From NCBI RefSeq assembly GCF_000226975.2, contig NZ_CP019285.1:62001-126000 (forward strand): DNA of 64,000 nucleotides. Reading direction: 5' to 3'. Shown in pieces: positions 1-64,000 of the stretch; within the stretch, counting starts at the first letter, position 1, and every line of letters starts with the position of its first letter. The position numbers and the translations under genes are program-made. Under the pieces are notes generated by a model. The model saw only the letters and a list, made by a program, of their open reading frames with translations. It did no database searches and was not told the DNA's origin. This DNA comes from Halobiforma lacisalsi AJ5 (lineage in GTDB: Archaea; Halobacteriota; Halobacteria; Halobacteriales; Natrialbaceae).

Positions 1-539
1 AGACCTTCGTCGCCGCCCGGCCTCGAACGTGGCTCTGCCCCCTCGTCGTCGGTAAATTCGATGTCGGTCCCGGTGTCAGGATCCTCGTTCGCCAGGGAGT
101 CGCTCTCGGAACGGGGGCCGCGTCCGTGGTCGGGACGCGTCCCCGCCGCGTGAGCCTGATCCGAGACCTCTTTGCCGTCGGTGCCGTCGTCGACGTCGCC
201 GAGGTCGGGTTCGAACGTTCCCGACCCCGATTCCGACTCCTCTCTTTCCCCGGCTCGTCCGAGTCCGTAGGCGAGCAGTCCCGCGCCACCGGCGGCTTTC
301 GGGATGGCCCGGAGCTGTCCGCGGCCCAGCGACCGCAACGCCGAGAGCAACAGGAGCCCACCCCCGGCTGCGGCCGCCGCGTTCGCCCCTCGAGGGATCC
401 GGTCCCCGAGTGCCGCCGACGTCACTGCGTCGATCGGTTCCTCAGCGTCGATATCCCCGATCGGGCTCGGTGCGTCGCTCGAGACGTCGGGTATCGCGTC
501 GTAGTCGTGGTCGTGATCGTGATCGTGATCCTCAGTCAT
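1..539 (-). CDS. Hypothetical membrane protein with His/Asp-rich N-terminus (partial, runs off the left edge)
   Basis: An open frame starts at an ATG (537-539, minus strand) and stays open to the edge of the window, so the C-terminus is missing. The first 14 residues are an alternating His-Asp run encoded by a GATCAC-type hexamer repeat. A Gly/Ala/Leu-rich hydrophobic stretch lies at about residues 51-95, containing AAAAAGGGLLLLSAL and a second segment GGAGLLAYGLG, which looks like one or two membrane segments. After that the protein is acidic and low in complexity. It follows the trp/aromatic operon on the same strand but is separated by about 175 bp with T-rich terminator-like tracts, so it is probably transcribed on its own. 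I do not recognise the family. The His/Asp tail could bind metal, but this is only inference from composition. Confidence 0.6.
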   Translation of the reverse strand, partial: MTEDHDHDHDHDYDAIPDVSSDAPSPIGDIDAEEPIDAVTSAALGDRIPRGANAAAAAGGGLLLLSALRSLGRGQLRAIPKAAGGAGLLAYGLGRAGEREESESGSGTFEPDLGDVDDGTDGKEVSDQAHAAGTRPDHGRGPRSESDSLANEDPDTGTDIEFTDDEGAEPRSRPGGDEG

Positions 540-665
540 GGAAACCCTCGTTGTACGCTACGCTCCCTACAGCCGCCGGACGGTTGAAGTTTGGACCGGC
601 AGATGAATAGTCCCGGAACGACCGTTCGGGTTCGTGACGAACCTCCGGCGGGTGGACGACAGGAC

Positions 666-688
666 GGAAAAGAGAAACGGGAAAAACG
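666..688 (-). terminator. Probable oligo-T terminator of the trp/aromatic operon
   Basis: Read on the minus strand, the bases just after the last gene of the operon contain three T-rich runs (GTTTTTC, GTTTC, CTTTTCC) within 23 bp. Archaeal transcription typically stops at such oligo-T tracts without needing a hairpin. I see no strong stem here. Confidence 0.5.
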
Positions 689-715
689 AGAACGGAACCG
701 GAAACGGAACCGATC

Positions 716-1513
716 TCAGGCCTCGAGCGCCAGCCCGGCCTCCCGAAGCGCCTCGTCGACCGAGAGGTCGTCGTGGACGACGCCGGAGACGGCCGTCGCG
801 ATGGCTTCGGGGTTCTCGTGCTGGAAGATCGACCGGCCCATCGAGACGCCGGAACCGCCGGCGTCCATCACGCCCCGGACCATCTCGATCGTCTCGCGGT
901 CCGTGCCCTTCGCGCCCCCGGCGATGACCACGGGCAACCGGGTCGACTCGACGACGTGCTGGAAGCTCTCGGCGTCGCCGCTGTAGCCGGTCTTGACGAG
1001 GTCAGCGCCGAGTTCCTCGGCGAGTCGGACGGCGTGACCCAGCGCCTCGGCGTCCTCCGAATCGACGCCGGGCCCGCGGGCGTAGGCCATCGCCAGCACG
1101 GGGATCCCGAACCGGTCGGCGGCCTCGGTGACCTCCGCGAGCTGGGTGATCTGGTCGGGCTCGTGGTCGGAGCCGACGTTGATGTGGAAGGAGACGGCGT
1201 CGGCACCGGCCCGGATCGCCTCCTCGACGGTCCCGGTCATGCGTTTGTCCTGCTCGTCCGGGCCGATCGTCGTCGAGCCGTTCAGGTGGACGATGTACCC
1301 CTGTCCGTTCTTGTTCTCGTGGACGCGGGGGGCGATCCCCTTCTGCGTGAGAACGGCGTCGGCCCCGCCGCGGGTGACCCCGTCGATCGTCGATTCGATG
1401 TCCTTCAGCCCCTGGACCGCACCCATCGTGATGCCGTGGTCCATCGGGACGATGACGTAGTTACCGTCTGTACCGATCCGCTCGAGTCGTGCCTGTGTTC
1501 CTGTGGTAGTCAT
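716..1513 (-). CDS. 2-amino-3,7-dideoxy-D-threo-hept-6-ulosonate synthase (class I aldolase family, AroA')
   Basis: The protein has 265 residues, the usual size for the archaeal FbaB/DhnA-type class I aldolases. Visible active-site residues are Asp25 in PMDHG, Tyr144 in AMAYARG, and the Schiff-base Lys174 in DLVKTGYSG; a phosphate-binding GGAKG and a GRSIFQ loop follow. In archaea this family includes both fructose-bisphosphate aldolases and ADH synthase, the first step of the alternative route to 3-dehydroquinate. It lies 24 bp after trpA on the same strand, with no room for a separate promoter, which favours the aromatic-pathway function over glycolysis. The partner 3-dehydroquinate synthase II is not next to it within the window. 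The start is an ATG at 1513. The family is certain; the substrate is inferred from context. Confidence 0.85.
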   Translation of the reverse strand: MTTTGTQARLERIGTDGNYVIVPMDHGITMGAVQGLKDIESTIDGVTRGGADAVLTQKGIAPRVHENKNGQGYIVHLNGSTTIGPDEQDKRMTGTVEEAIRAGADAVSFHINVGSDHEPDQITQLAEVTEAADRFGIPVLAMAYARGPGVDSEDAEALGHAVRLAEELGADLVKTGYSGDAESFQHVVESTRLPVVIAGGAKGTDRETIEMVRGVMDAGGSGVSMGRSIFQHENPEAIATAVSGVVHDDLSVDEALREAGLALEA

Positions 1514-1537
1514 TGCGAGAGTGTAGCAAGCTCGTAG

Positions 1538-2464
1538 TTATGGCTGTTCTGGTTCCGGTGCATCTTCCCCATCGACCGTGAGGGAGTCCGCGCCCCGACG
1601 CGCGCCGCGCTCGAGCTCGGCGGCCTTGGCCTCGAGCCGTTCGGCGGCCGCGTCGGTATCCGAGCCGTGCTCCGCGATGATGTCGACCAGCGCGCTACCG
1701 ACGATGACGCCGTCGGCCCCGGCTTCGACGATCTCGGCCGCGTGGTCGCCCTCGCTGACGCCGAAGCCGACCGCCTTCGGGACGTCGTACTCCTCGAGGC
1801 GCGCGAGGCTCTCGTGGGTCGCCGACGAGACGTTCGCCCGCGCGCCGGTGGTCCCGAGGCGGGCCTGAACGTAGGCGAAGCCCGAGACCTGCGACATGAT
1901 GTCGTCGAGACGCTGCCCCTCGGTGGTCGGCGCGATGATGAAGACGAGATCGAGGCCGTGGTCGTCGCAGGCGTCCCGTAACGGGCCGGCCTCCTCCGCG
2001 GGGAGGTCGGGGACGATGATTCCCGAAAGGCCGGCATCGGCCGCACGCTCGACGAAGGGACGAACGTCGGGCTTGTCTCGCGGCTTCGCTGCTCGACCGT
2101 CCGAGGCGCGTGGCGCCTCGCTTCCTCCATACTGGAGGATCATATTGTAGTACGTCATCACCAGCAGCGGCGCCTCCGTCTCGAGGTCGTCGACCAGTTC
2201 GAAGAAGCCCTCGGGTGTCGTGCCGGCCGCGAGCGCGCGGTTGATCGCCGCCTGGATCGTCGGCCCCTCGGCGATCGGCTCCGAGAACGGAAGCCCGAGT
2301 TCGATCAGGTCCGAGCCGCCGCGATCCAGGGCCTCGACGTACTCCCTGGTGTCCTCGAGCGAGGGATCGCCCGCGGTGATGTAGGTGATGAGCGCGGGGT
2401 GGTTCTCCCGGATGGCGGCCTCCACGTCGCTGTCGTACTCGTTCTCGGGTACTGCGTCACTCAT
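1538..2464 (-). CDS. trpA: Tryptophan synthase alpha chain
   Basis: TrpA cleaves indole-3-glycerol phosphate to indole, which is passed to TrpB. The TIM-barrel signatures are clear: [12 protein letters not shown] near residue 25, [12 protein letters not shown] at 52-63 with catalytic Glu55, and [11 protein letters not shown] and VGSALVD near the end. At 308 residues it is longer than the usual 260-280. Most of the excess is an insertion at residues 114-132, between YYNMILQYG and [10 protein letters not shown]. The insertion carries two short DNA hairpins and has a counterpart in trpB. The loop that holds catalytic Asp60 in Salmonella (DPLADG) reads EPIAEG here, so that position is Glu66. The start ATG overlaps the trpB stop by four bases (ATGA), implying coupled translation. 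Confidence 0.97.
2069..2125 (-). repeat. In-frame palindromic insertion in trpA
   Basis: This stretch encodes about 19 residues (114-132) absent from ordinary TrpA. It holds a perfect 8-bp stem with a 3-nt loop (2103-2110 with 2114-2121). A second, weaker hairpin at 2080-2092 (GCGGC-TTC-GCTGC) lies inside a motif running from GTCTCGCGG to GCTCGAC (2075-2097). The second motif also occurs in trpB and, less exactly, in the pyruvate kinase gene. Confidence 0.7.
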
Positions 2465-3810
2465 GCATCGAACACCTCCACGTCCGGCGCGGCCTCGAGA
2501 TCGCGCTTCTCGGTCTCCTCGAGCACCGTCTCGAGGTCCTTGTCGCCCCGGCCGGAGACGTTGACGACGACGAGGTCGCCGAGTTCGTCAGTGCGCTCGT
2601 CTCGCGGGCTCCGCCCGCTCGACGTATCCGCGGCGACCCCCGCCGCGCGCTCGAGATAGCCCAGCGCGTGACTCGACTCCAGTGCCGGGATGATCCCCTC
2701 GAGGTTCGACAGCCGGTGGAAGCCGTTCAGCGCGGCGTCGTCGTCGACGTTGACCGGCGTTACCCGCCCGGTCTCGACGAGGTGCGCGAGTTCGGGGCCG
2801 ACGCCGGCGTAGTCCAGGCCCGCACTGACGCTGTGGGATTCGACGATCTGGCCGTCCTCGCTCTGGAGGAGTTTCGTCATCGCGCCGTGGAGGACGCCGT
2901 CGGTCCCCGTCGAGAGCGTCGCGGAGTTGGGTGCGAGTCCCTTCTCGGCGTCGATCTCGAGGCTCGAGCCGCCGGCCTCGACGGCGACCAGATCCACGTC
3001 TTCATCGGGCACGAACGCGTGGAACGTCCCCATCGTGTTCGAGCCACCGCCCGCACAGGCGACGACGCTGTCGGGGAGCCGTCCCGCTTGCTCCCGTACC
3101 TGCCGTCGTGCCTCCTCGCCGATGACTGACTGAAAGTCCCGCACGAGTTTCGGGAACGGGTGTGGGCCGACGATCGAGCCGATGACGTAGTGGGTGTGCT
3201 CGACGGTGGTCGCCCAGTCACGCATCGTCTCGTTGATCGCCTCCTTCAGGGTTCCCGACCCCGCAGTTACGGGGTTGACCTCCGCACCGTTCATCCGCAT
3301 CCGGTAGACGTTCGGGCGCTGACGGTTGATGTCCGTTCGCCCCATGTAGATCTCACAGGGCATGTCGAGGTGGGCCGCGGCCATCGCCGTCGCCGTGCCG
3401 TGCTGGCCGGCCCCGGTCTCGGCGATGATGCGCTCTTTGCCCATGTACTTCGCCAGCAGGACCTGTCCGAGCGCGTTGTTCAGTTTGTGCGCGCCGCCGT
3501 GAAGCAGATCCTCGCGTTTGAGGTAGATCTCGCGGTCGTATCGTTCGCTCAATCGATCCGCGCGCTGCAGCGGCGTCGGTCGCCCACCGAAGTCCCGCAT
3601 CCGCTCGCGGAACTCGTCCATGAACCCGTTCTCGTTCTCGAGCACGTAGCGTTCGTAGGCGTCCTCGAGTTCCTGTAGGGCGGGCATCAGCGCCTCGGGG
3701 ACGTACTGACCGCCGTAGTCGTCGCCGAAGGTGGCGTCGGCGTTACGTTCCCGTTCCCGCTCTCGCTCCCGGCTCGATTCGTGCGTCCGTTCGTGATCTC
3801 CCGTGCTCAT
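2461..3810 (-). CDS. trpB: Tryptophan synthase beta chain
   Basis: TrpB condenses indole with serine using PLP. The PLP lysine is Lys109 in [13 protein letters not shown]; the phosphate-binding loop [10 protein letters not shown] and the SHALGYL and VSGRGDKD motifs are all present, so it is a TrpB1-type subunit. It has 449 residues against a usual 390-420. The extra length comes from an N-terminal tail with an Arg-Glu dipeptide run (residues 13-22, encoded by a hexamer repeat) and an insertion near residues 390-408, before [13 protein letters not shown], that contains a 6-bp perfect hairpin. Its start overlaps the trpC stop by four bases and its stop overlaps the trpA start the same way, so the three genes form one translationally coupled unit. 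Confidence 0.97.
2590..2640 (-). repeat. In-frame palindromic insertion in trpB
   Basis: It encodes the extra residues [14 protein letters not shown] near position 395-408. A perfect stem GCGGGC (2604-2609) pairs with GCCCGC (2613-2618) across a 3-nt loop. The flanks GTCTCGCGG and GCTCGAC (2599-2623) match the trpA insertion and are read in the same frame at the PRD residues. Confidence 0.7.
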
Positions 3811-4637
3811 GCGTTCTCACTCTCGTCGTGTGTCGTCTGCGTCTCCGTCTCCGTTTCCGGTCGCCGCTCCACGGTCGTCAGCCGCCGCGTGTTCGCGGCG
3901 ACGTCGACCTCGTCGTCCGCGCCGTGGTCCATGATCGCGCTCCCGACCAGCAACGCGTCGGCCCCGGCCGCCCGCATCCGGCGAACGTCCGCCGGACTCG
4001 AGATGCCGCTCTCGGCGATCAACGTCACGTCCTCGGGCACGTGTGGCGCGACGGACTCGAAGGTCGCCAGATCGACCTCCAGTCGTGCCAGGTCCCGGTT
4101 GTTGACCCCGATGATCTCGGCCCCGGCCTCGAGGGCGGCCTCGAGTTCCCCGCGGTCGTGGACCTCGACGAGCGGCTGGAACCCGCGCTCGCGGGCCGCC
4201 GAGACGAGCCCCTCGAGGTCGTCGACGAACCGTGCGATGACCAACACGAGGTCGGCCTCGACGACGTCTAGGTGTGCTTCCCGAAGGAGGAAGTCCTTGC
4301 GCAAAACGGGGACGTCCACCGCCTCGCGAACACGCCGGAGCGCGTCGGGGGTGCCGCCGAAGTGGGACGGTTCAGTGAGCACCGAGATCGCCGCCGCGCC
4401 GCCGTCGACCATCGCCTCGGCGAGGTCGACGGGGTCGGCCTCACGAGTCCCCTCGGCGGTCGGGCTCGTCGGCTTCACTTCGGCGATGACGGGGACGCGC
4501 CCGTCGGCCTCCGCGCGCTCGAGCGCTGCGGGCAGCGAGCGCGGATCGACGTCGATGCGCTCGTCGCCGCCCGGCCGCTCCCGGGCACCCTCGAGGATCG
4601 ACTCCACCGCGGGAGCGAGCGCCGTATTAGAGGTCAT
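3807..4637 (-). CDS. trpC: Indole-3-glycerol-phosphate synthase
   Basis: TrpC closes the indole ring to give indole-3-glycerol phosphate, the substrate of TrpA/TrpB. The family motifs are present in order: [16 protein letters not shown] near residue 50, [49 protein letters not shown], and [12 protein letters not shown]. It has 276 residues, slightly long because of an acidic Thr/Glu tail after RRLTTVERR. It is the first gene of trpC-trpB-trpA-aldolase. The ATG at 4637 lies a few bases from a TGTACA box, so the transcript is probably leaderless or nearly so. The product acts in the cytoplasm. Confidence 0.97.
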
Positions 4638-4670
4638 TATTGTACATCGACGTACTCATATGTACAAAAG
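4638..4670 (-). promoter_or_regulatory. trp operon promoter with paired TGTACA operator boxes
   Basis: Two TGTACA hexamers (4641-4646 and 4661-4666) lie exactly 20 bp apart, inside 8-bp inverted arms TTGTACAT (4640-4647) and ATGTACAA (4660-4667). The proximal box touches the trpC start codon and the distal box overlaps the expected TATA position about 27 bp upstream. TGTACA is the TRP-box core bound by the tryptophan repressor TrpY of Methanothermobacter. Function here is inferred from that match and the position. Confidence 0.7.
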
Positions 4671-4742
4671 CCTTGCGCATCCTCGGTTCCAACGGCCGGC
4701 GGGACCGGCGAATATTCATGCCCGTCCCCCGTATCCCGGCGC

Positions 4743-5225
4743 ATGGAGGACGTTACCGACGCCGGCATCTACGCGCGGGAATCGTCGTATCTCGACCGTT
4801 ACGTCCAACTCGGCGCCGCCAGCGGGCGCGTCCTGAGCGTCTCGTTCCCCGAGAAACCCGACGAGCAGGCCACCGAACCCGCGGAGGGGGACCAGCCCGT
4901 TCTCGATCGGATCTTCGAGTACCTCGAGGGCCTCGAGGAAGTGACGTTCGACGACGTACAGGTGGCACTGACCGTGCCGACCGACCAGCGGGCCGTCCTA
5001 GAGCAGGTTCGCGAGATTCCCTACGGCGAACAGGTCGGCGTCGAGGCGCTGACGCGGATGACCCCGGGGCTCGACTCGGACGACGAGGACGACCGAATCC
5101 AGGTCCGGACGGCACTGGATGCGAACCCCGCTCCGATCCTGATCCCCGATCACCGGGTACGCGACGGTCCCAGTGCCGCACCGCCGGCCATCGAACAGAA
5201 ACTCCGCTCGCTCGAGGGGCTGTGA
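4743..5225 (+). CDS. MGMT-family (alkyltransferase-like) protein lacking the acceptor cysteine
   Basis: The 160-residue protein ends in the DNA-binding half of the O6-alkylguanine-DNA alkyltransferase fold: IPYGEQVGVEALTRM near residue 92, then ALDANPAPILIPDHRV at 124-139 and a C-terminal IEQKLRSLEGL. In true alkyltransferases this last motif reads PCHRV, with the methyl-accepting Cys. Here the position is Asp136, so direct methyl transfer is not possible. Bacterial and fungal ATL proteins carry Trp or Ala at this site and flag alkylated bases for nucleotide-excision repair; a similar non-catalytic role is the simplest inference. The ATG at 4743 follows a short upstream region shared divergently with trpC. 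The N-terminal 60 residues resemble the small N-domain only loosely. Confidence 0.75.
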   Translation: MEDVTDAGIYARESSYLDRYVQLGAASGRVLSVSFPEKPDEQATEPAEGDQPVLDRIFEYLEGLEEVTFDDVQVALTVPTDQRAVLEQVREIPYGEQVGVEALTRMTPGLDSDDEDDRIQVRTALDANPAPILIPDHRVRDGPSAAPPAIEQKLRSLEGL

Positions 5226-5248
5226 CCGCGTTCGGTTCCCCAGCGCGC

Positions 5249-5872
5249 TCACTCCTCGAGCAGATCGATCAGTAGCTTCGACTCCGCGGACCGCAGGCGC
5301 TGTGAGAGCGCGGACTTCGACATCTCGAGGCGATCGGCGAGCGCCTCGAACTCGATGGTTCGTGGTTCGTCGTAGTAGCCGGCAGCGATCGCGACGCTGA
5401 GTACTTCCTCCTCGCGGGCGGTCAGCAGCGAGAGGTCGGCGGTCCGTACGTCGGTAAACTCCGGGGAGTTCGACCGCGTCAGCCGTCGCAGCGATACGCG
5501 ACCGACCACCTCGCGGAGGTCGGCGATCAGTTCCCGGAGGGTCTCCCGATCTGCGGGGAACGTCGTCACGACGACGCGTCCGTCGTCGACCGAACTGAAG
5601 TGGGGGACGCACCTGTGCCGGTGAAACGTCGAACAAACACACCGCTCGCGGGACGAGAGGTCGGTCTCGAGTTGGGTGACACCGTCGTCGTCCTCGCAAC
5701 ACGAGACGACGTAGCAGGTGTCCCCGTGCACGTGGTGATCCAGGAGGGCTTCCTCGTCGTGGTGGGCGATCGGACACCCGGTCTCGCTGAGATCGAACTG
5801 AAGTTCCGCACGAAGGTCTCGTTGTCTTTCGTCGGAGACGGCAGGCTGCGTTTCGCGCACGTTACTCGTCAT
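5249..5872 (-). CDS. HTH-10 (Bat/DmsR-type) transcriptional regulator
   Basis: The 207-residue protein has a C-terminal HTH-10 domain (about residues 140-205: LTAREEEVLSVAIAAGYYDEPR, then EALADRLEMSKSALSQRLRSAE), the bacterio-opsin-activator type common in haloarchaea. The N-terminal half is rich in Cys and His (CPIAHH, CYVVSCCEDD, RCVCSTFHRHRC), suggesting a metal- or redox-sensing site. It lies after the DMSO-reductase-like operon on the same strand. DmsR of Haloferax volcanii is a related regulator controlling such an operon, so control of the upstream genes is a reasonable inference. A TATA-like CTTATGG near 5900 would give a leaderless message from the ATG at 5872. The specific target is not shown by the sequence. 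Confidence 0.8.
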   Translation of the reverse strand: MTSNVRETQPAVSDERQRDLRAELQFDLSETGCPIAHHDEEALLDHHVHGDTCYVVSCCEDDDGVTQLETDLSSRERCVCSTFHRHRCVPHFSSVDDGRVVVTTFPADRETLRELIADLREVVGRVSLRRLTRSNSPEFTDVRTADLSLLTAREEEVLSVAIAAGYYDEPRTIEFEALADRLEMSKSALSQRLRSAESKLLIDLLEE

Positions 5873-5984
5873 ATCGCACAGTCGGCAGTCCCGCCATAAG
5901 GCTTCGCGTCTCTCTCCTATGCAGCAGGAATGACCGTTAATCTGTAACTGTAATCCCGATGTTAGCGATCAATCATTTGGGAAG

Positions 5985-6022
5985 TGCCGACAAAATATTC
6001 CATATGGTAATTTTTGTCGGCA
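5985..6022. repeat. 38-bp near-perfect palindrome between the Mo-oxidoreductase operon and its regulator
   Basis: Arms TGCCGACAAAA (5985-5995) and TTTTGTCGGCA (6012-6022) are perfectly complementary. The middle CCATATGG (6000-6007) is itself palindromic about the same centre, so 16 of 19 positions pair. It could be a two-fold operator site or a hairpin terminator; it is about 65 bp past the last operon gene and about 110 bp before the regulator start. Confidence 0.75.
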
Positions 6023-6087
6023 GTTCGCCTCCGCCCGACCTTGACTCCCCATCGACGAGGGGCGGTCCCGTCCGACGACGGGTGGGA

Positions 6088-6636
6088 TCAGCGCTGCTCC
6101 GCGCTGATCGCGGCCTCGGTCGCCGTCGCCAGTGCCTCGTAGTAGGGCTCACGCGTCTCCGCTCTGACAGCCTCGAGGAACTCCCCGGTCCACTGCCGGA
6201 GGTGTTCGTCGAGGAACTGCTCACAGGCGTCGACCTCCCCGCGCTCGAGCAGGTGCGCGGCGAACTCGAGTTCGGTCGCGATGTGATCGGGCAGGTCGGG
6301 CCAGTCGGGGTCGAGACCGAGGTCGTAGGCCCGGTACCACTCGACGGCCGCGCGGGTCGTCGGCCCGAGCACGTCGCCGTCGTCGCGGTAGACGCTCTCG
6401 TAGGGCGGACACGGCGGGTCGCCGGGCCCGACGAACAGTCGTGCGTGTTCCGTCCGGAGGCGTTCGATGTTGGCTTCCGTGACCGCTGGATCGACCTCCT
6501 CGAGCAGTTCGGTCGTCACCGCGTCGACCACGTCAGCGGTCGGTTGCCGCCAGCAGCGGGCCAGCATCGCGTAGCCGGTGGCCAGTTCCGCGGCCGCGGG
6601 TTCCGTTTCCGCCCGTTCGGAACGCACGCCACTCAT
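6088..6636 (-). CDS. TorD/DmsD-family molybdoenzyme chaperone
   Basis: The 182-residue all-helical protein carries the family signatures PPYESVYRDD near residue 78 and the PDHIATELEFAAHL box near residue 116. Proteins of this family bind the Tat signal of a molybdoenzyme and hold it until cofactor is loaded. It is the last gene of the operon and its ATG overlaps the stop of the membrane subunit by four bases. That position fits a dedicated chaperone for the catalytic subunit encoded at 8797-11283. No membrane or export signal is seen, as expected for a cytoplasmic chaperone. Confidence 0.88.
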   Translation of the reverse strand: MSGVRSERAETEPAAAELATGYAMLARCWRQPTADVVDAVTTELLEEVDPAVTEANIERLRTEHARLFVGPGDPPCPPYESVYRDDGDVLGPTTRAAVEWYRAYDLGLDPDWPDLPDHIATELEFAAHLLERGEVDACEQFLDEHLRQWTGEFLEAVRAETREPYYEALATATEAAISAEQR

Positions 6637-8009
6637 CGGCGATCACCGTCCGTTCCGTCGGCGACGTAGCCGCCGTCCGCGACGGCCGCGTCTGGCGGTG
6701 TTTCCGCGTCGGGGTCGCTCGCCTCGTCTCGCGCGGCGGGCATGGGCTTGCGGCCGCCGGGCTGGACGGGCAGGAACCGCAGGCCGAGCGTGACGATCAG
6801 CGCACCGACAGCGACGATGCCGAGCGTCACCAGCAACTCGATCAGCGTCGGCGTGTAGCTGCCGACCGTCGCCCAGACGTCGGAGCCGATGCCCGTGTAG
6901 TCAGTACCGGTCGTAACACCGGGGGAGGCGTCGATGTTCAGGTCACGGTAGCCCGTGAAGATCAGGTACACCCCCTCGAAGAGGATGCCCACGATCGCCG
7001 CGACGCTGGCCGCGAAGACGACGCCCACCTTCCGCCGCCAGGACGGCACCGCAAGCAGGGCGATCGGCACCGCGCCGCCGACGACCGTCCACAGCCAGAA
7101 GTGGACCGTGTCGCCGACCAAAAAGGCGCTCGTGATCGACCAGAACTCGAAGTTCGCGGCCCACGCGTGGGGCAGCCGCTCGGCAGCCACCAGGTAGACG
7201 ACGTGGACTGCGACGAAGATGCCGAGCACCTTCCCGAGTTCCGGCACCAGTTCGCGAGGCATCCGGAACCGCGTGACTCGGTCGACGACGATCGCCGTCA
7301 CCAGCAACAGCGCCAGTCCAGACACCAGCGCCTTCATGATGAACATCGGCGCGACCAGCGGGTTGAACCAGTCGCCGCGGCCGATCTGGGTCGCGAAGAT
7401 CCAGCCCGTCACCGAGTGCAACGCGATCGCCAGCGGCATCGCGACGGCGGCCGCCCAGAAGGCGAGCTTTCGGTCGCGCTCGCGGCCTGCGGGAGTATCC
7501 TCGACGCCGAACGCCAGTTGCGACCCCATCTTCGCGAGGTCGCGCCGGGTCAACAGCCAGAGGTAGCCCACGTTGAACAGCCCATAGAGGAGCACGATCC
7601 CGAAGTCCCAGACCATCGGCGACCGGAAGTCCGGCGACGTCAGGAACCCGGTGACGCGACTCGGCTTCCCCAGGTCCGGCAGGATCAACAGCCCGGCGAC
7701 GACGATACAGCCCAGGCTCACCAACACGCCCAGTGCGGCCAGGCTGTCGTAGCGCTTCGAGTGGAAGAACTTCGGCGCACTCGAGATGATCAGGCCGCCG
7801 GCCGAGAGGCCGATGAAGAAGACGAACAGCATGATGTACAGCCCCCAAGAGAAGACGTTGTCCATGCCGGTGACGGCGAGGCCACGGCTAAGCTGGTAGC
7901 CCCAGGCGGCGAGGCCGGCGACGATGAGGACGCCGAGAACGGCGAGCCACGCCTTGCCACGGGTACCGAACTGCGGGACGACGACACCGGAATCCCGTTG
8001 GGTGCTCAT
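6633..8009 (-). CDS. NrfD/PsrC-type membrane anchor subunit of a molybdopterin oxidoreductase
   Basis: At 458 residues with about ten hydrophobic segments, this is the quinol-interacting integral membrane subunit of the complex iron-sulfur molybdoenzyme type. The first segments (AWLAVLGVLIVAGLAAWGYQLSRG, then SWGLYIMLFVFFIGLSAGGLI) match NrfD proteins, where the region around FIGLSAGG is strongly conserved. A short hydrophilic tail of about 35 residues ends the protein. It would pass electrons between menaquinol and the Fe-S subunit encoded just upstream. Start and stop both overlap neighbours by four bases (ATGA). Confidence 0.9.
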   Translation of the reverse strand: MSTQRDSGVVVPQFGTRGKAWLAVLGVLIVAGLAAWGYQLSRGLAVTGMDNVFSWGLYIMLFVFFIGLSAGGLIISSAPKFFHSKRYDSLAALGVLVSLGCIVVAGLLILPDLGKPSRVTGFLTSPDFRSPMVWDFGIVLLYGLFNVGYLWLLTRRDLAKMGSQLAFGVEDTPAGRERDRKLAFWAAAVAMPLAIALHSVTGWIFATQIGRGDWFNPLVAPMFIMKALVSGLALLLVTAIVVDRVTRFRMPRELVPELGKVLGIFVAVHVVYLVAAERLPHAWAANFEFWSITSAFLVGDTVHFWLWTVVGGAVPIALLAVPSWRRKVGVVFAASVAAIVGILFEGVYLIFTGYRDLNIDASPGVTTGTDYTGIGSDVWATVGSYTPTLIELLVTLGIVAVGALIVTLGLRFLPVQPGGRKPMPAARDEASDPDAETPPDAAVADGGYVADGTDGDRR

Positions 8010-8800
8010 TCGCTCTCACCTCCGTCGGTTGCGACACCGTCAGGATTGCCGACTTCCCTCTGTTCGGTTCCGCCCGGCGGCTCGTAGGTAATCTCCCCAC
8101 GCCGGTCCGGTGGATCCTCGAGTTCGCTCTCCATCTCGTTCCCCAGGTGGTTTCGGCCGGGTGTCATCTCCCCGCTGATGTAGTAGGTGTTCGGATCCGT
8201 CTCGAGATCCTCGAGGAGTTGTTTCGATTCGTACTTCCGGACGTACCGCGAGACCGTGCTGTCGGGGTCGTCGAGGTCGCCGAAGATCCGGGCGCTCGAG
8301 GGACACGCGATCGTACAGGCCGGATCGAGCCCCTCGTCGAGCCGGTGACTACAGAACGTACACTTCTCGACGACGCCCCGTTCGCGCTGCTCGACGTTGC
8401 CCGTCCCGTCCGGAGCCGGCGACTGCGGCTCGTCGTAGTTGAATACCCGTGCGTTGTACGGGCAAGCGCTCATACAGTACCGACAGCCCATGCACTTGTC
8501 GTAGTCGATCGCCACGATGCCGTCGTCGCGCTTGTAGGTCGCGTTGACCGGGCACACCTTCACGCAGGGTGCGTTCTGGCAGTGCTGACAGGCCGTCGGC
8601 TGGTACTCCATCGAGAGCGTGCCGTCGCCGCCCTCTTCGGGGTATTCGCCTTCCGGCGTGTCCATCCCCTCGCCGCCGACGGTGAGGATCCGGTTCCAGG
8701 CGTTGCCGAGCGAGACGTTGTTCTCGTTCTTGCAGGCCACGGCACAGGCGTGACAGCCGATACACCGCTCCTGATCGATTACCATTCCGTAGTTCGTCAT
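8006..8800 (-). CDS. Four-cluster ferredoxin-like electron-transfer subunit (DmsB/NrfC type)
   Basis: The 264-residue protein has four cysteine groups: CIGCHACAVACKNEN near residue 15, CQHCQNAPCVKVCP, CMGCRYCMSACP, and CTFCSHRLDEGLDPACTIACP. This is the pattern that binds four Fe-S clusters in DmsB/NrfC/PsrB subunits. It links the membrane anchor to the Mo catalytic subunit and probably travels outside the membrane in complex with it, since it has no export signal of its own. It is coupled by ATGA overlaps to both neighbours. The C-terminal 45 residues are acidic and low in complexity. Confidence 0.93.
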   Translation of the reverse strand: MTNYGMVIDQERCIGCHACAVACKNENNVSLGNAWNRILTVGGEGMDTPEGEYPEEGGDGTLSMEYQPTACQHCQNAPCVKVCPVNATYKRDDGIVAIDYDKCMGCRYCMSACPYNARVFNYDEPQSPAPDGTGNVEQRERGVVEKCTFCSHRLDEGLDPACTIACPSSARIFGDLDDPDSTVSRYVRKYESKQLLEDLETDPNTYYISGEMTPGRNHLGNEMESELEDPPDRRGEITYEPPGGTEQREVGNPDGVATDGGESE

Positions 8801-11283
8801 TGTGCATCACCCCCAGTCGGGAGTTCCTCGAGCCAGTCCGGCGATTCCGGATCGTCGTACTGGCTCGTATCCACGTCCGCCGAGACGGGTTCGACCTCGA
8901 CGCGCGTGTCGTAGAAGGCGAAGTTCTCGATCGTCTCGCTGACCTCCGTGTGAGTGAGGTTGTTGTGGTGGCCCGCGACGTAGTCGTCGGCCCACCATCC
9001 CTGGTCGGTATTGACCATTCCCGGCCGGTAGGCGTCGTTGTACTTCGCTTTCACGACCATCTCCCCGCGGTCGTTGTAGACCCGGACGTAGTCCCCGTCA
9101 GAGATGCCACGTTCCCTGGCATCCTTCGGGTTGATGTCGAGTTCGGGTTCGGGGTTGAGTTCCCGCAGGGTCGGATTGCCGGCCCACTGCGAGTGGATCC
9201 GCCAGCGGCTATGGCCCTGCATGAACATCAGCGGATACTCATCGGCCTGTTCGTGATCATCTGCGGACAGGCCTTCGACCGGTTTCGGGACCTCGAGCGA
9301 GACGCCCTTTTCCGAGGGGGCGTCCTCGTCGTAAATCTCGAGACGGCCGGTCGACGTGTTGAACTCGTCGGTGAAGACGACTTCGTCCGTCTCGACGTGG
9401 ACCGTCCCTTTCTCGCGGAGTTCCTCGAAGGTGAAGCGATCCTCCGCCTCGAGTATCGTCCGCAGCAGTTCCGTCCGATCCCGCTCGAAGTGCTCGCCGT
9501 ATCCCAACCGTTCCGCGATTCGCGTGAGCATCCAGTGGTCGCTCTTCGAATCCCACAGCGGTTCGTGGGCCGGTTCGCGGTACATGACGTGGGGGTGTTC
9601 GCCGGCGCTGGTGATGTCCTCCCGCTCCGTCCAGTGGGATGCCGGCAAGACGATGTCGGCGTGCTGAACCGTCGGCGTATGGTGGATGTCGGCGACTGCA
9701 ACCAGATCGAGGTTCTCGAGCGCCTCGAGCCACCGCGTTCGGTCCGGCATCTGGTTGGCGACGAAGTTCGACGACTGTGCGTACATCATCTTGATCGGAT
9801 GCTCGTCGTCGCCCTCCATCGCCGAGAGGATCCCCTTCTGCTGGAGACTGCGAACCCCTGAGCTACCTTCGACTGTGCCGTAATCGCTGTTGTAGCCGGA
9901 GCCAGCGAACCGGCCGCCGGTGATCGAGCCGCTACGGCCGTAGTCTCCGGTCAGCGCCAGCAGGATTGCGTACGCCTGGCCGAAGATGTGGCCGTATTTA
10001 TACCGGTCGATGCCGAGGCCGGTCATTATTCCCCCAGGTCCGCGAGTGGCGAGCCAGCGAGCCGTCCGCCGGACGTTCTCGGCCTTGACTCCTGCCGTGT
10101 CTTCGATCGCCCCGGGTGCGTACTCGGCCGCGACGGCCTCGATCTCCGACAGTCCGGTCGCCACGTCGTATCCGTCGACCTCGTACTCTCCGAAGAGCGC
10201 GTATTCTCCGTGGGTTTCGGGCTCGAGCGGAACCGGCTCGCCGGTCTCCTCGTCGAGGGCGACGGGTGTTTCGTCGTCGCCGTCATCGAACACGTCACTC
10301 GTTTTGAGGAGTTCTCCAGTATCCTCTCGAACCAGCGCCGGCGCAAGCGTCCGTTCCCGCAGGAACGCTTCGTCGGCGAGTTCCTCCTCGAGAACGGTGT
10401 GGATCATTGCCAGCGCGAGGTAGACGTCTTTCCCCGGTTTCACTGGCAGCCACAGATCGGCCTTGGCCGCCGTCTGATTGTAAACCGGATCGATCACGAC
10501 GACCTTCGCGCCGTTTTCGATCGCATCGAGGAGGAAGCGGGCGTCCGGGTTCAGCCGGCTCCTGAAGACGTTTCCGCCCCAGATGACGACCGTGTTTGCG
10601 TTCTTGAGGTCGGTCCGCATGTTCGTCGGCGTATTGAAGTAGCCGGCCCCGGTGATACGACGGAAGCCCAAGCCGAGGTTGATGTCGATCGACCACGACA
10701 TCATCGTGCCGCCGAACAGATTGGCGAGACGGGAAAACACGGTCCCGTTGATCCCGCTCCCGCCGGATCCGAGTTCGAAGTAGACGCTCTCCGGAGCGTA
10801 CTCCTCGCGGATCCGTTCCATTCCGTCGGCGACGTAATCGAGCGCCTCGTCCCAGGACACCTGTTCGAAGTCGGCGTCCGGGCCGCGCCCTTCGGGGTTC
10901 GGCTCCTCCGGCGACCAGTCGCTTCGCACCATCGGATACTTCAACCGGTTCGGATTGTACGTCCGCTCGAGATGGGACTGACCCAGCGTACAGGCCCGCC
11001 TGAACTCCTCTCTATCTGGGACCTGCGGTTCGACTTTCCTGATCTGCCCGTCCCGAACGTGGACGTCGAGCGGACAGTGGCCCCGACAGTTCGGCGAACA
11101 GTAACTGCTGATGACCCTGTTCTCGTCGAGAAACTGCTCTACGGCGTGTGAGCTGTCTCCCTGCTGGAGCGACTGCAGGTACCGGTTGCCACCGATCCCC
11201 AGCACCCCGGCGGCTGCTCCAGCCGAAAGCAATACGGACCGTCTGCTCACTCCTGATTCAGTCCGCTCTTCCTGCTTACTCAT
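8797..11283 (-). CDS. Tat-exported molybdopterin oxidoreductase catalytic subunit (DmsA-like)
   Basis: The 828-residue protein opens with a Tat signal (SRRSVLLSAGAAAGVLGIGG, residues 13-32). The Fe-S motif follows at Cys62, Cys66, Cys70 and Cys98, and then the full Mo-bisMGD fold runs to a C-terminal dinucleotide-binding domain (FMQGHSRWRIHSQWAGN). DMSO/TMAO reductases, polysulfide reductases and related enzymes share this architecture. The operon layout (A, B, NrfD, TorD) and the HTH-10 regulator resemble haloarchaeal dms loci, so DMSO/TMAO respiration is a fair guess, but the substrate cannot be read from sequence. I chose the ATG at 11283 over the GTG three codons earlier; it overlaps the previous stop as ATGAGTAA. 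Confidence 0.9.
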   Translation of the reverse strand: MSKQEERTESGVSRRSVLLSAGAAAGVLGIGGNRYLQSLQQGDSSHAVEQFLDENRVISSYCSPNCRGHCPLDVHVRDGQIRKVEPQVPDREEFRRACTLGQSHLERTYNPNRLKYPMVRSDWSPEEPNPEGRGPDADFEQVSWDEALDYVADGMERIREEYAPESVYFELGSGGSGINGTVFSRLANLFGGTMMSWSIDINLGLGFRRITGAGYFNTPTNMRTDLKNANTVVIWGGNVFRSRLNPDARFLLDAIENGAKVVVIDPVYNQTAAKADLWLPVKPGKDVYLALAMIHTVLEEELADEAFLRERTLAPALVREDTGELLKTSDVFDDGDDETPVALDEETGEPVPLEPETHGEYALFGEYEVDGYDVATGLSEIEAVAAEYAPGAIEDTAGVKAENVRRTARWLATRGPGGIMTGLGIDRYKYGHIFGQAYAILLALTGDYGRSGSITGGRFAGSGYNSDYGTVEGSSGVRSLQQKGILSAMEGDDEHPIKMMYAQSSNFVANQMPDRTRWLEALENLDLVAVADIHHTPTVQHADIVLPASHWTEREDITSAGEHPHVMYREPAHEPLWDSKSDHWMLTRIAERLGYGEHFERDRTELLRTILEAEDRFTFEELREKGTVHVETDEVVFTDEFNTSTGRLEIYDEDAPSEKGVSLEVPKPVEGLSADDHEQADEYPLMFMQGHSRWRIHSQWAGNPTLRELNPEPELDINPKDARERGISDGDYVRVYNDRGEMVVKAKYNDAYRPGMVNTDQGWWADDYVAGHHNNLTHTEVSETIENFAFYDTRVEVEPVSADVDTSQYDDPESPDWLEELPTGGDAQ

Positions 11284-11536
11284 CGTCGTCACCCCCCTCG
11301 AGCGGCCGGTCGTCGACGCCGAACTCCTCGAGGACGGCGTCGTGATATTTCTCGTGGAACTCCGCTTCCGACATGCGACCCGCGCTGACCCGCACGGCGT
11401 CCCTGCTCATCTCCTTGCCGAGGTCCGTATCGTACGGACTCTCCTCGAGGAGGTCGTCGGCAGTCTCCTCCCAGACCGCGGGATCGACGCCGACGGCGTC
11501 CTCTTCGATCGGTTGCTCGTCGTCTGATGTTCCCAT
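11276..11536 (-). CDS. Small acidic protein leading the molybdoenzyme operon
   Basis: The 86-residue acidic protein has a conserved-looking central stretch (YDTDLGKEMSRDAVRVSAGR, then MSEAEFHEKYHDAVLEEFG). I have the impression that related short segments occur at the N-termini of haloarchaeal Fe-S ferredoxin subunits and as separate small proteins before molybdoenzyme genes; I cannot verify this here. There are no cysteines, so it does not hold a cluster itself. It overlaps the catalytic subunit by eight bases and shares its promoter, so a role in assembly or docking of the complex is likely. Exact function is unknown. Confidence 0.75.
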   Translation of the reverse strand: MGTSDDEQPIEEDAVGVDPAVWEETADDLLEESPYDTDLGKEMSRDAVRVSAGRMSEAEFHEKYHDAVLEEFGVDDRPLEGGDDDE

Positions 11537-11600
11537 CGTCGGCTCACCGTTCGTGGATAGCGGTCCTCGGCCGGAACCCCCGGCGGCAAACAGTTCACAC

Positions 11601-11608
11601 TTTTATAT
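11601..11608 (-). promoter_or_regulatory. TATA box of the molybdoenzyme operon
   Basis: On the minus strand the sequence reads ATATAAAA, about 65 bp before the ATG at 11536. It would place transcription start near 11577 and leave a leader of roughly 40 nt, which is long for this genome. Confidence 0.6.
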
Positions 11609-11648
11609 GGGGTCGCGTATCCGAACCGAATGCCCGGGCCGACGGCAA

Positions 11649-12788
11649 CTACTCCACGACGGCACCCGCCCACTCGAGGCCAAGCCCCTCGTGGACGAAG
11701 AACTCGAGGGCGTTGATCAGATAGTGAGCGATCACGACGACCAGGAAGCTCCCGGTAACCACGAATATCGCGGCGAGGACGAATCCCAGCAGGCCGGTGA
11801 CGACGACGCCGACCGAGCCCTGCATCCCGTGGCCGACGCCGAAGGCGATCGAAGAGAGGACGGCCAACAGCCAGGGGTCGATTCCGAACCCGGTCGAGAG
11901 CGCCCCGATCAGTGCCGCTCGAAAGAGCAGTTCCTCGAAGACCGCGATGACCGGCAGGACGCCGACCAGGAGAACGAACCACCCCTGGAGCGTCTCCGGC
12001 GCCAGCAGTTCCCGGAGCCGTTCGTCGTGGTCGAAGCCAAAGCGCGTGGCCGCGGCGGCGGCGATCTCGTTGCCGACGTACAGCGGGAGCCCCGCGAGGA
12101 GGCCCACGACCAATCCGGTCTCGAGGTAGGCGACGGAGAGGTCGATTCCCAGCGCCTCGAGCGGAATCCCCGTGTAGACGACCGCGCCGATCAGGACGAA
12201 CAGGAACAGCCCCTGTGAGAGCGCGACGTTGGCGAGCAACGCGCCGGTCGACAGCGATTCGGGATCGATCTCGCCCTGTTCACTTCCTTCCCGCATTCGG
12301 GGGCGTCCGCGCCGCTCCGGTGGGCGCGTCCGCGTTCGCGGTTCCGATCCCGGGGTGTCCGTGGTCGGCCGACCGGACTCTCCGGACTCGCCTCGAGCGT
12401 GGCGGTCGCGCGGGTCGGACGCGTCGCTTGCGGGGGACTCGCGGCCGGGACGCAGGTCCGGGTCTTCGGGTTCCGGACTCGAGTCAGTGGGTTCGACGCT
12501 GGATTCGGAGTCAGAGTCGAAACCGGGATCGGGACCGGGGACGGAACCGGAGTCAGGTCTCCGGCCCCGTCGCTCGTCGTCACGACGGCCGTTCCGACTC
12601 GAGCCCGAATCCCGCGGGACGCCGATCGACTCCGACTCGAGGTCGACGCTAGTGGGGGAGTCGGTCGGTTCCTCGGAGGGGTCGTCGCCGTCGCTCTCGG
12701 AAAACGTCGACTGCGTCAGATGCGATAAAACGAGCAGCAACACGAGGACGACGCCCGTTATCCCGGCGAACGTCGTCCAGTCTGCCAT
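11649..12788 (-). CDS. CPBP-family intramembrane metalloprotease
   Basis: The 379-residue protein has one N-terminal membrane segment (TFAGITGVVLVLLLVLSHL), then about 150 residues of charged, low-complexity linker. A multi-pass domain follows with the CPBP/Abi motifs EELLFRAALIG (EExxxR), FGVGHGMQG and HYLINALEF. Those motifs supply the Glu and His residues that bind zinc in Rce1-like proteases. It lies 3 bp after lonB on the same strand, so the two are almost certainly cotranscribed, pointing to membrane protein quality control. The long Ser/Asp/Pro/Arg linker is typical haloarchaeal disorder. Confidence 0.88.
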   Translation of the reverse strand: MADWTTFAGITGVVLVLLLVLSHLTQSTFSESDGDDPSEEPTDSPTSVDLESESIGVPRDSGSSRNGRRDDERRGRRPDSGSVPGPDPGFDSDSESSVEPTDSSPEPEDPDLRPGRESPASDASDPRDRHARGESGESGRPTTDTPGSEPRTRTRPPERRGRPRMREGSEQGEIDPESLSTGALLANVALSQGLFLFVLIGAVVYTGIPLEALGIDLSVAYLETGLVVGLLAGLPLYVGNEIAAAAATRFGFDHDERLRELLAPETLQGWFVLLVGVLPVIAVFEELLFRAALIGALSTGFGIDPWLLAVLSSIAFGVGHGMQGSVGVVVTGLLGFVLAAIFVVTGSFLVVVIAHYLINALEFFVHEGLGLEWAGAVVE

Positions 12789-12791
12789 CGA

Positions 12792-15032
12792 TTACTGCGG
12801 GCTCGGGTTCGATCCGCCGACGGGCTGTTGCTTGTCCAGCGCCGTTCCGGTGATCTGCTTGAGCCGATCGACCAGCGAGTCCTTCTTCGGTTCGCCCTGG
12901 AGGGCGACCTCGAGCACTTCGCTGATGTTCGCACACGGGACGATGTCGACCATCTCCTCGTACTCGTCTTCGATCATCACGTCCTGCTCGTTGGCCTTCG
13001 GGATGATGACCGTTTCACAGCCGGCCTTGGCGGCCGCTTCGATCTTGTGGGTGACTCCGCCGACCGGGAGCACGTCGCCCCGGACCGACAGCGAGCCGGT
13101 CATCGCGACCGACTGGTCGACCGGGATGTCCTCGAGGGCGGAGATGACGGCCGTCGCCACCGTGATGGAGGCGGAGTCGCCGTCGACGCCCTGCTGGCCG
13201 GCCTGGACGAACTGGATGTGGATGTCCTTCTCCGAGAGGTCGACGTCGGAGAACTTCTTGATGATCGCCGAGACGTTCTGGACGGACTCCTCGGCCATCT
13301 CCTGCAGTTTGCCGGTGGCGATCACCTGACCGCCGCCCTGTGCGGGCGCGATCTCGGCCATGACGGGGAGCATGATGCCCGAATCCTCACCCATGACGGC
13401 GAGCCCGTTGACGCGGCCCTCGACGCCGTCGTCGGTGACCTGCAACTCGTAGTCCTTGCGACGCTCGATGTAGTCGTCGGCGAGTTGCTGTTCGATCGAG
13501 CGCGAACGCTCCTTGGCCTGCAACACGTCGTCGCGGGTAGTGTACTCCCGATCCTCGGCGCGGGCGATGTCGCCGGCGACGCGGACCAGGCCACCGAGGC
13601 TGCGGAAGTGCAGCGTGAGGTGGTTCTTCCGGCCCGAGCGGCGCTTGGCCTCGAGGATGAGCTCCTCGACGGCGTCGTCCGTGAAGTGGGGAAGGCGGCC
13701 GTCGCGCTCGACTTCCTGGGCGACGAACCGGGCGTACTTCCGGCGCATCTCGGGGGTGTCCTCGATGGTATCGTCCATGTAGACCTCGTACCCGTACCCC
13801 TTGATACGGTTCCGGAGCGCCGGGTGCATGTTCTCCATCGCGTCGAGGTTCCCCGCCGCGATCATGACGAAGTCACAGGGGACGGGCTCGGTCTGGACCA
13901 TCGCGCCCGAGGAGCGCTCGGACTGGCCCGTAATGGAGAACTCGCCCTCCTGGATGGCCGTCATCAGCTTCTGCTGGGTGCGGATATCGAGGGTGTTGAT
14001 CTCGTCGACGAACAGCACGCCCTTGTTGGCCTTGTGGATGGAACCCGGTTCCACGCGGTCGTGGCTCGGCGTTTCCATGCCGCCGGACTGGAAGGGGTCG
14101 TGCCGGACGTCGCCCAGCAAGGCACCGGCGTGAGCGCCGGTCGCGTCCTCGAAGGGGGCCTGGCGCTTGTCGCCGTTGTCGACGATCATGTTGGGCACCA
14201 TCGCGTCCGTACCGCGGGAGGTGTACCGGAAGATCAGCCAGATGATACCGGCCGCGAGGATGCCAAGCAGGATGTTCGCCGTCAGGAGCGCGTACCCGAT
14301 GACGATCGCGATGATGATCCACATCAGGATCGATCGCATCTGGTTACGCTTGCGGGCTTCCTCCTTGTGGGCGTCGATGATCTGTTCGCCCTTCCCCGCG
14401 GGGACGGTCCGCACCTTCGGCGCGTTCCCGTCGTCGGGGTTGTGGTAGACGAGGACGTCCTGCAGGTCCTCCTGAGGCAGCAGTTGGCTCATCGCCTTCG
14501 CCAGCATCGACTTGCCCGTCCCGGGCGAGCCGATCATCATGACGTGGCGACGCTGCTTCGCTGCCTTGATGATGATATCTCGTGCTTCGTCCTGACCGAT
14601 GACCTGGTCGACGAGCCGGTCGGGAACCTCGATGTCGTCCGTCGTATCGATCTGGAGCCCGCCGAGAAGATCGTCTTCGGCGTTCTCCTCGTCGATCTCG
14701 ACGCCCGGATCGACGTCGACCTCGCTACCGAGGTCCTCGACGGTCTCGATATCGTCGTCGCCGCCGTCGTCGGTCGGAGACTCCGACTCGAGCGTCGACC
14801 TCGTTCCTGACTCGACGATGTCGGTCGAGTCCTCGTCGGCCCGGTCACCGTCCTCTTCGAGCGGCGACCGTGCTCCCTGACGCTCCGACTCGCGGTCGCT
14901 GTCAGCGCCGCGGTCTTGCTCCCTGCCGTCCGCCTCGGAACGGTCTCCCTGTTGGGGCCGTTCCTCGTCGGAGTCGGCCGCGGGCTCGGAGGCGTCTTCG
15001 GGAGGATCGTCAACGTTCGTATCGTTGCTCAT
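12792..15032 (-). CDS. lonB: Membrane-anchored ATP-dependent protease LonB
   Basis: LonB degrades misfolded and regulatory proteins at the membrane. Visible parts are: a very acidic extension of about 130 residues with no counterpart in typical LonB; Walker A GSPGTGKS at 168-175; two adjacent membrane segments around 235-275 (MWIIIAIVIGYALLTANILLG), inserted in the AAA+ domain; Walker B LFVDEINTLD; and the C-terminal Lon protease domain with catalytic Ser in GVDGDSASITVATA (near residue 635). The 746-residue length exceeds the usual 620-720 because of the acidic N-terminus. A TATA-like AGTATATCAG lies at about 15070. LonB is essential in Haloferax volcanii, where it controls carotenoid synthesis. 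Confidence 0.97.
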   Translation of the reverse strand: MSNDTNVDDPPEDASEPAADSDEERPQQGDRSEADGREQDRGADSDRESERQGARSPLEEDGDRADEDSTDIVESGTRSTLESESPTDDGGDDDIETVEDLGSEVDVDPGVEIDEENAEDDLLGGLQIDTTDDIEVPDRLVDQVIGQDEARDIIIKAAKQRRHVMMIGSPGTGKSMLAKAMSQLLPQEDLQDVLVYHNPDDGNAPKVRTVPAGKGEQIIDAHKEEARKRNQMRSILMWIIIAIVIGYALLTANILLGILAAGIIWLIFRYTSRGTDAMVPNMIVDNGDKRQAPFEDATGAHAGALLGDVRHDPFQSGGMETPSHDRVEPGSIHKANKGVLFVDEINTLDIRTQQKLMTAIQEGEFSITGQSERSSGAMVQTEPVPCDFVMIAAGNLDAMENMHPALRNRIKGYGYEVYMDDTIEDTPEMRRKYARFVAQEVERDGRLPHFTDDAVEELILEAKRRSGRKNHLTLHFRSLGGLVRVAGDIARAEDREYTTRDDVLQAKERSRSIEQQLADDYIERRKDYELQVTDDGVEGRVNGLAVMGEDSGIMLPVMAEIAPAQGGGQVIATGKLQEMAEESVQNVSAIIKKFSDVDLSEKDIHIQFVQAGQQGVDGDSASITVATAVISALEDIPVDQSVAMTGSLSVRGDVLPVGGVTHKIEAAAKAGCETVIIPKANEQDVMIEDEYEEMVDIVPCANISEVLEVALQGEPKKDSLVDRLKQITGTALDKQQPVGGSNPSPQ

Positions 15033-15273
15033 AGAACTCTGTTCGGTACCTGTTTCGAAGGGATTGCGACTGATATACTTTCTCCATGCGGAGCATGGTG
15101 TCGATTGCCTAAAACGACGCCCTCAGGCCTCGAAAACGCTGATCTGTGACAGCGGATCGGACCGTCCAGAGACCTAACCTTCGGCTGGCGCGGACGATCA
15201 GTCGGTGGGACGCCACGCCGGCGGCGAGCCGGAACTCGCCACGCTTAAGCGCCGCGCTCTTGCACTGTCCGTC

Positions 15274-15792
15274 ATGACCCGGGGGTTCTACATCGGCCGA
15301 TTTCAGCCGTTTCACAACGGCCACCGCAATATGGTCGAACGGATCGCTGAGGACGTCGACGAACTCGTACTCGGCATCGGGAGTGCCGACAACTCTCATA
15401 CCGTTCGTAACCCGTTTACGGCGGGCGAACGGATCATGATGATCACCAAGTCGCTGGTCGACATGGATCTGGTCACCTACGCCGTCCCCATCGAGGACCT
15501 CGAGCGTAACTCCGTGTGGGTGAGCCACGTCCAGAGCATGAGTCCGGACTTCGACGTCGCGTACTCGAACAATCCGCTGGTCATCCAGCTGTTCCGGGAG
15601 GCGGGTATCGAGATCCGCCAGTCGCCGATGTTCAACCGCGAAGTCCTCGAGGGCTCGGAGGTGCGCGAGCGGATGATAAACGACGGGGACTGGGAGTCGC
15701 TGGTCCCGGCCCCGGTCGTCGAGGTCGTCGACGAGATCGGGGGGATCGAGCGCATCCAGATGGTCAGCGATTCGGATTCGAACGGCCACTGA
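15274..15792 (+). CDS. nadM: Nicotinamide-nucleotide adenylyltransferase (archaeal NadM)
   Basis: This enzyme joins NMN and ATP to form NAD+. The 172-residue protein starts MTRGFYIGRFQPFHNGH, with the HxGH nucleotidyltransferase signature at residues 14-17. It has the second motif region (LEGSEVRERM) near residue 130 and SADNSHTVRNPFTAGER in between, as in archaeal NMNATs. An in-frame start 23 codons upstream exists, but the family begins at the ATG at 15274, and a TATA-like CTTAAG lies about 27 bp before it. It is followed at 73 bp by the SAM hydrolase gene on the same strand. Confidence 0.95.
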   Translation: MTRGFYIGRFQPFHNGHRNMVERIAEDVDELVLGIGSADNSHTVRNPFTAGERIMMITKSLVDMDLVTYAVPIEDLERNSVWVSHVQSMSPDFDVAYSNNPLVIQLFREAGIEIRQSPMFNREVLEGSEVRERMINDGDWESLVPAPVVEVVDEIGGIERIQMVSDSDSNGH

Positions 15793-15865
15793 CGCCGGCA
15801 GCGCACGCGCAGTTCGACCGCCGCGTACCGCATCGACTTTGATCGCCGCACCCGATGAGTCGTGT

Positions 15866-16702
15866 ATGATTACGCTCACGTCGGACTTCGGGACGCCGTA
15901 TCCCGCGGCGATGAAAGGCGTCGTCCTGCAGCGAACCGCATCAGAACCGCGGCTCGTCGACATCGGGCACGACTTCCCCCGGCAGGACGTGCGGGCGGCC
16001 GCGTTCTGGCTCCGCGAAGTGCTCCCGTACTATCCGCCGGCGACCCATCTGGTCGTCGTCGATCCCGGTGTCGGTACCGACCGGAACGCGCTCGTCGTGC
16101 GGGCCGGCGACCACGTCCTCGTCGGGCCGGACAACGGCGTGCTCCGACCGCCGGCGCGCCGGCTGGGCCCGGAGGGCGAAATCGAGGCCTACGTCGTCGA
16201 CGAAACCGTCCTCGAGTCGCCCGACCCGGCCAGCGGTGCGGCGACGGTGCCGACTGCCGACGCGGGCCCCGTCGGCCCCGCGAGCAACACCTTTCACGGC
16301 CGCGACGTCTTCGCCCCCGCGGCGGCCGACGTCCACGGCCTCGAGCCGGACGCCCTGGAGACGGTCGAGTTCCTTTCCCCCACCGACGAGTGGGTCGACC
16401 TCGAGTTCCCGGAGCCGACCGTCTCGGTGGACCGCGCGACCGGCGAGGTGCTGGTCGTCGACGACTTCGGCAACGTGATCACGAACGTGCCCGGCAGCTT
16501 CCTCGAGGGTCGGGACCGGATCGCGGCGGACGACGAGATCGTGCCCGTCGGCGACACGTTCGCCGCGGTGGGCGTCGGCGAGCGGCTGGCGACGGTCGGC
16601 AGCCACGGCTACGTCGAACTGGACGTCAACCAGGGTCGCGGCGACGAGGCGTTCGGCCTCGCGGTCGGCGACCGGGTCGTTCTCGAAGGGCTCGAGTCCT
16701 AA
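15866..16702 (+). CDS. SAM hydrolase (S-adenosyl-L-methionine hydroxide adenosyltransferase, DUF62)
   Basis: The protein has 278 residues and opens MITLTSDFGTPYPAAMKG, the hallmark of the DUF62/SAM-dependent halogenase-like fold. Further signatures are VVDPGVGTDRNALVV near residue 67, GPDNGVL, FHGRDVFAPAAADV and DDFGNVITNVP. Archaeal members hydrolyse SAM to adenosine and methionine. The start is the ATG at 15866; an in-frame codon 27 bases earlier would add nine unrelated residues. Its position next to nadM suggests nucleoside-cofactor turnover, but the two act on different substrates. Confidence 0.92.
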   Translation: MITLTSDFGTPYPAAMKGVVLQRTASEPRLVDIGHDFPRQDVRAAAFWLREVLPYYPPATHLVVVDPGVGTDRNALVVRAGDHVLVGPDNGVLRPPARRLGPEGEIEAYVVDETVLESPDPASGAATVPTADAGPVGPASNTFHGRDVFAPAAADVHGLEPDALETVEFLSPTDEWVDLEFPEPTVSVDRATGEVLVVDDFGNVITNVPGSFLEGRDRIAADDEIVPVGDTFAAVGVGERLATVGSHGYVELDVNQGRGDEAFGLAVGDRVVLEGLES

Positions 16703-16738
16703 CAGTTATTTGTCAGTCGGACGTATTGGACAGTCGAC

Positions 16739-17239
16739 ATGGAACTGGCCGTGCGTGAGGCGGTCGCTGGCGATGCCCACGACGTTCGCGACGTTCATCT
16801 GACGTCGATCGAAGGGCTAGCTGGACAGGCGTACACTGATGAGCAGATTCGAGCGTGGGCACACGACCGTGACCCGGAACAGTACCCGATCGACTCCGAG
16901 AAAACCGTGTTTCTCGTCGCCGAACACGACGAAGAAATCGTCGGCTTCGGCTGGATGAAGCCCAACGCAGACGACTACTTCCGGGCGGATATCGATGGGG
17001 AGATTACGGCGATCTACGTCCATCCGACAGTAGCTCGTAACGGCATCGGGACACGCATTTACGACGAGTTAGAAGCACGGGCCGTTCGAGCGGGCATTAC
17101 GTCGCTCGGGTTGTGGGCATCACTCAACGCCGTCCCGTTCTACCAGGCACAGGGATACGCCCGCGTGACGGACCACGTTCACGAGTATCACGGCAAAACG
17201 CTCACGCTCGTCGAAATGAAGAATCGGTCCGTCCGGTAA
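16739..17239 (+). CDS. GNAT-family N-acetyltransferase
   Basis: The protein has 166 residues with the GNAT fold: an N-terminal VREAVAGDAHDVRDVHLTS strand-helix, the acetyl-CoA motif A AIYVHPTVARNGIGTRIYDEL near residue 90 (R/QxxGxG/A as RNGIGT), and the C-terminal motif B NAVPFYQAQGYARV. The substrate cannot be read from sequence; small-molecule or protein N-termini are both possible. A TATA-like AGTTATTTG about 30 bp before the ATG indicates its own leaderless promoter. Codon use matches its neighbours less strictly, with more A/T at third positions than nadM. Confidence 0.88.
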   Translation: MELAVREAVAGDAHDVRDVHLTSIEGLAGQAYTDEQIRAWAHDRDPEQYPIDSEKTVFLVAEHDEEIVGFGWMKPNADDYFRADIDGEITAIYVHPTVARNGIGTRIYDELEARAVRAGITSLGLWASLNAVPFYQAQGYARVTDHVHEYHGKTLTLVEMKNRSVR

Positions 17240-17272
17240 TCCCTGAGAGAAAAGACGACCAGTCCGCACTCG

Positions 17273-17638
17273 TCAGGTCCGTGGTCGAACCGGCATCGCG
17301 GCCGCGTCGATCTCGATCTCGCCGTCGGCGCTGACCGTCACCTCGCAGTCGGCGAAGGTAAACGAGATCGACCCCATCGCGTCGCCGTCGTGGGTGTGCC
17401 AGTGCTCGACCAGCGAGTTGAGGGCGTCCGGATCGACCGCCGACGGCAGCGGCTCGAGTTCGTCCGGTTCGACGCCGCGGATCGATGCCACGGCAACGAG
17501 AACGGCTGTACTCACCGGCTCGTAATCCCCCTCCACGCACCAGATCCGATACGTACCGCTAGCGGAGTCGTAGTACACTGTCCGTCCGGTACTGTCGTCG
17601 AACGGAGTCAGCCGCTCTGTTGGGGGAGTTCCGGACAT
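17273..17638 (-). CDS. HalOD1 output-domain protein
   Basis: The 121-residue protein is made up mostly of a HalOD1 domain: VSTAVLVAVASIRGVEPDELEPL followed by DPDALNSLVEHW and a strand-rich tail SISFTFADCEVTVSADGEIEI. HalOD1 is found in haloarchaea alone or at the end of signalling proteins, and its biochemical role is unknown. I use the ATG at 17638 rather than the GTG at 17665. A 6-bp inverted repeat AAGTGT/ACACTT (17652-17667) lies just upstream, over the probable TATA/start region, and could be an operator. Another HalOD1 protein is at 29141-29851. Confidence 0.8.
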   Translation of the reverse strand: MSGTPPTERLTPFDDSTGRTVYYDSASGTYRIWCVEGDYEPVSTAVLVAVASIRGVEPDELEPLPSAVDPDALNSLVEHWHTHDGDAMGSISFTFADCEVTVSADGEIEIDAAAMPVRPRT

Positions 17639-17763
17639 ATAATCGAAGGGAAAGTGTGTCAACACTTAACACTACTGGCCGATCCGCTCGTCGGGGAGGA
17701 GACACCGTCGCCGAAAAATACGAGAATCGAACGGGACGACCGTCTTGAGCGGCCGTGGTCGCG

Positions 17764-19341
17764 TTATTCGGCCGCGATGACGTCGTCGATGCGGGCGATC
17801 ATCGTCGCCGCCTCGGTCGCGCTCTCGACGGCTTCGCGCTTGACGTCGGCGGGGTCGACGACGCCGTGTTCGAACGGATCGGCGATCGTGACCTCTTCGC
17901 CGTCGGTGACCAGGCCGGCACGGCCCTCGGACTCGTGGGCGGCACGGAGATCCACGAGCGAGTCGATGGGGTCGCGGCCGGTGTTGGCCGCCAGCGTGCG
18001 CGGGACGACGTCGATGGCGTCCGCGAAGGCGTCGACGGCCAGCTGCTTGCGGCCCTCGATGCCTGCGGCTTCCTGTCGGACCTTGTCCGCGATGGCGATC
18101 TCGGTCGCGCCGGCGCCGGGGACGACCTCGCCGGACTCGAGTGCCGTCGCGGCGACGTCGAGCGCGTCGCCGATGGCGCGCTCGAGTTCGTCGACGACGT
18201 GTTCGGTACCGCCGCGGACGAAGACGGTGACGGCCTCGGCGGCCGCGCCGCCCTCGACGAACGCGAGGTCGTCGTCGCCGAAGTTCTCGGAGCGGACGCG
18301 GTCGGCCTCGCCGAAGTCTGCCGTCTCGAGGTCGTCGAGGTCGCCGACGCGGCGGGCGCCGGTCGCGGAGGCGATGTCGGCGGCGTCGCTGCTGCCGATG
18401 TCGTCGAACAGGAGGACGCCTTCCTTGGCGAGCGCGGAGGCGACGCGGTCGGCGACGTCGTCGGTGGTGAAGACGACGTCAGCGCCGCTCTCGGCGATGG
18501 TCTCGGCGTAGCCGCGGAGTTCGCTTTCCTCGGCGTCGATGGCGGCGTTGAGCTGGTCGATGGAGTCGATGGCGTACTCGGCGTCGACCTCGCCGGTACG
18601 GACGTCGAGTTCGACGTCGAGGATGGCGATCGAGGCGTCCTCGACCTCGTCGGGCATGCCGTCGTGGGCGGGGTCCTCGTCGACGACGATGCCGGGGACG
18701 AGTTCGGTTGCGTTCGAGGACGCGCCGATCTGGGTGTGGACGGTGACGTTGTCGCGGGCGACGCCGTCGTCGGTCTCGACGTGGCGGACGGCCTCGACGA
18801 CCGTCTCGGCCAGCGACTCGGCGGTCAGGCCGCCGGTGCCCTTGCCGGTCATGCTGGACTCGGCGACCTGCTTGAGGACGTCGTCGTCGACCTCGGCTTC
18901 CTGAACCTGCTCCGCGATCGCCTCGAGGGCGATCTCGGCGGCCTCGTGGTAGCCCTCGACGATCGTGGTCGCATGGACGTCCTGTTCGATGAGGTCCTCG
19001 GCCTCGCCGAGCAGGTTGCCAGCGATCACGGCCGCGGTCGTCGTGCCGTCACCGACTTCCTCCTCCTGGGAGTCGGCGACCTCGACGATCATCTGAGCCG
19101 CGGGGTGCTCGATGTCCATCTCCTCGAGGATGGTCGCCCCGTCGTTCGTGATGACGACCTCCCCGCCGGAGTCGACGAGCATCTTGTCCATGCCGCGGGG
19201 TCCGAGCGTCGTCCGTACCGACTCGGCGACCGCCTTGCCGGCCATAATGTTGGACGACTGGGCGTCCCGGCCCTGGGTTCGCTGGCTGTCCTCGCTCATG
19301 ATGAACATAGGCTGACCGCCCATGCGTCCCTGTTGTGCCAT
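17764..19341 (-). CDS. Thermosome subunit (group II chaperonin)
   Basis: The 525-residue protein is a group II chaperonin subunit. It begins [21 protein letters not shown] and has [21 protein letters not shown] near residue 38, [11 protein letters not shown], the catalytic [10 protein letters not shown] near residue 96, and GGGAxE-type ATP motifs ([10 protein letters not shown]) near residue 395. It forms eight-membered double rings that refold proteins in the cytoplasm. Unlike many haloarchaeal thermosomes it has no Gly-Met-rich C-terminal tail; it ends [10 protein letters not shown]. An upstream in-frame GTG at 19404 would add 21 residues not seen in the family, so I use the ATG at 19341. 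Which paralogue (thsA/B/C) it is cannot be decided here. Confidence 0.95.
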
Positions 19342-19375
19342 AGTTGAATCCTCAGTAACTATGTCGTCAGCACTT

Positions 19376-19384
19376 CTATATAAG
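19376..19384 (-). promoter_or_regulatory. Thermosome TATA box
   Basis: CTTATATAG on the minus strand, about 38 bp before the thermosome ATG, is one of the clearest TATA boxes in the window and fits the high expression of this gene family. Confidence 0.7.
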
Positions 19385-19533
19385 CGTTTCCCTACCAGGG
19401 CCACGGCGTCTTGCGATTATCGTGCCAACCGTCGCCACACCGGGCCGATCGTCGACCGCCTCCATCGGGCCGGTCACAGGGCGTGAACGAAGTCGGTACC
19501 AAAATATGGATCGACGCGAAAGGGTGTCATGGG

Positions 19534-20403
19534 ATGCTGGAGCTGGAACACGGGTTTCGCGTCGTCGACGTCTACACCCGACTCACGCCGGACGAGGGGG
19601 ACGGAATGGCGGGACCGTGGGGTCGCACGATCACGAGCGATAGACTCGAGCGGGAGATGCATCAGGCGGGAATTACCCGGTCGGTCGTCTTTCCCCCGGC
19701 GAGGCCCGATACGAGCTACGTGGCCGCGAACAACGGCGTCGCGCGCCGCAGCGTCGATCGCCCCTTCGTCGCCTTCGCCCGGATCAACGGCACGCGACAC
19801 CCGGAACACACCGCCCGCGGCCGGCTGCGCAACGCAGTCAGTCGCCGCGAGGACCACCACACGACCCCCGACGACGTCGAGAAGTACGCCTACGACGACC
19901 GGTTCCATGGCTTCGTCCTCGACCCCACCGTCGACGACTACCCCGACGAAGACGTCCTCGCGACCCTCGAGGACGTCGGGCTCCCTGTAATCGTCCGCGG
20001 CGGTACCGACGCGCCGCCGGAGGCGCTCGCGGACGCCGTGCTCGGCCGCTCGTTCCCCGTCGTGGTCGCTCACTTCGGCGGCCACCCCCTGGATCGCTCG
20101 CTCATGCACGAGATGATCGACCTCCTCGAGGAGTACGACGACTGCTATCTCGAGACGAGCTTCGTCCGGTTCCGGGACACCCTGGAGCGGGCGATCCTGG
20201 AACACCCCGACCGCGTGCTGTTCGGCAGCGGCGCGCCGACCTGCCACCCGAACGTCGCGGTCATGGAGGCACTGACCCTCGACGTCTCCGAGGATATGTT
20301 CCGACGCGTGTTTTCGAAGAACGCCTGTCGCGTCATCGACGCGCTCGCGCCCGACGCCCGCCTCAACGGTCGCGGCCACGGCCACCGTCACGGCCGAAGC
20401 TAA
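19534..20403 (+). CDS. Amidohydrolase-family (TIM-barrel) protein
   Basis: The 289-residue protein resembles the amidohydrolase-2 (ACMSD/TatD-like) group. It has VVDVYTRLTP at the position of the usual metal-binding HxH strand, HGFVLDPTVDDYPDEDV, LPVIVRGG, PVVVAHFGGHPLD and a C-terminal RVLFGSGAPTCHP. The first strand lacks the two His of the HxH motif (VYTRL), so it may have lost one metal site or catalytic activity. The ATG at 19534 is about 30 bp after a TATA-like AAAATAT (19501-19507), consistent with a leaderless message. A His-rich tail (RGHGHRHGRS) ends the protein. The substrate is unknown. Confidence 0.72.
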   Translation: MLELEHGFRVVDVYTRLTPDEGDGMAGPWGRTITSDRLEREMHQAGITRSVVFPPARPDTSYVAANNGVARRSVDRPFVAFARINGTRHPEHTARGRLRNAVSRREDHHTTPDDVEKYAYDDRFHGFVLDPTVDDYPDEDVLATLEDVGLPVIVRGGTDAPPEALADAVLGRSFPVVVAHFGGHPLDRSLMHEMIDLLEEYDDCYLETSFVRFRDTLERAILEHPDRVLFGSGAPTCHPNVAVMEALTLDVSEDMFRRVFSKNACRVIDALAPDARLNGRGHGHRHGRS

Positions 20404-20473
20404 CTCGCGGCATCCGGTTCGCCCGCTGCAGCGAGTCTGTTCATTTATGGTACTCCCCCGATATCCGGTAGGT

Positions 20474-20602
20474 ATGGACGCGGACTCAGAATCTCCCCCT
20501 GCCCCCGCCCTCACCCTCACCCTCACTCTCGCCCCGGCGCCGAACCGCTCGAGTTCGTCGACCGACGGACGCCACGCCCCCGCCACGAACGATGGGGTAT
20601 AA
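20474..20602 (+). CDS. Possible 42-residue leaderless upstream ORF overlapping the DUF368 gene
   Basis: An ATG lies about 29 bp after a TATA-like TTTATGG, the spacing expected for a leaderless start. It opens a 42-codon frame (MDADSESPPAPALTLTLTLAP...) ending TAA. The stop lies 11 bases inside the DUF368 gene in a different frame, so ribosomes ending here could re-initiate on DUF368. The middle is a CCCTCA hexamer repeat giving Leu-Thr pairs. I do not recognise it; it may be a regulatory leader peptide rather than a functional protein. Confidence 0.4.
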   Translation: MDADSESPPAPALTLTLTLAPAPNRSSSSTDGRHAPATNDGV

Positions 20603-21554
20603 CCTCGAGAGCTGGGCCGTGGATCGGCTCGAACTGCTCCGTACCTACGCCTACGGGCTCTGTATGGGGACCGCGGACGCCCTCCCCGGGGTCTCCGGCG
20701 GCACCGTCGCCCTCCTGTTGGGCTTCTACGGCCGGCTCATCGCGGCCATCACGGCGCTGACACCCGGTCGCGCCCTCGACGTGCTTCGAGGCTACCGCCC
20801 CGCACGCCGCGACCGGGCGCGCGAGGCGCTGCTCGAGATGGACCTGCAGTTCCTCCTGCCGCTGGGCGTCGGCATGGCGACCGCGGTCGCGTTGATCGCC
20901 GGCAGCGTCTCCGCGCTCGCGGAGTCACATCCGGTCGCGCTCTTCGGGTTCTTCACGGGGCTGATCGCTGCGTCGGCGGTCGTCCTCTTCCGGAGTCTGC
21001 CGTTCTCGTCGGCGCAACACGCGGTCGCCGCCGCTACGGGGACCGCCGTCGCCGCCCTCGTCGCGAGCGGCGTGATCGAACTGCCGGGCAGCGGTGCGGT
21101 CCTGATCCTCCTCTCCGGTGCGCTTTCGGTCAGCGCAATGATACTACCGGGCATCTCCGGCTCACTGATCCTCATCCTGCTGGGACAGTACGTGTTCCTC
21201 TCCGGCGAGTTGACGGCGTTCCTGTCGTCGATCGGCTCGCTCGTCTCTGGCGCCGGAAGCCTCGAGGCCGTCCTCGAGCCCGGGACGACGGTAGTGCTTT
21301 TCCTCCTCGGCGGGTTCGTCGGACTCGTGACGATCGCCAGGGTCGTCCGCCGGGCGCTGGATCGACGCCGCGAGGTGACGCTGCTGTTCCTGGTCGGGCT
21401 CATCGCGGGCTCGGTGCCGGCACCGCTGCACAACATCGGCAAGACCCACGCCTGGACGGGCGATGTCGTCGCGCTCACGGTCGCGTGGGCCGTCGTCGGC
21501 GTCGTCGTCCTGTTCGGACTGGATCGGCTCGCGGGCGGGTTCGATCCGGAATAA
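20592..21554 (+). CDS. DUF368 membrane protein (PopT-type polyprenyl-phosphate transporter family)
   Basis: The 320-residue polytopic protein has the two signature loops of the family, ADALPGVSGGTVALLLGFYG near residue 30 and MILPGISGSLILILLGQY near residue 183, arranged as an internal inverted duplication with about eight membrane segments. In bacteria this family (PopT) recycles undecaprenyl phosphate across the membrane. In an archaeon the matching substrate would be dolichyl phosphate, the carrier for S-layer glycosylation; that is inference. A glycosyltransferase lies just downstream in convergent orientation. A small overlapping upstream ORF may affect its translation. Confidence 0.85.
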   Translation: MGYNLESWAVDRLELLRTYAYGLCMGTADALPGVSGGTVALLLGFYGRLIAAITALTPGRALDVLRGYRPARRDRAREALLEMDLQFLLPLGVGMATAVALIAGSVSALAESHPVALFGFFTGLIAASAVVLFRSLPFSSAQHAVAAATGTAVAALVASGVIELPGSGAVLILLSGALSVSAMILPGISGSLILILLGQYVFLSGELTAFLSSIGSLVSGAGSLEAVLEPGTTVVLFLLGGFVGLVTIARVVRRALDRRREVTLLFLVGLIAGSVPAPLHNIGKTHAWTGDVVALTVAWAVVGVVVLFGLDRLAGGFDPE

Positions 21555-21592
21555 CGGCTCGTCGACGGCTCAAAAACGAGGTCCGGGACGAG

Positions 21593-22498
21593 TTACCGTC
21601 GATCGTACACTCGAACCGCCCGATCGTGGCGCACCGACAATCCGTTCGGGTTCCGGCGGGCCGACCGGTCCGAGTAGCGGGCCCGAACCCCGTCGCGCAG
21701 CCCGACCGCGGCGTTGGTGACGACGTCCGTTCCGTTCGACAGCCAGTCCGTCGGCGTCGCATCGCCCGAAACGATCCCACGTACCGAAACCGCGCCGTCA
21801 CGGATCGCGCTGCCGACCGTCCGCGCGAACACCGTCGGACGCGGGCCGTAGTTCTTCGCCAGCCGGTACCCCAGCGCCCGGTAGGTAACTCCCCAGTCGG
21901 GTTCGGTCTTCCCGCCGTCGGTGCCGACCTCACGCCTGGCAGCCATCTCCATCGCCCAGTCGACGTCGAAGCCGAGCCGTGCGACCCTGTGGGCACAGTC
22001 CCGCGCCCCGTCGCCCTCGAGGTACTCGTCGAACCCGTCCAGCGCCTCGAGGACGGTCCGGTCGAACGCGACGTTGTCGCCGTCGAACAGGGTCACCTCC
22101 CGCCCGGCGACGGTCCGTGGCGCGCTTGGATCGCCGGCGTCGAACCGGTCTTCGCCGGTGATCGGGCCGGTGACGACGTCCGCGCCGTCGTGGATCGCAC
22201 GCTCGACGGCGGTGTACCAGCCCGGCTCGACGGCGTACTCGCCGCCGAGGAAGGCGACGACGTCACCCGTCGCGACGCTCAGGCCGGCGTTCCGGGAGAC
22301 GTTCGGGTTCCGTTCGGAGATTTCGACGAGAACGTCGACGTCCTCCCGGTCGCGAACCATTCCCGTGGTTCCGTCCGAGGACGGGCCGTTGACGACGACG
22401 ATTTCGGTCGAGGACGGCGTCGCGTCGTGGAGGGCGTCGAGACACGACAGCAACTGCTCTCGGTCGTTGAGCGTCGAGACGACTACCGAGAGCTCCAT
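21593..22498 (-). CDS. Family 2 glycosyltransferase
   Basis: The 301-residue protein begins MELSVVVSTLNDREQLLSCLDAL, the GT-A nucleotide-sugar-binding start. It continues with EIVVVNGPSSDGT and ERNPNVSRNAGLSVATGDVVAFLGGEY near residue 82. At the usual DxD position the sequence is FLGGEYAV, so the classic metal-binding Asp pair is missing; a later DGDN (near residue 142) might serve instead. It may act in S-layer or exopolysaccharide glycosylation on the cytoplasmic face. It is convergent with DUF368 and the 38-bp gap has no clear hairpin. Confidence 0.85.
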   Translation of the reverse strand: MELSVVVSTLNDREQLLSCLDALHDATPSSTEIVVVNGPSSDGTTGMVRDREDVDVLVEISERNPNVSRNAGLSVATGDVVAFLGGEYAVEPGWYTAVERAIHDGADVVTGPITGEDRFDAGDPSAPRTVAGREVTLFDGDNVAFDRTVLEALDGFDEYLEGDGARDCAHRVARLGFDVDWAMEMAARREVGTDGGKTEPDWGVTYRALGYRLAKNYGPRPTVFARTVGSAIRDGAVSVRGIVSGDATPTDWLSNGTDVVTNAAVGLRDGVRARYSDRSARRNPNGLSVRHDRAVRVYDRR

Positions 22499-22655
22499 AC
22501 GCCAGGGTACACACCCCGATACTAAAAATGGGACGGGAAGACGACCGACGATTCGGGCCTCGAGGGGGTCGAACGACGCGAGCGATCGCGTCGGATCGGC
22601 GTCGACTGGCTCGAACGACCCGTCCGGGTTCCGTCGTCCGTCGCGACGCCTGAGC

Positions 22656-23363
22656 TCACCGGAGTTCCGTATTCCAGTACGAAACCGAGGCGAAGTGATC
22701 GGTGATCGGGTGACCGCCGACCGCCTCGTCGAGTGCCCGGATCGGTGAGGCGAGCGCGTTGGGGATCGACCGGTAGAGCCCGTACGGCGCGAGGAAGTCG
22801 TCCTCGACGTCGACGAGCGTCAGGTTCGTCTTCGCAAGGAGTTCGCTGACCTCGCTTTTCGAGTAGAGTCGCGATCCCATCGGCAGCGCCCAGTTGTAGA
22901 CGCTGCGGGCGCTGAAGCGGTTGAACGTGTCGAAGACGATCTGGTCCCGGGAGACGCGACGCATCTCCCGCAGGAACGCCTCCGGATCGTCCGCGAGGTG
23001 GAAGAACCGCATCGCGATGACGGTGTCGAAGTGATCGTCCGGGAACGGCAGTCGCCCGGCGTCTCCCCGCAGGAACTCGAGGGTCCCGTCCGGATCCGCC
23101 TGCCGTGCTTTCGATCGTCCCTGCTGTAGCATCGCCGCCGAAATGTCGAGTCCGACGACGTCCGCACCTTGCTCGGCGAGCATCACTGTGAATCGCCCGG
23201 TACCACAGGCGATCTCGAGGACGCTCCGGTCCTCGACGGGCATGATGGCCTCGAGGACCGCCTCCTTCTCCCGGCGGTCGATCAGCTGACCGCCCTTGGA
23301 GAAGCGCTTGTCGTCGTACTCCTGGGCGACGTCGTCGGCCTGGTACCACTCCTGTCCTTTCAC
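22656..23363 (-). CDS. Class I SAM-dependent methyltransferase
   Basis: The 235-residue protein has the SAM-binding motif I VLEIACGTGRFTVMLAEQGADVVGLD near residue 48 and a post-motif AGRLPFPDDHFDTVIAMRFFHL, giving a typical Methyltransf_11 domain. The C-terminal region would choose the substrate and is not recognisable. Start is a GTG at 23363, supported by a TATA-like GTTTTATTCC (plus-strand 23389-23399) about 27 bp upstream, hence probably leaderless. Confidence 0.88.
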   Translation of the reverse strand: MKGQEWYQADDVAQEYDDKRFSKGGQLIDRREKEAVLEAIMPVEDRSVLEIACGTGRFTVMLAEQGADVVGLDISAAMLQQGRSKARQADPDGTLEFLRGDAGRLPFPDDHFDTVIAMRFFHLADDPEAFLREMRRVSRDQIVFDTFNRFSARSVYNWALPMGSRLYSKSEVSELLAKTNLTLVDVEDDFLAPYGLYRSIPNALASPIRALDEAVGGHPITDHFASVSYWNTELR

Positions 23364-23596
23364 ACTGGGCGCAACTACTGTAGCCGTGGAATAAAACGAT
23401 ACTGGAGTTAGTCGACCGACGATCGACCAACGGGAGTCGGCGACGCGAGTCCGCGCCGCCGTTCGGGCCCGGTTCAGCGGTTCGGACCCCGGTATTCGGA
23501 CTGTGTTAATACATCATTCCTACCCCTTATACAAACTGGATTATTCGTATCTACATATAGGGAAGGTTTACCAACGACGACTCCGCTCCGTGAGAC

Positions 23597-23878
23597 ATGA
23601 GCATGAGTACCACTGAGGACGGCGGCGGTGCGGCCGAAGCAACCCTCTCCGAGGAGGAGTACCGCGAGCGCCTTCGCGATCTCCCCCCGAGCGCCAAACT
23701 CGTCGCCAAGGTCCTCGAGACCGACTCCCCGCTCTCACAGGGCCAGCTCGCCGAGGAATCGCTGCTGCCGGACCGCACCGTCCGCTACGCGCTGAATCGC
23801 CTCGAGGATGTCGGCCTCGTCGGCTCCCGATACAGTTTCCGCGACGCGCGCAAGCAGGTCTACTTCCTGAAGCACTGA
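23597..23878 (+). CDS. Winged-helix (MarR-like) DNA-binding protein
   Basis: The 93-residue protein is a single winged-helix domain: LPPSAKLVAKVLETDSPLSQGQLAEESLLPDRTVRYALNRL-type helices at residues 28-72, then the wing VGSRYSFRDARKQVYFL. It is small for a MarR regulator and has no effector domain, so it may act as a dimeric repressor or a chromatin-like factor. A TATA-like CATATAG lies at 23553-23560, 30-40 bp before the ATG. No operator can be assigned. Confidence 0.8.
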   Translation: MSMSTTEDGGGAAEATLSEEEYRERLRDLPPSAKLVAKVLETDSPLSQGQLAEESLLPDRTVRYALNRLEDVGLVGSRYSFRDARKQVYFLKH

Positions 23879-23988
23879 GCCCCGACGGCCTGCGCCGGTG
23901 TGCTCTCCCGAGAGGCCCGACCACGGCCGGGCCCGGCTCGACGCGCCGGTACCCATATCCCCTTTGTGCCGCGCCCGTATCTCGACGT

Positions 23989-24786
23989 ATGGACGTCCGT
24001 CGTCGCAGTCTCCCGGCCGCGACCCGCGCGCCGACCGGCGAGACGAACGCCTACCTGCTGTCGCACGGCTCCGAGACTGCCCTCGTCGATCCCCCCGACG
24101 GCGACGCGGTCGCGGGCCTCCTCGAGGACCGGACGATCGATCACGTTCTGGTCACCCACACGCACCCGGACCACGTCGGCGGCGTCGAACGCTGCGGGGC
24201 GGAGACCGGCGCGACCGTCTGGGCGCGGGCCGGTCGGATCGACCGCTTTCGGGAAGCGACCGGCCGTGAGCCCGACCGAACGTTCCGGCCCGGAACGACG
24301 CTCCCGGTTGGCGACGACCGCGTGCGGGTACTCGACGCCCCCGGCCACGCCCCCGACCACGTCGCGTTCGAGGCCGGCCACGAGGGGCCGATACTCTGTG
24401 GCGACTGCGCCGTCCGCGAGGGCAGCGTCGTCGTCGGCGCGCCCGAGGGCGACATGCGCGCGTACGTGACCACCCTCCGTCGACTGTGGGCGATCGACCC
24501 GCCGACGCTGTACCCAGGCCACGGGCCGACGATCGATGCGCCACGGGAGACCCTCGAGCGCCTGCTCGAGCACCGGCTTCGGCGAGAGCGGCGGGTTCGG
24601 GACGCTGTTGCGGACGGGGCCAAGACGCTCGAGGAGGTCCTCGAGGGCGCCTACGAGAAGGACCTGACCGGCGTCCGCGACCTCGCGAGGGCGACCGTCC
24701 AGGCCCACCTGGAGAAACTCGCCGTCGAGGGGCGAGTCGACTGGGACGGCGAGCGGGCGCGCCCGGCCGGTCGCGCAAACGACTGA
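23989..24786 (+). CDS. MBL-fold metallo-hydrolase (LACTB2-like)
   Basis: The 265-residue protein has the metallo-beta-lactamase metal motif HTHPDHVGG near residue 57, then APGHAPDHVAFE, CGDCAV and YPGHGPTID, which together bind two zinc ions. A winged-helix-like C-terminal part (EEVLEGAYEKDLTGVRDLAR, VQAHLEKLAVEGRV) matches the LACTB2/endoribonuclease-like subgroup. It could be a hydrolase of thioesters or an RNase; sequence does not decide. The next gene follows after 29 bp on the same strand, so the two may be cotranscribed. Confidence 0.87.
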   Translation: MDVRRRSLPAATRAPTGETNAYLLSHGSETALVDPPDGDAVAGLLEDRTIDHVLVTHTHPDHVGGVERCGAETGATVWARAGRIDRFREATGREPDRTFRPGTTLPVGDDRVRVLDAPGHAPDHVAFEAGHEGPILCGDCAVREGSVVVGAPEGDMRAYVTTLRRLWAIDPPTLYPGHGPTIDAPRETLERLLEHRLRRERRVRDAVADGAKTLEEVLEGAYEKDLTGVRDLARATVQAHLEKLAVEGRVDWDGERARPAGRAND

Positions 24787-24815
24787 CTTTTCCCCGTCGG
24801 GGCGTAGGTACGGCC

Positions 24816-25541
24816 GTGCAATCGCTCGAGGAGGAACTCGAACGCGCCCGCGACCTCGCGGTCGACGAACTGGCCGACGCCATCGAGTCGATCGGCTTCG
24901 AGTGCACCCGCTGTGGCGCGTGTTGCACGGGCCACGGCGAGGACGAACACACGGCGACGGTGTTCCCGGACGAGGTGCGGGAACTGCAGGACGCCGAAGC
25001 CGACGCTGAACCCGACGCCAACGGCGACGACGCCAACGACGACGGCGACGGCGACAGCGACCCCGAGTGGCGCGACGTCGCCCGCCCGATGCCGTACGGC
25101 CTCGAGGAGGGCGACGCGGGCCTCGAGGGCGAGACCTTCGAGTGGGCGCTCCAGACCGACGGCTGCGGCGACTGCGTCTTCTACGAGGAAACCGACGGAA
25201 CTGGAGCCTGTACCGCCCACGATGATCGGCCGCTGATCTGCCGAACCTATCCGTTCAGCGTGGCGCTTGCCGGGACCAGCCAGCCCATGGGCGACGCGGT
25301 CGATGAAGAAGGGGTCGTCCGCGCCCACGAGTGCGAGGGGCTCGGCCGGGACATCTCGCGCGACGACGCCGAGGAACTCGCGGCGGCGCTGAAAGAACGG
25401 GCAGTCAGGGAACTCGAGGAGGCGATCGCCGTCCGGGACAACTACGCGCCCGCCGATCCGGCACCCGGAGAGGTCGTCGTCCACGACTCCGAGGGGGCGA
25501 AGGGGATCGACGGCCGCCCGCTCGAGGACCGGGGCGAGTAA
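24816..25541 (+). CDS. YkgJ-type cysteine-cluster (metal-binding) protein
   Basis: The 241-residue protein has the Cys-cluster signature ECTRCGACCTGHG near residue 29, then GCGDCVFYEE, GACTAHDDRPLICRTYPF. The eight or so cysteines and the CRTYPF ending match the zinc/iron-chelating CxxCxxCC family (YkgJ/Fli-B-like). An acidic low-complexity stretch (residues 60-80) interrupts the domain. The start is taken as GTG 24816, 29 bp after the MBL gene stop, where VQSLEEELERARDLAVDE begins a plausible N-terminal helix. Confidence 0.82.
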   Translation: MQSLEEELERARDLAVDELADAIESIGFECTRCGACCTGHGEDEHTATVFPDEVRELQDAEADAEPDANGDDANDDGDGDSDPEWRDVARPMPYGLEEGDAGLEGETFEWALQTDGCGDCVFYEETDGTGACTAHDDRPLICRTYPFSVALAGTSQPMGDAVDEEGVVRAHECEGLGRDISRDDAEELAAALKERAVRELEEAIAVRDNYAPADPAPGEVVVHDSEGAKGIDGRPLEDRGE

Positions 25542-25637
25542 CGAGGACGGGGCCAGTCGGGCCGATCACCCGTCGCACATCTCGTGTCTGACCACGAAAC
25601 CGGTAGGAAATTACCGTCTCCCTTCGAACGGGTCCGC

Positions 25638-26402
25638 ATGATACCCGACTGGGACGGCGTCACGCACGTCACGAAGGTCGATCCGGCCGAACCGTTACCG
25701 GACGACCTCGACGTCCTCGAGGGGACCGACCTGGTGATCGTCGGTGGGTCCGACGGCGTCACTGCCGGGAACACTCTGGAGACGATCCGGACGGTCGCGG
25801 ACGCCTTCCCCGATCTCCCGGTCTGGCAGGAGCCCTACAACGCCGAGCACGTCTCGAGCGAGACCCTCGAGGCGGCGGATCACCTGTCGGTGCCGGCCGT
25901 CTACAACGGCGACCGCGAGCACTTCGTCGGCAAGCACGTCGACCTGTTCACCGAGGTCGGACGCAAGCCCGAGGAGGTGCTCGGCACGAACGTCCCGCTG
26001 GTCGGCGACCTCATCGCGTCGAAGGGCCGCGAAGCAGTCGCCGAACTCGCCGCGGACCTGATCGGCGAGGGGTACGTCGTTCAGCACCTCGAGTCGGCCG
26101 CGGCCGAACGCGCCCGCGTCGAGACGACCTACACCCCGGACCAGGTCGCGGGCGCGGCGCTCGCGACCGAGTCGTTCTACGGGTTCCCGGTCTTCTACGT
26201 CGAGTACTCGGGAACCTACGGCGGGCCGGCGGACGTCGCGGCCGCAGCACCGTACCTCGAGGAGACGACCCTGCTGTACGGCGGCGGGATCGACAGCCGG
26301 GAGAAGGCGACCGAGATACTCGAGGCCGGCGCGGACGCGATCGTCGTCGGCGACTGTTTCCACGACGATCCGGAGACGTTCCGGGAGACGATCCCGGAGT
26401 AG
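25638..26402 (+). CDS. Geranylgeranylglyceryl-phosphate synthase family protein
   Basis: GGGP synthase makes the first ether bond of archaeal membrane lipids, joining geranylgeranyl-PP to sn-glycerol-1-phosphate. This 254-residue TIM-barrel protein shows HVTKVDPAE near residue 10, VIVGGSDGVT, VWQEPYN, FYVEYSGTYGGP near residue 185 and YGGGIDSREKATEILEAGADAIVVGD, the glycerol-phosphate-binding face. A GTG 18 codons upstream is in frame, but the family starts at the ATG chosen here. The substrate-specifying residues were not checked, so a heptaprenyl variant is possible. Confidence 0.9.
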   Translation: MIPDWDGVTHVTKVDPAEPLPDDLDVLEGTDLVIVGGSDGVTAGNTLETIRTVADAFPDLPVWQEPYNAEHVSSETLEAADHLSVPAVYNGDREHFVGKHVDLFTEVGRKPEEVLGTNVPLVGDLIASKGREAVAELAADLIGEGYVVQHLESAAAERARVETTYTPDQVAGAALATESFYGFPVFYVEYSGTYGGPADVAAAAPYLEETTLLYGGGIDSREKATEILEAGADAIVVGDCFHDDPETFRETIPE

Positions 26403-26624
26403 GGCAGTGTCGTCAGGCGGTGTGGCCGCCGCGGCCGGCCCGATAGTCGGTAGCCCGCGATCGACGGTCGTCGACGAAAACGGTCGGGAGTCGGATACGA
26501 CGCGCTTCCCGTTTCGCTCTCCGAGCGCAACATGGCGCGCTCGGCGGTTCGTTCGACGCTCGAGTGTACCCGGCCTCGAACGCGGCCCGCTGCCGCGCGA
26601 GATGCCGGGTGCGGGCGATCGGTT

Positions 26625-27035
26625 TCAGAACGTGTCTTCGATGATCTCGCCGACCGCGAAGTTCGATTTCACTTCGGTGACTTCGATCTTGACGCGTTCG
26701 CCGACGTCGGCACCGGGAACGATGATGACGTATCCCCGTTCCACGCGGGCGATCCCGTCGCCCTGCTTGCCGATGTCCTCGATTTCGACGTAGCGCGTTT
26801 CGCCGACGTCGACTGGCGGCTGGGGTTCCGAGGGCGCAGTCTCCGGCTGCGTCGAAGACGACCCTTCCCCGTCGGTATCCGCCTCGTCTCGAGAAATGAG
26901 CGCGACGCGGTACACTTCGTCCGGATCGATGTCGCCGGTCTCCACCTCTTGCCGTGGCACTTCGATGACGTATCGGTCCTCCTCTGCCGAAACCTCCGTA
27001 CTGAACAGACACAGGAGTTTTTCAGATATTTCCAC
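26625..27035 (-). CDS. TRAM-domain RNA-binding protein
   Basis: The 136-residue protein ends in a TRAM domain (about residues 78-136: RYVEIEDIGKQGDGIARVERG, then VIIVPGADVGERVKIEVTEVKSNFAVGEII), a small beta-barrel that binds RNA and is found alone in archaea. Archaeal TRAM proteins act as RNA chaperones. The N-terminal half (EISEKLLCLFSTEV, ...EVPRQEVETGDIDPDEVYRVALI) is conserved in haloarchaeal homologues, with an acidic Ser/Thr/Pro linker between. I set the start at GTG 27035: the N-terminal domain begins there, and a TATA-like CTATTATGC lies 30-40 bp upstream. Confidence 0.88.
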   Translation of the reverse strand: MEISEKLLCLFSTEVSAEEDRYVIEVPRQEVETGDIDPDEVYRVALISRDEADTDGEGSSSTQPETAPSEPQPPVDVGETRYVEIEDIGKQGDGIARVERGYVIIVPGADVGERVKIEVTEVKSNFAVGEIIEDTF

Positions 27036-27176
27036 AGGTAGACCCTCATCACTTTCTCTACTCCCCCTGCATAATAGAACTACCGACCGAACGGCTTCGC
27101 CGACCACCGCGGACGCCCCGTGTCGCGTCTCTCGCTCCCCGTATCGAGCTCGCTCGAGAGACAGTGTCACGGCGGG

Positions 27177-28949
27177 CTAGTCGGCCCACTCGCCCGCTCG
27201 AGCCGTCACGAACCGCGAGAGATCGACGCCCGCCTCCGTCTCGGTTTCGATCCCGAGCGCGGACGCCGCGTCCGCGTCCGTGTCCGTGTCCCCGTCCTCG
27301 AGGTCGTACGGCCGATTGACGACGATGTCGCCCGCCGTCCGGTCGCCGACCCCCGGAATCGCCGTGAGTTCGTCCATCGAGGCGGCGTTGATGTCGAGCG
27401 GGTACGGGACACCGGTTACCGAGCGATACCCGTGATCGACGACCGCGACGTCGATCGTTCGCCCGAGTTCGCGTTCGCCCGGAACCCCGACGAGCAGCGG
27501 ATAGGTTCCGAGCTGGCGGCCGAACGTCTTCCCGTCCTGGTGGTACTCGAGGTGAACGTCCGGCAGGACAGTCCCGGGCGGGGCGACCCGCTCGAGCATC
27601 GGGTTGTCGATCTCCTCGCGGACCCGTTGTTTGTAGCTTTTGAACAGCTTCTTGTGCTCCTTCGCGATCTCGGCACCCGTATCGGACATGTCGGTGCCGT
27701 CGAAGGACATCACCTGCCGGATGTTGACCCGCCGCAGCATGTACCCCTCGTCGTAGACTCGCTGCAGAAAGTCCATGTTGCGCTCGTAGGTCTCCTCGCG
27801 CTCGCCTTTGAGTCCGTGCAGGAGGTTGATGCCGGGCAGCAGTTTCGGAAGCCGGCGAGGGGCGTCGTCGCCGAAGGTGGGGCCGTCCCCGGGATCCTCG
27901 CCGGGTCTCCACCCAGCCTCCTCGTTGACGATCTTGACCGCCTCGAAACACTCCTCGGCGGTGACGTTCAGGTTGTTCTCCTCCTGGACGACGGGATCGG
28001 CGGACTCGAGTCCGAACGCGGCCGTGTCGCCGGGCGTGTTGTGCTTGGCGATGATCCGGATCCCCTCGCGGCTCTTCTCGGGCCACTCGACGATCGTGAT
28101 GGGGTTCATGTTGTCCAGGTGGAGCGTCTCGAGGTCGGGCGCGACCTCGCGGATGCCGCTGTACAGTTGCCGCAGCGCGTCGGGGTTGGGCGCTTCGCCG
28201 TCGCCGCCATAGGCGAGGATGTCGGCCTGTCGACCCAGCCGGAAGTGACGAACGCCGTGGTCAGAGAGCGCGTCGACCTCGCCGACGACGGTCGGTGCCG
28301 GTCGAAACTCGGGATTGCCGTAGAGGGGTTCGGTACAGAACGAACACCGGTACGCACAGCCCCGGGAGGTCTCGAGTTCGGCGATGAGGTACTCGGGGTG
28401 GTTGGGGTGTTGCTCGACGATGAACGCGCCCTCGCGTGCCCACCGCGAGACCTCGTCGACGTCGCGCATCCGGTTGTTGAACCCCTCGAGGCCGCTCTCG
28501 ACGAGGTCGTGGACGGCTGCTTCGACGTCGCCTTTCGCGACGAAATCAAAGTCCAGGTCCTGGCGCTCCGTTTCCGTGGCGCCGGCGTTCTCGTCGCCGA
28601 CGCCGAACTTGACGGGGCCGCCCATCAGGCTCGTCCCGTTGGCGGTCCAGGCGAGTTTGCGGACCTCGTCGGGTTCGGCGGGCGTGCCGCCGACGTACTT
28701 CCCGGGGACCGTCATTCCGCCCAGATAGATCATGAGATCGGCCTCGTCGACGTCGCGCCAGCGGTCGGGTTCGTCCCGGAGGCCGTCGATCGTGTGGTAC
28801 GTAATTCGGTCTCGCGGGACGCCCGCGTCGACGAGCGCGCCCGCGGTGTAGCGCGGATACGTCGAAACGTACGGCGGCACCCCGAAGTGTGCGGGCTCGT
28901 CGACGTAGCCGTCGACGATGGTCACGGAGAGCCGTTCGGGGTCGGTCAT
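27177..28949 (-). CDS. Radical SAM protein with B12-binding-like N-terminus and C-terminal HhH
   Basis: The 590-residue protein carries the radical SAM cluster motif Cys198-x3-Cys202-x2-Cys205 in SRGCAYRCSFCTEP. Before it is a Rossmann-like region (VTIVDGYVDEPAHFG, AGALVDAGV, LMIYLGGMTVPGKY) similar to cobalamin-binding domains. Near the end is a helix-hairpin-helix (LDINAASMDELTAIPGVGDRTAGDIV). This layout is a conserved archaeal family of unknown reaction; the HhH suggests contact with nucleic acid. Transcription probably starts from the TATA-like GTTTTATCAC at 28970-28981, leaving almost no leader before the ATG. Confidence 0.87.
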   Translation of the reverse strand: MTDPERLSVTIVDGYVDEPAHFGVPPYVSTYPRYTAGALVDAGVPRDRITYHTIDGLRDEPDRWRDVDEADLMIYLGGMTVPGKYVGGTPAEPDEVRKLAWTANGTSLMGGPVKFGVGDENAGATETERQDLDFDFVAKGDVEAAVHDLVESGLEGFNNRMRDVDEVSRWAREGAFIVEQHPNHPEYLIAELETSRGCAYRCSFCTEPLYGNPEFRPAPTVVGEVDALSDHGVRHFRLGRQADILAYGGDGEAPNPDALRQLYSGIREVAPDLETLHLDNMNPITIVEWPEKSREGIRIIAKHNTPGDTAAFGLESADPVVQEENNLNVTAEECFEAVKIVNEEAGWRPGEDPGDGPTFGDDAPRRLPKLLPGINLLHGLKGEREETYERNMDFLQRVYDEGYMLRRVNIRQVMSFDGTDMSDTGAEIAKEHKKLFKSYKQRVREEIDNPMLERVAPPGTVLPDVHLEYHQDGKTFGRQLGTYPLLVGVPGERELGRTIDVAVVDHGYRSVTGVPYPLDINAASMDELTAIPGVGDRTAGDIVVNRPYDLEDGDTDTDADAASALGIETETEAGVDLSRFVTARAGEWAD

Positions 28950-29140
28950 AGGGGCCGATAGCGCCTCGAGTGATAAAACGGTGACTACACGGGCCGTCTC
29001 GAACGACTGAGAACAACCCGAAAAACTCGGCTACGCTCGAGTAGATTTAAGGATCCGATAGTTCAACGTAAACGGGCGTACCGATCGCGCGGACGCCGCC
29101 GATGGTGTCCCGTTTGGGCCGCGATCGATCCCACTCGAGA

Positions 29141-29851
29141 TCATGAGCGGACGTACCGGTCGACGACGGCTCGTCTGTGCGGTTGCCCTCCTCGTGCTTT
29201 CGAGCACGCCCGTTGCGGGGACAGCAGCGGCGAGTGCCGACTCCGGGCTGGTCCACGGGCGAGCTGGACCCGAGCACGGTCTCGCACCACCTCTCGTCGC
29301 TGGAGGAGGACGGGCTCGTCGTCCGGGAGCGCGACGGGCCGGCGATCGTTAACCGGGTCGCGCCCGAGGTCGAACCCGCACTCGAGCGGGCAGAGCCGGC
29401 CGACTGACCGGCAGCAGGCTCGCCGGGTTGGCCAGTGCCAGTACGTGGCTCGATTCACAGTCGGATTACGGTCGTTCCCCTCCCCGCTGCTCCCGTTTTC
29501 GTCGCTTGAGCCGAACCGGAACGGCTCCGCCGATCCGTTCGCTGCCTGCGGATCGAAGACGAGTTCGCCGTCACCGTAGACGGTCAGCGAGAACCGGCGG
29601 AATCCGATCCGGACGCCGCCGGATCGCCGGCAGTCGCCGGACGTCGGTTCGAACGGGGCGTCGAGTGCCTCCGAATCGACGGCGTCGAACAGGCGCTGGT
29701 CGTCGGCGAACTCGAGTTCGGGGACCGTTCGAACGACGGCGACGATACAGGTCGATATCGGCCGTGGATCCGACCAGTCACACTGAACGTGGATGGTCCC
29801 GGTCTCGGCGTTCCGGCGGATGGTCGGCTCGAACACGCTATCGTCGGTCAT
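29141..29851 (-). CDS. HalOD1-domain protein with abnormal C-terminal read-through
   Basis: Residues 1-105 form a HalOD1 domain (HVQCDWSDPRPISTCIVAVVRTV, DAVDSEALDAPFEPT, GGVRIGFRRFSLTVYGDGELVFD), where family members normally end. Here the frame runs on for another 130 residues of Arg/Pro/Cys-rich sequence with no recognisable fold, antisense to the broken gene at 29143-29407. The natural stop was probably lost by a deletion. The start is the ATG at 29851; the domain is well supported, the tail is not. Confidence 0.6.
   Translation of the reverse strand: MTDDSVFEPTIRRNAETGTIHVQCDWSDPRPISTCIVAVVRTVPELEFADDQRLFDAVDSEALDAPFEPTSGDCRRSGGVRIGFRRFSLTVYGDGELVFDPQAANGSAEPFRFGSSDENGSSGEGNDRNPTVNRATYWHWPTRRACCRSVGRLCPLECGFDLGRDPVNDRRPVALPDDEPVLLQRREVVRDRARVQLARGPARSRHSPLLSPQRACSKARGGQPHRRAVVDRYVRS
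29143..29407 (+). pseudogene. Remnant of a signal-peptide plus winged-helix membrane regulator, internally deleted and frameshifted
   Basis: The ATG at 29143 opens a signal-peptide-like segment (RRLVCAVALLVLSSTPVAGTAAA). About 36 codons later, in the next frame, comes a typical ArsR-like recognition helix and wing: DPSTVSHHLSSLEEDGLVV then NRVAPEVEPALERAEPAD and a stop at 29405-29407. Haloarchaea have exported or membrane proteins that begin with such a signal and end with this HTH; the several hundred codons in between are missing. It is best read as a deletion scar. Confidence 0.6.
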
Positions 29852-29975
29852 GTATCTGCTCGTCGACGATCGGGTTGAAAGCGGTATGGACAAACGCGTC
29901 CAAACGGGACCGGTTCCTCGACGATGGTCCGGGAGCCGAATGTTGATTAGTTCGGCACCCGGAGTACCGACCGAA

Positions 29976-30134
29976 ATGCCACCGACGGAAGAAATCGTCT
30001 GTACCGCGGAGGACTGTTTTCTCGACCTGTTCGAGAACCACTACACGTACGACGTCCCCGAGGAGTTCGACGTCTCAGAGCTCTCGTGTCCGGTCTGTGG
30101 CGGCACGGACTGTCTCGAGCCGGTCGAGCTTTGA
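29976..30134 (+). CDS. Small CPxCG-related zinc-finger protein
   Basis: The 52-residue protein has CTAEDC near residue 9 and CPVCGGTDC near residue 38, i.e. two Cys pairs that can hold one zinc ion. The middle is rich in acidic and aromatic residues (LDLFENHYTYDVPEEFDV). Such mini zinc fingers are abundant in haloarchaea and a few have been shown to affect motility or stress, but this one has no known role. Confidence 0.75.
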   Translation: MPPTEEIVCTAEDCFLDLFENHYTYDVPEEFDVSELSCPVCGGTDCLEPVEL

Positions 30135-30253
30135 GCGACCGAGCGCTCCGAGGTGACCGTTACCGAGGAGGGGACGGCCGCCGGCCGACGCGCCGGGCGA
30201 CCTCGTGTATCAAAATCAATAATAGCGTGGTCGTCATAGGTTCCGGTCCGGCC

Positions 30254-30442
30254 ATGTCTTACCCGTACTGCCAGACCCAGGCGTCCGCTTCCGGCCGTCG
30301 AGTCGGGCCGGTCGCAGGTTCGGACGGGCGTCCCGTCCCGACCGCGTCCGTATCCGCGGCTTCGTCCCCGTTCTCACCCTCCCTCGGATCGTCCCGAACC
30401 CCGGCGAGCGCGCCCTGCGCCGCCGGAGGTGACCGGGAGTGA
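30254..30442 (+). CDS. Possible 62-residue ORF coupled to the Hsp20 gene
   Basis: An ATG frame rich in Ser/Pro/Ala (MSYPYCQTQASASGRR...) ends with a TGA whose bases overlap the GTG start of the Hsp20 gene (GTGA, 30439-30442). The overlap suggests coupled translation. An A+T-rich stretch, AAAATCAATAATAG (30213-30226), lies upstream and could supply a promoter. No domain is recognisable, so it may only be a translated leader. Confidence 0.35.
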   Translation: MSYPYCQTQASASGRRVGPVAGSDGRPVPTASVSAASSPFSPSLGSSRTPASAPCAAGGDRE

Positions 30443-30936
30443 GCCCCCGCGACCTCGTCGAATCCGTCGGCCGCTTCCTCTACCGACAGGTCGGGCGCGC
30501 GAACGGGCGCGCTCAGAGTTATCGATCGCTCCCCGTCGACGTGCTCGAGGACGATACGTCCTATCTCGTGGTCTTCGACGCGCCCGGGGCCGAACCGGAC
30601 GACGTTCAGGTGCGATACCTCGGCGGCAACGTCAGGATCAGGATCGAACGGTTCCGCCGGTATCGCGAGCGCTTCGAGATGCGGTTCCCCGGCCGAGGGA
30701 TGGAACTGGGCGGTGAAGCCGAGTTGCCGCCCGACGCGATCGTCGACCCCGACGCGGGCACCGCGACGCTTACGGAGACGGGCACACTGAGCGTCGAAAT
30801 TCCGAAGGATACGTCGGGTTCGCCCTCGGCTACCGACGACGAGACGATCGAGGAAACGGACGACTCGAGTGCCGAGACGAAAGCGAACGCAAATCCGAAT
30901 CCGAACCCGAATCCCAACCCCGACGCCGACGACTGA
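30439..30936 (+). CDS. Hsp20/alpha-crystallin family small heat-shock protein
   Basis: The 165-residue protein has an alpha-crystallin domain from about residue 30 to 120: LPVDVLEDDTSYLVVFDAPGAEPDDVQVRYLG, RFRRYRERFEMRFPGRG, LPPDAIVDPDAGTATLTETGTLSVEIPK. It prevents aggregation of unfolded proteins. The domain is followed by an acidic tail ending in Asn-Pro dipeptides (AAT-CCG hexamer repeat). The start is a GTG that overlaps the stop of a 62-codon ORF. The I-x-I/V motif that many Hsp20 proteins use for oligomer contacts is not obvious at the C-terminus. Confidence 0.85.
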   Translation: MSPRDLVESVGRFLYRQVGRANGRAQSYRSLPVDVLEDDTSYLVVFDAPGAEPDDVQVRYLGGNVRIRIERFRRYRERFEMRFPGRGMELGGEAELPPDAIVDPDAGTATLTETGTLSVEIPKDTSGSPSATDDETIEETDDSSAETKANANPNPNPNPNPDADD

Positions 30937-30946
30937 CCCGTCTCCG

Positions 30947-32152
30947 TCACTCCCCGTCGATACGCATCCCTTCTTCCACTGCGAACTCCTCGTCCCCGTC
31001 GAACCGCGTCGGATCGAAGGCGTCGATTCCCTCGCCGCCGACGATCTCGGTCGCGATCCGCTCGCCGATCGCCGGCGCGCGCATGAAGCCGTGGCCCTGG
31101 AACCCTGTCGCGACGTAGATCCCGTCCCGGAGTTCGCCGATCAGCGGATCGCGGTCAGGCGTCGCCGTACAGAGCCCGGCCCAGGCTCGCTCGAGGTCGT
31201 CCGGTCCGAGTTCGACGTCCAGCCGGCCGGAAACGCGCTCGAGGAGGTCCGCGGCGAACCCGTCGTTTGCGTCCCGGTCGTAGTCGTCCGGGTCGGCCTC
31301 GCGCTCCTCGGTGCCGTCGCCGGCAAGGAGCCCGTCGGGGTGCGGACGGACGTAGAATCCCTCGCTTGCGTCGTACCAGGTCGGCTCCTCGAGGTCGCAG
31401 TCGGCGACCAGCGCCTGGACGCGATAGGGTTTCATCGCGATCGGCACGCCGGCGTCGGCGAGCACTGTCTTCGTTCGCGCGCCCGCCGCAACGAGGACGG
31501 CGTCGACCTCGCGTTCCGTGCCATCGGGTTCGACGACCCGTGCGGGGTCGGTTCGGACCTCGACCGCCGTCTCCGGCGCGAGCGTCGCGCCCGCGCCGTC
31601 CGCCGCGGCTGCGAGACAGGCCGTGTAGCGGGCGGGATCGGTGTAGCCGGCCGCGCCCGCGATTCCGGCGACCGCGACGTCGTCCGTCCACAGTGCCGGG
31701 AACCGGTCGGCCAGCGCGTCGCCGTCCATCTCGAGGGCGACGACTCCGTGGTCCTGCATCAGGCTCACCTGTCGGCGGATCGCCTCGGCCCGTTGCTCGT
31801 CGCCCTCGCGGGCGAGCCAGACGTAGGGACACTCGACGAACTGGAAGGTGTCGTCGCCGGAGAGCCGCCGGAAGCGTTCGATGGCGTCGCCCGCGATTTC
31901 GGCGTCCAGCGGGTCCGCGTAGGCGTCGTAGCAGATCCCCGCGGCGCGGCCGCTCGCGCCGCTTGCGATCCCCTCGCGGTCGTAGAGGGTGACGTCCGCG
32001 CCGGCCCGAGCCATGTCGTAGGCCGCGGTCGCGCCGACGGCTCCCGCACCGACGACGGCGACCTCCATGCCAGCGCCCTCGTCGACGAAGGCGTCCGCGC
32101 CGACGGCGAGTTCGAGGTCCGAGTCGCCGTCGGGGTCGATCCCCTCGCTCAT
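30947..32152 (-). CDS. FAD-dependent oxidoreductase of the DAO (glycine/D-amino-acid oxidase) family
   Basis: The 401-residue protein has an FAD-binding Rossmann motif MEVAVVGAGAVGATAAYDMARAGADVTLYD (from residue 29), the DAO-family SGASGRAAGICYDAYAD segment, and a C-terminal DGIYVATGFQGHGFMRAPAIGERIA that closes over the FAD. About 28 acidic residues precede the domain. Its ATG overlaps the stop of the creatininase-like gene by four bases, so the two proteins are made together and may act in one catabolic path, for example on an N-methylated or cyclic amide compound. The substrate cannot be fixed. Confidence 0.85.
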   Translation of the reverse strand: MSEGIDPDGDSDLELAVGADAFVDEGAGMEVAVVGAGAVGATAAYDMARAGADVTLYDREGIASGASGRAAGICYDAYADPLDAEIAGDAIERFRRLSGDDTFQFVECPYVWLAREGDEQRAEAIRRQVSLMQDHGVVALEMDGDALADRFPALWTDDVAVAGIAGAAGYTDPARYTACLAAAADGAGATLAPETAVEVRTDPARVVEPDGTEREVDAVLVAAGARTKTVLADAGVPIAMKPYRVQALVADCDLEEPTWYDASEGFYVRPHPDGLLAGDGTEEREADPDDYDRDANDGFAADLLERVSGRLDVELGPDDLERAWAGLCTATPDRDPLIGELRDGIYVATGFQGHGFMRAPAIGERIATEIVGGEGIDAFDPTRFDGDEEFAVEEGMRIDGE

Positions 32153-32934
32153 TTGTGGGCTCGCGGCCAGCAGTCCTCGAGCGGTCGCTCGGCGAGCCAG
32201 TCAAACAGCGTCACCAGCCGATCGCAGCCGGTCTCGAACAGTTCGCGGCCTTTCTCGGGGTCGGCCTGGGTCGGCCGTCCGACCGCGCCGCTCTCGGAGA
32301 AGTCGATCGTGTCGAACCCGGTGGGCGCGCCCTGGACCGTCTCGCCCCAGCCCTCGCTGGCCCCCTCCTCGGCGGCCTCGAGTTCGTCGGGGACGACGAG
32401 GTCCTCGCGGAGGTGCCACAGCAGGCTCGACTCCATCGCGTCGGCGTGGCCGCCCTCCTCGTCGAACAGGTCGTCGGCGAGGTCGTCGACGGCGTCCCAC
32501 CAGTTCCACGGCGGGGCGAACGCGGTGCGGTCGTCCCGGAGTCGGCGGGCCGCCCGCCGCAGGGCAGCGCCGTTGCCCCCGTGGCCGTTGACGACGACGG
32601 CCTTCCCGAGGCCGTGTTCGGCGAGACTCGAGAGCGTCTCCGCGACGTACCGCTCGAACGTCTCCTCGGAGACGTACAGCGTGCCGTCGAACTGGCGGTG
32701 GTGGACGCTGACCCCGACCGGCACGGTCGGGAGGACGACGGCGGTCGCGCCGTCGTGGGACTCGTTCGTTCGCTCGACGGCCCTCCGGGCGAACGCCCGG
32801 GCGGCCATGTGGTCCATCCCGAGCGGGAGCGCCGGCCCGTGCTGTTCGGTGCTTCCCGTCGGGAGTACAGCGACGTCGGCCGCCTCGAGGGCGTCGGCGG
32901 CCGCGGTCGTCGTTCGTTCGGCGAGCAGCGTCAT
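32149..32934 (-). CDS. Creatininase-family amidohydrolase
   Basis: The 261-residue protein has the metal-binding motifs of the family: PTGSTEQHGPALPLGMD near residue 26, VVVNGHGGNGAALR near residue 113 and EEGGHADAMESSLLWHL near residue 158. Members include creatininase and the archaeal FAPy deformylase ArfB of riboflavin/F420 synthesis, and MftE peptidases; I cannot choose among these. It is followed with ATGA overlap by an FAD oxidoreductase. The promoter box at 32965-32972 makes the message leaderless. Confidence 0.87.
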   Translation of the reverse strand: MTLLAERTTTAAADALEAADVAVLPTGSTEQHGPALPLGMDHMAARAFARRAVERTNESHDGATAVVLPTVPVGVSVHHRQFDGTLYVSEETFERYVAETLSSLAEHGLGKAVVVNGHGGNGAALRRAARRLRDDRTAFAPPWNWWDAVDDLADDLFDEEGGHADAMESSLLWHLREDLVVPDELEAAEEGASEGWGETVQGAPTGFDTIDFSESGAVGRPTQADPEKGRELFETGCDRLVTLFDWLAERPLEDCWPRAHK

Positions 32935-32964
32935 ACCTATACCTGCCCGTGGTTCCCGGAGTGG

Positions 32965-32972
32965 CTTATAAT
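32965..32972 (-). promoter_or_regulatory. TATA box for the creatininase/FAD-oxidoreductase operon
   Basis: ATTATAAG on the minus strand lies about 30 bp before the ATG at 32934, the spacing of a leaderless haloarchaeal promoter. Confidence 0.65.
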
Positions 32973-33013
32973 CCCGGGAAGGGACGGTTGAAGAAACCGG
33001 GGGTGACGACGCG

Positions 33014-33796
33014 TTACTCCCGGAAGCGCTCGAGTCCCCGCGCGGGGTAGCCGACGACGGTCGTCGCGCCAGCCTCGCGGAGCGCCTCCGTCTGTGCGCG
33101 AACGTCGTCTTCGGTGCCGACGAGCGCGTAGTCCTCGGCCGCTGCAAGCAGGACCTCGCGGGTGCGGCCGGTCGCGCTGGCGTCCGCGTCGGGGTCGTCG
33201 TCGGGCAGGGCCGAGGCGACGGGCCGTCGGCGCGCGACGTAGTCGCCGACCCCCTCGAGGACCGCGTCCTCGTCGTCGGAGAGGACCGTCGGCGCGTAGA
33301 CGGCGATCTCACCCTCGAACCCCGCGGCTCGCAGCGCCCGGAGTTCGCGCTCCGTCGAGCGCGAGAGCAGGTCGTACTGGGTCGCGCCCGTCGCCATCGC
33401 GATCCGTTCGACGCTCTCGGTGCCCACCCAGGCCTCGGGTGCAGTCTCGAGCGCCGCGCCGAGACGGGGCGCGACGGCCCGCCCTCGTTCCTCGTCGGAG
33501 AGGTAGGCGGGGTGACCCGCGACGACGACGCGGCCGACCGATTCGGGCAGGTCCGCAAGCAGCGAGTCGTCGCCGAGGGGGTCGTAGCCGTCGGCGCGGA
33601 CGGGGGTCGTGACACGGACCTCGGCGTCGTCGGCCAGCGCCTCGAGCGTTCCCGGGTCGGGAACGTGCTCGCGGCCCTCGTAGTCGATGGCGAAGGCGTC
33701 GGCCGGGATCGACGTCGCGGCAGTGACGTCACACTCGGTCGGTTTCAGCGCGATCGCGTCGAGGCCAGTACGGGCTACGGTACTCGTCGTTAGCAT
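33014..33796 (-). CDS. Conserved haloarchaeal hypothetical protein (LLM-oxidoreductase-like tail)
   Basis: The 260-residue protein has an alternating strand/helix pattern of a barrel (AFAIDYEGREHVPDPGTLEALA, RVTTPVRADGYDPL, GRVVVAGHPAYLSDEE, EGEIAVYAPTVLSDDEDAVLEGV). Its C-terminus (YALVGTEDDVRAQTEALREAGATTVVGYP) resembles the last helix-strand of F420-dependent luciferase-like oxidoreductases. No cofactor or catalytic motif is certain. It sits alone between the creatininase gene and a Nudix gene. A degraded or specialised LLM protein is possible; I would not assign a function. Confidence 0.65.
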   Translation of the reverse strand: MLTTSTVARTGLDAIALKPTECDVTAATSIPADAFAIDYEGREHVPDPGTLEALADDAEVRVTTPVRADGYDPLGDDSLLADLPESVGRVVVAGHPAYLSDEERGRAVAPRLGAALETAPEAWVGTESVERIAMATGATQYDLLSRSTERELRALRAAGFEGEIAVYAPTVLSDDEDAVLEGVGDYVARRRPVASALPDDDPDADASATGRTREVLLAAAEDYALVGTEDDVRAQTEALREAGATTVVGYPARGLERFRE

Positions 33797-33940
33797 CTAC
33801 GATCACCTCGCAGGACAAAGGAGAGACGGTTACAGTCGGTGCGGAACTCGATCCATCGTCTGTGCGACCATAGGCGTGCTGGGCGGCGCGAGTCCAAAAG
33901 CCTGACGCTCCATCGAGTTTTTGCACCCGCCCAATTCGCG

Positions 33941-34561
33941 CTACTCGAGGGCGTCGGCGTCCCCCTCGGTGCCGCCCGGCCGGTCGATCCGCTCGGGCGC
34001 TTCGAACTCCGTCGCCAGTTCGAGCAACTGGACCAGAATGCGGCCGGTCGCGCCCCAGACGGTGTAGCCGTCGACGTGGAAGTAGTGGATGACGATGTCG
34101 CCGTAGTAGGGGTGGTCCCTGCGCTCGTACTCGTAGTTCTCGGGATCGAGCAGCCCCGATAGCGGGAGGGGGACGATCTCGGCGACCTCGTCGTCGTCGC
34201 GCTCGTACTCCCGGTCGGGCACACGGGCGACGAACGGCGTGACGGCGTACTCGGTCACGGTCCGGATGTCGTCCAGGCGGCCGACGACCTCGGCCTCGTC
34301 GGGTTCCAGGCCGATCTCCTCGTTTGCCTCCCGCAGCGCCGTCTCGAGGATCGAATCGTCCTCGGGTTCGGCGCCGCCGCCGGGGAAGCTCATCTGGCCC
34401 GGGTGTTCCCCGAGGTGGTCCGCGCGGCGGGTAAACAGCAGGTAGTCCTCGCCGTCGCGTTCGACGATCGGTGCGAGGACCGCGGCGTCGTACTTCTGGT
34501 CGTCGATCGCTTCGGGTTCGTGTGCCGCGACCGGCTCGAGGGTGAGCGTCCGCCGAGCCAT
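33941..34561 (-). CDS. Nudix hydrolase, CoA pyrophosphatase-like
   Basis: The 206-residue protein has a full Nudix box (residues 61-85, GGGAEPEDDSILETALREAN then EEIGL) preceded by LLFTRRADHLGEHPGQMSFPGG, the signature of the NudL/CoA-diphosphatase subgroup. It would split CoA or its derivatives into phosphopantetheine and 3',5'-ADP. The stop of the upstream gene (34565) is 3 bp from its ATG, so it is cotranscribed with that small protein. Confidence 0.9.
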   Translation of the reverse strand: MARRTLTLEPVAAHEPEAIDDQKYDAAVLAPIVERDGEDYLLFTRRADHLGEHPGQMSFPGGGAEPEDDSILETALREANEEIGLEPDEAEVVGRLDDIRTVTEYAVTPFVARVPDREYERDDDEVAEIVPLPLSGLLDPENYEYERRDHPYYGDIVIHYFHVDGYTVWGATGRILVQLLELATEFEAPERIDRPGGTEGDADALE

Positions 34562-34564
34562 GCG

Positions 34565-35038
34565 TTACTCGAGCGCCTCCTCGAGTCGTCGCCGTTCGTC
34601 GGCCAACTCGACCGGAGCCCAGGATTCGACGTCGTAGCTCACGTCGAGCAGTTCGTGGAGCCGATCCTCGTCCCCGTCGTCGATCGCCGCCTCGAGCTCC
34701 GACCGGAACCGTTCGCGAACCGCCTCGCCGAGCGCCTCGCGGTCCGGACGGCGACGCTCGATATCGAGGATGTGAGGGACGTCCTCCGCGTACGTCGGTA
34801 CCGACGGGAACGCGGTTGGGCCGGCGACCAGCAGGGGGCCGTCGGCGCCGTCATCCCGGTACCGGACGAGCGCGAACCCCTCGATTGCCTCCTCGATCGC
34901 CGTCTCGACCGCCGCCTCCTCGATCGACTGTCCGTCGGCGCGGAAGGCCGCCTCCGAGAGCGCCCGCTCGAGTTCGGCGCGGGTCAATCCGCCGAACAGG
35001 TCGACGATACCGGCCAGTTCGTCGGCGGTCGCGTCCAT
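34565..35038 (-). CDS. Conserved haloarchaeal hypothetical protein
   Basis: The 157-residue acidic, mostly helical protein starts MDATADELAGIVDLFGGLTRAELERALSEAAFRADG, a helix-turn-helix-like start, and contains VLVAGPTAFPSVP-like and AEDVPHILDIERR stretches. It looks like a conserved single-domain family in this class; I do not recognise a function. It shares a transcript with the Nudix gene. A TATA-like TTAATC lies at 35062-35073, 25-30 bp before the start. Confidence 0.7.
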   Translation of the reverse strand: MDATADELAGIVDLFGGLTRAELERALSEAAFRADGQSIEEAAVETAIEEAIEGFALVRYRDDGADGPLLVAGPTAFPSVPTYAEDVPHILDIERRRPDREALGEAVRERFRSELEAAIDDGDEDRLHELLDVSYDVESWAPVELADERRRLEEALE

Positions 35039-35068
35039 AGCGCCGTCAACGCTCGCCTGAAAGATTAA

Positions 35069-36628
35069 TCAACCGGAATCGCACCCGGCGCCGGCGTCCC
35101 CGCGGGCCGCAGCGTCGGTCGCGAGGGCCCTGACCTCCCGGTCGAAGCTTCGAACCCACTCGCCGACGTCGTGTCGGCGGACGGACTCCGACAGGGACTC
35201 GAGGCGTTCTTGGGCCTCGTCGGCCTCGTCGATCTCGAGCGAGAGCGCGCGGTCGATCGCCGCCGCCGTCCCGGCCACGTCGTAGGGGTTGATCTCGATC
35301 GCCCCCTCGAGGATCTCGCTCGCGCCGGCGAGTTCGCTCAGGACCAGCGTCCCGGTCCCGCCCGCGTTCGCGGCGACGTACTCCATCGCGACCAGGTTCA
35401 GGCCGTCCCGCCGCGAGGAGACGACGAGCGCGTCGGCCGCCCGGTAGAGCGCCAGCAGGCGCTCCCAGTCGACGGCAGCCTCGACGTGGCGGACCGGCGT
35501 CCAGTCGTCGGTCCCGAACCGGGCGTTGATCGCCGCGACCTGCTCGCGGACGCGCCGTTGATACCGCCGGTACTCGGGAACCTGCTCCCGCGTCGGGCCC
35601 GCTACCATCAGGTGCGTGACCGACTCCCGCCACCGGGGTTCGGTCTCGAGGAGGTGTTCGAACGCCCGCAACCGCTCGCGGATCCCCTTCGCGTAGTCCA
35701 GTCGCTCGACGCCCAGCAGGAGCGAACGGCCGGGATCGAGCTCGTAGTCCTCGAAGACGGACGACGGCTCCTCGGTCGACTCCGCTCGCCGCGCGCTCGA
35801 GACGTCGATCCCGATCGGCCGGGCGTAGACGCGGGTTCGCTCCGGTTCGGACGAACCGGTACCCTCGGAACGGACGATCCCCGCCTCCCGGTCGACCGAC
35901 GCACCCGGCAGCAACCGATCGACCGTCTCGAGGAAGTTCCGTCGGTACGCCGGGAGGTGAAAGCCCAGCAGGTCGTTCCCGAGCAGGCCCTCGAGTAGCT
36001 CGCGGGCGTGGGGCGAGACGCGGACGGCGTCGGGCGAGGGCCAGGGGACGTGCCAGAACTGAGCGATCGTCGCCGCGTCGGGCAGCCCCGAGCGGGATCG
36101 AAGCCGGTCGGAAAGCAGGGCGAAGTGGTAGTCCTGGATCCAGACGATCGGGTCGGGGTCGCCCCCCTCGACACCCTCGACGACCGCGTCCGCGAACCGC
36201 TCGTTCGCCCGTTCGTAGGCCGGCCAGTGGGACGGTTCCGAGCGGATCCGTCCCAGGTCGCCGTGACAGAGCGGCCAGAGCGTCGAGTTGCTGTAGCCGT
36301 AGTAGTAGTCCTCGACCGTCGACTCCGCGAGGAAGACGCGCTCGAGGTCGTAGGCTGGTTCCTCCGGCGGCACCCGCACGGTCCCGTCGTCGGCGACGGC
36401 CGCGTCGGCGTCGCCGCTCCCCCACGCGACCCAGGTGCCGCCGAGCCGTCGCAGGACGGGATCGAGAGCCGTCGTGAGCCCGCCCGCCGAGCGTTCGACC
36501 GCGATCCCGTCGTCGGTTCTCGAGTGGACGTACGGCTCGCGGTTCGAGACGACGACGAGATCGCGCTTCCGCAGCGGCGACGACGCCGACAGCGTCCAGG
36601 CCGGGCGGGACGATGGAGACTCGGGCAC
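35069..36628 (-). CDS. otsA: Alpha,alpha-trehalose-phosphate synthase (GT20)
   Basis: OtsA joins glucose from a sugar nucleotide to glucose-6-phosphate. The 519-residue protein has VVSNREPYVHSR near residue 25 with SAGGLTTALDPVLRRLGGTWVAWG, then YYYGYSNSTLWPLCH, IVWIQDYHFALL, FWHVPWPSPD, GFHLPAYRRNFL, LLLGVERLDYAKGI and the nucleotide-binding DGLNLVAMEYVAAN. All GT20 landmarks are in order. No trehalose-phosphate phosphatase is near it. Trehalose or sulfotrehalose is a compatible solute in some haloarchaea. Start is a GTG at 36628, with a TATA-like GATGATTACTC about 28 bp before. Confidence 0.92.
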   Translation of the reverse strand: MPESPSSRPAWTLSASSPLRKRDLVVVSNREPYVHSRTDDGIAVERSAGGLTTALDPVLRRLGGTWVAWGSGDADAAVADDGTVRVPPEEPAYDLERVFLAESTVEDYYYGYSNSTLWPLCHGDLGRIRSEPSHWPAYERANERFADAVVEGVEGGDPDPIVWIQDYHFALLSDRLRSRSGLPDAATIAQFWHVPWPSPDAVRVSPHARELLEGLLGNDLLGFHLPAYRRNFLETVDRLLPGASVDREAGIVRSEGTGSSEPERTRVYARPIGIDVSSARRAESTEEPSSVFEDYELDPGRSLLLGVERLDYAKGIRERLRAFEHLLETEPRWRESVTHLMVAGPTREQVPEYRRYQRRVREQVAAINARFGTDDWTPVRHVEAAVDWERLLALYRAADALVVSSRRDGLNLVAMEYVAANAGGTGTLVLSELAGASEILEGAIEINPYDVAGTAAAIDRALSLEIDEADEAQERLESLSESVRRHDVGEWVRSFDREVRALATDAAARGDAGAGCDSG

Positions 36629-36737
36629 TGGCTACGGCTGAGGAGTCGCGAGTAATCATCCTTTCGTCCCCGACGGGAAGCCGGCAGCGTCGTACTGAAC
36701 CGGCAACGTTTTTCGAGCTACTTCCTAACCCCGCGGT

Positions 36738-37919
36738 ATGCGTACCGTCGAGATCGGCGATATGCCAGTCGGAGACGGCCATCCGCCGCGAGTGATGGGT
36801 GTGTTGAACATGAGCGTCGAGTCGAACTACGACCCCAGCGTCCACGGCGGCGTCTCCGAGGCCGTCCGCCACGTCGAGGAGGAGATGGTCCCCGAGGGAG
36901 CCGACATCATCGACATCGGGTTGCAGTCGGCGAACCCGAAAAACGACTGGCTCCCCGAGGAGGTCGAACGCGACCGCCTCGCGAAGGCGCTTGCCGTCGT
37001 CGACGAGGTCGACGCCGACGTCGCCTTCTCGATCGAGACGCGGTACGCGGGGGTCGCCGAGGAGGCGATCCAGGGCGGCTTCGATCTCGTCAACGACGTC
37101 TGTGGCTTCGCCGACCCCGAGATGCCCAAGGTCTGCGAGGAGTACGACGTCCCCGTCGTCAAGATGGCCAGCCCCCCGGACATCAAAAAGCCGGGTCACC
37201 TGAAGAGCATCGACGATATCTTCGAGGCCCTGGAGCGGGGCGGGTTCACCGACAAGACGATCATCGACCCCGCGTTCGGCGGCTGGTACGACGAGCGCAC
37301 CTACGAGGACAACTGGGAGATGTTCCGCCGCCTGCGGGAGTTCCGCGCATTCGGCCGCCCGATCCTCACCGCGACCAACCGCGAGGACTTCCTCGGCGAC
37401 CTGGCCGGCCGCCCCGAGACCGAAGACCAGTTACCCGTCAGCCTGGCCGCTGCCACGATGGAGGTCGAGCGCGGCGCTCACATCATCCGCACCCACGACG
37501 TCGCCGCGACCAAAGACGTGGTCCAGGTGGCCCACGCGCTGGGCGACGAGCGCTCGATCCGCGACGACGAACCGCGGGTCGTCGAACTCCGCAACGTCTC
37601 GGAGCGCGAACTCGGGCGGACCCTCTCCCTGCGCGAAAACGCGACCGGGCGGGAGCCGTCCTCGACGCTGTGCTTCCAGGTCGACGGCCTCGACGAGGCG
37701 ACCGAAGCCGCCCTCCGAACGTGGGCTGACCGCCACAGCCTCGCCCTGGCGATCGATCCGGGCGCTGACGCTCTTCTCGTCGGCACCACGGGCGAACTAC
37801 GCGACGCCGTCGCCGACGCGGACGCCGACGGCGGTGTCGACGACCGCGACCGCGAGCCGCTCGCACCGATCCTCGAGACCGTCCGTTCGGCGCTGGATCG
37901 ACGCGGTTCGGCCGACTAA
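36738..37919 (+). CDS. folP: Dihydropteroate synthase-like protein with C-terminal extension
   Basis: The 393-residue protein has the DHPS/pterin-binding barrel: RVMGVLNMSVESNYDPSVHGG near residue 18 (the MGxxNxTPDSF loop), GADIIDIGLQSANP near residue 53, DLVNDVCGFADPEM, VVKMASPP, TIIDPAFGGWYDE, and RGAHIIRTHDVAATKDVV for the last strand. The MGVLN loop ends ESNYD rather than TPDSFSD, so substrate handling may differ from bacterial DHPS. About 120 residues after the barrel have no match I recognise. Haloarchaea have fused folate enzymes, which fits an added domain. It acts in folate or related pterin synthesis. Confidence 0.82.
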   Translation: MRTVEIGDMPVGDGHPPRVMGVLNMSVESNYDPSVHGGVSEAVRHVEEEMVPEGADIIDIGLQSANPKNDWLPEEVERDRLAKALAVVDEVDADVAFSIETRYAGVAEEAIQGGFDLVNDVCGFADPEMPKVCEEYDVPVVKMASPPDIKKPGHLKSIDDIFEALERGGFTDKTIIDPAFGGWYDERTYEDNWEMFRRLREFRAFGRPILTATNREDFLGDLAGRPETEDQLPVSLAAATMEVERGAHIIRTHDVAATKDVVQVAHALGDERSIRDDEPRVVELRNVSERELGRTLSLRENATGREPSSTLCFQVDGLDEATEAALRTWADRHSLALAIDPGADALLVGTTGELRDAVADADADGGVDDRDREPLAPILETVRSALDRRGSAD

Positions 37920-38118
37920 CGCGACGGAGGCCATAGTTCGGAAGCGCGCCCGGCCCCGTTCGGAGCGTCGCGAGCACAAGTTGGTATCCGGGACTGTCTC
38001 GATCTGCGAGGGAAATCCGGATCGAGACGGCGACTACCGATCTACTCCGGCGGTATCGGGCGAACGTCGACGGCGGCCGCCGAAGCCCCGGTCTTTTTCT
38101 TCCCTACCTTCGTAACGA

Positions 38119-38295
38119 ATGCACATGAAATCAGTCCGGAAGGCACTCCGTGACGGGGAACTCGACAAGGACACCTACGATCGACTCGTCTGTGGCGAGT
38201 GCGAAAAGCCGCTGAAGACCGAGAACGACCCGGACCAGATCAAGACGGTGCGGATCTGTCCGGACTGCGACCAGGAGTGGAAGGAGATCAGATAG
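38119..38295 (+). CDS. Small two-Cys-pair zinc-finger protein
   Basis: This 58-residue protein has CGEC near residue 25 and CPDC at 47-50, four cysteines for one zinc, with a basic N-terminus (MHMKSVRKALRDG) and C-terminal DQEWKEIR. A TATA-like CTTTTTCTT lies about 27 bp before the first ATG (38119), making the message leaderless; a second ATG two codons on (38125) is the alternative. Size and layout resemble the single-zinc-finger mini-protein HVO_0758 of Haloferax volcanii, which affects swarming and biofilms; that identity is from memory, not a search. Confidence 0.85.
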   Translation: MHMKSVRKALRDGELDKDTYDRLVCGECEKPLKTENDPDQIKTVRICPDCDQEWKEIR

Positions 38296-38431
38296 TCGAA
38301 GACGGAGTCGACGGGCGGGCGGGGGCCCAGCGGGGCATCGGCCCACCGGACACCGCAGGACACGGACGTTTTTCGGGTGCGTATCCGCCTCGAGAATGGC
38401 GTCTCGGGTCCGTCGGGCCATCGCGACGGGC

Positions 38432-39655
38432 TTACGACCGCTCGCCCGCCATCGCCGAAAAGAGCCGTTCCTCGAACTCCTCCCGGCCGATCCCGTCCGA
38501 GGGACCGAGTCCCTGCATGTGATCGACCGACACCTGTCCGCCACCCATCCGGGCGTGGCCGCCCGCATTTGCCATCGGAATGTCGCTGACGGCGTGGCGG
38601 AGCGTCTCCCCCATGTGCACGCGGTCGTCCCGGGACCGGCCCGACAGGTGGATCGTCCCGTCGTTCTCGCCGTAGACCACGACCGCGGTCACTCCCTCGA
38701 GGTGCATGAGTTCGTCCGCCGCCTGCGGGATCGCGTCGACGTTCGAGATGGTCCCCACGTCACAGACCGCGAAGGGGCCCTCGACCCGCTTCTCGGTGAT
38801 CGCGGTCGCCTTGACCTGTAACACGTCGTCGCTGACCTGCGGATTGGCGATACGCTCGAGCAGGTCCTCGTCGATCTCGTCGAAGAGGTACGCGGCGGCG
38901 TCGAACTCGGCCTTCGAACAGCCGTTCGTCAGGTGATTGGTGTCGGACTGGATCCCGTAGAGCAGGCCCGTCGCGAGTTCGGGCGTGAGTTCGAGGGCCG
39001 TTCCATCGTCCTCGCCCGTCGCCGCGCCGAGTTCCTCGAGGTATTCGACGAAGATCGTCGACGCCGCCCCGTACTCCGTGCGGACGTCGGTGAACCGCGT
39101 TCCGGTACCGTTGCCGGGATGGTGGTCGATCACCGCGACGGGTTCGACGTTCTGTGCGCCGGTGAACCCGCGAGGCGTGTTGTGATCGACCAGGACGACC
39201 GTGTCGGCGGCCAGCTCCGAACTGGATTCGATACTCTCGAGGTCGAGGCCGAGCACGGTGCGGAACGCACGGTTTTCCTGATGGCGGATCTCGCCGGAGA
39301 ACTGCAGCGTCGTCTCCGTGTCGACGGAGTCGGCGATGGCCTCGACGCCCATCGCACACGCCATCGCATCGGGATCCGGGTTCGGATGCATTAGTACGGC
39401 CACGTCGTCGTACTCCTCGAGTACACGCTGGAGGTGGGAGCCGGGTGGGCGACGGAACCAGCGGACGGCCCACCACCCACCGAGGACGACCCCCGCGACG
39501 AGCAACACCAGCAGCGAGAGGACGAGCGGATCGAGCGCTCGCAGCGAGTCGACGACTGCGTCGACGACCAGCACGTCCGCCTCGAGCCCGCCGTCCACGC
39601 TCAAGTCGGCATCGACGCCGACGAACGAGGGCCTCGAGGCGTCGCGGTAGCTCAT
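38432..39655 (-). CDS. Membrane-anchored DHH-family phosphoesterase
   Basis: The 407-residue protein has one membrane segment near residues 38-60 (LVLSLLVLLVAGVVLGGWWAV), then a DHH domain with MHPNPDPDAMACAMGV, VLVDHNTP, AVIDHHPGNG and a C-terminal DHHA1 with ANAGGHARMGGG. Such proteins are Mn-dependent nanoRNases or cyclic-dinucleotide phosphodiesterases. The catalytic domain is probably on the cytoplasmic side of the anchor. The ATG at 39655 was chosen over the GTG three codons earlier, with a TATA-like TTTGTGG 25-30 bp upstream. Confidence 0.87.
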   Translation of the reverse strand: MSYRDASRPSFVGVDADLSVDGGLEADVLVVDAVVDSLRALDPLVLSLLVLLVAGVVLGGWWAVRWFRRPPGSHLQRVLEEYDDVAVLMHPNPDPDAMACAMGVEAIADSVDTETTLQFSGEIRHQENRAFRTVLGLDLESIESSSELAADTVVLVDHNTPRGFTGAQNVEPVAVIDHHPGNGTGTRFTDVRTEYGAASTIFVEYLEELGAATGEDDGTALELTPELATGLLYGIQSDTNHLTNGCSKAEFDAAAYLFDEIDEDLLERIANPQVSDDVLQVKATAITEKRVEGPFAVCDVGTISNVDAIPQAADELMHLEGVTAVVVYGENDGTIHLSGRSRDDRVHMGETLRHAVSDIPMANAGGHARMGGGQVSVDHMQGLGPSDGIGREEFEERLFSAMAGERS

Positions 39656-39734
39656 ACCGGACACTCAAATCGAACCACAAAGAATTTTCCGCCGATTTAC
39701 CGGTTCGACTGGGGGGCTCGAGGTCCCTCGGGAC

Positions 39735-40625
39735 TCACTCGCTCCGATAGTCCTCGATCGCCGCCCGATATCCCTCCCTGAAGGTCGGGTACGCGAACTC
39801 GTAACCCAGCGCGCGCAGTTTCGCGTTGTCACAGCGCTTGCTCGTCAGGATGCGCCGTCGCGCGGCCGCCGAGAGGTCGTTCTCCGCCAGCCGCTCGTCT
39901 TTCGTCCGTTTGGGCGGCTCCGACCGACCGCACTGCTCGGCCAGCCAGTCCGCGAACGTCCACTTCTCGACGGGTTCGTCGTCGACGACCTGGACGACCT
40001 CGCCGCGGGCCCGATCCTCCTCGAGCAGGTAGCGGACCGCGCCCGCGGCGTCGTCGCGGTGGACCATGTTCAGGTATCCCTCCGTGACGGGGCCCTCGAG
40101 GTAGCGCTCGAGGCGGTACCGGTCGGGACCGTAGAGGCCGGCGTAGCGGGCGACGGTCCCCTCGAAGCCGTGTTCGGGCGGCAGTTCGCGGGCGATCCGC
40201 TCGGCCTCGGCGAGCACCTCGGTCTTCTCGGTGGTCGGCTCGATCGCCGTCCCCTCGTCGACCCAGTCGCCCTCGTGATCCCCGAGGACGCCCGTCGAGG
40301 AGGTGTAGACGAGCCGCTCTGGCGCGTTCTCGCGCTCCCCGAATACCTCGATCGCGGTCCGCAACCCCTCGACGTAGATCTCGCGGGCGGCGTCGGGGCC
40401 GCGGCCGCCGCTGCTCGCGGCGAAGACGACGGCGTCGACGTCCGGAACCGACTCGAGCCCCTCGGGATCGGTGATGTCCGCCCGAACGGCCTCGAAGCCG
40501 GCCGATTCGATCGCGTCGATCCCCGCGTCGGAGCGGCGGACGCCGACCGCGTCGTGGCCCCGCTCGACGAGCTGGTTCCCGAGCTCGAGGCCGACGTACC
40601 CACAGCCCAGAATAGCGACGTGCAT
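39735..40625 (-). CDS. NAD(P)-dependent epimerase/reductase-like SDR protein
   Basis: The 296-residue protein starts MHVAILGCGYVGLELGNQLVERGHDAVGV, an NAD(P)-binding GxGxxG Rossmann fold, and continues with DAVVFAASSGGRGPDAA, LVYTSSTGVLGDHEGDWVDE (Ser/Thr of the active site, with TSS) and the C-terminal WTFADWLAEQ substrate region. It resembles the YeeZ-like branch of extended SDRs. The Tyr-x3-Lys pair is not clear, so catalytic mechanism is uncertain. An in-frame GTG 8 codons upstream exists; the ATG at 40625 fits the fold and a TATA-like CTATGTG at about 40650. Confidence 0.82.
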   Translation of the reverse strand: MHVAILGCGYVGLELGNQLVERGHDAVGVRRSDAGIDAIESAGFEAVRADITDPEGLESVPDVDAVVFAASSGGRGPDAAREIYVEGLRTAIEVFGERENAPERLVYTSSTGVLGDHEGDWVDEGTAIEPTTEKTEVLAEAERIARELPPEHGFEGTVARYAGLYGPDRYRLERYLEGPVTEGYLNMVHRDDAAGAVRYLLEEDRARGEVVQVVDDEPVEKWTFADWLAEQCGRSEPPKRTKDERLAENDLSAAARRRILTSKRCDNAKLRALGYEFAYPTFREGYRAAIEDYRSE

Positions 40626-40778
40626 ACCCGAATTCGCGGCGGACGTCACATAGGTGCACCGCTCGCCGCCGCCGTATCGGCCCTCCCGGTCGCGAGGGGA
40701 TCGCCCGATGCCGTCCCGTCACATCGCGAACCGGGGCAAAGCGATATGGTTCGTGTTAACGTACTATTACGAACGAGC

Positions 40779-40928
40779 ATGTCCGAAACGTGTGCCAACT
40801 GCGGGAGCAGGGTGCCGGCCCGGCGGTACCACGTCCACCTCTCGTCGGCGGAGGTACTCGAGTTGCCGCTCTGTGAGGGGTGTCGGTACAAGTTCGTCAC
40901 CGCGGACTGGGTCGACGCGGTGGTGTGA
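40779..40928 (+). CDS. Mini zinc-finger protein
   Basis: The 49-residue protein has CANCGSR at residue 5 and CEGCRYKF near residue 34, a four-Cys zinc site, and an aromatic/basic middle (RRYHVHLSSAEVLELPL). A TATA-like GTTAACGTAC about 27 bp before the ATG implies a leaderless message. Function unknown. It is the last clearly core gene before the accessory island. Confidence 0.78.
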   Translation: MSETCANCGSRVPARRYHVHLSSAEVLELPLCEGCRYKFVTADWVDAVV

Positions 40929-41028
40929 CGGGCGCGACTCCGTCGACCGCGGCGCGACCGACGGAGCCGAGCGTCGGATAGGAAGAGCGATATCTGCGAC
41001 CTCCGATCCCCGAGGGCGTCCGGAAACC

Positions 41029-41113
41029 GACTCTGAGAGTCAGAGTCCCGGAGACATATCCGGAATGCTGTACCGATGTCCCAGCGCAACCGCTGCCCGG
41101 GACGCGGTTGCGC
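41029..41113. repeat. Pair of hairpins at the left edge of the accessory island
   Basis: A perfect inverted repeat GCGCAACCGC (41084-41093) / GCGGTTGCGC (41104-41113) surrounds a 10-nt loop containing CCCGGG. About 40 bp to the left, GACTCT-G-AGAGTC (41029-41041) forms a second stem. They lie 19 bp and 90 bp from the first IS remnant. A terminator for the upstream gene or a structured target site for the insertion are both possible. Confidence 0.6.
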
Positions 41114-41131
41114 CAGAACTGACTTACAGCT

Positions 41132-41281
41132 CAGCTTTGCACGTTAGCGTCAGCGGCTGAGTGAACCAAAAGGTAGTCGATCACGGTCATCAAGTCATCG
41201 ACACCGCGATCATCGTTGTCTACGAGAGAAGGTTGTAAACGGCTTCGTTCAGAGAAGGTTCCAAGTTCACTCGAAGCGATG
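41132..41281 (-). mobile_element. Remnant of an IS701-like transposon end (first copy)
   Basis: The sequence begins with the terminal repeat CAGCTTTGCACGTT (41132-41145) and continues for about 150 bp. It is closely similar to 43822-43979, the matching end of the second copy. Read on the minus strand, it encodes the transposase C-terminus in pieces (SLNEAVYNLLS, then in another frame DRGVDDLMTVIDYLL). The rest of the element has been lost. Confidence 0.85.
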
Positions 41282-41304
41282 GCGTGTATTTCGAAGATAC
41301 GCTC

Positions 41305-41571
41305 ATGCGGTCGTTGACCGACTGTCAGTTCTCAGTTGGCTTCGATAACGATCCTGGCGAGCCGGTAACCCTTGTCTTCCAAGCCCCGACAGCGATGTTT
41401 CCCGATAACGCGACGCCGACGGCCGCGCTCGGGATGCTGCTGACCGACCACGGAGTCCCGGTCGCCAAACGCGAAACCGACGATTCGTACGAACACTTAT
41501 TCGAATCGACCGAGGCAGTGTCGTGGGACTTTACGATTCGCCACGAAATGACGTCGTACTTCTCGAATTAG
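41305..41571 (+). CDS. Hypothetical protein between the IS remnant and the A+T-rich segment
   Basis: The 88-residue frame (MRSLTDCQFSVGFDNDPGEPV..., ending HEMTSYFSN) has normal codon use for the host and an alpha/beta look (VTLVFQAPTAMFPDN, TAALGMLLTDHGVPVA). I do not recognise it; it could be a stand-alone small protein or the tail of a broken gene, because it begins directly after the truncated IS copy. Confidence 0.45.
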   Translation: MRSLTDCQFSVGFDNDPGEPVTLVFQAPTAMFPDNATPTAALGMLLTDHGVPVAKRETDDSYEHLFESTEAVSWDFTIRHEMTSYFSN

Positions 41572-41635
41572 ACGTAGTTTGTTGTAGTTAGAGAGTGACT
41601 TTTATATTCATCTCTTAATATTAGAAATAGATTAT

Positions 41636-42076
41636 TTATATGGATTCAGTTAGACACGAGGTGCCTTCTTCGACATAATCTTCACGAACTCTAAAAGTTA
41701 GTATATCACCAATGACTGGCTCATCAATACTACAGTCAAGTGAGAAGCTAGTTCTTATGGTTGGTCTGTCATTGATCGTGATTTCAACTTCAATTTCATC
41801 CCCTTTATTCAAATCAGTCGAATGCAATTGTGCAAGAGACGATGTATTAATACGATCTGGATCTGGGTGTTCACTGGGTACGTCTAAGCTCTGTTCTAGA
41901 ATCTTATTATTAGATTTGTAGGCTATTAGTTCCACTTCGAGATACCTGTCTGTGTGATTTATAACACCGAACGCAACAGACCGGTCACTTCCGAATACAC
42001 CTCCACATCCGGACAATACTCCGATTAATATAGGAAAAAAGTAAATAACTCTTCTTCGATGGTGATCTCCGTCCAT
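41636..42076 (-). CDS. Predicted lipoprotein of the A+T-rich island
   Basis: The 146-residue protein has positively charged residues (HHRRR), a hydrophobic stretch (VIYFFPILIGVLSG) and a lipobox-type Cys24 in LSGCGG. After that comes a strand-rich domain (SVAFGVINHTDRYLEVELIAYK..., DEIEVEITINDRPTIRTSFSL) resembling an immunoglobulin-like fold. It would be fixed to the outer face of the membrane. It follows the Tat-exported protein gene by 59 bp on the same strand, and both are unusually A+T-rich with AGA/ATA/TTA codons, unlike the host. The function is unknown. Confidence 0.7.
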   Translation of the reverse strand: MDGDHHRRRVIYFFPILIGVLSGCGGVFGSDRSVAFGVINHTDRYLEVELIAYKSNNKILEQSLDVPSEHPDPDRINTSSLAQLHSTDLNKGDEIEVEITINDRPTIRTSFSLDCSIDEPVIGDILTFRVREDYVEEGTSCLTESI

Positions 42077-42135
42077 ATTCGGATATATTATATTCTTATT
42101 TTGTAATTTATTATTAATTGAATTACAAAACTTTA

Positions 42136-43563
42136 TTAGGATTTAACTTCGTATTCTACTTCAAGTGGCTCCTTCGGTGCTGTATTAAATCCAATTGGAG
42201 AATTATACTCACAGTAGCAAAGTCCACCCCCGTTGGGCGTTCCCGGAAGGGTGAACCCAAAACTCGGATGCACTACCACAGAGTGTGTACCCGAGTCGTA
42301 CTCATTGTTGACTCTCAGTTGAACGCTAGCAACCTCTTCATCAGTGTCTCCAGTAGGTAGGTTATCGGGATCCTGATCTAACGGTATATCGAAGTACATT
42401 TCTTCTCCCTGATTCCTCTTATCGACATCTGCTCCGCCACTCTGGTTTAAATCATATAGGGCTGATCCAAGACTTGTGTAGATGTTACCGTATACAGCAT
42501 CTGTGAATTCAAACCCAAGACCCAACAGATCATTGCCGCTTTCACCATCGTTATCGTTTGGTACAGGATCTTCGAAGTACAGGTTATCTCTAACCTCATT
42601 GTCTCCAATTTCAATATGGAATTGATATGTTTTAGGCTTTCCATATGGGGGCTCTGGATCAGCGCTACAATTGTCTGCAATAAGATGTCCATCTGGACGT
42701 TGAGTGAAATGCATGTGGAACTCCCAGATTGCTGAATTACCGTCCTCAATTTGATAGTAGTCTTCTTCTTCAGTCCCTCTACCCGTTACTCCAGCAGCCA
42801 ATTTCCAAGATGGTTCTTGATAACTGCACTCTCTGTTATCTACTTCACCGTCCCATGGCTTTTCATCTAAAATCCCAGTATCAACATATTCAGCCTGAGA
42901 GGTTATCTTTTCGCTCTTTGATTCTTCTAATTCAACTTTTTGGCTATTGGGATATTTATTGACGCCAGGCCGGACGGGCTCGAGGTCATCTACGAACCGT
43001 TTTGATCCAGTATCTGTTGGGAGGCCTTCATCTGGAATTGTGAAATTCAATTCACTTTCTTCCCAATCTTGTCGACGGCTATGCATTCTAACTGTCTTGT
43101 CATATTTGAAATCTTCTTGTGGTATCAAGTAGAATCCAATCTCGCCCCATTTTGAAGATGGCCGACTTAGAGTTCCGGCAAACCGTTCGGGTTCAGTTAG
43201 TCTAATCAGGTTCAATTTAAGAGGATACTCTCTATCCGCATATTCTCGCAAGTATTCTTCATCATCAAATATTCCAATATATTCATCTCTAATTGAGTTA
43301 ACATTTTTGTCAACTTCACTAAGTGGTAGCGTGTAACCTGCAATTCTAATTGATCCACTGAGTTCGTTATTACTAGAATTCACATTCCCCGAGACTGCGC
43401 CTGCGGTCTGATGAGTTAGAGTGTCATATGCCAACCCAGCGAATCTAAAACCGGCAGCAGTAGCATTACCAGTGACGCTAACCAAAGCAACCGAACCGCT
43501 GGTAATCGCTTTCAAAACTGTTCGCCTTGAGTCGTCACCATCAGCAATTTCTTTCATCTGCAT
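42136..43563 (-). CDS. Tat-exported protein of unknown family (A+T-rich island)
   Basis: The 475-residue protein opens with a Tat signal: Arg13-Arg14 in DSRRTVLK, a hydrophobic stretch ITSGSVALVSV and a probable cleavage site after ATA near residue 36. The mature part is acidic, with many Asn and Tyr residues, and has no motif I know. Four cysteines (RECSYQ, DNCSAD and the pair LCYCEY near the C-terminus) may form disulfides. Repetitive-looking strand segments such as TYQFHIEIGDNEV and VQLRVNNEYDSGTHSVVV suggest a beta-rich fold. Low G+C codon use against the background indicates recent transfer. It could be a secreted antimicrobial, adhesin or enzyme; the sequence does not decide. Confidence 0.75.
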   Translation of the reverse strand: MQMKEIADGDDSRRTVLKAITSGSVALVSVTGNATAAGFRFAGLAYDTLTHQTAGAVSGNVNSSNNELSGSIRIAGYTLPLSEVDKNVNSIRDEYIGIFDDEEYLREYADREYPLKLNLIRLTEPERFAGTLSRPSSKWGEIGFYLIPQEDFKYDKTVRMHSRRQDWEESELNFTIPDEGLPTDTGSKRFVDDLEPVRPGVNKYPNSQKVELEESKSEKITSQAEYVDTGILDEKPWDGEVDNRECSYQEPSWKLAAGVTGRGTEEEDYYQIEDGNSAIWEFHMHFTQRPDGHLIADNCSADPEPPYGKPKTYQFHIEIGDNEVRDNLYFEDPVPNDNDGESGNDLLGLGFEFTDAVYGNIYTSLGSALYDLNQSGGADVDKRNQGEEMYFDIPLDQDPDNLPTGDTDEEVASVQLRVNNEYDSGTHSVVVHPSFGFTLPGTPNGGGLCYCEYNSPIGFNTAPKEPLEVEYEVKS

Positions 43564-43821
43564 CTAACAGTAATTGCAGAGTAGGTGTATTAGTTGACTC
43601 TAAATTCTAACTGAGAATATAAAAGAAAGATATATGTACACAATGACCATTCATTTATGTATTAAATAATTATAGATAAGAATGTGTGAAAACAGGAAAT
43701 TATATTCAGAAAAAGTAAGTGTTATAGAATGATTTCCGTACTGTAGTTACGGCTCTTCTCGGTTACTTCTTCGTCGTATAATGACGACGAGATCGTAGCA
43801 ACACCTATCTGAGTAACCACT
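43564..43821. other. A+T-rich non-coding segment upstream of the exported-protein gene
   Basis: No gene is seen. The left part is very A+T-rich and should hold the promoter of the exported-protein gene (for example CTAATACAC near 43590 on the minus strand). The right part includes a short stem TCGTCGT/ACGACGA near 43780-43800 and leads into the terminal repeat of the second IS copy. Confidence 0.55.
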
Positions 43822-44850
43822 CAGCTTTGTACGTTAGCGTCAGCGGCTGAGTGATGAGGAGGTAATCGATCTCGGCCATCAAGTCATTAACGCCGCGATC
43901 TTCGTTGTCCCGGACCTAAGAGAGAATGTTGTAGTCGGCTTCTTTCAGAGAATGTTCAAGATTCACTCGAAGTGATGATACCTTCAATCAGACTGTGCCC
44001 AAAGCGGTCGAATCAGGGTTAAGACGAACGAGGCTGTAGGCAGCTATCAGAAGGTGCCAGTACCGACTGGCACCTTCATCGGCCTGTATCTCGTAGTCTC
44101 CTACGCAGAGATCCTGCTTCGAGTCCTCGAAGAACGTTTCGATGCGCCAGCGCATTCCGTAGGAACAAATAATGTGCTCGGTCGGTGCGTCGATCTTGTT
44201 TGTGGCAAGACACTTGAACGGATTCTCTTCGTCTTCGTCGGTTCCTTTCTCGGCGATAACCAGCTTTACGTGCCCCAGTTGGGAGACAGGAAGCCTCTCC
44301 TCTAGGTATGGTAGATCTCGTCTTCGATATTACGCTCAGCTGTTTCGATTCGCTTTCGAGCGCATCGATGGGGATATTTTCTCCATCGTAAGTTACCTGC
44401 CGATTGTTCCAGAGCGGACCGCTCAAGTCCTTGCCGTAGGGTTCGATGAGTTCGGGAAGGTCAGAACCGTGGGAAAACCCCGAGTCGAAAAGGTAGATCT
44501 CCGCAGGTACACCTTCCTCTTCTACGAGTTCGGTGCCGATCTCGCGGGCGAGATCGTACTTCTAAAGTCCTTCAAGACGTTCGTGATTGAATTGCTGCTT
44601 AGCCCAATTGTATTAGGTGAAGGACTTGTTGAGAGCGCGTTTGCTATTGGCTGGAAGGACTTCGCGTACGATTCCCGCCACAGTCTTGTTGCTGGCCGTA
44701 ACAAGACTGTAGCGTAGGTTTTAGCGTGATACCATTGATCTGGAGACAGCGACTCGAACTCGTCGAACACACGCGTACACGACATTGTAGTCGACATCAT
44801 TCGTCCTTGCCACCTCCTATGTCATGTACCTATTTCAACGTGCAAAGCTG
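43822..44850 (-). mobile_element. Decayed IS701-like element (second copy) with broken transposase
   Basis: The terminal inverted repeats CAGCTTTGTACGTT (43822-43835) and AACGTGCAAAGCTG (44837-44850) bound about 1.03 kb. On the minus strand, pieces of a DDE transposase appear in successive frames: VFDEFESLSPDQWYHAKTYA, LVEEEGVPAEIYLFDSGFSHG, GPLWNNRQVTYDGENIPIDAL, GHVKLVIAEKGTDEDEENPF, MRWRIETFFEDSKQDL and ASRYWHLLIAAYSLVRL. A block of some 80 codons, expected to hold the first catalytic Asp, is missing where LEGLQK runs straight into YDLAREI, and there are several stops and frameshifts. It is inactive. It ends 17 bp from the stop of the DUF5791 gene. Confidence 0.88.
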
Positions 44851-44867
44851 GCTTCCAGTAAACCGTA

Positions 44868-45305
44868 TCAGGGAATGTTGTCCACGATAACGTGCTGGAG
44901 GTGGACGTACTCCTCGAACGACATCGGCGCACGCCGTTCGATCTTCTGTTGCACCTCCTTGGCGTCCATCTCGATCTCGAGTTCGCTCTCGACGGCTTCG
45001 ACGTCCATGACGGCCGTGGACATGCCCATCAGCAGGTGCTCAGTGGCCATCGTCACGACGGTCTCGGGGTCCCGGACGCCGTCCTCGAGCGCGAGGACCT
45101 CGGCCGCCTCCTCGAGTGAAATGTCGGGCAGGTCGCCGTCGCCGTCGCGGTCGGCGAGCGCCTCGAGCGCTTCGCGTGGGAGGGTCGTCTCCTCGGCGGC
45201 GGTCTCGAGGCCGCGGTCGTCGACGACGGCGGCGAGTTCGTCGCGGTACTCGGCGCGGAGTTCGGCGGGGGTCTCGGGAACGGTCGTCCGCTGTTCGTGG
45301 AACAT
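44868..45305 (-). CDS. DUF5791-type haloarchaeal protein
   Basis: The 145-residue acidic helical protein (MFHEQRTTVPETPAELRAEYR..., DISLEEAAEVLALEDGVRDPETVVTMA, APMSFEEYVHLQHVIVD) matches a conserved haloarchaeal family with no known role. Its stop codon lies 17 bp from the outer end of the IS remnant, so the insertion narrowly spared the gene. I use the ATG at 45305; nine codons more are open upstream without a better start. Confidence 0.78.
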   Translation of the reverse strand: MFHEQRTTVPETPAELRAEYRDELAAVVDDRGLETAAEETTLPREALEALADRDGDGDLPDISLEEAAEVLALEDGVRDPETVVTMATEHLLMGMSTAVMDVEAVESELEIEMDAKEVQQKIERRAPMSFEEYVHLQHVIVDNIP

Positions 45306-45445
45306 ACGGGAATCCACAGCGGACTGCCTCAAGTGCGTTGCTATCGCCGGAGTCGTCCCGTCGACGCCGGACGGTCGAAAATACGCGTACTCCGACCGGG
45401 AAATTCATCGGAACGTTAAACAAGTTACCCTCATATGATAGCCGC

Positions 45446-46528
45446 ATGAAAGTTGCCCTGATCGGAGTCGGTCAGGCCGGTGGGAAGGTAACCGAACGGC
45501 TCGCCCGGTTCGACGCGGACATGGGCTTCGACGCCGTTCAAGGTGCCCTGGCCGTCAACTCCGCAGAACCCGACCTCCAGTCCCTCGAGTTCGTCGACAC
45601 CCAGTTGATCGGTGCCGACCGCGTCAACGGCCACGGCGTCGGCGGCGACAACGAACTCGGTGCCGAGATCATGCAGTCCGACGCCCAGCAGGTCCTGAGC
45701 GGCCTCGACGGGCGAATCACCTCGAAGTCCGAGGCGATCTTCGTCGTCGCCGGCCTCGGCGGCGGGACCGGCAGCGGCGGCGCGCCGGTGCTCGTCCACG
45801 AACTCCAGCGAGTCTACGACGTCCCCGTCTACGCGCTCGGCGTCCTCCCCGGGCGCAACGAGGGCGCGCTCTACCAGGCCAACGCCGGCCGCTCGCTGAA
45901 GACGCTCGCCCGCGAGGCCGACGCGACCCTGCTGATCGACAACGACGCCTGGCACGAACAGGGCGAGAGCGTCGAGGGTGCCTTCGAGACGATCAACGGC
46001 AAGATCGCCCAGCGGGTCGGCCTGCTGTTCGCGTCCGGCGAGGCCGTCGAGGGCGTCGGCGAGAGCGTCGTCGACTCGAGCGAGGTCATCAACACGCTCC
46101 GGTCGGGCGGCATCGCTACGCTGGGGTACGCAAGCGAGGTGGCAAGCGACGACAGCGCCCAGAACGTCCGCACCGTGATGACCGTCGCCAGGCAGGCCCT
46201 GCTGACCGGGACGAGCCTCCCGGACGCGACGACGGCCGACTCCGCCTTGCTCGTGATCGCCGGGGAACCCGACACCATCCCGCGAAAGGGCGTCGAGAAG
46301 GCCCGTCGCTGGCTCGAGGACGAGACCGAGAGCATGCAGGTCCGGGGCGGCGACTTCCCGCTGGACAGCGACCGCCTCGGTGCGCTGGTCCTGCTGGGCG
46401 GCGCGGAGCGATCCAGCCGCATCGAGGAGTTCATGGAACGCGCCCGGGAGGCCAAACGGGCCGCGGAGGGCGAGCGAACCGATCCCGCCGAAGAACTCAC
46501 CGACGACCGGCTCGAGAACCTCTTTTGA
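45446..46528 (+). CDS. cetZ: CetZ-family tubulin-like GTPase
   Basis: CetZ proteins are haloarchaeal relatives of tubulin and FtsZ that control cell shape. The 360-residue protein begins MKVALIGVGQAGGKVTERLARFD and has VAVNS-type LAVNSAEPDL and the GTP-binding loop GGGTGSG at 105-111. It also has LGVLPGRNEGALYQANAGRSL and DNDAWHEQGESVEGAFETIN, all typical of the group rather than of FtsZ. It ends in an acidic/basic tail (EEFMERAREAKRAAEGERTD). Haloarchaea carry several CetZ paralogues; which one this is cannot be said. Confidence 0.93.
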   Translation: MKVALIGVGQAGGKVTERLARFDADMGFDAVQGALAVNSAEPDLQSLEFVDTQLIGADRVNGHGVGGDNELGAEIMQSDAQQVLSGLDGRITSKSEAIFVVAGLGGGTGSGGAPVLVHELQRVYDVPVYALGVLPGRNEGALYQANAGRSLKTLAREADATLLIDNDAWHEQGESVEGAFETINGKIAQRVGLLFASGEAVEGVGESVVDSSEVINTLRSGGIATLGYASEVASDDSAQNVRTVMTVARQALLTGTSLPDATTADSALLVIAGEPDTIPRKGVEKARRWLEDETESMQVRGGDFPLDSDRLGALVLLGGAERSSRIEEFMERAREAKRAAEGERTDPAEELTDDRLENLF

Positions 46529-46594
46529 GTCGTTGACTCAACCGTTTCTCCGATCGGGCCAACGGTCGTGAACCGTCGGAACTACTTTTAATTT

Positions 46595-46610
46595 CTGGCC
46601 ACGTGGCCAG
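46595..46610. promoter_or_regulatory. 16-bp perfect palindrome at the GH2-like gene start
   Basis: CTGGCCACGTGGCCAG is perfectly symmetrical and lies between a TATA-like CTTTTAATTT (46585-46594) and the ATG at 46615, directly over the expected transcription start. That is the classic position of an archaeal repressor site. Confidence 0.65.
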
Positions 46611-46614
46611 GGTA

Positions 46615-48576
46615 ATGACCGACGAGTGGACCGGCGGGCGCATCGTCGACTGGGGGGAGGCAGACACCGAGGGGCCGCCGACCGTCGCGGAGTGGCGGCC
46701 GGTCGCGGTCCCGGCTCAGCGACCGGAGTTCGGCCGCGATGGGGACGAGGAGCCGGGACCCGACCTCGAGGCCGTCGCGTACCGGACCACCCTGGCGGAC
46801 CCGCGCTCGAGCGACCGCGCCGACGAACGGGCGCTGCTCGAGATCCGTGGCGGCTACGGCCGGATGGCGGTCTGGTTCAACGGGACGAAACTCGGCGAGT
46901 CGGACCCACACTTCGTTCCCGCACGATACACCGTCGACCCGGAGCCGACGAACGAACTGGTCGTCGCCTGCGAGCGGCCGGACGCGTTCGCCGGTATCCG
47001 CGCGACGGACGAGATGCCGGCCTCGTTCGCGACGCCCGGCGTCCGGTGGGACGTCGACCTCGAGCCCCGTCCCGCGACGTTCCTGCGGCGAGTGAAAGCC
47101 CACCCGCGCCTCGAGCGCGGCGAGCGCGGCGAGGGAACCGACGACCCGCGGGGGGAGATCGATGTCGAGATCGAAATCGACGCGGGAACCGCGGTGGACG
47201 ACGCGATTACCCTCTCCGTGCGGCCCGAGGAACGCGGCGGCGGGGCGACCATGGAACGGATTCCGGTGACCGCCGAGGCGGGCGAGCGGACGACCGTCTC
47301 GCGGACGGTCGAGGTTCGAGACCCCTCGCTGTGGTGGCCCCGTGGGTACGGCCCGCAACACCGGTACGCCGTCCGGGCAAAACTCGGGGCCGACGCCGCC
47401 GAGCGGACCATCGGCTTCCGGCGAGTCGAACGCGACGCCGACGGCTTTCTCGTCAACGGAACGCGGGTCCGGGCGCGGGGGTTCACCAGGCTGCCGGGCG
47501 GCGACCCCGAGGCCGACGTTCGGCGGGCGCTCGAGGCGAACGCGACGCTCGTACGCGCGCGTGGACACGTTCCCTCCCAGGCACTGCACGAGGCGTGTGA
47601 CGAGGCCGGATTGCTGGTCTGGCAGGATCTCCCGGCCAGCGGTCCAGAGTTCGCCGCGCGGCTTTCGGACGGCGACAGTAGCGACCGGATGGTCGAACGC
47701 GGCCGTCGCCTGGCGACCGCCCTCGCCGACGAGTACGGCCACCACCCCTCCATCGCCTGCTACGGAGTCCAGGACGAGCCGGCGACCCCCTTCGACGACC
47801 CCGTGGGGAGCGGGTTCACCGGGAAACTCGCGGTCCGATACCGCGCGTGGCGGACCGCGATCGACCGTGCTCCCGCCGAGGCGATCGCCGAGGCCTTCCC
47901 CGACGAGGTCCCCGTCCTGCCGGTCGCCGGCCAGCCCGGTACCGATCCCGACGCGGCCCACCTCTTTCCGGGCTGGCAGTACCTCGAGGCGACGGACCTG
48001 TCGTGGCTGCTCGAGACCTATCCCTCGCTCGGCGAGGTCGTCGGCGGGTTCGGTGCGGGCACGCTCGCGGACGGGGTCGATCCGGCGTCGGTGCCCGGGC
48101 TCGACGCGGACGCCTACGCCCGCCGGGCCGGGGAGCCGGCGGCTTCCCGGGAGTATCAGGCCCGAACGCTGAAGACGCTCGTCGAGACGCTTCGCCGCCG
48201 GGAGTGTGGAATCTTCGCCGGGCCGCCGATCTGCGACGCCGCGGCGGGCGGCGGCATGGGTGTGACGACTGCCGAGGGCGAGCCGAAGCCCGCCTACGAG
48301 GCCGTCTCGGACTCGCTCGAGCCCGTTCAGGCGGTACTGGACGACCCGCCGACGCCCGGCGACTCGGTCGGCATCACCCTCTGTAACGACACCGACCGAT
48401 CGCTCGAGGCGGCGGTCGGCTGGCGGGCCGGCGACGAAACGGGCGAGACGACGGTACCGGTCGGTGCGCTCGAGACGACCCCCGTGGGATCGCTGACCGT
48501 TCCGACCGACGCCAGCGCAGTCGAACTTGCCGTCGAGGCCGGCAGTCGATCGGCGACGAACCGCTACAGTTTATAG
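46615..48576 (+). CDS. Glycoside hydrolase family 2-like protein
   Basis: The 653-residue protein has the GH2 layout: an N-terminal jelly-roll sugar-binding part (ALLEIRGGYGRMAVWFNGTKLGESDPHFVP near residue 75), an immunoglobulin-like middle (SLWWPRGYGPQHRYAVRAKL near residue 240) and a TIM barrel (GFRRVERDADGFLVNGTRVRARGFTRLPG, HEACDEAGLLVWQDLPA, HHPSIACYGVQDEP). The usual acid/base motif GNE reads GVQDEP, and a clear nucleophile Glu is not evident, so activity against beta-mannosides or beta-galactosides is uncertain. No export signal is seen. The palindrome at its start suggests sugar-responsive control. Confidence 0.8.
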   Translation: MTDEWTGGRIVDWGEADTEGPPTVAEWRPVAVPAQRPEFGRDGDEEPGPDLEAVAYRTTLADPRSSDRADERALLEIRGGYGRMAVWFNGTKLGESDPHFVPARYTVDPEPTNELVVACERPDAFAGIRATDEMPASFATPGVRWDVDLEPRPATFLRRVKAHPRLERGERGEGTDDPRGEIDVEIEIDAGTAVDDAITLSVRPEERGGGATMERIPVTAEAGERTTVSRTVEVRDPSLWWPRGYGPQHRYAVRAKLGADAAERTIGFRRVERDADGFLVNGTRVRARGFTRLPGGDPEADVRRALEANATLVRARGHVPSQALHEACDEAGLLVWQDLPASGPEFAARLSDGDSSDRMVERGRRLATALADEYGHHPSIACYGVQDEPATPFDDPVGSGFTGKLAVRYRAWRTAIDRAPAEAIAEAFPDEVPVLPVAGQPGTDPDAAHLFPGWQYLEATDLSWLLETYPSLGEVVGGFGAGTLADGVDPASVPGLDADAYARRAGEPAASREYQARTLKTLVETLRRRECGIFAGPPICDAAAGGGMGVTTAEGEPKPAYEAVSDSLEPVQAVLDDPPTPGDSVGITLCNDTDRSLEAAVGWRAGDETGETTVPVGALETTPVGSLTVPTDASAVELAVEAGSRSATNRYSL

Positions 48577-48921
48577 GGTCATGGGATTCTGTGACAGGGT
48601 GTGACCCGGCGTTATGCGGCCCCTGCTAACGGTTTTCGCACCTTTCGTGACCGGTACTTTTAAATTGGAGGCGACAGTAGCTATCGGTACCAGAACGCCG
48701 CCGGGGCGCGTATAGCTCGACGATCGATGACAGGGAATCTTATTCACCGAGGTTTCGCAGATCGTCAGCGTACGCTCCGTGCGGCCGAACGGGACGAGAA
48801 ACGCGACCGCGGCACCGCCGAATCGCCGGTTTCCGGCGAACGACGGTCGCCGGGGTTGCCGACCTCCGCTCCCGTCCGGCCGCGTTCCCGGCGCGGGTAT
48901 GGCACAGAGGCTTGAATAATT
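48577..48921 (+). other. Promoter/leader region of the coiled-coil protein gene
   Basis: A 6-bp inverted repeat (GGGTCA 48576-48581 / TGACCC 48602-48607) next to the GH2-like stop, followed by GGTTTTCGC, may end that transcript. A strong TATA-like TACTTTTAAA (48655-48664) would start transcription near 48688, which leaves an unusually long leader of about 230 nt before the ATG at 48922. An open frame of 62 codons (ATG 48727) lies in the leader; its Arg-rich product has no recognisable features. Confidence 0.5.
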
Positions 48922-49803
48922 ATGGTAGACGGATCGAAAAACATCGAACTGACAGAGGACGACCTAGAAAACAAATCGAAAGGCGAGCTTATCAAGAAGG
49001 CCGGACAGCTCCGAGACCGGCGAAACGAGCTCAACCAGATGGCCTCCGAACGGGCCTCCAAACGCGACGACCTGAACGCGAAGACTCGGGAGAAGGTCGA
49101 CGAGGCCCAGGAGCACCGCGAGAAGCGCGACGAGCTCAACGAGCAGGTCCAGGAGCACAAGGAAAAGCGCAACGAGCTCAACGCGGAGGCTAACGAACTC
49201 TTCGACAAAGTCGAGGAGCTCAAGTCGGACATGGAGCTCGACGAGGGGAAGGACCTCGAGGAACTCGAGGAAGAGATCGAAGAACTCGAGTTCAAACAGC
49301 AGACCGAGGTCCTCTCGAGCGAGGAAGAGCAGGAGCTCATCGAGAAGATCGAGTCCAAGCGCGAGGAGTACGAGGAGCGCAAGCAGAAACTCGATCAGAA
49401 CGAGGACTTAGAGGAACTCGTCGAGGAGGCAGAGGAAGTACGATCGGAAGCCTCCCAGCACCACCAGAAGGTCACGGAACTCGCGGACAAGGCCCAGGAA
49501 CATCACAACCAGATGATCGAGGCCTACCGCGAGGCCGACGACATCCGTGACGAGGCCGACGAGATGCACGAGAAGTTCGTCGAGGCCCAGGAGGCGGCCG
49601 ACCGTCACCACGAGGACTTCGTCCGCGTTCAGAAGCGTCTGCGCGAACTCGACAAGCAGGAAGAAGAGGAGCGCAAGTCCGAGCGCGACAAGAAGAAAGA
49701 GGAGGCCAAGGAAGAGGCCGAAGAAATCTATCAGAAGTTCAAAGAAGGCGAAACCCTCGACACCGAGGACCTGATGAAGCTCCAGAAGACGGGGCTGCTC
49801 TAA
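48922..49803 (+). CDS. Archaeal coiled-coil protein (COG1340-like)
   Basis: The 293-residue protein is almost entirely heptad-patterned coiled coil: GELIKKAGQLRDRRNELNQ, KTREKVDEAQEHREKRDELNE and so on to QKRLRELDKQEEEERKSERDK. It has a short break near residues 105-130 where the chain may fold back. It ends with a helical EEAEEIYQKFKEGETLDTEDLMKLQ segment. Such proteins are conserved in archaea and may tether or organise other proteins; the function is not known. Charged residues are extremely abundant, with little proline or aromatic. Confidence 0.85.
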   Translation: MVDGSKNIELTEDDLENKSKGELIKKAGQLRDRRNELNQMASERASKRDDLNAKTREKVDEAQEHREKRDELNEQVQEHKEKRNELNAEANELFDKVEELKSDMELDEGKDLEELEEEIEELEFKQQTEVLSSEEEQELIEKIESKREEYEERKQKLDQNEDLEELVEEAEEVRSEASQHHQKVTELADKAQEHHNQMIEAYREADDIRDEADEMHEKFVEAQEAADRHHEDFVRVQKRLRELDKQEEEERKSERDKKKEEAKEEAEEIYQKFKEGETLDTEDLMKLQKTGLL

Positions 49804-50166
49804 GGTCGTCCCCAGGTTCGATTCGTCCCCGCGTTCGGGTCGCGGGTCCGGCGTTCGCATCTGATTTGGGTTCGTGTTCGCGGTCACGGTCGTAGTGATA
49901 GTGGTAGTGGTAGTGATAGGGGTCGTCGCGATTTTCGGCCGACCGAGGACGACCAGCAGCGTACGCTGGCACCTGCGTCCCGTCTCGAGTGCGGGAGGTC
50001 GTGGTCCGGGTCCGTTCGTGGCCGTGATTTCCGGTCGTTCCGGGGACGGAGAACGTGAGATCGAGAGTCGAGAGTCCAGTAGCGACGCGGCCGACGCTCG
50101 TGAGCGGACGAGCCGCGACGACAACGGTTAACAGGTCAGCACACGGACCTGACGCTATGAACAGAG
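49804..50166 (+). other. Intergenic region with a hexamer repeat and a possible small membrane ORF
   Basis: An 85-codon open frame (GTG 49874 to 50131) begins with a Val/Ile run, FAVTVVVIVVVVVIGVVAIFG, encoded by imperfect GTAGTG repeats; read on the other strand the same bases give His-Tyr repeats. The rest is Arg/Ser-rich. It might be a one-span membrane peptide, but the simple-sequence origin makes this doubtful. The promoter of sppA probably lies near 50135-50145 (GGTTAACAGG). Confidence 0.35.
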
Positions 50167-51171
50167 GTGACTACCGTGGTTAGTACGGCAGACGTCGGAC
50201 GGCTTGCCGTCGTCACGCTGGGGGCAGTGCTGTTCGCCGCCGCCGGCGTCGGCCTGTTCGTCGTCTACCCCGAGACGCTCACGGACCTGTTCGGGATCGC
50301 GTTCGCGATCGTCGTCGTCCTCGCCGGGCTCCGGATCGCGGGCAACGTCGCCGCGTCGCTGTTTCCCGACTACGACGTGGCCGAGGTCGCCGTCGAGGGA
50401 CCGATCACCCGCGACGGGGGTAGCGGCCCGCTCCCGCAGAGTCCGCGGGGGACACCGGCCGACGACATCGTCGAACAGATCGACCGGGCTGACGAGGACG
50501 AGAACGTGGACGCGCTCTTGTTGAAACTGAACACGCCGGGCGGCGAGGTCGTCCCCAGCGACGACATCCGGCTCGCGGCCGAGCGGTTCGACGGGCCAAC
50601 GATCGCCTACGCGACCGACGTCTGTGCGAGCGGCGGCTACTGGATCGCCAGCGGCTGTGACGAACTGTGGGCCCGCGACGGGTCGATCGTCGGCTCGATC
50701 GGCGTCATCGGCTCGAGAGTGAACGCGAGCGAACTCGCCGACAAGGTCGGCCTCTCCTACGAACGGTTCGCCGCCGGCGAGTACAAAGACGCCGGCACTC
50801 CGCTGAAGGACCTCGAGGAGGACGAACGCGAGTACCTCCAGGGGCTTATCGACGACTACTACGACACGTTCGTCGAGCGGGTCAGCGAGGGGCGTGACCT
50901 CGAACCGGAGTTCGTCCGGGACACGGAAGCGCGGATCTACCTCGGCGAATCCGCCCACGAACTGGGTCTGGTCGACGAACTGGGAACGCGCCGCGAGATC
51001 GAGGAGGAACTGGCGGACCGCCTCGAGACCGACGAGGTGGCGATCGAGGAGTTCGAACCCGAGCGGCCGCTGATGGCACGCGTCGGTGCGGGTGCCCGGA
51101 CGGTCGCTTACGCGTTCGGTGCCGGTCTCGCGGGAATCGCGGCGGAGCGGGAGTTCAGACTGCGAACGTGA
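50167..51171 (+). CDS. sppA: Signal peptide peptidase SppA (S49 family)
   Basis: The 334-residue protein has two N-terminal membrane segments (VTLGAVLFAAAGVGLFVVYP and LFGIAFAIVVVLAGLRIAG) and then an S49 protease domain. That domain has VDALLLKLNTPGGEVVPSDDI, the catalytic Ser in ATDVCASGGYWIASGCDEL near residue 157, and SIVGSIGVIGS with a Lys in GEYKDAGTPLKDL. SppA clears leftover signal peptides from the membrane. The start may be this GTG or another GTG three codons later (50176); both fit. No ATG is available in frame. Confidence 0.9.
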   Translation: MTTVVSTADVGRLAVVTLGAVLFAAAGVGLFVVYPETLTDLFGIAFAIVVVLAGLRIAGNVAASLFPDYDVAEVAVEGPITRDGGSGPLPQSPRGTPADDIVEQIDRADEDENVDALLLKLNTPGGEVVPSDDIRLAAERFDGPTIAYATDVCASGGYWIASGCDELWARDGSIVGSIGVIGSRVNASELADKVGLSYERFAAGEYKDAGTPLKDLEEDEREYLQGLIDDYYDTFVERVSEGRDLEPEFVRDTEARIYLGESAHELGLVDELGTRREIEEELADRLETDEVAIEEFEPERPLMARVGAGARTVAYAFGAGLAGIAAEREFRLRT

Positions 51172-51403
51172 CCGGGTCGTCATCGAACCCACGGTGACGC
51201 GGGCGGCGCCGATCGCGTCGTATCGTTTTCAGGCGGCCGCGTCCCGACGACTGCTAGACGTGCGAAGGTTGGCCGAACCGCTGGTACACGTTTCTTCTCT
51301 GGCGTCTCGAGGGGGTCGAACCCGGTTCAGGCCTCGGTCCGGCACGGCGCTCGGGTCGAACGAGTAAGTGGGTTTTATCGTCACACAGCAAGGAACGACT
51401 ACC

Positions 51404-52882
51404 GTGTCAACGCTGGTCGTCTGTCTCGACCGGACCGACGACGTGGGCCGCAAGACCGGACTCCGGTCCCCTATCGTCGGCTGGGAGGCAGTTCGCGCGC
51501 TCGTGACGGATATCGGGCTCGCGGATCCGGAGGATTCGGGAGTCAACTCCCTGCTCGAGACGCTACGGGTCGCCCAGGACCTGCGCGACGAGAACGAGGA
51601 CACCGTCGTCGCGGTTGTCTCGGGGGATCGGGAGTCGATGGTGTCGGCCGACAGAGCAGTCGCTCGCCAACTCGACGAACTCATCGCCGAGCACGATCCC
51701 GACTCGGCGGTGGTCGTCATCGACAGCGCGGAAGACGAACGGCTGGTCCCGATCGTCGAGAGCCGCGTTCAGGTCGACTCCGTCGATCGAGTGGTCGTTC
51801 GCCAGGCCCGGGACATCGAGTCCACCTACTACCTGCTGAAGCAGTTTCTCGCCGACGAGGAGCTACGCCAGACGATCCTCGTCCCGCTCGGGCTGACCCT
51901 GCTCGTGTTCCCGATGCTCGCGACCGTCGTCGGTCCGGCCGAGGGCGCAGCCGCGATCACGACCGTCATCGGCCTTTTCCTGCTGTACAAGGGGTTCAAC
52001 GTCGACGAGATCGTGACCGGCGTCGCCCACCAGGCCCGGGAGGCGCTGTACTCCGGCCAGGTGTCGGTCGTCACCTACGTCGTCGCCGCCGGGCTGACGC
52101 TGGTCGGGCTGTTCGCCGGCGCACTCGGGGTCTCGAACCTCGGGGATCCCCAGAGCGTAGTCGTGCTGACGATGCAGTTCCTCTTCGACAGCGTGCCGTG
52201 GCTCGCGATGGCCGGGATCACGGCCAGCGCCGGCCGCCTGCTGGACGAGGTGATCAGTGAGGAACCGGTCCGGCAGTCCTACCTCAACCTCCCGTTTATC
52301 TTGCTTGCGGTCGCGCTGGTGCTTCGCGGGTTCTCGGCGTACTTCCTCGAGCAACAGGGGGTGATCGGATCGCTCGAGGTACCGTCGGCCGTCTACGGCC
52401 CGCTGGCCATCGAAGGGTTTGCGCTGGCAGTGGAGGAACGGCTGGTGCTGTACGTCGCGACTGCGATCGCGGTGAGCCTCGTCGGGGCCCGAGTCGCCTC
52501 GTCGCTGAGCGGCACGGACGACCTCGAGGTGAGCGAGGAGAGCGGGTCGAACGCGGAAGCGGAGGCCGATGTGGAGTCGGGGCTGACGGACGGCGGTCCG
52601 GAGCCGGTGGGTCCGAACGCCGACGGAGGCGTCGAGACGGTTCGTGGAGGCAGTTCCGGTTCCGGTTCCGGTTCCGGTGTCGATACCGGAACTGGGACAG
52701 AAGCCGACGGACGCCCCGAGCCCCGTCCGGAAACAGAAACGGAGACGGAGACGGAGACGGAGACGGAGACGGAGCCATCGAGGTCCGACTCCAACGCCGA
52801 CGTCGAACCTGACTCGAGCGTGCAGGGCGACGAGACCGATCCGGAGGGCGAGAGGGAAAGCGAAGGCGACGACTCCCGATAA
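51404..52882 (+). CDS. DUF373 membrane protein with long acidic tail
   Basis: The 492-residue protein has an N-terminal soluble part (VSTLVVCLDRTDDVGRKTGLRSP..., VVAVVSGDRE, DRVVVRQARDIESTYYLLKQFL). About six membrane segments follow (LVPLGLTLLVFPMLATVVG, ITTVIGLFLLYKGF, VVTYVVAAGLTLVGLFAGALG and so on). The last 115 residues are disordered and include Gly-Ser and Glu-Thr dipeptide runs. DUF373 is an archaeal family without known activity. The start is GTG 51404, where the family's TLVVCLDR strand begins, about 27 bp after a TATA-like GGTTTTATCG. Confidence 0.85.
   Translation: MSTLVVCLDRTDDVGRKTGLRSPIVGWEAVRALVTDIGLADPEDSGVNSLLETLRVAQDLRDENEDTVVAVVSGDRESMVSADRAVARQLDELIAEHDPDSAVVVIDSAEDERLVPIVESRVQVDSVDRVVVRQARDIESTYYLLKQFLADEELRQTILVPLGLTLLVFPMLATVVGPAEGAAAITTVIGLFLLYKGFNVDEIVTGVAHQAREALYSGQVSVVTYVVAAGLTLVGLFAGALGVSNLGDPQSVVVLTMQFLFDSVPWLAMAGITASAGRLLDEVISEEPVRQSYLNLPFILLAVALVLRGFSAYFLEQQGVIGSLEVPSAVYGPLAIEGFALAVEERLVLYVATAIAVSLVGARVASSLSGTDDLEVSEESGSNAEAEADVESGLTDGGPEPVGPNADGGVETVRGGSSGSGSGSGVDTGTGTEADGRPEPRPETETETETETETETEPSRSDSNADVEPDSSVQGDETDPEGERESEGDDSR
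52811..52833 (+). repeat. 23-bp direct repeat, copy 1 (in the DUF373 gene)
   Basis: These bases are identical to 53165-53187 in the dph6 gene and are read in the same frame (DSSVQGDE/D). The flanks differ. Confidence 0.8.
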
Positions 52883-52927
52883 CCGACGACTCGTCATCCC
52901 TTTACCCTCGGCCCCCAACCCTCGAGC

Positions 52928-53656
52928 ATGAGCGACAACGGCGCGTGGGTGAGCCTCTTCTCGGGCGGCAAGGACTCCTCGTGGGCGCTGTACCGGGCGC
53001 TGGAGGAGGGACTCGACGTGCGACGGCTCGTCACCGTCCACCCCGACGGCGACTCCTACATGTACCACGTCCCGGCGACTGATCTTGCCGCCCTGGCGGC
53101 CGAGAGCATCGGCATCGAACTCCTCGAGGTCGAGCCCGACGACTTCGAGGCCGACGCGGCGACCGACTCGAGCGTGCAGGGCGACGACGAACTCGAACCG
53201 CTCGAGGCCGCACTGCAGGATCTCGACGACGACCTCGAGGGGGGTATCGCCGGCGTCACGGCGGGCGCAGTCGAGAGCGAGTACCAGACGAGTCGGATCG
53301 AGGGAATGTGCGACCGGCTGGGCTGTGAGCTGTTCGCCCCGCTCTGGCAGGAAGATCCCCGCAAGTTGGCCAACGCGATGCTCGAGGCCGGTTTCGAGAT
53401 CGAGATCATCCAGGTCGCGGCCCACGGCCTGGACGAGTCCTGGCTCGGCCGCACCCTCGATCGGGCGGCGCTTGCGGACCTCGAGCGCCTCAACGAGGAG
53501 TACGGCGTCCACGTGCTAGGGGAAGGCGGCGAGTTCGAGACGCTGGTCGTGGACGCCCCACACATGGATCGGCGGATCGACCTCGAGTACGAGACGGAGT
53601 GGGAGGGGACTCGCGGCCGACTGCGGATTACGGACGCACGACTCGAGGACGCCTGA
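52928..53656 (+). CDS. dph6: Diphthine--ammonia ligase (Dph6)
   Basis: Dph6 performs the last amidation of diphthamide on elongation factor 2. The 242-residue protein has the PP-loop VSLFSGGKDSSWALYRAL near residue 8 and the family signatures VTVHPDGDSYMYHVP, GIAGVTAGAVESEYQTSRIEGMCDRLGCELFAPLWQED-type central helix region, and VHVLGEGGEFETLVVDAP near residue 195. An acidic insert (ADAATDSSVQGDDELEPLEAAL, about residues 76-97) interrupts the fold and contains the 23-bp repeat shared with the gene upstream. Confidence 0.93.
   Translation: MSDNGAWVSLFSGGKDSSWALYRALEEGLDVRRLVTVHPDGDSYMYHVPATDLAALAAESIGIELLEVEPDDFEADAATDSSVQGDDELEPLEAALQDLDDDLEGGIAGVTAGAVESEYQTSRIEGMCDRLGCELFAPLWQEDPRKLANAMLEAGFEIEIIQVAAHGLDESWLGRTLDRAALADLERLNEEYGVHVLGEGGEFETLVVDAPHMDRRIDLEYETEWEGTRGRLRITDARLEDA
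53165..53187 (+). repeat. 23-bp direct repeat, copy 2 (in dph6)
   Basis: Exact match to 52811-52833, in the same reading frame, inside an insertion loop of the enzyme. Confidence 0.8.
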
Positions 53657-53736
53657 CCGGCAGCCACGCGCGGAACCCGAGGCGTTTCAGGCGACGGGCC
53701 AACCCCCTTGCGCTTCCGAGTGGAGACGTCCACCGG

Positions 53737-54205
53737 ATGCTCGACAACGAACGCGACCTCTTCGTCCGGACGCTCGAGGAACTGTACCACCTGGAACGGG
53801 AACTCGAGGAGTTCCAGCCGGCACTCGCGGAGGCCGCGACCGACGAGGAACTGGAGGAGTTCTACATGGCTCACGGCGAGCGGACGACGGAGCAGGTCGG
53901 CCGGCTCGAGCCGAGATTCGACGCCATCGAGGTGGAGGTCGAACCAGGTCCTGTCGAGAGCCCATCCCTCGACGGACTCCGGAGAGCGCGAGGACCTCGT
54001 CGACGATCTGCAAGACCCCAACTTGGGCGACCTCGTCGAGGCGGAACTGGGACGTTCGATCGAACGCCTCGAGATCAGCAAACTCGAGACGCTGTTGACA
54101 CTCGCGCAGCGAACCGACCTCCCTAGCGAGGTCGTCGAACCGCTCGAGACGACGAAGACGGAAGCCGAAAACGGGCTCGAGCGACTCCAGGATCTATCCC
54201 TGTAA
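53737..54205 (+). pseudogene. Frameshifted DUF892/YciE-like ferritin-fold gene
   Basis: From the ATG at 53737 the frame reads MLDNERDLFVRTLEELYHLERELEEFQPALAEAATDEEL..., the start of a YciE/DUF892 four-helix protein. Near 53975 it loses its pattern. In the frame one base later, the matching C-terminal half appears: REDLVDDLQDPNLGDLVEAELGRSIERLEISKLETLL, then LERLQDLSL and a stop at 54203-54205. One base too many (or two too few) explains this. Together the halves make a full-length protein of about 155 residues. It is either a recent pseudogene or a sequencing error. Confidence 0.75.
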
Positions 54206-54243
54206 GTCGACCCGGCCTCGGGGTTCACGCCAGCGGCTGCCGC

Positions 54244-54954
54244 TCACTCCGACTCGAGGCCGCCGGGTTCCCGGATCGCGAGGACCGCACGGCGCTCGTC
54301 CTCGTCGGTCCCGTGCCACCACGCGATGCGATCGAGGTCGATCGGCCGGTACGTCGAGACGACGGATAGCCACTCGCAGGAGGCGATCGTCCGGCGTGGC
54401 TCGCTCGTATCGATCGGCGAGGACTCGAGGTCGGCGTCGAGGTCCTCGAGGAAGGCGACGACGGTCGGATCCGGCCGCACCGCGTCGACGCCCGCGAACT
54501 GTCTGAGGTACTGGAAGGTCGCGGGGCCGACGCCGGAGATCGATCCGATCGGATCCTCGGCGTACCGGTAGTGGTCGGCCTCGGCCGCCCACGCCTCGAG
54601 TGCGGCGAGGTCGTCGTCCTCGGGGCGGTCGGCGAGTGTGGCCGCGGCCTCGAGCAATACCCGGCGTTTCCGCTGTGCGCCGAACGCCGCCACGAGTTCC
54701 TCGTTCTCGAGGTCGATGGCCGCGAGGTCGGCGAACGAGCGGACCCGGCCGGTTTCGACGAACGCCTCGCGGAACCGTTCGACGGTCGGGTAGATCCCGG
54801 CGCGGAACCCCTGTCCGGTCGTCGAGGCGGCCGCCTCCGCAAGCAGCAGACGGGGGTCGTCGCCGGTCCAGCGATCGTGCTCGAGGAACGCCCGCGAGAG
54901 GCTCTCGTAGGGAACGTCCGCGGCGTACCGGTCGAGGGCCGACTGGACGGACAT
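54244..54954 (-). CDS. HhH-domain protein resembling base-excision DNA glycosylases
   Basis: The 236-residue helical protein has a helix-hairpin-helix segment ISGVGPATFQYLRQFAGVDAVRPDPTVVAFL near residues 137-170, like that in endonuclease III/HhH-GPD glycosylases, including the following Asp (RPDPT) that could serve as the catalytic Asp. It has no Fe-S cysteine cluster. Substrate or activity is unproven, and it may bind DNA without cutting. The ATG at 54954 is preferred because a TATA-like GCTATAGG lies at 54983-54990; further in-frame ATGs exist a few codons earlier. Confidence 0.72.
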   Translation of the reverse strand: MSVQSALDRYAADVPYESLSRAFLEHDRWTGDDPRLLLAEAAASTTGQGFRAGIYPTVERFREAFVETGRVRSFADLAAIDLENEELVAAFGAQRKRRVLLEAAATLADRPEDDDLAALEAWAAEADHYRYAEDPIGSISGVGPATFQYLRQFAGVDAVRPDPTVVAFLEDLDADLESSPIDTSEPRRTIASCEWLSVVSTYRPIDLDRIAWWHGTDEDERRAVLAIREPGGLESE

Positions 54955-55062
54955 CGGTTCGTTTCGACACATCACACGGTGTACCTATAGCTGTTGTGTC
55001 GATTCGATAGCCGTTCGAGCCGTTAGGCACGAATCGGACGGACCGGATCAAAGCGGTACGAG

Positions 55063-55527
55063 TCAGAGCGGTAACGCGACCAGCCGAGCGATCACGAGCA
55101 TCATCGCGAGCGCACCGAGGACGACGAACACCGCGTTCTCGAGGTCGGGATCGCCGGCTTCGATCGGGGTCGAGCCCGGTTCGGGCGTGTACTGGTCGTC
55201 GGGTTCGTCCTCGGCGGGGTCGCGAGCCGATTCCTCGTCACTCGAGAGGTCCATGCGGATCCGGTCGTGGGCGCGCTCACGATCAGGATCAGGATCATGA
55301 TCATGATCGCCGTCGATCCCATCGGGGCTCGAGCGTGGTACGTTCGCGTCCGAGTTCCGATTCGTGCTCGTGTTCCCGTTCCCGTTCTCGGTTACGTTCC
55401 CGTTCTCGGTTACGTTCGAACCCGAATTCGGATCCACACCCGCGTCCGACGGATGAGAGGGCGGCCGGTCGGGTCGGTTCTCGCCGTCTCCCCCGCGGCC
55501 ATCCGTTCCGGTCCCGTCGTCTGCCAT
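55063..55527 (-). CDS. Acidic protein with a single C-terminal membrane segment
   Basis: The 154-residue protein is disordered for 125 residues, with Asn/Gly/Thr repeats (VTENGNVTENGNGN, an 18-bp DNA repeat) and an Asp-His/Asp-Pro run. It ends with one membrane span (ENAVFVVLGALAMMLVIARLVALPL). It would be a tail-anchored protein facing the cytoplasm or, if inverted, an exposed stalk. It follows pyruvate kinase on the same strand by about 55 bp and may be cotranscribed. No function is recognised. Confidence 0.7.
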   Translation of the reverse strand: MADDGTGTDGRGGDGENRPDRPPSHPSDAGVDPNSGSNVTENGNVTENGNGNTSTNRNSDANVPRSSPDGIDGDHDHDPDPDRERAHDRIRMDLSSDEESARDPAEDEPDDQYTPEPGSTPIEAGDPDLENAVFVVLGALAMMLVIARLVALPL

Positions 55528-55583
55528 GCACGTTCGTAATAGACCTGCAGTCAAAAACCCGTGGGACGCAGGTCGGGATCGCT

Positions 55584-57401
55584 TCAGGTGCGTTCCGTTC
55601 GGTCGCCGATTTCGCCGCGGTAGACGACCCCGCGCTCGGCGTCGAGCGTCACCGTCGTCCCGACGTCGGTCTCGGAGACCTCCGCGTCGCTGATCATCGG
55701 GATATCCATCTCGCGAGCGACCAGCGCGGGGTAGCCGGTCATCCCGCGCTGGGCGTTGAGGATACCGCCGATCTTGCTCACGTCGCCGTCGAACTCCTCG
55801 TCGAAGTCCGCCGGGAGTGCGAGGATAGCGCCCTCGGGGACCTCGGAGAGGTCGCCGTCCGTCGTGCGTGCGATCGGCCCCGTTGCCCGGCCGTCGACGA
55901 CGACCCGACCGGTCGTCAGCGCCTCCGCGGCGACGTGGACCTTCATCATGTTCGTCGTGCTCGCACCCTCGAGGTCGGTCATCATGCCACAGAGGACGAC
56001 GACCGTATCGCCGCTGTCGGCGACGCCGGCGTCGAGCGCGGCCTGGACTGCCTTCTCGACGACGGCGTCGGCCCCCTGGTCGGAAACCCGGGCGTACAGC
56101 GGGGTGACGCCCCACGAGAGCGCGAGCCGACGGCGCACCTCGTGGTTCTGTGTGGAGGCGACGACGGGGACGCCGGGCCGATACTTGGCCGTCTTCAGGG
56201 CCGTGTAGCCGGACTCGGTGGCCGCGACGACGGCCTCCGCGCCGACGTCGCGGGCGAGAAAGCGGGCCGAGCGCGCGAGCGCGTCCGTCCGGGCCTCCCC
56301 TGCGGTCGGGACGCGCTGCTCGAGCAGTTCCTCGTACTCCTCGGAGTTCTCGACCTGGCGGACGATGCTGTCCATCGCATCGACGACGGCGACGGGGTGG
56401 TCGCCGATCGCGGTCTCGCCCGAGAGCATCACGGCGTCGGTGCCGTCGAGGACGGCATTCGCCACGTCCGACGCCTCGGCCCGCGTCGGGCGGCGAGCCG
56501 TGACCATCGAGTCGAGCATCTCCGTGGCGGTGATGACGGGCGATCCGGCCTCCCGACACTTGCGGATGATCCGCTTCTGGATCATGGGGACGTCCTCCAT
56601 CGGACACTCGACGCCCAGGTCGCCGCGGGCGACCATCACGCCGTAGGCGGCCTCGATGATCTCGTCCAGGTTCTCGACCGCGCCCGCCCGCTCGATCTTG
56701 GCGACGATCGGGATGTCGGCGCCTAACTCATCGAGGACCTCGTTGACCGCGTAGACGTCCTCGGCGTCCCGGACGAAACTCGCGGCCACGAAGTCGACCT
56801 CCTTCTCGGCGGCGAGTTCGAGATCCTTCCGGTCGCTCTCGGTGACGACGTCGAGGTCGAGGTCGACGCCGGGGACGTTGACCCCCTTCCGGCCGCCCAG
56901 TTCGCCGCCGGTGTCGACGCGGGCGAGGACGGCGTCCTCGCGCTCTCGCGAGTCCCGTTCGCTCGAGGAGTTCGAAGCGTGTCGCTCCTCGCTCTCCAGG
57001 TCCGTGTCGACGACGGTTGTCTCGATCAGCCCGTCGTCGAGCAGGATGCGGTCCCCGGGCTCGACGGCGTCGATCGGAAGCGAGAGCCCGACCGTATCCG
57101 GAGCCACCTCGTCGCCCTCGACGAAGCGGATCTCGGAGTCGGTCTCGAGGGTGACGGTCTCGCCCTCCGTGAGGGGTGCGGTGCGGATCTCGGGGCCCTG
57201 CATGTCGAGCATGACGGCGACCGGTTCGTCGCGCTTCTCGTCGACGCTGCGGACGCGGTCGATGAGGTCGGCCCGATCCTCGCGGCTGCCGTGGCTCGCG
57301 TTCAGCCGGGCGACCGACATGCCGGCTTCGGCGAGGTCCCGGATCGTGCGCCGGTCGCTCGAGGCCGGCCCCAGGGTACAGACGATCTTCGCGTTTCTCA
57401 T
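55584..57401 (-). CDS. pyk: Pyruvate kinase with PEP-utiliser-like C-terminal domain
   Basis: This glycolytic enzyme makes pyruvate and ATP from phosphoenolpyruvate. The 605-residue protein begins MRNAKIVCTLGPASSDRRTIRDL and has RLNASHGSREDRADLID, MLDMQGPEIRTAPL, FVAASFVRDAEDV, the signature IPIVAKIERAGAVENLDEII with catalytic Lys, VMVARGDLGVE and MLSGETAIGDHPV. About 120 residues extra at the C-terminus (ILNAQRGMTGYPALVAREMDIPMISDAEV) resemble the mobile phosphohistidine domain of PEP-utilising enzymes but lack a clear His. Residues 133-156 form an insertion (SEERHASNSSSERDSRERE) whose DNA resembles the trpA/trpB insertions. Confidence 0.95.
   Translation of the reverse strand: MRNAKIVCTLGPASSDRRTIRDLAEAGMSVARLNASHGSREDRADLIDRVRSVDEKRDEPVAVMLDMQGPEIRTAPLTEGETVTLETDSEIRFVEGDEVAPDTVGLSLPIDAVEPGDRILLDDGLIETTVVDTDLESEERHASNSSSERDSREREDAVLARVDTGGELGGRKGVNVPGVDLDLDVVTESDRKDLELAAEKEVDFVAASFVRDAEDVYAVNEVLDELGADIPIVAKIERAGAVENLDEIIEAAYGVMVARGDLGVECPMEDVPMIQKRIIRKCREAGSPVITATEMLDSMVTARRPTRAEASDVANAVLDGTDAVMLSGETAIGDHPVAVVDAMDSIVRQVENSEEYEELLEQRVPTAGEARTDALARSARFLARDVGAEAVVAATESGYTALKTAKYRPGVPVVASTQNHEVRRRLALSWGVTPLYARVSDQGADAVVEKAVQAALDAGVADSGDTVVVLCGMMTDLEGASTTNMMKVHVAAEALTTGRVVVDGRATGPIARTTDGDLSEVPEGAILALPADFDEEFDGDVSKIGGILNAQRGMTGYPALVAREMDIPMISDAEVSETDVGTTVTLDAERGVVYRGEIGDRTERT
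56943..56967 (-). repeat. Insertion core in pyk similar to those in trpA and trpB
   Basis: By eye 18 of 25 positions match the trpB motif (2599-2623), including the TCTCGCG and GCTCGA ends. It is read in the same frame (SSER..SRER versus SSGR..PRDE) inside an enzyme loop. The inner stem is imperfect. Confidence 0.5.
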
Positions 57402-57518
57402 GGGCCGAAATAGCGCGAGCACCCCCAAAAAGCCTCTTCTTTACTCGGTCTCGAGTTCGGATTTCTGCCGTCCTGTGCCACGTGAACCGTTTTCCGTCGA
57501 CCGGTGTTGCGAACGAAC

Positions 57519-57806
57519 GTGCCCACGTACGTGTCCCTCATCGACGTCACCGATCGCGAGGTCCAGAACACGCAGGAACTCGCCTCGATCTGGGGCGAGA
57601 TTCGGACGGAGTTCGAGCAACACGAGGCCGAACTCGTGGACTCCTACGCCATCCTCGGGCAACACGACTTCCTGGTGATCTTCGACGCGGACGACCACGA
57701 GTCGGCGTTCAAGTCGGCGCTGACGCTTCGCCGGCACGGGCTCGCCGGCGAGACGATGGAGATCGTCGACACTGACGACTTCTCGCACCTGGTCGACGAG
57801 ATCTAG
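57519..57806 (+). CDS. GYD/ferredoxin-like-fold dimeric domain protein
   Basis: The 95-residue protein has the layout of a GYD or Lrp-AsnC effector domain: VPTYVSLIDVTDREVQNTQELASIWGE, a helix, then VDSYAILGQHDFLVIFDADDHESAFKSALTLRRHG and a last strand ETMEIVDTDDF. It contains no DNA-binding part. It may bind a small ligand. The start GTG (57519) fits the domain start. It is convergent with the formate dehydrogenase-like gene, with 82 bp between them. Confidence 0.8.
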   Translation: MPTYVSLIDVTDREVQNTQELASIWGEIRTEFEQHEAELVDSYAILGQHDFLVIFDADDHESAFKSALTLRRHGLAGETMEIVDTDDFSHLVDEI

Positions 57807-57888
57807 CTCTCGCGACCGGAGCCGGACCGACGGCGGCTCGAGGGTGATCGGGTGTCCGCCTCGAACTCTCGGGCGGGCGACGACGAAC

Positions 57889-59976
57889 TCAGACCCGCTC
57901 GACCGTCACCGCGCTGTGTTTGTATTCCGGGATCTTCGCCACCGGATCGAGCGCGTCGCCGGTGAGGACGTTGATCAACGGCTCCGCGTAGTGGAACGTG
58001 GTGAAGACTGTCCCCCGCGTGATCGACGGCGTCACCTCCGCCGCGACCGTCACGGCTCCGCGTTCGTTCGAGAGGCGTACCTCGTCGCCGTCCTCGATCC
58101 CCCGCGCGTCGGCGTCGTCGGGGTGGAGCTGGACGACGTCCTCGCCGCGCAGTCGCATCAGGGTCCCCGAGCGGCGGGTGAGCGCGCCGCTGTTGAAGTG
58201 CTGGAGCACCCGGCCCGTCGTGAGCACCAGCTGGTCGTCCGCGAGGTCGTCGGCCGGCGGGACGTGGTCGACGGGGGCCAGCTCCGTCCGCCGGTCGCCG
58301 CTCGCGAACTCCCCTTCGTGGAGCACGTCGGTTCCCGACTCGGCCCCGGCCGGGAACGGCCATCGCTGGTAGCCCTCGCCGATCTCCCCGTAGGACATAC
58401 CGCCGTAGATCGGCGTCACCTCGGTCAGTTCCGCGAAGACGTCCGCGGGACCGTCGTAGTCGAACGCGAGGTCGGGGCCGGTGAGCCGCCGGCCGACCTC
58501 CTGCAGGATCTCGAGGTCGCGACGCGCCTCGCCGGGCGGGTCGGCGCTCGGCCGCATCCGCTGGACCCGGCGATCGGTGTTCGTGACCGTGCCCGCCTTT
58601 TCAGCCCACGAGCTACCCGGGAGGACGACGTCCGCGAGCTCTGCGGTCTCGGTCTCGAAGAGGTCGATGACGGCGAGGAAGTCGAGGTCGGCGAGCGCGT
58701 CGGCGACCTCGTTCGCGTTCGGTTCGGTGACGGCGGGGTTCTCGCCGAAGACGACGGCCGCACGGACCCCGTCGTCGCCGACCGAGCGGGCCCACTCGAC
58801 CTGGGTTCGACCGGGTTCGGCTGGCGGTTCGAACCCCCAGACCTCGGCGCAGCGATCCCGGGCATCGGCGTCGGTGACGGGGTCATATCCCGGAAGGTCG
58901 CCCGGTCGTGCGCCGACGTCGTTGGCCCCCTGGACGTTGTTCTGGCCCCGCAACGGGTTGATCCCGGTCCCCGGCTTCCCGACGTTGCCGGTGAGGACGG
59001 CGAGGTTGATCAGCGCGTGGACGTTGTCCGTCCCGCAGTGGTGCTGGCTCATTCCCATCCCCGTGAACGCGGCCGCGCGGTCGGCCTCGCCGTATGCTCG
59101 TGCCGCCGCCCGCAGGTCGTCCGGATCGACGCCCGCCTCGCGTGCGTTGGCCTCGACGTCGACGTCCTCGAGGTGGGCCTCGAACGCCGCCCGGCCCTCG
59201 GCGCGCTCGTCGAGGAACGCCTCGTCGACCAGTTCCTCCTCGACGACGACCTTCGCCATCGCGTTCAACAGCGGGATGTCGTAGCCGGGCGTGACCGGCA
59301 GGTGGACGTCGGCCTCCGCGGTCGTCGCGTTCTCGCGGGGATCGACGTGGATCAGCGTCGTGCCGTCGTCGACCGCCGGGGAGAGGTACGACTGGAACGC
59401 GATCGGGTGCTGTTCGGCCGGGTTCGCGCCACAGACGAGGAAGGCGTCGGCCTCGCCGACGTCCTCGAGCGTGTTGGTCATCGCGCCGGCTCCGAATCGT
59501 TCGACCATCGCCGCCACCGTCGAAGAGTGACAGAGCCGCGCGCAGTTGTCGACGTTGTTCGTGCCCAGCGCGCGAGCGATCTTCTGGACCAGGTAGTTCT
59601 CCTCGTTGGTGCAACTCGAGGATGCGAAGAACGCGACCGACTCCGGGCCGTGTTCGTCGACGACCTCGCGGACGCCGGCTTCGATTCGCTCGAGTGCTTC
59701 CTCCCACGGCGCGACGACGTGGGTGCCGGACTCGCGGACGAGCGGTCGGACGAGGCGCTTCTCGTGGCGGACGGGTTCGAAGGCGGCGACGCCTTTCGGA
59801 CAGACCTCGCCGCGCTGGTTGACCGACCCCTTCCAGCCGGTCGCCTTGTCGCCGTTCGCGTGTTCGATCCCGCAGCCGACCCCGCAGAACGGGCAGACGC
59901 TCTTGCTGGACTCGAACTCCGGGGGGTCCGGGTCCGACCCCAGGAACGGACTCGGCGGATCGTCGGCGGTTCCCAT
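57889..59976 (-). CDS. Formate dehydrogenase alpha-like molybdopterin oxidoreductase (cysteine form, cytoplasmic)
   Basis: The 695-residue protein has a 4Fe-4S motif at Cys28, Cys31, Cys35 and Cys59 (VCPFCGVGCG...GEVCPKG). The Mo ligand site DNCARLCHSST places Cys149-His150 exactly where selenocysteine-His lies in FdhF, so this is the Cys form of a formate dehydrogenase-like enzyme. MsQHHCGTDN-type, NPLRGQNNVQGANDVG and the C-terminal FNSGALTRRSGTLMRLR match as well. No Tat signal is seen, so the protein acts in the cytoplasm. No ferredoxin or NAD-binding partner is coded next to it. It is divergent from formate-THF ligase, which fits formate as substrate. Confidence 0.87.
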   Translation of the reverse strand: MGTADDPPSPFLGSDPDPPEFESSKSVCPFCGVGCGIEHANGDKATGWKGSVNQRGEVCPKGVAAFEPVRHEKRLVRPLVRESGTHVVAPWEEALERIEAGVREVVDEHGPESVAFFASSSCTNEENYLVQKIARALGTNNVDNCARLCHSSTVAAMVERFGAGAMTNTLEDVGEADAFLVCGANPAEQHPIAFQSYLSPAVDDGTTLIHVDPRENATTAEADVHLPVTPGYDIPLLNAMAKVVVEEELVDEAFLDERAEGRAAFEAHLEDVDVEANAREAGVDPDDLRAAARAYGEADRAAAFTGMGMSQHHCGTDNVHALINLAVLTGNVGKPGTGINPLRGQNNVQGANDVGARPGDLPGYDPVTDADARDRCAEVWGFEPPAEPGRTQVEWARSVGDDGVRAAVVFGENPAVTEPNANEVADALADLDFLAVIDLFETETAELADVVLPGSSWAEKAGTVTNTDRRVQRMRPSADPPGEARRDLEILQEVGRRLTGPDLAFDYDGPADVFAELTEVTPIYGGMSYGEIGEGYQRWPFPAGAESGTDVLHEGEFASGDRRTELAPVDHVPPADDLADDQLVLTTGRVLQHFNSGALTRRSGTLMRLRGEDVVQLHPDDADARGIEDGDEVRLSNERGAVTVAAEVTPSITRGTVFTTFHYAEPLINVLTGDALDPVAKIPEYKHSAVTVERV

Positions 59977-60205
59977 ACGCGGTCGTTCGGGCGGAATCGC
60001 GGTTAAGTGTACCTCCGATTCCGAGCGGGCGACAACGCGGACAAGGGCGGGGTCGGTGGGACCGGCGCGGGCCGACCCACGAGGAACGACCAGGACCGTT
60101 CGGCGATGTACACGTTCGCTGAACGGCCCACAAGACGACACACGTGTTCCCATGCCGTGGTAATCAGGTGGAGTATTTGACTCCGAGCGCGGCGAAGCGA
60201 CTCGT

Positions 60206-61921
60206 ATGTCAACGCCACCGCCGGAGCAGACGATCCCATCGGACGCGGAGATCGCCCGAAACGCGACGAAACGGCCGATCGAGGAGGTCGTCGCACCGCT
60301 CGGCCTCGAGCCCGCGGACCTCGAGACGTACGGCGACCACGTCGCCAAACTCTCCCCGGAGACGACGGCCAGGCTCGCCGACCGGGAGCGCGACGCGCGG
60401 TACGTACTCGTTACCGGGATGACACCGACACCCCGCGGCGAGGGGAAGACGGTGACGAACGTCGGGCTCGCCCAGGCGTTCGATCGCCTCGGGAAGACGG
60501 CGGTCGCGGCGGTCCGGGAGCCGTCACTGGGCCCCGTCTTCGGCATCAAGGGCGGCGCAGCGGGCGGCGGCTACTCGCAGGTGCTCCCGATGGAGGACAT
60601 CAACCTCCACTTCACGGGCGATCTGCACGCGATCACGTCGGCGCACAACCTCATCTCGGCGACGCTGGACAACCACGTCCACCAGGGCAACGACGCGGGG
60701 ATCGACGTCACCGAGGTCGTCTGGCCGCGGGCGATCGACGCCAACGACCGGGCGCTACGCGAGACCGTCGTCGGCCTCGGCGGCTCGACGAACGGCCCGC
60801 CCCGCGAGGGCGGGTTCGTCCTGACCGCGGCCTCGGAACTGATGGCCGTCCTCTGTCTCGCGGACGGCGTCGCCGACCTCAAAGCGCGGATCGGCCGCAT
60901 CGTCGTCGCCTACGACGCCGACGACGAGCCCGTGACGGTCGACGACCTCGGCGTCACCGGCGCGGTCGCCGTCCTGCTCAAGGACGCGTTCCAGCCTAAC
61001 GTCGTCGGCACCATCGAGGGCACCCCGGCGTTCGTCCACGGCGGTCCGTTCGCGAACATCGCCCACGGAACGAACTCGATCGTCGCCGACGCGGTCGGCG
61101 GCGCGCTGGCCGACTACGTCGTCACCGAGGCCGGCTTCGGCGCCGACCTCGGCGCCGAGAAGTTCTTCGACATCGTCGCGCCCGCCGCCGACATCGAACC
61201 CGCGGCCGCGACGCTCGTCGTCTCCGTCCGCGCGCTGAAGTACCACGGGAAGGACATGTGGCCGGTCGAGTTCGACGACCTCGAGGAACCCGACGTCGAC
61301 GCGGTCCGTGCTGGCTTCGAGAACCTCGACCGGCACGTCTCGGTTCTGCAGAAGTACGGCGTCCCCGTCGTCGTCGTGGTCAACCGGTTCCCCGGCGATA
61401 CCGACGAGGAGGTCGACGCGATCCTTGAGCACTGCCGGGAGGACCTCGGCGTCCGGGCGGCCGAATCGACCGTCTACCGGGACGGCGGCGAGGGCGGGGT
61501 CGGCCTCGCGAAGGCCGTCGACGCTGCCGTCGCGGACCACGACGGCGAGTTCGCGCCGCTATACGACCGGGACGCCCCAGTCGAGGAGAAGATCCGAACC
61601 GTCGCGACCGAGGTGTACGGCGCCGACGGCGTCACCTTCACGTCGGACGCCCGCGACGACCTCGAGCGCCTCGAGCGGGTCGACCTCGAGCGAGCGCCGG
61701 TCTGTCTCTCGAAGACGCCCTACTCCTTCAGCGACGATCCGTCGAAAAACGGCGCGCCGGAGGGGTGGGAACTGACGGTACGCGAACTGCGCCCGTCGGC
61801 GGGCGCAGGCTTCGTCGTCGCGCTCACCGGCGACGTGCTCACGATGCCGGGGCTGCCGTCCGATCCGGCCGCGCTCGAGATGGACCTCGAAGCGGACGGG
61901 ACGGTGACGGGGCTGTTCTAG
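60206..61921 (+). CDS. fhs: Formate--tetrahydrofolate ligase
   Basis: Fhs charges THF with formate using ATP to give 10-formyl-THF. The 571-residue protein has the P-loop TPRGEGKTVTNVGLAQAF near residue 74 and REPSLGPVFGIKGGAAGGGYSQVLPMEDINLHFTGD-type signature from residue 100. It also has SAHNLISATLDNHVHQG, VWPRAIDANDRALRE, FANIAHGTNSIVAD and VTEAGFGADLGAEKFFDI. It is full length. A TATA-like GAGTATTTG lies about 30 bp before the ATG, so the mRNA is probably leaderless. Divergent from the FDH-like gene with a 229-bp shared promoter region. Confidence 0.96.
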   Translation: MSTPPPEQTIPSDAEIARNATKRPIEEVVAPLGLEPADLETYGDHVAKLSPETTARLADRERDARYVLVTGMTPTPRGEGKTVTNVGLAQAFDRLGKTAVAAVREPSLGPVFGIKGGAAGGGYSQVLPMEDINLHFTGDLHAITSAHNLISATLDNHVHQGNDAGIDVTEVVWPRAIDANDRALRETVVGLGGSTNGPPREGGFVLTAASELMAVLCLADGVADLKARIGRIVVAYDADDEPVTVDDLGVTGAVAVLLKDAFQPNVVGTIEGTPAFVHGGPFANIAHGTNSIVADAVGGALADYVVTEAGFGADLGAEKFFDIVAPAADIEPAAATLVVSVRALKYHGKDMWPVEFDDLEEPDVDAVRAGFENLDRHVSVLQKYGVPVVVVVNRFPGDTDEEVDAILEHCREDLGVRAAESTVYRDGGEGGVGLAKAVDAAVADHDGEFAPLYDRDAPVEEKIRTVATEVYGADGVTFTSDARDDLERLERVDLERAPVCLSKTPYSFSDDPSKNGAPEGWELTVRELRPSAGAGFVVALTGDVLTMPGLPSDPAALEMDLEADGTVTGLF

Positions 61922-61971
61922 ACGGAAAACAGTGGGGCACCCGCCTCACTGTGGGCGGGACGCTGTACCGA

Positions 61972-64000
61972 TTACTGCACCTTCTCGCCGACTTCAGCGT
62001 CCCCGTGAGTCGTCAACAGGTCCGCCTCGTCGCCCGCGGCGAGGATCATCCCGTTGGACTCGACGCCGAACAGTTCGGCGGGCTCCATGTTCGCAAGCAG
62101 GATGCACTTCTCGCCAGGGAGTTCGTCGAGGTCGTGGAGTTGCTTGATACCCGCGACGACCTGGCGGGTCTCGAAGCCGATGTCGACCTCGAGGCGCGCG
62201 AGGTCGTCCGCTCCCTCGATGCCTTCGGCGGTCTCGATGCGGCCGACGCGCATGTCGACGTCCTGGAACTCCTCGAAGCCGATACGATCCTCGGCCAGCG
62301 GCTCGAGGTCGTCTACGTCTGCCATGTCGTCGGCTTCGTCCCCGGTGGTGTCGTCGTTTTCGGTTTCCTCGTCGCCTTCGTCTTCCTCTTCCCCGTCGTC
62401 CGCCGCGGCAGCCACCCGCTCCTCGAGTTTCTCGTTGAGTTCCGCGACCCGGTCGTCCTCGATCTTCTCGAAGAGTTCGCCGGGCTCCTCGAAGGTCCGC
62501 GGCGGGGCCTCGAGGGCGTGCTCGAGGTGGGCGTCGGCGATTTCGCCGTCCTCGCCCAGTTGCTCCCACAGTCTCTGGGCCTTGTCGGGGGCAATGGGCT
62601 CGAGGAGGACGGCGACGGCCTTGGCGATCTGGACGCAGTCGCGGATGACCTGTGCGGCCTGCTCGGGATCGTCGTCGGTGAGCTTCCAGGGCTCGTTGCG
62701 CTGGATGTACTCGTTGCCGAACTGGGCCAGTTCCCTGGCCGCCGCGCCGACGCCGCGCAGCGAGTAGTCGTTGACCGCCTCGCGGACGTCCTCGATCGCG
62801 CCGTTGATCCGGTTCTCGACGTCCTCGGAGACGTCCGCTTTGGGCGTCCCCTCGTAGTTGCGGTAGGCAAAGAGCAGCGAGCGGTACCAGAAGTTGCCGA
62901 CGGTCCCCACGAGCTCGCCGTTGACCTTCTCCTGGAAGGCGTCCCAGGAGAAGTCGACGTCCTGCTGGAGGCCGCCGGTCGTGGTGAGGTAGTACCGCAG
63001 CAGGTCGGGGTGGAACCCTTCCTCGAGGTACTCCCTGGCCCAGACCGCACGATTCCGGCTGGTCGAGAGGCCCTTGCCGTTGATAGTGATGAAACCGGTC
63101 GCGGCGACGCCCCGCGGTTTGTTGTAACCGGCACCCTCGAGCATCGCGGGCCAGAAGATGGTGTGGTGCTGGATGATGTCGCGGCCGATGAAGTGGACGA
63201 TGTCGCCTTCCTCCCGCCAGACCTGTTCCCAGTCGTACTCGTCGCTGCCGACGCGCTCGGAGTACTGCTTGGTCGAGGAGATGTACTCGATCGGGGCGTC
63301 GACCCAGACGTAGAGGACGAGGTCCTCACCGTCTTCGCCATCGGTCCCGGGGTAGTCGATCCCCCAGTCCATGTCCCGCGTGATACACCAGTCCTGCAGG
63401 CCGTCTTCGATCCACTGTCGCGGCTGGTTGCGCGCGTTCGAGGTGCCCTCGAGGTCGTCGAGGAAGTCCGTCAGGAACTCAGCGAACTCCGAGACCTCGA
63501 AGAACTTGTGGGTTCGGTCGCGGTACTCCGCGGGGTTGCCCGTGATCGTACTGGTCGGGTCCTCGACCTCACCGGGCTCCAGGTGGCGCTGACAGCCCTC
63601 GTCGCACTCGTCGCCGCGGGCTTTCGCGCCACAGTAGGGGCAGGTCCCCTCGACGTAGCGGTCGGGGAGGTACTGGTCGGCGTCGGGGTCGTAGGCGACC
63701 TGGATCTCCTTCTCGTAGACGTACCCTTCCTCGTCGAGGGTGCGGACGATGTCCTGGGTGAGTTCGGTGTTGGTCTCGTCGTGGGTGTGTCCGTAGTTGT
63801 CGAACTCGACGTTGAACTTCGGGAACGTCTCCTCGTACTGTTCGTGCCATTCCAGCGCGAAGTCTTCGGGGTCGACGCCCTGCTGCTCGGCGTTGACGGC
63901 GACGGGCGTGCCGTGCATGTCCGAGCCGCAAACGTAGACGGATTGCTGGCCCAGGGTCCCCAGCGCGCGGTTGTAAGCGTCTGCGCCGATGTACCCCCGG
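61972..64000 (-). CDS. metG: Methionyl-tRNA synthetase (5' end missing, runs off the right edge)
   Basis: The available 676 residues include the end of the catalytic Rossmann region (GYIGADAYNRALGTLGQQSVYVCGSDMHGTPV). A zinc knuckle CPYCGAKARGDECDEGCQRH and the KMSKS-like GKGLSTSRNRAV follow. The anticodon domain comes next. After an acidic linker (EEEDEGDEETEND) there is a C-terminal tRNA-binding EMAPII/TRBP domain (VDMRVGRIETAEGI, VVAGIKQLHDL, KCILLANMEPAELFGVESNGMILAAG). The HIGH motif is outside the window. It is convergent with fhs, with a 50-bp gap and no strong terminator. Confidence 0.95.
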   Translation of the reverse strand, partial: RGYIGADAYNRALGTLGQQSVYVCGSDMHGTPVAVNAEQQGVDPEDFALEWHEQYEETFPKFNVEFDNYGHTHDETNTELTQDIVRTLDEEGYVYEKEIQVAYDPDADQYLPDRYVEGTCPYCGAKARGDECDEGCQRHLEPGEVEDPTSTITGNPAEYRDRTHKFFEVSEFAEFLTDFLDDLEGTSNARNQPRQWIEDGLQDWCITRDMDWGIDYPGTDGEDGEDLVLYVWVDAPIEYISSTKQYSERVGSDEYDWEQVWREEGDIVHFIGRDIIQHHTIFWPAMLEGAGYNKPRGVAATGFITINGKGLSTSRNRAVWAREYLEEGFHPDLLRYYLTTTGGLQQDVDFSWDAFQEKVNGELVGTVGNFWYRSLLFAYRNYEGTPKADVSEDVENRINGAIEDVREAVNDYSLRGVGAAARELAQFGNEYIQRNEPWKLTDDDPEQAAQVIRDCVQIAKAVAVLLEPIAPDKAQRLWEQLGEDGEIADAHLEHALEAPPRTFEEPGELFEKIEDDRVAELNEKLEERVAAAADDGEEEDEGDEETENDDTTGDEADDMADVDDLEPLAEDRIGFEEFQDVDMRVGRIETAEGIEGADDLARLEVDIGFETRQVVAGIKQLHDLDELPGEKCILLANMEPAELFGVESNGMILAAGDEADLLTTHGDAEVGEKVQ

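Follow-up and report, generated by a model that had tools for sequence, protein, structure and literature searches.

Tryptophan synthesis in haloarchaea has no established regulator, although LrpA2 has been suggested, and the promoter of the trpCBA operon of Halobiforma lacisalsi AJ5 raises the question of whether one can be traced from its operator. In the window (the whole stretch of 64,000 nucleotides analyzed here), the initial annotation noted a pair of TGTACA hexamers at this promoter, likened it to the TRP box of Methanothermobacter, and suggested a conserved or convergent tryptophan repressor. What, then, binds these boxes, and to what effect?

Architecture of the trpC Promoter

The two outer TGTACA boxes lie on the minus strand at 4641-4646 and 4661-4666, between the TATA element and the trpC start codon, with a start-to-start pitch of exactly 20 bp and symmetrical 8-bp inverted arms (TTGTACAT, 4640-4647; ATGTACAA, 4660-4667), just as first described. 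The minus-strand promoter sequence reads CGCAAGGCTTTTGTACATATGAGTACGTCGATGTACAATA-ATG, with the ATG at 4637-4635. The proximal box (box 3) had been said to touch the start codon; it is indeed near the ATG, but 3 nt separate the two. Similarly, both boxes are real, but they are not the full element: a third, central box at 4651-4656 of the minus strand (AGTACG on the coding strand, GTAC at 4652-4655), placed exactly 10 bp from both outer boxes, had been overlooked. The whole trpC element is three GTNC boxes at a 10-bp pitch, not a pair.

This element is visible in 40 related trpC promoters whose start could be read, which represent 36 distinct sites, including the window's own. In all 36 distinct haloarchaeal promoters, the G, T, and C of the central GTNC (positions 11-14) are invariant, as are the first T, the G, the C, and the last A of the distal box (box 1, 4661-4666). 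Box 1 had been said to overlap the TATA position, and it covers part of the 3′ half of a conserved element, CTTTTGTA (4663-4670, minus strand; consensus CTTWTGTA), whose position and consensus suggest a TATA role and which keeps an invariant TT, then A/T, then TG across the 36 promoters. Immediately upstream, CGCAAG (4672-4677, minus strand) is a probable BRE by its placement, with CAA invariant in the same set. The usual TATA distance puts the transcription start at or just after box 3, which lies over or adjoins that expected start; the trpC mRNA is therefore probably leaderless.

Downstream, the minus strand carries trpC (indole-3-glycerol phosphate synthase; 3807-4637; PF00218, E 2e-67), trpB (tryptophan synthase beta chain; 2461-3810; assigned by PF00291 and operon position), and trpA (tryptophan synthase alpha chain; 1538-2464; PF00290, E 5e-85). 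The last operon gene seen, 24 nt past trpA, encodes a DeoC/LacD-type aldolase (716-1513, minus strand; PF01791) that probably catalyzes the first step of the haloarchaeal aromatic pathway. Gene order is the same in the Halobacterium trpCBA-OE1472F operon, where the gap is 25 bp (PMC4162585).

On the other side of the array, a divergent gene (4743-5225, plus strand) encodes a protein with an MGMT-type DNA-binding domain (PF01035; 26.5 bits, just below the Pfam cut-off of 27). It is unlikely to be what the array controls, because it has its own TATA-like GAATATTCA near 4709, and because the array is kept where the sequence further upstream is unrelated (e.g., loci L003-L005). Beyond this gene, positions 5249-11292 hold a DMSO/TMAO-respiration cluster with a DmsR-type regulator (HTH_10 and DmsR_N); the ORFs beside the regulator read, from their sequence only, as a chaperone, an NrfD-like membrane subunit, a ferredoxin subunit, and a molybdopterin catalytic subunit.

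Rarity and Conservation of the Array

Within the 64-kb window, the TGTACA pair is a single site at up to two mismatches (0.20 expected). Genome-wide, the exact pair with an N14 spacer occurs once in 4.38 Mb, and the search that the initial annotation had proposed for further such sites returned no second one even when one mismatch was allowed (control 0). Among 146 genomes of the order, the exact outer pair is found in 59, against 1 for the reversed control, well above the random frequency that the annotation had set as the alternative. These genomes hold 66 exact outer pairs, 52 of which (in 51 genomes) also have the central GTNC. Of 30 exact-pair loci inspected, 27 lie directly upstream of trpC; the other three are the trpD promoter of its genome (L082) and two non-trp loci (L089 and L098). 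One of these, the haloarchaeal non-trp region L089 (1501-1660; G040:C55), contains eight clustered TGTACA hexamers at spacings of 8 and 12, not 10.

The pitch is equally distinctive. When triples with at least 14 of 18 matches were compared at spacings from 7 to 14, 37 of the 40 trpC promoters reached the threshold at spacing 10 and none did so at 7-9 or 11-14. Could the TGTACA pair still be a chance or promoter-core feature with no dedicated regulator? TATA conservation does explain part of the conserved bases in box 1, and the hexamer by itself occurs 7 times in the window. Chance occurrence is nonetheless rejected on the uniqueness in the genome, the excess over the reversed control, the clustering of exact pairs at trpC, and the pitch of 10 bp only; with three boxes held at this pitch across the order, and the same pitch, and no other, repeated at trpD and in methanogens (see below), an origin in chance or in the promoter core is extremely improbable.

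Within its own genome, the array is nearly restricted to trp promoters. A wider regulon was sought there by pattern search and yielded no further convincing sites, with 18 matches at up to three mismatches against 11 in the control; the trpD promoter (C1:2994579) is the only explained one among the non-trpC matches at three mismatches. Another match in this genome, TGAACA-N4-TGTACA-N4-AGGACA (L120, 1501-1526; G000:C1:2624414-2624439), lies upstream of a gene for a predicted membrane protein and is at chance level, yet has the right phase.

A Second Array at trpDFEG

The remaining tryptophan genes, to which the annotation had also pointed, form a separate trpDFEG operon whose promoter bears a related array. 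It reads TGTACT-N4-TGGACA-N4-AAGACA-N4-CGTACA-N4-TGTTCA-CT-ATG (C1:2994569-2994614), i.e., five boxes at the same 10-bp pitch, the last of them 2 nt before the ATG, and it was recovered independently as the three-mismatch match mentioned above. In trpDFEG operons of 30 haloarchaea, retrieved via trpF, nearly every trpD promoter shows a related spacing, L141 being the exception. Some of the boxes are weak: 11 of the 30 promoters pass the 14/18 triple threshold at spacing 10, and none at other spacings. The boxes are thus kept at the trp promoters of related species, as elements at trpC and as a related array at trpD.

The TrpY Family in Haloarchaea

The core of the TRP box is reportedly TGTACA, and this hexamer is also seen here beside trpY. 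We recognized TrpY in Methanobacteriales by its position, divergent from trpE with TGTACA between the two genes, and the protein matches NCBIfam NF053754 (TrpY family). The genome under study has one strong match to this profile (238.2 bits against a cut-off of 180, covering profile positions 1-163 of 163), so that the TrpY-like regulator whose absence would have spoken against the annotation is present. Its gene (G000:C1:1181238-1181726) encodes 167 aa with an HTH and an ACT-like domain. Across the order, NF053754 scores over the cut-off in 139 of 146 genomes and finds a match in all 122 near-complete ones; for the phylum as a whole, a Methanobacteriales alignment used as the query finds a match in 122 of 124 near-complete genomes. 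With TrpY universal in the order, no correlation between its presence and that of the boxes can be drawn.

The putative C-terminal ACT domain gives weak matches to Pfam ACT_7 (E 0.00027) and to ACT (E 0.0018), each under the gathering score, and the ACT match of Methanobacteriales TrpY is likewise under it. Between the haloarchaeal loci compared, the protein is at least 75% identical; against its Methanobacteriales counterpart, identity is 35%. Five residues of the presumed recognition helix (V53, D54, R55, V57, and V58) are kept in more than 95% of the 67 proteins aligned. No solved structure of a TrpY relative was found.

The genomic setting of trpY varies. In Methanobacteriales, the gene adjoins the trp operon and diverges from it, and in one family of the window's phylum (f24), it diverges from trpC, with no clear array seen in the trpY-trpC intergenic region. 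Another family (f26) is without TrpY and has trpC internal to an operon. In haloarchaea, trpY is unlinked to trp, and in some of them (L190, L197, and L198) it appears, as read from the sequence, to lie directly between the end of a hisB-like gene and a pyrE-like gene. The Methanothermobacter protein (MtTrpY) is said to control its own gene, and the annotation had pointed to the homologue's own gene as a place for further boxes. None was found upstream of trpY in 30 haloarchaeal loci, and autoregulation of trpY in haloarchaea is rejected on this ground.

Phased Boxes Beyond Haloarchaea

Arrays of the same pitch are found in methanogens. Among 29 trpE upstream regions from phylum members other than haloarchaea, a triple of at least 14/18 is present in 9 at spacing 10, and no region reaches that level at 7-9 or 11-14; in 200 rounds of dinucleotide shuffles, the mean was 0.005 and the maximum 1. 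One of the loci (L259/L280) has two exact TGTACA boxes 20 bp apart before trpE. In Methanobacteriales, three trpY-trpE intergenic regions (L182, L184, and L185) contain TGTACA-N4-TATACA, in 10-bp phase; taken as a set, the Methanobacteriales have triples at spacing 10 in 2 of 31, no clear excess, so the match with Methanobacteriales concerns pairs only. Of the two origins offered by the annotation, “conserved” fits better than “convergent”, judging from the 10-bp-phased TGTACA-like arrays at methanogen trp promoters and the TGTACA-N4-TATACA of the Methanobacteriales trpY-trp region.

Two arrays outside the trp genes were also observed. In a non-haloarchaeal phylum member, L258 (1501-1526; G241:C185:38425-38450) has TGTACA, TGTACA, and TGTTCA at a 10-bp pitch directly upstream of an ABC-transporter ATPase gene, possibly part of a tryptophan uptake system. 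At L257 (1501-1526; G214:C1:1254429-1254454), a three-box array stands between a TATA-like element and a gene with a weak L-lactate permease match (21.5 bits over the first 90 residues; cut-off 27).

A Candidate TrpY Operator

The array is probably a TRP-box operator bound by haloarchaeal TrpY, which together with tryptophan would repress trpCBA and the aldolase gene and, through the related array, trpDFEG. TrpY as the binder, tryptophan as the ligand, and repression as the effect are what we infer. The three TGTACA-like palindromes, one helical turn apart, would share one side of the helix between the TATA element and the mRNA start. With tryptophan held in its ACT-like domain, TrpY may bind the boxes side by side, and its coverage of all three on that side would exclude TBP, TFB, and RNA polymerase, which is why end-product repression fits. 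Exclusion would in turn repress trpCBA along with the aldolase gene, which belongs to the common aromatic pathway, and the related array would do the same for trpDFEG. According to the summary in PMC6737238, the M. thermautotrophicus TrpY attaches to TRP boxes and, with tryptophan, represses trp; and the two trp operons of Halobacterium show induction when aromatic amino acids are missing (PMC4162585).

Several observations weaken the assignment to TrpY, namely the identity of only 35% to the Methanobacteriales protein, the unlinked and boxless haloarchaeal trpY, and the lack of a clear array in f24. Moreover, Thermococcus kodakarensis has a TrpY homologue that shares 42% identity with MtTrpY yet plays no part in trp regulation (PMC6737238), and the function of haloarchaeal TrpY therefore cannot be read from homology alone. 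The array might instead serve a different regulator, an Lrp/AsnC protein such as LrpA2 (Trh1) being the most plausible candidate, with TrpY doing something else, as in Thermococcus. The separation of haloarchaeal trpY from trp would agree with this, LrpA2, put forward as the regulator of aromatic amino acids, goes up 14.9-fold when these are missing (PMC4162585), and in Thermococcus trp is governed by the unrelated Tar at TGGACA-N8-TGTCCA (PMC6737238). We nevertheless regard a different regulator as unlikely, given that the box is the TGTACA of the TRP box, that the same 10-bp phasing occurs beside trpY in Methanobacteriales, that no near-complete genome of the order lacks TrpY, and that its gene is trp-linked in one family of the phylum.

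The sign of regulation is a separate matter. TrpY might bind the array mainly as an activator, or without tryptophan, with no end-product repression, and the sign does vary among archaea, Tar being an activator of trp in Thermococcus (PMC6737238). The boxes here overlap the TATA element and reach toward the start codon, a position suited to steric repression, and the rise of both Halobacterium operons without aromatic amino acids also argues against activation, which makes this reading rather improbable. End-product repression by TrpY remains the reading we prefer.

Comparison with Known Systems and Significance

The closest known system is the TrpY/TRP box of M. thermautotrophicus (trpY-trpEGCFBAD), which shares the TGTACA core, the trp promoter location, and a TrpY-family protein with an HTH and an ACT-like domain. 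The differences are in organization: haloarchaeal trpY is apart from trp and boxless, whereas the MtTrpY gene is adjacent, divergent, and reportedly autoregulated; the haloarchaeal trp genes form two separate operons, that of trpC including the aromatic-pathway aldolase gene; and the trpC promoter has three boxes of fixed pitch and is apparently leaderless. Tar (TK0271) is likewise an archaeal trp-operon regulator with a TGNNCA-type half site, but it is an activator outside the TrpY family, released by erythrose 4-phosphate (PMC6737238); the spacing of its site is unlike the 10-bp array, and its operator pattern does not occur at the trpC element. LrpA2/Trh1 resembles the proposed regulator in being linked to amino acids and induced in Halobacterium when aromatic ones are absent, but the passages of PMC4162585 consulted leave its targets open and give no DNA site at the trp operons. 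No earlier report of the element in haloarchaea was found in the literature searched, the older Haloferax trp operon papers lying outside it.

A broader proposal, for which we see even odds, is that the TRP box is a phased array and not a single hexamer, with TrpY assembling side by side on boxes one helical turn apart, the number and quality of the boxes setting the strength of control (three strong ones at trpCBA, five weaker ones at trpDFEG). The operator-regulator pair would go back to the ancestor that Methanobacteriales and Halobacteriota share, and would have been kept at trp promoters through the shift to leaderless haloarchaeal promoters, the regulator gene having left the operon.

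Archaeal operators conserved over large distances are seldom documented, and the little-studied TrpY/TRP-box regulatory system looks ancient. For haloarchaea, organisms well suited to genetic work, the analysis names one candidate regulator gene and two exact operators. It also suggests a function to test for the haloarchaeal and methanogen members of the TrpY family, which PMC6737238 names as still unexamined. The trp genes would, moreover, share their switch with the entry enzyme of the aromatic pathway.
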